Shown: positions 1 through 10,644 of the stretch, piece after piece
Layout of the letters: each line of letters starts with the position of its first letter
Numbering within the stretch: the stretch's first letter is position 1
From: a bacterium
GTDB taxonomy: Bacteria > CG2-30-53-67 > CG2-30-70-394
Reading direction: 5' to 3'
DNA: 10,644 bases
Assembly (NCBI GenBank): GCA_024278555.1
Contig: JAJRSX010000005.1
Location: 1 to 10,644 of the forward strand
Notes under the pieces: generated by a model
The model's database searches: none
What the model was told of the DNA's origin: nothing
The model's input: only the letters and a program-made list of their open reading frames with translations
Program-made: the position numbers and the translations under genes

Positions 1-92
1 CCCAAACCATGGGCCGCGGATTTTGGGGTCACGGATTTTGGGGTCATGACCCCAAAATCCGTGACCCCAAAATCCGCGGCCCATGGTTTGGG
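1..92. repeat. Perfect 92-bp palindrome (46-bp arms, no spacer)
   Basis: Base i pairs with base 93-i across the whole stretch, with the centre between 46 and 47 (gtca|tgac). Each arm holds two tandem copies of a 15-bp unit, GGATTTTGGGGTCAY, at 18-32 and 33-47, mirrored in the other arm. The outer part (cccaaaccatgggccgc) contains its own CCATGG palindrome. The element may continue beyond the left edge of the window. It ends 3 bp from the hypF stop codon, so a transcript leaving hypF would fold into a 46-bp hairpin; there is no U-tract of a classical terminator. It could be a REP-like or miniature mobile element, or a transcription-blocking cruciform. The structure is certain and the role is unknown. 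Confidence 0.9.
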
Positions 93-95
93 GGC

Positions 96-2366
96 TCAGG
101 CGCCGCCCCGGGCCGCCGCCTCGACCGCCTGGCCGTAGCTGAGGCCGGCGTCGTTGGCGGGGATGCGGGTGGCGAGGAGGAGGTCGAAGCCCGCCGCCGC
201 GAGCGCCGCCGCCGCCTGTTCGGTGAGCAGCCGGTTCTGGAAGCAGCCGCCGGTGAGGCCGACGGTCTCGACGCCGGTGTCGTCGCGCACCACCTTCGCT
301 TGGGCGACGATCGCGGCGGCGAGGGTGGTGTGGAAGGAGGCGGCGCGCTCGGCCACCGAGAGGTGGCCGTCGAGAAGCATGGGTAGGAGCGGGCCCCAGT
401 TGGTGCGCCAAAGGCCATCGTCGGTGCGTGCCAGAGGGAGGGGGATCGCCGCGCCCACGGCACCGCCCGCCGCCGCCTCCAGGAGCATCGGCCCCTGCCC
501 CTCGTAGGTGGCGGTGAGGCAGAGGCCGGTGAGGGCGGCGGCGCCGTCGAAGAGGCTGCCGGCGGCGGTGGTGGTGAAGCGGTTGACCCCGCGCGTCCAG
601 GCGTGGTGCAGGAGCGCGCGGTCGCCGGGGAGGTCGGGCCACGATACCCCCGCCTCCCAGCAGAGGCCGGCCGCCGCGCGCCACGGCTCGCGGCCGGCGC
701 GGTCGCCCCCGGCGATGCGGAAGGGGCGCAGGGTGGCGACCCGTTGCCAGGCGCCGGGGCGCCCGAGGAGGGCCTCGCCGCCCCAGGCGGTGCGGTCCGG
801 GCCGAGGCCGGTGCCGTCCCAGGTGAAGCAGAGGATCGTCCCCGCCACCCCGTGCTCCCCGGCGAGGGCGGAGGCGTGGGCGTGGTGGTGGTAGACCGGG
901 ACCACCGGCAGGCGGCGGCCCCGGGCCCAGCGGGTGGCGGTGTAGCGCGGGTGGGCGTCACACGCGAGCCATTGCGCCTCTACCCCGTAGAGGGCCTGGA
1001 GGTCGTGGGCGACCTGCTCGAAGACCGCCAGGCCGCGCACCGTCTCCAGGTTGCCGATGTGGGGGGAGACCACCGCCCTCCCCTCCCAGGCGAGGCAGAG
1101 GGTGTTCTTCTCCTGGCCACCCACGGCGAGGAGCGGCTCGGCCACCGGGAGGGGCAGCTCCGCCTCGGCCGGGGCGCAGCCGCGGCCGAGGCGGAGGGGG
1201 CGCGGCTCGCCTTCGATGACCCGAAAGAGGGGGTCGTCCGCCGGCCGGAGGATGGGGCGGTTGTGGTGGAGGAAGCGACCGGCCACGTGGCGCAGCCGCC
1301 CCTCGACCTCGGCCGGCTCGGTGAGGACCGGCTCGCCGGCGACGTTGCCGGAGGTCGCCACCACCGGAGAGGAGAGCTCCCCCAAGAGCAGGTGGTGGAG
1401 CGGCGAGTAGGGGAGCATCACCCCCACCTCGGCCAACCCCGGGGCGATCGCCTCCGGGAGGGGCCGGCTGCCGCCGCGGGCCACGAGGCAGATGGGGCGC
1501 ATGGGATCGAGCAGGCAAGCCGCCTCGGCCGCGCTGGGGGCGGCGATCCCGCGCACCCCGTCGAGGCCATCCGCGCCCCGTTGCGGGACCATCACCGCCA
1601 GGGGTTTGTCCGGCCTCGGCTTGCGCTCGCGCAGGCGGGCGATCGCCGCCTCGTTGTAGGCGTCACAAAGCAGGTGGTAGCCGCCGATGCCGCGCACCGC
1701 GACGATCTCGCCGCGGCGGATCGCTGCCGCGGCGCCCGCGAGGGCGGCGGTGGTGTCCTCGATCGTCGGGCCGCTGCCGTCGGTAAAGGCGAGGTGGGGA
1801 CCGCACACGGGGCAGGCGAGGGGCTGGGCGTCGAAGCGGCGATCCAGCGGCTCCTCGTACTCGGCGCGGCACTCGGGGCACAGCGGGAAGCGCGCCATGG
1901 CGGTGTTCGGCCGGTCGTAGGGGAGGCGGGCGATGATCGTGTAGCGCGGCCCGCACTGGGTGCAGTTGATGAACGGGTAGCGGTGGCGGCGGGCGTGGGG
2001 GTCGGCCATCTCCGCCAGGCAGTCGTCGCAGCAGAACTGGTCCGGCCCCACGTGGGCGTCGCGCGCCGCCCCGGCGCGCGACGCCTCGATGCGAAAGCCG
2101 TCGAGCCCCTCGACCGCGGCCTCCTCCACCGCCGCCACCGCGGGCCGCGCCAGGGGCGGCGCCTCGACCACGATCGCGGCGACAAAGCGCGCCACCGCCG
2201 CCCCGTCACCCTCGATGTGCGCCTCCACCCTCCCGGCCTGGTTGCGCACCCAGCCGGCCACCCCGCAGGCGTGGGCGAGGCGGTAGAGGAAGGGCCGAAA
2301 GCCGACCCCCTGGACCCGGCCGGTGACGGCCACCCGAAGGCCGATGGTTGGGTTGCGGTCGTCCAT
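96..2366 (-). CDS. hypF: HypF, carbamoyltransferase of [NiFe]-hydrogenase maturation
   Basis: HypF uses carbamoyl phosphate and ATP to carbamoylate the C-terminal cysteine of HypE, the source of the CN ligands of the [NiFe] site; it acts in the cytoplasm. All four domains are visible in 756 residues, close to the usual ~750. The acylphosphatase domain has RVQGVGFRPF (Arg24) and Asn42. Two zinc modules use C113/C116 with C135/C138 and C163/C166 with C185/C188. A YrdC-like domain spans about 200-385, with PDKPLAVMV. The Kae1-like domain has HHHAH (493-497), FTWDGTGLG, SLFDG and GGCFQNRLL (707-715). I chose ATG 2366 because MDDRNPTIGLRVAVTG matches the family N-terminus. An in-frame TTG at 2426 abuts a GGAGG with no spacing, so it is a poor start, yet ATG 2366 has no clear ribosome site either. 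No other hyp gene is in the window. It follows the selenoprotein gene on the same strand. Confidence 0.96.
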   Translation of the reverse strand: MDDRNPTIGLRVAVTGRVQGVGFRPFLYRLAHACGVAGWVRNQAGRVEAHIEGDGAAVARFVAAIVVEAPPLARPAVAAVEEAAVEGLDGFRIEASRAGAARDAHVGPDQFCCDDCLAEMADPHARRHRYPFINCTQCGPRYTIIARLPYDRPNTAMARFPLCPECRAEYEEPLDRRFDAQPLACPVCGPHLAFTDGSGPTIEDTTAALAGAAAAIRRGEIVAVRGIGGYHLLCDAYNEAAIARLRERKPRPDKPLAVMVPQRGADGLDGVRGIAAPSAAEAACLLDPMRPICLVARGGSRPLPEAIAPGLAEVGVMLPYSPLHHLLLGELSSPVVATSGNVAGEPVLTEPAEVEGRLRHVAGRFLHHNRPILRPADDPLFRVIEGEPRPLRLGRGCAPAEAELPLPVAEPLLAVGGQEKNTLCLAWEGRAVVSPHIGNLETVRGLAVFEQVAHDLQALYGVEAQWLACDAHPRYTATRWARGRRLPVVPVYHHHAHASALAGEHGVAGTILCFTWDGTGLGPDRTAWGGEALLGRPGAWQRVATLRPFRIAGGDRAGREPWRAAAGLCWEAGVSWPDLPGDRALLHHAWTRGVNRFTTTAAGSLFDGAAALTGLCLTATYEGQGPMLLEAAAGGAVGAAIPLPLARTDDGLWRTNWGPLLPMLLDGHLSVAERAASFHTTLAAAIVAQAKVVRDDTGVETVGLTGGCFQNRLLTEQAAAALAAAGFDLLLATRIPANDAGLSYGQAVEAAARGGA

Positions 2367-2452
2367 GGCGGCGTCGACGAGGAGTCTGCCACGCGGCGCA
2401 CCCGCGCACCGCCGGGCGACGGTCAACCTCCGGTGAGCTCCCTACCGCCCGA

Positions 2453-2797
2453 TCATCCGAGCCCGAGGAGCTGCCGGTAGACCGCCTCATCCCACCCGGC
2501 GACGACCCCGGCGGGGGTGACCAGGGTGGGAGCGCGCAGCGTGCCAGAGCGGCCGAGGAAGGGGGTGACGAGCTCCTTGTCGGTGAGGCCGGCACCCGCC
2601 GCGGGCAGCTCCACCACCGTGCGGCCGCGCTTCGCGAAGAGGGCCGTGGCCACACGCAGATAGACGATCGCCTCCTCCGGTGCCACCGGGTGGAGGCGGA
2701 CGTCGTGGTTCTTGTAGGCCACCTGGTTGCGCAAGAGAAACTCCCTTGCCGGTCGGCAGCCGCTTCAAGAGCGGTTGAAGAAGATGATCTCGGACAT
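2453..2797 (-). CDS. Thioredoxin-fold (ArsC/glutaredoxin-like) selenoprotein, UGA read as Sec
   Basis: Seen: from ATG 2797 the frame reads MSEIIFFNRS, then TGA (2765-2767), then SGCRPAREFLLRNQ and on to a stop at 2453, giving 114 residues if TGA is selenocysteine. That places U11-S12-G13-C14 after the first beta strand, where redox thioredoxin-fold proteins have CXXC; the following R-x-A-x-x-F-L resembles the ArsC/Spx group. The likely cis-proline is in LRAPTLV (Ala89-Pro90), and the protein ends WDEAVYRQLLG. There is no other cysteine. GAGGAG at 2807-2812 sits 9 nt before the ATG. A SECIS-like hairpin follows the UGA. The gene lies 39 nt after dcd, so co-transcription is likely. Without recoding only the part from TTG 2734 is callable; that start leaves a fold with no active site, and its apparent ribosome site is one strand of the hairpin. 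Inferred role: thiol-disulfide or selenol redox chemistry, substrate unknown. Alternative: a nonsense-mutated pseudogene, less likely given the hairpin and selC. Confidence 0.88.
2731..2749 (-). promoter_or_regulatory. Bacterial SECIS element
   Basis: In the mRNA, nucleotides 16-34 after the in-frame UGA form GCAAGGGA, loop GUU, UCUCUUGC: eight continuous pairs with one G-U. The loop begins with G and lies 24-26 nt after the UGA. Bacterial SECIS elements, as known from fdhF and SelB binding, need an upper stem, a small apical loop with a G in its first positions, and a loop roughly 16-37 nt from the UGA; all hold here. The element lies inside the coding region, as is normal in bacteria. Confidence 0.8.
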
Positions 2798-2806
2798 CTC
2801 GCTCTG

Positions 2807-2812
2807 CTCCTC
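2807..2812 (-). promoter_or_regulatory. Ribosome binding site of the selenoprotein gene
   Basis: GAGGAG with a 9-nt spacer before ATG 2797. It decides the start over the in-frame ATG at 2830, which lies only 6 nt after the dcd stop and has no good Shine-Dalgarno sequence; using that ATG would add 11 residues (MPGAHHEEQSE). Confidence 0.65.
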
Positions 2813-2836
2813 GTGGTGGGCGCCGGGCATCGAATA

Positions 2837-4369
2837 TCAGATCCGCGGCAGGGTGACCCCCTGTTGTCCCTGGTACTTGCCCTGGCGGTCGGCATAGGAG
2901 ACGGCGCACTCCTCGTCCGCCTCGAAGAAGAGGACCTGGGCGATCCCCTCGTTGGCGTAGATCCGCGCCGGCAGGGGCGTCGTGTTCGAGATCTCGATGG
3001 TCACGAACCCCTCCCAGCCGGGCTCGAAGGGGGTTACGTTCACGATGATGCCGCAGTTGCTCACGAAGACCCCTGCTTCAAGGGCGAAGTTCCCGGCCTC
3101 GGGGACCGTGAGGCAATAGACGTCGTGGTCGCCGGCAAGCTCGCGGATCGCGACTACCTTGTGGTTGGTGTGACCCCGAAACGACTGCACCACCTCGGGG
3201 AAGCGGCGGAAGACCGAGCGATCGCACCCGAGTGACCGAGCGGCGCCGTGAATCGAGCCGGTCTCGTCCAGGGCGCGGCGAATGAGGTCGTCGGTGATCT
3301 CCCGGCGCAGGCGCAGGTTACGAGCCACCTCCGCCTGACTCGCCCGCCGGCTCCCATCGTCACCCGCCCAGGCCTGTCGCATCCGCTCCGCCTGCAAGAC
3401 CCGCTCGAGCGGATCGCGGTAGCGGGCCCGCCAAGCCGGATCCTCCGCCCGCCGCGCGAGCGACTCGCGGATCGCGGCGCCGTGCTCCTCGCCGTCGAAG
3501 CCCGCACCATAGGTCTCGGCGTTGTGCATTCGGATGTGCTCACCGGCATCCATACGCACGAGGTTCCAGGGGCGGTTGTTGCGCCGGTCTCCGTCGAGGT
3601 GGTGGCGATGGGTCCCGGGGGCGTCTTCGTAGAGTCCGTGGCGCAGGTTCCATTCGTCCGCGAGACGATGGGTCGCGAGGAGGTGGCCGTCGAGGGGCTG
3701 GTAGACCTGCTCGTAGCCGCGCGCCACCTGACGGTAGAGGGGCATGAGCGAGCTGCCCGGCCGCAGCTCCGCCGCCGTGACCATGCGTCCATCGCGCCGC
3801 ATGAGTTCGTGGTCCGGGGTGCAGCGGATGACCTCGCCGTTGTCGAGCGCGACCTCCAGGAGGGCGTCGCGACCGATATAACGAGGTGCGTCGAGGTGGG
3901 TCACGATCAGCCCGCCATGCGGCCCGATGCTGTAGCCCCAGAAAAGCTCCCCGCCCTCGGCGCGGCGCGCCATCTCCTCCAGGGTCGGCGACGAACCGTC
4001 CACCAGGGCGACCCGCGTATCGCCCCGAAAACATCGCGCGTAGGTGGATTTCCCCAGGCAGATCGCCAGGACATTCCGCGGCATGCGGAAGTACTCCACC
4101 GTGTGGGCGAGGGCGAAGGAGTTGGGCGGCACGATGCAGACATCGGTCTGCACGTCAACGAAGGAGGCGGGATCGAAGGCCTTGGGGTCGACGACCGACG
4201 AGTTCACGTTGGTGAAGATCTTGAACTCGTCGCCCACCCGGATGTCGTAGCCGTAGGAGGAGACACCGTAGGAGACGACCCCCTTGCGGACCTGCCCCTC
4301 CTCGAACGGTTCGATGAGGCCCCGGGTGCGGGCCATCTCGGTGATCCAGCGGTCGGATTTGATGGACAT
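2837..4369 (-). CDS. dcd: dCTP deaminase with an in-frame intein
   Basis: Dcd converts dCTP to dUTP, the first step to dTMP in most proteobacteria. The precursor is 510 residues. Residues 1-112 and 439-510 join to a 184-residue deaminase, close to the usual ~188, beginning [13 protein letters not shown] and ending [20 protein letters not shown] (106-112) corresponds to the E. coli Ser111-Arg115 loop, and the Glu of TIEISN to catalytic Glu138. Intein residues 113-438 split the protein directly after the conserved Arg112, so activity should depend on splicing. ATG 4369 is chosen over TTG 4390 because MSIKSD is the family N-terminus. The start lies 4 nt after the stop of the upstream membrane-protein gene, which suggests an operon with coupled translation. 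There is no internal stop or frameshift, and both exteins look intact. Confidence 0.96.
3056..4033 (-). other. Intein in Dcd with HNH homing endonuclease, 326 residues
   Basis: The intein begins with Cys (CFRGDTRV, block A; precursor residue 113) and ends GVFVSN with Cys439 as first C-extein residue. Block B is CTPDHEL with Thr184 and His187. Block F is [15 protein letters not shown] and block G is GVFVSN/C. Cys1, TxxH, terminal Asn and Cys+1 make a class 1 cis-splicing intein likely. Two features are less common: the penultimate residue is Ser rather than His, and the fourth block F position is Cys rather than Asp. Between the splicing halves is an HNH-type nuclease, HHLDGD...[10 protein letters not shown]...EHIRMH (about 254-283). 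It is followed by a basic stretch and a helix-turn-helix (about 358-391, [12 protein letters not shown]), as in modular homing endonucleases. All expected nuclease residues are present, so the endonuclease may still be active. Confidence 0.95.
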
Positions 4370-4373
4370 GGGC

Positions 4374-4847
4374 TCAGGCGTACTCCGCAAGCTCGATGAG
4401 GAAGATGGCGGCGACGGCGAGCACCAGGGTGACGCCGGTGTAGAGGTTCATGCGGCGCAGATGGTACGCGGCCTCGTCGTTTCTCTCCAGATCGCCGCCG
4501 CCGCGCAGGAGCGCCTGCATGGCCAGGTGGTGGCGAAAGTAGAGCATCACGTAGACCAGGAAGAGGAGCGCCACCACCCCCATCTTGGCGGCGAACCACC
4601 GGCCGAAGGGGAGGCGGAAGCGGCCCAGCGGGACGGTGGTCGGCGCGAGGACGAGGCCGGTGACGGTGACGAAGGTGAGCGACGCCCACCAGAGGGCGGC
4701 GCGCACCCGCAGGGCCGCCCACAGGGTCTCCCGGCCGGTGCGGGTGGAGAGGCGACACGGCGGCAACAGCGCCGCCGCCATCGTCCCCAGCCAGAGGGCG
4801 GCCACCGCCACGTGGAGCCCGTGACCCCCTGCCCAGAGCCAAGCCAT
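4374..4847 (-). CDS. Four-helix inner-membrane protein, CopD-like
   Basis: The protein has 157 residues with four predicted membrane segments at about 9-29, 51-72, 84-105 and 135-154. The first carries [15 protein letters not shown], with two histidines and a Trp of the kind seen in CopD/HemJ-like small membrane proteins. RWFAAKMG leads the third segment, and HH follows it at the membrane edge. There is no signal peptide apart from the first helix. ATG 4847 is the natural start; only a G-rich run precedes it, with no clear ribosome site. Its stop lies 4 nt before the dcd ATG, so it is probably the first gene of the cluster with dcd, the selenoprotein gene and hypF. Copper transport or haem-linked redox work is a family-level guess; the function is unknown. 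The gene is real, given its start position, overlap-free packing and membrane pattern. Confidence 0.85.
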
Positions 4848-4882
4848 CGTCGTCCGCCCCCGTCCCCTCCACCCTTGGTTAC

Positions 4883-4913
4883 ACTGCCGCCGTTGCCTAC
4901 CGTCCGCGGCAGT
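4883..4913. repeat. Inverted repeat in the divergent folE spacer
   Basis: ACTGCCGC (4883-4890) and GCGGCAGT (4906-4913) form 8-bp arms around a 15-nt spacer, placed between the membrane-protein ATG (4847) and the folE ATG (4966). It could be a shared operator or a leader hairpin. High GC makes chance arms of this length plausible, so support is weak. I found no convincing promoter pair in this 118-bp spacer. Confidence 0.3.
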
Positions 4914-4955
4914 CTACATGCCGCCGCGGTGCATTCCAGACGGCCCACCGAACCC

Positions 4956-4961
4956 GAGGAG
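4956..4961 (+). promoter_or_regulatory. folE ribosome binding site
   Basis: GAGGAG followed by ATCC and ATG 4966. It decides the start against the upstream in-frame ATG at 4918, which would add 16 residues ([16 protein letters not shown]) that do not look like the family. Confidence 0.7.
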
Positions 4962-4965
4962 ATCC

Positions 4966-5580
4966 ATGCCCCCCGCCGAACACCACGTCGAGATCGCCCA
5001 CGCCTTCACCGAGGCGCGCGCCGCCTCCACCGTCGACATGGCCGCACGGGTGCGCGACCTCCTCACCGCGGTGGGCGAGGACCCGGCGCGCGAGGGGCTG
5101 ATCAAGACCCCGGAGCGGGTGGCGAAGTCGCTCCGATTTCTCACCAAGGGGTACGAGGAGGACCCGGTGGAGGTCCTCAACGAGGCGATCTTCACCGACG
5201 CCTACGACGAGATGGTGATCGTCAAGGATATCGACTTCTTCTCCCTGTGCGAGCACCACATGCTCCCCTTCTTCGGCCGCTGCCACATCGCCTACATCCC
5301 CAACGGCAAGATCGTCGGCCTGTCGAAGCTGGCGCGGATGGTGGAGATCTACTCCCGCCGCCTACAGGTCCAGGAGCGGCTGGTGACCCAGATCGCCCAC
5401 CTCATCGACGACCTCCTGGAGCCCAAGGGGGTGGGGGTGATCATGGACGCCACCCACCTGTGCATGGTGATGCGCGGCGTCGAGAAGCAGAACTCCACCA
5501 CAGTCACCTCCTGCATGCTCGCCGACTTCCGCGACTCAGAGACCACCCGGGCGGAGTTCCTGCGCCTGGCGGGGTATTAG
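4966..5580 (+). CDS. folE: GTP cyclohydrolase I (FolE)
   Basis: FolE converts GTP to 7,8-dihydroneopterin triphosphate, the first step of tetrahydrofolate synthesis, as a cytoplasmic zinc homodecamer. The 204-residue product is of normal length. Zinc ligands are Cys95 and His98 ([12 protein letters not shown]) and Cys166 (THLCMVMRG). The catalytic histidines correspond to His97 and His164. [19 protein letters not shown] and LQVQERLTxQI-like [11 protein letters not shown] are the usual helix signatures, and the C-terminus [15 protein letters not shown] is complete. The gene is transcribed away from the dcd cluster and faces the methyltransferase gene ending at 5786. I see no preQ1 or tetrahydrofolate riboswitch in the short leader. 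Confidence 0.97.
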
Positions 5581-5785
5581 AGGGCATGGTCTCTTTGGTT
5601 ATTGGTGCGGACCGGGAGACTCATGCATGGCCTGGCCGACATCTCTTCGCCACCTGACGCTCCGGAGCCGAGTGGTCCCCCCCCACGTGGCATGGGCGCG
5701 GAGCAGCTCCCTTTCGGTGCCCTTCCGTGGATTCCGTGGCTATTCCCCTGTCGGGCGGCAGACCAGTCCCGGTCTCCCGATTGCC
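5581..5785. other. Convergent spacer with repeat remnant
   Basis: The spacer between folE and the RlmI-like gene holds no credible reading frame. It contains GCTCCGGAGC (5659-5668), CCACGTGG (5683-5690) and, at 5723-5741, a 19-nt match to the repeat block at 10494-10512. I found no hairpin with a U-tract, so terminators for the two converging genes are not identified. Confidence 0.5.
5723..5741 (+). repeat. Dispersed repeat segment, copy 1
   Basis: TTCCGTGGATTCCGTGGCT is an exact reverse complement of 10494-10512. The preceding bases (cctttcggtgccc) resemble the cccttccgtgtct that precedes it in the other copy, with indels, so the shared unit is about 33 bp. It is composed of repeated CCGTGK words, a type of degenerate intergenic repeat seen in many bacterial genomes. 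Confidence 0.75.
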
Positions 5786-6619
5786 CTACGCCTCCCACGC
5801 CACCCGCGCGTAGCAGCCGCTCGGCAGCGGCCGCGGCCCCTCGACCACCATCTCCCCCGCCTCGATCCGGCCCCCCGGCGGCGTGGCGTCGGCGGCGAGG
5901 TTGGCGAGGACACCGGGGGTGATGCCCGGGGTGTGGGCGGAGAGGAGAATCAACCTGGGCTGCTCCGCCAGGAGCGCCCGGCAGGCGGCGAGCAGCCGGG
6001 TGAGGTCGCGCTCCAGCTTCCACACCTGCCCCTTGGGGCCGCGGCCGAAGGTGGGGGGATCGAGGACGATCGCCTCGTAGCGGTGGCCGCGGCGGCCCTC
6101 CCGCTCGACGAACTTGAGGGCGTCGTCGACGATCCAGCGGATCGACTCCAGCCCCGCCTCGCGGGCGTTCTCCGCCGCCCAGTTAACCACGCCGCGCACC
6201 GCGTCCACGTGGGTCACCTTGGCGCCGGCCTGGGCCGCGGCGAGGGAGGAGCCGCCGGTGTAGGCGAAGAGGTTGAGGAGGCGATCGCCCTGGCGCACGG
6301 TGTCGCGCAACCACTGCCAGTTCGCCGCCTGCTCCGGGAAGAGGCCGAGGTGGCCGAAGGGGTTGGGCCGCATGAGCAGCCTGAGGCCGCCGTGGGTGAC
6401 CCACCACTGCTCGGGCACCGGGCGGGCGAACTCCCACCGCCCTTCCGTTTCGCCGCTACCGACGTGGCGGCCGTGGGCCGCCCCCCACGCCGACGCGTCC
6501 AACGACCGGCGCCACAGGGCGGTCGCCTGCTTGCGCGCCAGGACCACCTCCCCGAACCGCTCCAGCCGCTCGCCGCCGCCCGCGTCGAGGAGGGCGTAGG
6601 TCTCGCTGTCCATGGGCAT
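5786..6619 (-). CDS. Class I SAM-dependent methyltransferase, RlmI/RlmL-like
   Basis: The 277-residue protein resembles the catalytic part of the 23S rRNA methyltransferases RlmI and RlmL/K. The N-terminus ETYALLDAGGGERLERFGEVVLAR matches the lead-in domain of stand-alone members. Motif I is LLNLFAYTGGSSLAAAQAGA (114-133), with the SAM-ribose acid at Asp139 in THVDA. Motif IV is IVLDPPTFGRGP (184-195). The PUA domain of RlmI is absent, so the RNA target cannot be assigned; SAM-dependent methylation of RNA, probably rRNA, is a family-level inference. ATG 6619 has another ATG two codons later and neither has a Shine-Dalgarno sequence. The gene begins 30 nt after the CCA end of the tRNA-Sec gene on the same strand, so its mRNA may be released by tRNA processing. 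Confidence 0.87.
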   Translation of the reverse strand: MPMDSETYALLDAGGGERLERFGEVVLARKQATALWRRSLDASAWGAAHGRHVGSGETEGRWEFARPVPEQWWVTHGGLRLLMRPNPFGHLGLFPEQAANWQWLRDTVRQGDRLLNLFAYTGGSSLAAAQAGAKVTHVDAVRGVVNWAAENAREAGLESIRWIVDDALKFVEREGRRGHRYEAIVLDPPTFGRGPKGQVWKLERDLTRLLAACRALLAEQPRLILLSAHTPGITPGVLANLAADATPPGGRIEAGEMVVEGPRPLPSGCYARVAWEA

Positions 6620-6649
6620 CGACGCTGGCGGGGATAGTGCGGGTCAAGG

Positions 6650-6747
6650 TGGCGGGAGTGCATGGGAATCGAACCCACCCGGGACCGCTCGCGCGGCCCC
6701 ACAACGGTTTTGAAGACCGCGGCAGCCACCAGGCCGCATCCACTCCC
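6650..6747 (-). tRNA. selC: tRNA-Sec (anticodon TCA), CCA encoded
   Basis: The 98-nt gene has the hallmarks of selenocysteine tRNA. The anticodon loop is CTTCAAA with a GCGGT/ACCGT stem (anticodon at 6711-6713). The D stem has six pairs (GCGGCC/GGCTGC) around a 4-nt TGGT loop. The long variable arm is GGGGCCGC-GCGA-GCGGTCCC, nearly the E. coli selC sequence. The T arm is GTGGG-TTCGATT-CCCAT. The acceptor is GGGAGTGG against GCACTCCC: seven pairs hold and the eighth is G-G, where the bacterial standard is eight pairs. Discriminator G is followed by CCA. selA, selB and selD are not in the window. It shows that the organism can read UGA as selenocysteine, which supports the selenoprotein call at 2453-2797. 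Confidence 0.97.
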
Positions 6748-6754
6748 GGGCACC

Positions 6755-6783
6755 AGCGTAGCCGCTCCCCCGGAGGGGGACAA
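6755..6783 (-). promoter_or_regulatory. Possible sigma70 promoter of selC
   Basis: TTGTCC (6778-6783) and TACGCT (6755-6760) are separated by exactly 17 bp, and the -10 hexamer ends 7 bp before the first tRNA base. This would start the transcript at or just before the mature 5' end. The spacer contains a TCCCCC-gga-GGGGGA stem (6766-6780) that could also slow transcription leaving the ATPase gene. Neither hexamer is strong. Confidence 0.4.
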
Positions 6784-6789
6784 CGCGAC

Positions 6790-8040
6790 TCAGCCGCGCC
6801 CGGTCGTGCCGAGACGCCACACACTGCTGATGGGCAGGGCGTGGAGACGCGGCCCGAAGGCGAGCCGTTCCTTCCCCGTATAGAGGAGGACGCCACGGTG
6901 GAAATCCTCGCCACACATCTCGGCAAGGGTGCGTAGACCGCGGAGGTCACGCTCGCCCAGGGTGGAACGCGACTTCACCTCGATGCCGACCACCCGTCCC
7001 CCCTCGTCCTCCAGCACGAGGTCCACCCCCCGGCCCGCGTCGGTGCGAAAGTGACACAGCCGCGCCGCCGTGCGGCTCCAGCCGAGCTGTTTGCGAAGCT
7101 CCATGGCGATGAAGTTCTCCAACAACGGGCCGGCATCGCCCGGGTGGCCGGCCAGCCCCCGCGCGGTCCAGCCGGCGAGGTGCGCGAGGAGCCCGGTGTC
7201 GCCAAAGAGGAGCTTCGGCGCCTTCACCAACCGCTTCGAACGATTACGCGACCAGGCCGGAAGACGCCACAGGAGGAAGGTGTGCTCGAAGAGGGCGATA
7301 TACCGCTTGAGGGTCGTCTGTGGCAGGCCGGCACTACGTGCAATCTCGCTATAGTTGAGCGGCCCGGTGGCGCGGACGGCGAGGAGCTGGAGGAGGCGCG
7401 GCAGCTCGGCGAGCCCCTCGATCCGCGCCAGATCGCGCACCTCCCGTTGAAGAATCGTGGCGATGTAACCCCGAAACCACGCCGCACGCCGCCGCGCCTT
7501 CCGCGCCACCGCCTCCGGATACCCCCCCATCAGGGCACGCCGTAGACAGGCAACACGATCCTCCGCCTCGTTCTTCCACGGGGGCAGGCGAGCACGGAAA
7601 CAGGCATCGACGAAGCTACCCCGCCGCCCCTCGATCTCGCCCACGGAGAGGGGCCACAAGGTCACCACCTCCATACGCCCCACCAGGGCGTCGGCCAGAC
7701 GCGGCATGGCGAGGACATTCGCCGAGCCGGTCAACAAGAAACGCCCGGCCTTACGACCACGATCGACCACCTGTCGCAGGACGGTGGCCAGTGCAGGGAT
7801 CTGCAGTACCTCGTCGAGGATCACAGGGCCCTGAAAATCGTCGAGGAAGGCCCCCGGGTCCGCATGGGCCGCGGCGAGCGTTGCCGGGTCATCGAGGCTG
7901 AGATAGCGCGCCGGAAAGGCGTCCCCGATCATCGACTTCGCCAGGGTCGTCTTGCCGCACTGACGTGCTCCCACGAGGAGAACGACCGGCGTATCCGCCA
8001 GGGCCTCCAAAACCACGGTGTCGAGGTTGCGCGGAAACAT
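6790..8040 (-). CDS. AAA+ ATPase with DUF4143 C-terminal domain
   Basis: The protein has 416 residues from ATG 8040. Walker A is GARQCGKTT (24-32), the Walker B region is PVILDEV (72-78), and a sensor-like LLTGSAN lies at 102-108. The middle, with a winged-helix-like NYSEIARSAGLPQTTLKRYI segment, leads to the DUF4143 part, LLFGDTGLLAHLAG. Near the end, VDLVLEDEGGRVVGIEVK gives Asp340...Glu354-x-Lys356, the pattern of PD-(D/E)XK nuclease folds. Such proteins are common, patchily distributed accessory ATPases of unknown role; toxin-antitoxin, defence or mobile-element links have been proposed. An in-frame TTG at 8076 would overlap the putative -10, so ATG 8040 is preferred, though no ribosome site precedes it. 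It stands alone between thiO, which is divergent, and selC. Acquisition by transfer is possible; I see no flanking repeats. Confidence 0.9.
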   Translation of the reverse strand: MFPRNLDTVVLEALADTPVVLLVGARQCGKTTLAKSMIGDAFPARYLSLDDPATLAAAHADPGAFLDDFQGPVILDEVLQIPALATVLRQVVDRGRKAGRFLLTGSANVLAMPRLADALVGRMEVVTLWPLSVGEIEGRRGSFVDACFRARLPPWKNEAEDRVACLRRALMGGYPEAVARKARRRAAWFRGYIATILQREVRDLARIEGLAELPRLLQLLAVRATGPLNYSEIARSAGLPQTTLKRYIALFEHTFLLWRLPAWSRNRSKRLVKAPKLLFGDTGLLAHLAGWTARGLAGHPGDAGPLLENFIAMELRKQLGWSRTAARLCHFRTDAGRGVDLVLEDEGGRVVGIEVKSRSTLGERDLRGLRTLAEMCGEDFHRGVLLYTGKERLAFGPRLHALPISSVWRLGTTGRG

Positions 8041-8069
8041 AGATGATGTTATCGCCGGTTGGTGGCTGG

Positions 8070-8098
8070 ATTTCAACCACTACCCGGTTGATTTACAA
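8070..8098 (-). promoter_or_regulatory. Possible promoter of the AAA+ ATPase gene
   Basis: TTGTAA (8093-8098) and TGAAAT (8070-8075), with a 17-bp spacer, lie in the most AT-rich part of the spacer between the ATPase gene and thiO. Each hexamer matches four of six consensus bases. The expected start near 8063 leaves a leader of about 20 nt before ATG 8040. Confidence 0.35.
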
Positions 8099-8241
8099 CT
8101 CTCCTTTTCCCCACCCGCCCCTCAGCTCATGATGGACGGTGTGCTTCATTCCGAGCACAACAGGTTGAGCGTGGCGCGCCGTCCTCACGACCACCGGCCC
8201 GACCTGCTGCCCACTCCCCGCCCCTTCCCCATACTCCGGCG

Positions 8242-9390
8242 ATGCCTCTCCCCGACTGCCTGGTGATCGGCGGCGGCCTGATCGGCTGCCTCGCCGCCTA
8301 CGAGCTCGCCCGCGCCGGGGCGCGGGTGGCGGTGGTGGAGCGCGGCGAGCCCGGTCGGGAGGCGTCGTGGGCCGGCGCCGGGATCCTCTCGCCGATGTTC
8401 CCGTGGCGCTACCCGGACGCCCTCGGCCTGCTGGTGAACCGGTCGCTAACCCGCTACGCCACCCTCGTCCCGGAGCTCGTCGAGCGCACCGGCATCGACC
8501 CGCAACACCGCCGCTGCGGCCTCCTCATCCCCACCCTCGACGGGGAGGAGGAGGGCGACTTCGCCGAGGCCCCGCCGTGGTCGGCGCGCTTCGGCTGGCA
8601 ATGCAACCGCCTCGACGGCCAGCAGGCGCGGGAGGTGGAGCCCACCCTCACCGAGGCGAGTACCGGTGGCCTCTGGTGGCCGGCGGTGGGACAGATCCGC
8701 AACCCGCGCCTGGCGGCCGCGGCACGTACGGCGTGCATGGCGGTCGGGGTAGAACTCATCAGCCAGCGTGAGGTCACCGGCTTTCGCCGTGCCGGGGCGA
8801 CGATCACCGCCGCCACCACCGACTCCGGCGAGCTCGCCGCCGGCCACGTCGTCCTCACCGCCGGCGCCTGGAGCCGGGCGGTGGCGGCCACCCTCGATCT
8901 CGACCTCCCGGTCGAACCGGTCAAGGGGCAGATCCTCCTGTTGCGCGCCGCGCCCGGGATGGTGCAGCGGATCGTCAAGCACGAGTCCGCCTACGTGGTG
9001 CCGCGCGCCGACGGCCGCATCCTGGTGGGCGCCACCATGGAGCGGGCCGACTTCGACAAGCAGACCACCCTGTGGGCGATGTGTCGTCTGGCCAACGGCG
9101 CCGCCCGCCTCCTGCCGGCGCTCGACGGCGCCGTGGTGGAGCGCCAGTGGGCGGGGCTGCGGCCGGGCACCCCCGACGGCCTCCCCTACCTCGGCCCGGC
9201 ACCGGGTCTGGACAATCTCACCGTGGCCACCGGCCACTACCGCAACGGCGTCGTCCTCGCCGCCGCCACCGGCGAGGTGGTAACGGCGCTGGTCACCGGA
9301 ACCGAGCCGGCCGTGGACCTCACCCCCTTTGCGGTAGGGCGGCCGGTGGCGGCAGGCCACCCCCTGGGGCTACCCGCCGCCACGACCTGA
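8242..9390 (+). CDS. thiO: Glycine oxidase ThiO (FAD-dependent)
   Basis: ThiO oxidises glycine to iminoglycine (dehydroglycine) with O2, giving the C-N unit of the thiamine thiazole ring in organisms that do not use ThiH. The 382-residue protein is slightly longer than the ~370 usual. The N-terminal FAD-binding fold is CLVIGGGLIGCLAAYELA (6-23), with the ribose acid in VVERG. EASWAGAGILSP follows, as in the DAO family. The C-terminal GLRPGTPDGLPYLGP carries the conserved Arg for the substrate carboxylate, and GHYRNGVVLAAATGE closes the flavin site. No other thi gene is present here. ATG 8242 has no Shine-Dalgarno sequence. The protein could be a related D-amino-acid oxidase, but the motif set fits ThiO best. 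It ends 14 bp from the convergent methyltransferase gene. Confidence 0.92.
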   Translation: MPLPDCLVIGGGLIGCLAAYELARAGARVAVVERGEPGREASWAGAGILSPMFPWRYPDALGLLVNRSLTRYATLVPELVERTGIDPQHRRCGLLIPTLDGEEEGDFAEAPPWSARFGWQCNRLDGQQAREVEPTLTEASTGGLWWPAVGQIRNPRLAAAARTACMAVGVELISQREVTGFRRAGATITAATTDSGELAAGHVVLTAGAWSRAVAATLDLDLPVEPVKGQILLLRAAPGMVQRIVKHESAYVVPRADGRILVGATMERADFDKQTTLWAMCRLANGAARLLPALDGAVVERQWAGLRPGTPDGLPYLGPAPGLDNLTVATGHYRNGVVLAAATGEVVTALVTGTEPAVDLTPFAVGRPVAAGHPLGLPAATT

Positions 9391-9404
9391 AGCGGAGAGC
9401 CCCC

Positions 9405-10271
9405 CTACTTCGTGCCCACCGCCACGACCATCTCGCACGGCCCGACAAAGCCGTCGCCGGTCTCGTACTCCTGCAGCGCCTCTTCGATCTCGGTCCACGC
9501 CGCCTCACGCTCCCCCTCCGACAGGCCGCCGAGCATCTGGTGGAGGGCGCCGAAGGACTCCCGCTCAAAGGCGAGACACTCGGCGGCGGTGTCAAGCCGC
9601 ACCGGCGCGTCGACCACCCGGCTCTCCACCTCCCGGAAGCCGGCCTCGCGCAGGGCCTCCGCCAAGACCCCGTCACCCCCGAGGCTGAAGGGGCCGGGCT
9701 GCCCGGGCAGCGGCGGCCCCAGGGCCGCCCGGCGGCGGATGATGGAGACCGGCACGGAGAAGAAGCCGTTCTTGTCGGCGGTGGAGTAGACCATGGCGGC
9801 GACCTTGCCGCCGTCGCGCAAGGCGTGGCGCATGCCGGCGAGGGCCTTTTGCTGATCCGGGAAATAGATCATCCCGACCCGGGAGATGACCGCGTCGAAG
9901 CTCGCCTCGTCGAGCTCGGTGAGCGCCTCGCCATCCAGCTCGCGGGTCTCCACCTGGTCGTACCCCGCCTCCGCGGCGCGCTGTCGGGCGAACCCCAGAA
10001 TCGTCGGCGACAGGTCGGTCGCCAGGACCCGACCGCCATTGCCGACCCGCGCGGCCGCCTGAAGGGTCTGATCCCCGGCCCCGGCGGCCACGTCCAAGAC
10101 CCGGCTCCCCGCCCCGATGGCGGCCATGTCGAACATCGTCTCGGTCGCCGGTCCCAGCCAGCGCGACAGGAGCGGTGCCCAACGGTGCCACGCCTCGGCC
10201 GCGGTCTCCCACTGGGCCCGGGTGGTCTCCTTGTACTTCGTTGCATCGAACACAGGGGGTTGCGCGTTCAT
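9405..10271 (-). CDS. Class I SAM-dependent methyltransferase, UbiE/Methyltransf_11 type
   Basis: The protein has 288 residues. An N-terminal helix with WETAAEAWHRWAPLL is followed by motif I, VLDVAAGAGDQTLQAAA (58-74), and the SAM-binding acid in VLATDLSPTIL. Motif IV is FDAVISRVGMIYFPD and motif VI is ALRDGGKVAAMVYS. The overall plan is that of small-molecule methyltransferases near UbiE. The substrate is unknown, and GFFSVPVSIIRRRA after motif VI is the likely start of a substrate-specific lid. AGGAG ends 5 nt before the ATG, so the start is secure. It is a single gene with its own probable promoter and converges on thiO. Confidence 0.9.
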   Translation of the reverse strand: MNAQPPVFDATKYKETTRAQWETAAEAWHRWAPLLSRWLGPATETMFDMAAIGAGSRVLDVAAGAGDQTLQAAARVGNGGRVLATDLSPTILGFARQRAAEAGYDQVETRELDGEALTELDEASFDAVISRVGMIYFPDQQKALAGMRHALRDGGKVAAMVYSTADKNGFFSVPVSIIRRRAALGPPLPGQPGPFSLGGDGVLAEALREAGFREVESRVVDAPVRLDTAAECLAFERESFGALHQMLGGLSEGEREAAWTEIEEALQEYETGDGFVGPCEMVVAVGTK

Positions 10272-10293
10272 GGCATCTCCTGGAAATAGAAAA

Positions 10294-10301
10294 CACTAGT
10301 G
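10294..10301. promoter_or_regulatory. Possible operator: CACTAGTG palindrome in methyltransferase leader
   Basis: CACTAGTG with partly symmetric AT-rich flanks lies between the putative -10 and the ATG of the 9405-10271 gene, where a repressor could act. An 8-bp palindrome alone is weak support. Confidence 0.2.
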
Positions 10302-10310
10302 ATTTCATCG

Positions 10311-10338
10311 AATATACCGACAACGGAGCCAAAGGCAA
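10311..10338 (-). promoter_or_regulatory. Probable promoter of the 9405-10271 methyltransferase gene
   Basis: TTGCCT (10333-10338) and TATATT (10311-10316) are spaced by 16 bp in a marked AT-rich patch. The -10 hexamer matches five of six bases. The predicted start near 10304 gives a leader of about 33 nt containing the AGGAG ribosome site. Confidence 0.5.
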
Positions 10339-10370
10339 CCCGAGCCCCAACCCCATCATCGTCGGTTGGC

Positions 10371-10393
10371 TTCTCGCGCGGAGAGGCGGAGAA
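10371..10393. repeat. Degenerate intergenic repeat (CGCGGAGAGGCGGAG type)
   Basis: TTCTCGCGCGGAGAGGCGGA and the following GAA read as imperfect copies of an 8-bp word, of the kind GCGGAGAG. It is one of four such remnants in the gene-free right end. Confidence 0.4.
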
Positions 10394-10425
10394 CGGTGGG
10401 GAGGGGGAGGCAGGAGGGGGAACAG

Positions 10426-10449
10426 CAGTAGGTAGTAGACAGTAGATAG
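10426..10449. repeat. Degenerate GTAG/ACAGTAG short tandem repeat
   Basis: The stretch consists of CAGTAG, GTAGTAGA and CAGTAGATAG words, imperfect copies of a 7-8 bp unit, next to G-rich runs on both sides. No coding potential is seen. Confidence 0.55.
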
Positions 10450-10492
10450 GGGGGAGGTGGCCCGGGGGATGGCGTCGCCGGGAAGGCCATTT

Positions 10493-10527
10493 GAGCCACG
10501 GAATCCACGGAAAGACACGGAAGGGAA
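10493..10527. repeat. Dispersed repeat segment, copy 2
   Basis: GAGCCACGGAATCCACGGAA continues AGACACGGAAGGGAA. The 19 nt at 10494-10512 are the exact reverse complement of 5723-5741. Inside, CCACGGAA, ACACGGAA and CCACGGAA-like words repeat every 8-9 bp, and AGCCACGG recurs at 10531. Confidence 0.75.
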
Positions 10528-10593
10528 GCGAGCCACGGGTAGAGGCGTCGCCGGTGGTCAACACCAGGGGACGGCGGGGGCCTGGAAGGCAGG

Positions 10594-10624
10594 GCTCACG
10601 CCAAGACGCCAAGGCGCAAAGAGC
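10594..10624. repeat. Degenerate 8-bp tandem repeat (GCCAAGAC family)
   Basis: GCCAAGAC, GCCAAGGC and GCAAAGAG follow one another, flanked by GCTC on the left and GAGC on the right. Similar Lys/Ala-like GCCAAGACGC words are a familiar intergenic repeat in many bacterial genomes; its role is unknown. Confidence 0.55.
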
Positions 10625-10644
10625 TGCGTCTCCCCTCCGCGACC

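Follow-up and report, generated by a model that had tools for sequence, protein, structure and literature searches.

Selenocysteine (Sec)-containing proteins that resemble the arsenate reductase ArsC have been on record since 2005-2008 (PMC1088965, PMC1794560, PMC2398784). One group of them, the "arsenate reductase-like protein, UxxC," is tabulated with the NCBIfam model NF041106 in a 2026 review (PMC13188914) and is also listed, without the model number, in PMC9312934. The model itself, ArsC_rel_Se_1 or "ArsC family (seleno)protein," carries a curated cut-off of 85 bits. Among the proteins related to this group, Escherichia coli ArsC requires three arginines, Arg60, Arg94, and Arg107 (PMC3169414), and Gly52 of Spx is essential for binding the C-terminal domain of the RNA polymerase alpha subunit (PMC3386922).

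The stretch of DNA analyzed here, referred to as the window, comprises 10,644 nucleotides (contig JAJRSX010000005.1) and is contig 88 of a 3.06 Mb bacterial genome in 211 contigs. On its minus strand, a gene at 2797..2453, present in one copy in this genome, very probably encodes a 114-residue selenoprotein in which the UGA at codon 11 is read as Sec, as judged from the sequence and its relatives. Because the UxxC group and the Sec-containing ArsC-like proteins are already in the literature, the window protein counts as a divergent representative of an established kind, the UxxC selenoproteins of the ArsC/Spx fold.

Gene Structure and the In-Frame TGA

The features of the window on which the analysis draws are as follows.
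96..2426, minus strand: hypF, hydrogenase maturation carbamoyltransferase, the downstream gene (Pfam HypF domains; same place in the sister species)
2453..2797, minus strand: predicted selenoprotein gene (translation with TGA as U; an orthologue of 77% identity has the same TGA)
2731..2749, minus strand: SECIS-type hairpin GCAAGGGAGUUUCUCUUGC, at a distance of 18-36 nt counted from the U of the UGA (register and covariation; fits the published bSECIS model)
2765..2767, minus strand: predicted Sec codon TGA, residue 11 and first position of UxxC (the same alignment column holds TGA in 12 genes and TGC in one)
2807..2812, minus strand: GAGGAG ribosome-binding site, 9 nt 5' of the ATG (read in the sequence; likewise before the ATG of the orthologue)
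2837..4390, minus strand: dcd, dCTP deaminase interrupted by an intein, the upstream gene (Pfam DCD, Intein_splicing)
6650..6747, minus strand: selC, tRNA-Sec with anticodon TCA (ARAGORN; Rfam RF01852 at 77.2 bits, gathering score 47)

Translation of 2797..2453 gives MSEIIFFNRS-TGA-SGCRPAREFLLRNQVAYKNHDVRLHPVAPEEAIVYLRVATALFAKRGRTVVELPAAGAGLTDKELVTPFLGRSGTLRAPTLVTPAGVVAGWDEAVYRQLLGLG, a 114-aa product that begins MSEIIFFNRS-U11-SGC14RPAREF and ends LGLG-stop. The frame contains a single internal TGA (2767-2765), and its terminal stop is a second TGA (2455-2453). The original prediction had placed a natural N-terminus and a ribosome site ahead of the internal TGA, which the translation and the upstream GAGGAG bear out, and had warned that gene calling from TTG 2734 would lose the active site. 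This warning was correct: mechanical ORF calling without recoding gives as its longest frame a 93-aa ORF starting at that TTG, which is missing the first strand together with the UxxC motif.

A single close relative was found, the same-genus orthologue on contig MNYW01000152.1 of Nitrospirae bacterium CG2_30_70_394, the other genome of the genus; a search of genome contigs returned that sister species alone. The orthologue has the TGA at the same codon, the GAGGAG, dcd and hypF as neighbors, and selC on the same contig. Codon-level conservation between the two near the UGA is significant inside the gene (p 0.0007). Their first 28 codons are nearly identical, but hypF and folE hold equally conserved 28-codon stretches, so this near-identity is weak support and not the main evidence. 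The gene is absent from the six other genomes of the phylum, although selA, selB, and selD are present there, and the window-type subgroup is confined to one genus among the genomes searched.

The SECIS-Type Hairpin and Probable Selenocysteine Decoding

The published model of the bacterial SECIS element describes a loop of 3-9 nt, a stem of 4-16 bp, a G at loop position 1 or 2, a distance of 16-37 nt from the UGA, and an MFE <= -7.5 (PMC13188914). The window hairpin, with 8 bp and a GUU loop (or 7 bp and AGUUU), a spacing of about 23 nt, and an energy of -12.7 kcal/mol, agrees with every item of this model. Its folding energy is not better than that of shuffled sequence (z 0.18 and -0.49), and the hairpin is rated above chance because relatives keep its register and show covariation, not because of its energy. 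The register is identical in 12/12 TGA genes of the first set. There, 84.5% of the hairpin cells are base-paired, against 61.4% for shuffled sequences (0/500), and in six of seven pairs both partners have changed in a compensatory way. Covariation scores 0.716, compared with 0.264 in shuffles (0/500), every slid register is worse, and a separate pairing count gave 64/77 against 47.6 (0/20,000 arm swaps). The G of the loop (+26, window 2741) never varies among the 12 TGA genes or the 22 further distinct sequences, and the Cys form of the family (L005) has neither the hairpin nor the loop G. The hairpin that had been predicted at 2749-2731 is confirmed in this way through its relatives rather than its energy.

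The hairpin also contains GGGAG just 5' of the in-frame TTG (window 2734-2749, minus strand), and a shorter second product may start from TTG 2734.

The decoding set of selA, selB, selC, and selD is complete in the genome. SelA (541 bits, cut-off 268), SelB (326 bits, cut-off 242), and SelD (357 bits, cut-off 125) all score above their curated cut-offs, SelD carrying a TGA of its own in CAGUASKV, and the selC noted nearby from the sequence was recovered by both ARAGORN and the Rfam model. None of the three outcomes named in the original prediction as refuting it was thus observed: codon 11 is TGA or Cys in all relatives aligned, the hairpin is conserved, and the genome does not lack selA or selB. 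SelB and Sec-tRNA would bind the hairpin, with the loop G at 2741, and insert selenocysteine at codon 11. A general code change for TGA was ruled out as an explanation, since TGA is the ordinary stop of both the selenoprotein gene and dcd.

Predicted Fold and Comparison With Known Redox Proteins

The AlphaFold2 model of the window protein is confident (pLDDT 92.7, pTM 0.86). It predicts a core of thioredoxin/glutaredoxin type into which helices are inserted after the first beta-alpha-beta unit and ahead of the cis-Pro loop LRAP. The extra segment before LRAPTLV, which the original prediction had left unexplained, was identified as this helical insert of ArsC/Spx folds. Among solved structures, the model most resembles the ArsC-related 3gkx (Z 10.2), followed by Spx 3gfk (Z 9.7); glutaredoxin-like chains rank lower, as does E. 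coli ArsC (Z 7.4). A search of PDB sequences with the family profile gave Spx chains as the best matches (E 2.6e-11).

Spx of Bacillus subtilis (1z3e, 3gfk) shares the fold and carries a CxxC where the window protein has UxxC; in the profile alignment, Sec11 and Cys14 fall on the CxxC redox pair Cys10/Cys13 of Spx, and the original prediction had put Sec at a redox-motif position. The window protein differs in having Sec for Cys10 and in keeping neither Gly52 nor the Arg ahead of the cis-Pro, and it is not known to contact RNA polymerase. Around Spx Gly52, the family has a four-residue deletion, and no Gly aligns there. The cis-Pro is preceded by Ala89 in the window protein and by Ala or Ser throughout the family, whereas Spx and the YffB/ArsC-related relatives have RP where the window protein has AP. 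E. coli ArsC (1i9d) and YffB (1rw1, 2kok) likewise share the fold with its helical insert and the cis-Pro loop, but have a single Cys in contrast to UxxC, and Arg in place of Ala before the cis-Pro. The ArsC arginine triad is not kept, as judged at the Arg before the cis-Pro (Ala89), the position on which the Arg60/94/107 comparison rests. No further ArsC/Spx-type protein scored over the cut-off in the host genome.

The first 40 residues of the window protein are similar to the UXX-star glutaredoxin-like selenoproteins (NF041212, NF041114) and to Sec glutaredoxins, whose models differ in having about 70 positions and no helical insert. Assignment to these groups was rejected because the matches stop at residue 43, where the NF041212 match (21 bits, cut-off 66) also ends.

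Relationship to the NF041106 Family

The original prediction could not name a family with certainty; the group is that of the ArsC/Spx-fold UxxC selenoproteins represented by NF041106. This model is the best curated match of the window protein (54.1 bits, E 2e-14, residues 6-107), although the score lies below the cut-off of 85 bits. A search of 290 genomes with NF041106 returned 11 members over the cut-off, all of which align full-length with the window protein; 10/11 have one in-frame TGA at the Sec position and 1/11 has TGC, the Cys-form member (L005) reading YYRRSGCNTC. Across the orthologue and these 11 members, position 11 holds TGA or Cys and nothing else. The invariant columns of the alignment are U/C11, C14, G82, G85, L87, R88, P90, and G101, and the window protein carries the signature U/C-x-x-C plus GxxGxLR[AS]P. 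In one other phylum, a family member was found in 70/84 genomes searched, with an in-frame TGA in all 70. Two genera of family f41 (in the phylum of genome G046; e.g. L046-L075) carry a Sec-containing NF041106-type member in nearly every genome, an unusually constant selenoprotein for one lineage.

The likeness of the window protein to NF041106 lies in the place of UxxC, the full-length alignment, the motif G-[RPS]-[ST]-G-x-LR[AS]P, and the hairpin register. It differs in its 19-30% identity to the family and in reading FFNRS-U-SGC where the family mostly has YxRxG-U-x-[ST]-C. In the tree, the window pair and the family together are separated from four outgroup rows of Spx/YffB type with support of 99/98, and the window pair forms a long sister branch to the 36 other sequences (support 88/83 for those 36), so that its placement inside or beside the NF041106 family is not firm. 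Since the score is below the cut-off, the window protein is filed as a sister lineage of NF041106 and not as a member. That the two sequences of the genus represent a separate, undescribed ArsC/Spx-fold selenoprotein family with a substrate of its own is possible, if somewhat doubtful. Current annotation would overlook such a family, whose sequences reach no curated cut-off and are cut short at the TGA.

Gene Neighborhood

No partner gene is conserved across the family in 20 gene contexts (at one of them, L088, the family gene was not located by pattern), so the neighborhood offers no guide to the substrate. Nucleotide genes adjoin some members, with dcd at the window and, by eye, thyX at L011 and L080 and purN/purA at L083, but inconsistently. 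At another locus (L094, genome G314, about 5095-6842), a selA-like gene, recognized by eye from its N-terminal sequence, lies directly upstream of a family member and is the only link to selenium genes among the 20 contexts.

Several further observations concern the window itself. The dcd intein is about 325 aa long, extending from the Cys in TYAR^CFRGDTRV to VSN^CGIIV, and matches Pfam Intein_splicing (8e-13) and, weakly, HNH_3. The sister species has dcd without the intein (193 aa), which makes its presence a polymorphism of the genus; a cyanophage dCTP deaminase with a self-excising intein is already known (PMC6293099). Window positions 1-92, at the very end of the contig, form a perfect inverted repeat of 46 bp without spacer, which is either a repeat element or an assembly fold-back. 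A similar intergenic motif, CCGTGGATTCCGTGGCT, occurs at 5727-5750 and 10490-10525 on opposite strands and looks like a dispersed repeat.

Proposed Role and Rival Explanations

A U-C pair that starts helix 1 beside the cis-Pro loop matches the arrangement in thiol-disulfide oxidoreductases. In the predicted fold, Sec11 and Cys14 open helix 1, at the site of the Spx CxxC, and the window protein is likely to act as a cytosolic Sec-dependent thiol-disulfide oxidoreductase. The Sec selenolate would attack an oxidized substrate, and Cys14 would then close a selenenylsulfide, to be re-reduced by glutathione or thioredoxin as the putative donor; the genome encodes glutathione synthetase (gshB) and thioredoxin reductase (trxB).

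Both named functions of the fold are disfavored by the Ala before the cis-Pro and the loss of the Spx Gly52. In a Sec-dependent arsenate reductase, Sec11 would replace Cys12 of ArsC, with glutathione or glutaredoxin as the reductant. The fold held in common with E. coli ArsC, a weak hit to the Pfam ArsC model (22.5 bits, cut-off 24), the name given to related Sec proteins in surveys (PMC1088965, PMC2398784), and the glutathione synthetase in the genome are consistent with this role. ArsC needs its arginine triad (PMC3169414), however, and here Ala89 stands in for the Arg preceding the cis-Pro, which makes arsenate reduction unlikely; UxxC with a resolving Cys is moreover a redoxin/Spx motif, no ars genes were found within the window, and the role is on balance highly improbable. 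The Spx chains that head the PDB sequence matches and stand among the best structural ones, together with the alignment of Sec11/Cys14 with the Cys10/Cys13 redox switch, would instead suit a transcription regulator that senses redox state and whose U-C pair switches binding to the RNA polymerase alpha subunit. This reading too is very unlikely, as the site of Gly52 (PMC3386922) falls in the four-residue deletion with no Gly, Ala replaces the Arg before the cis-Pro, and the TIGR01617 score is 30.8 bits against a cut-off of 75.

Were the TGA instead a true stop or a sequencing error, the real product would be the 93-aa protein from TTG 2734, whose reading frame is open, is kept in the relative, and has GGGAG a few bases 5' of its start. 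Yet the TGA is common to two species differing by 23% of residues, homology runs upstream through it, the shorter protein would be without beta1 and the active site, and relatives carry TGA or Cys at this place with a covarying hairpin; a product of this kind as the sole explanation is hardly credible.

Significance

The window protein very probably places a Sec-containing protein of the ArsC/Spx fold in a candidate lineage of bacteria. No curated model names it there, and standard gene calling strips its active site. The covariation adds evidence for a SECIS element common to distant families. The window protein broadens the sequence range of the NF041106 group and would be useful for retraining the model, in a family whose function is putative throughout, yet which has a member in 70/84 genomes of one other phylum.
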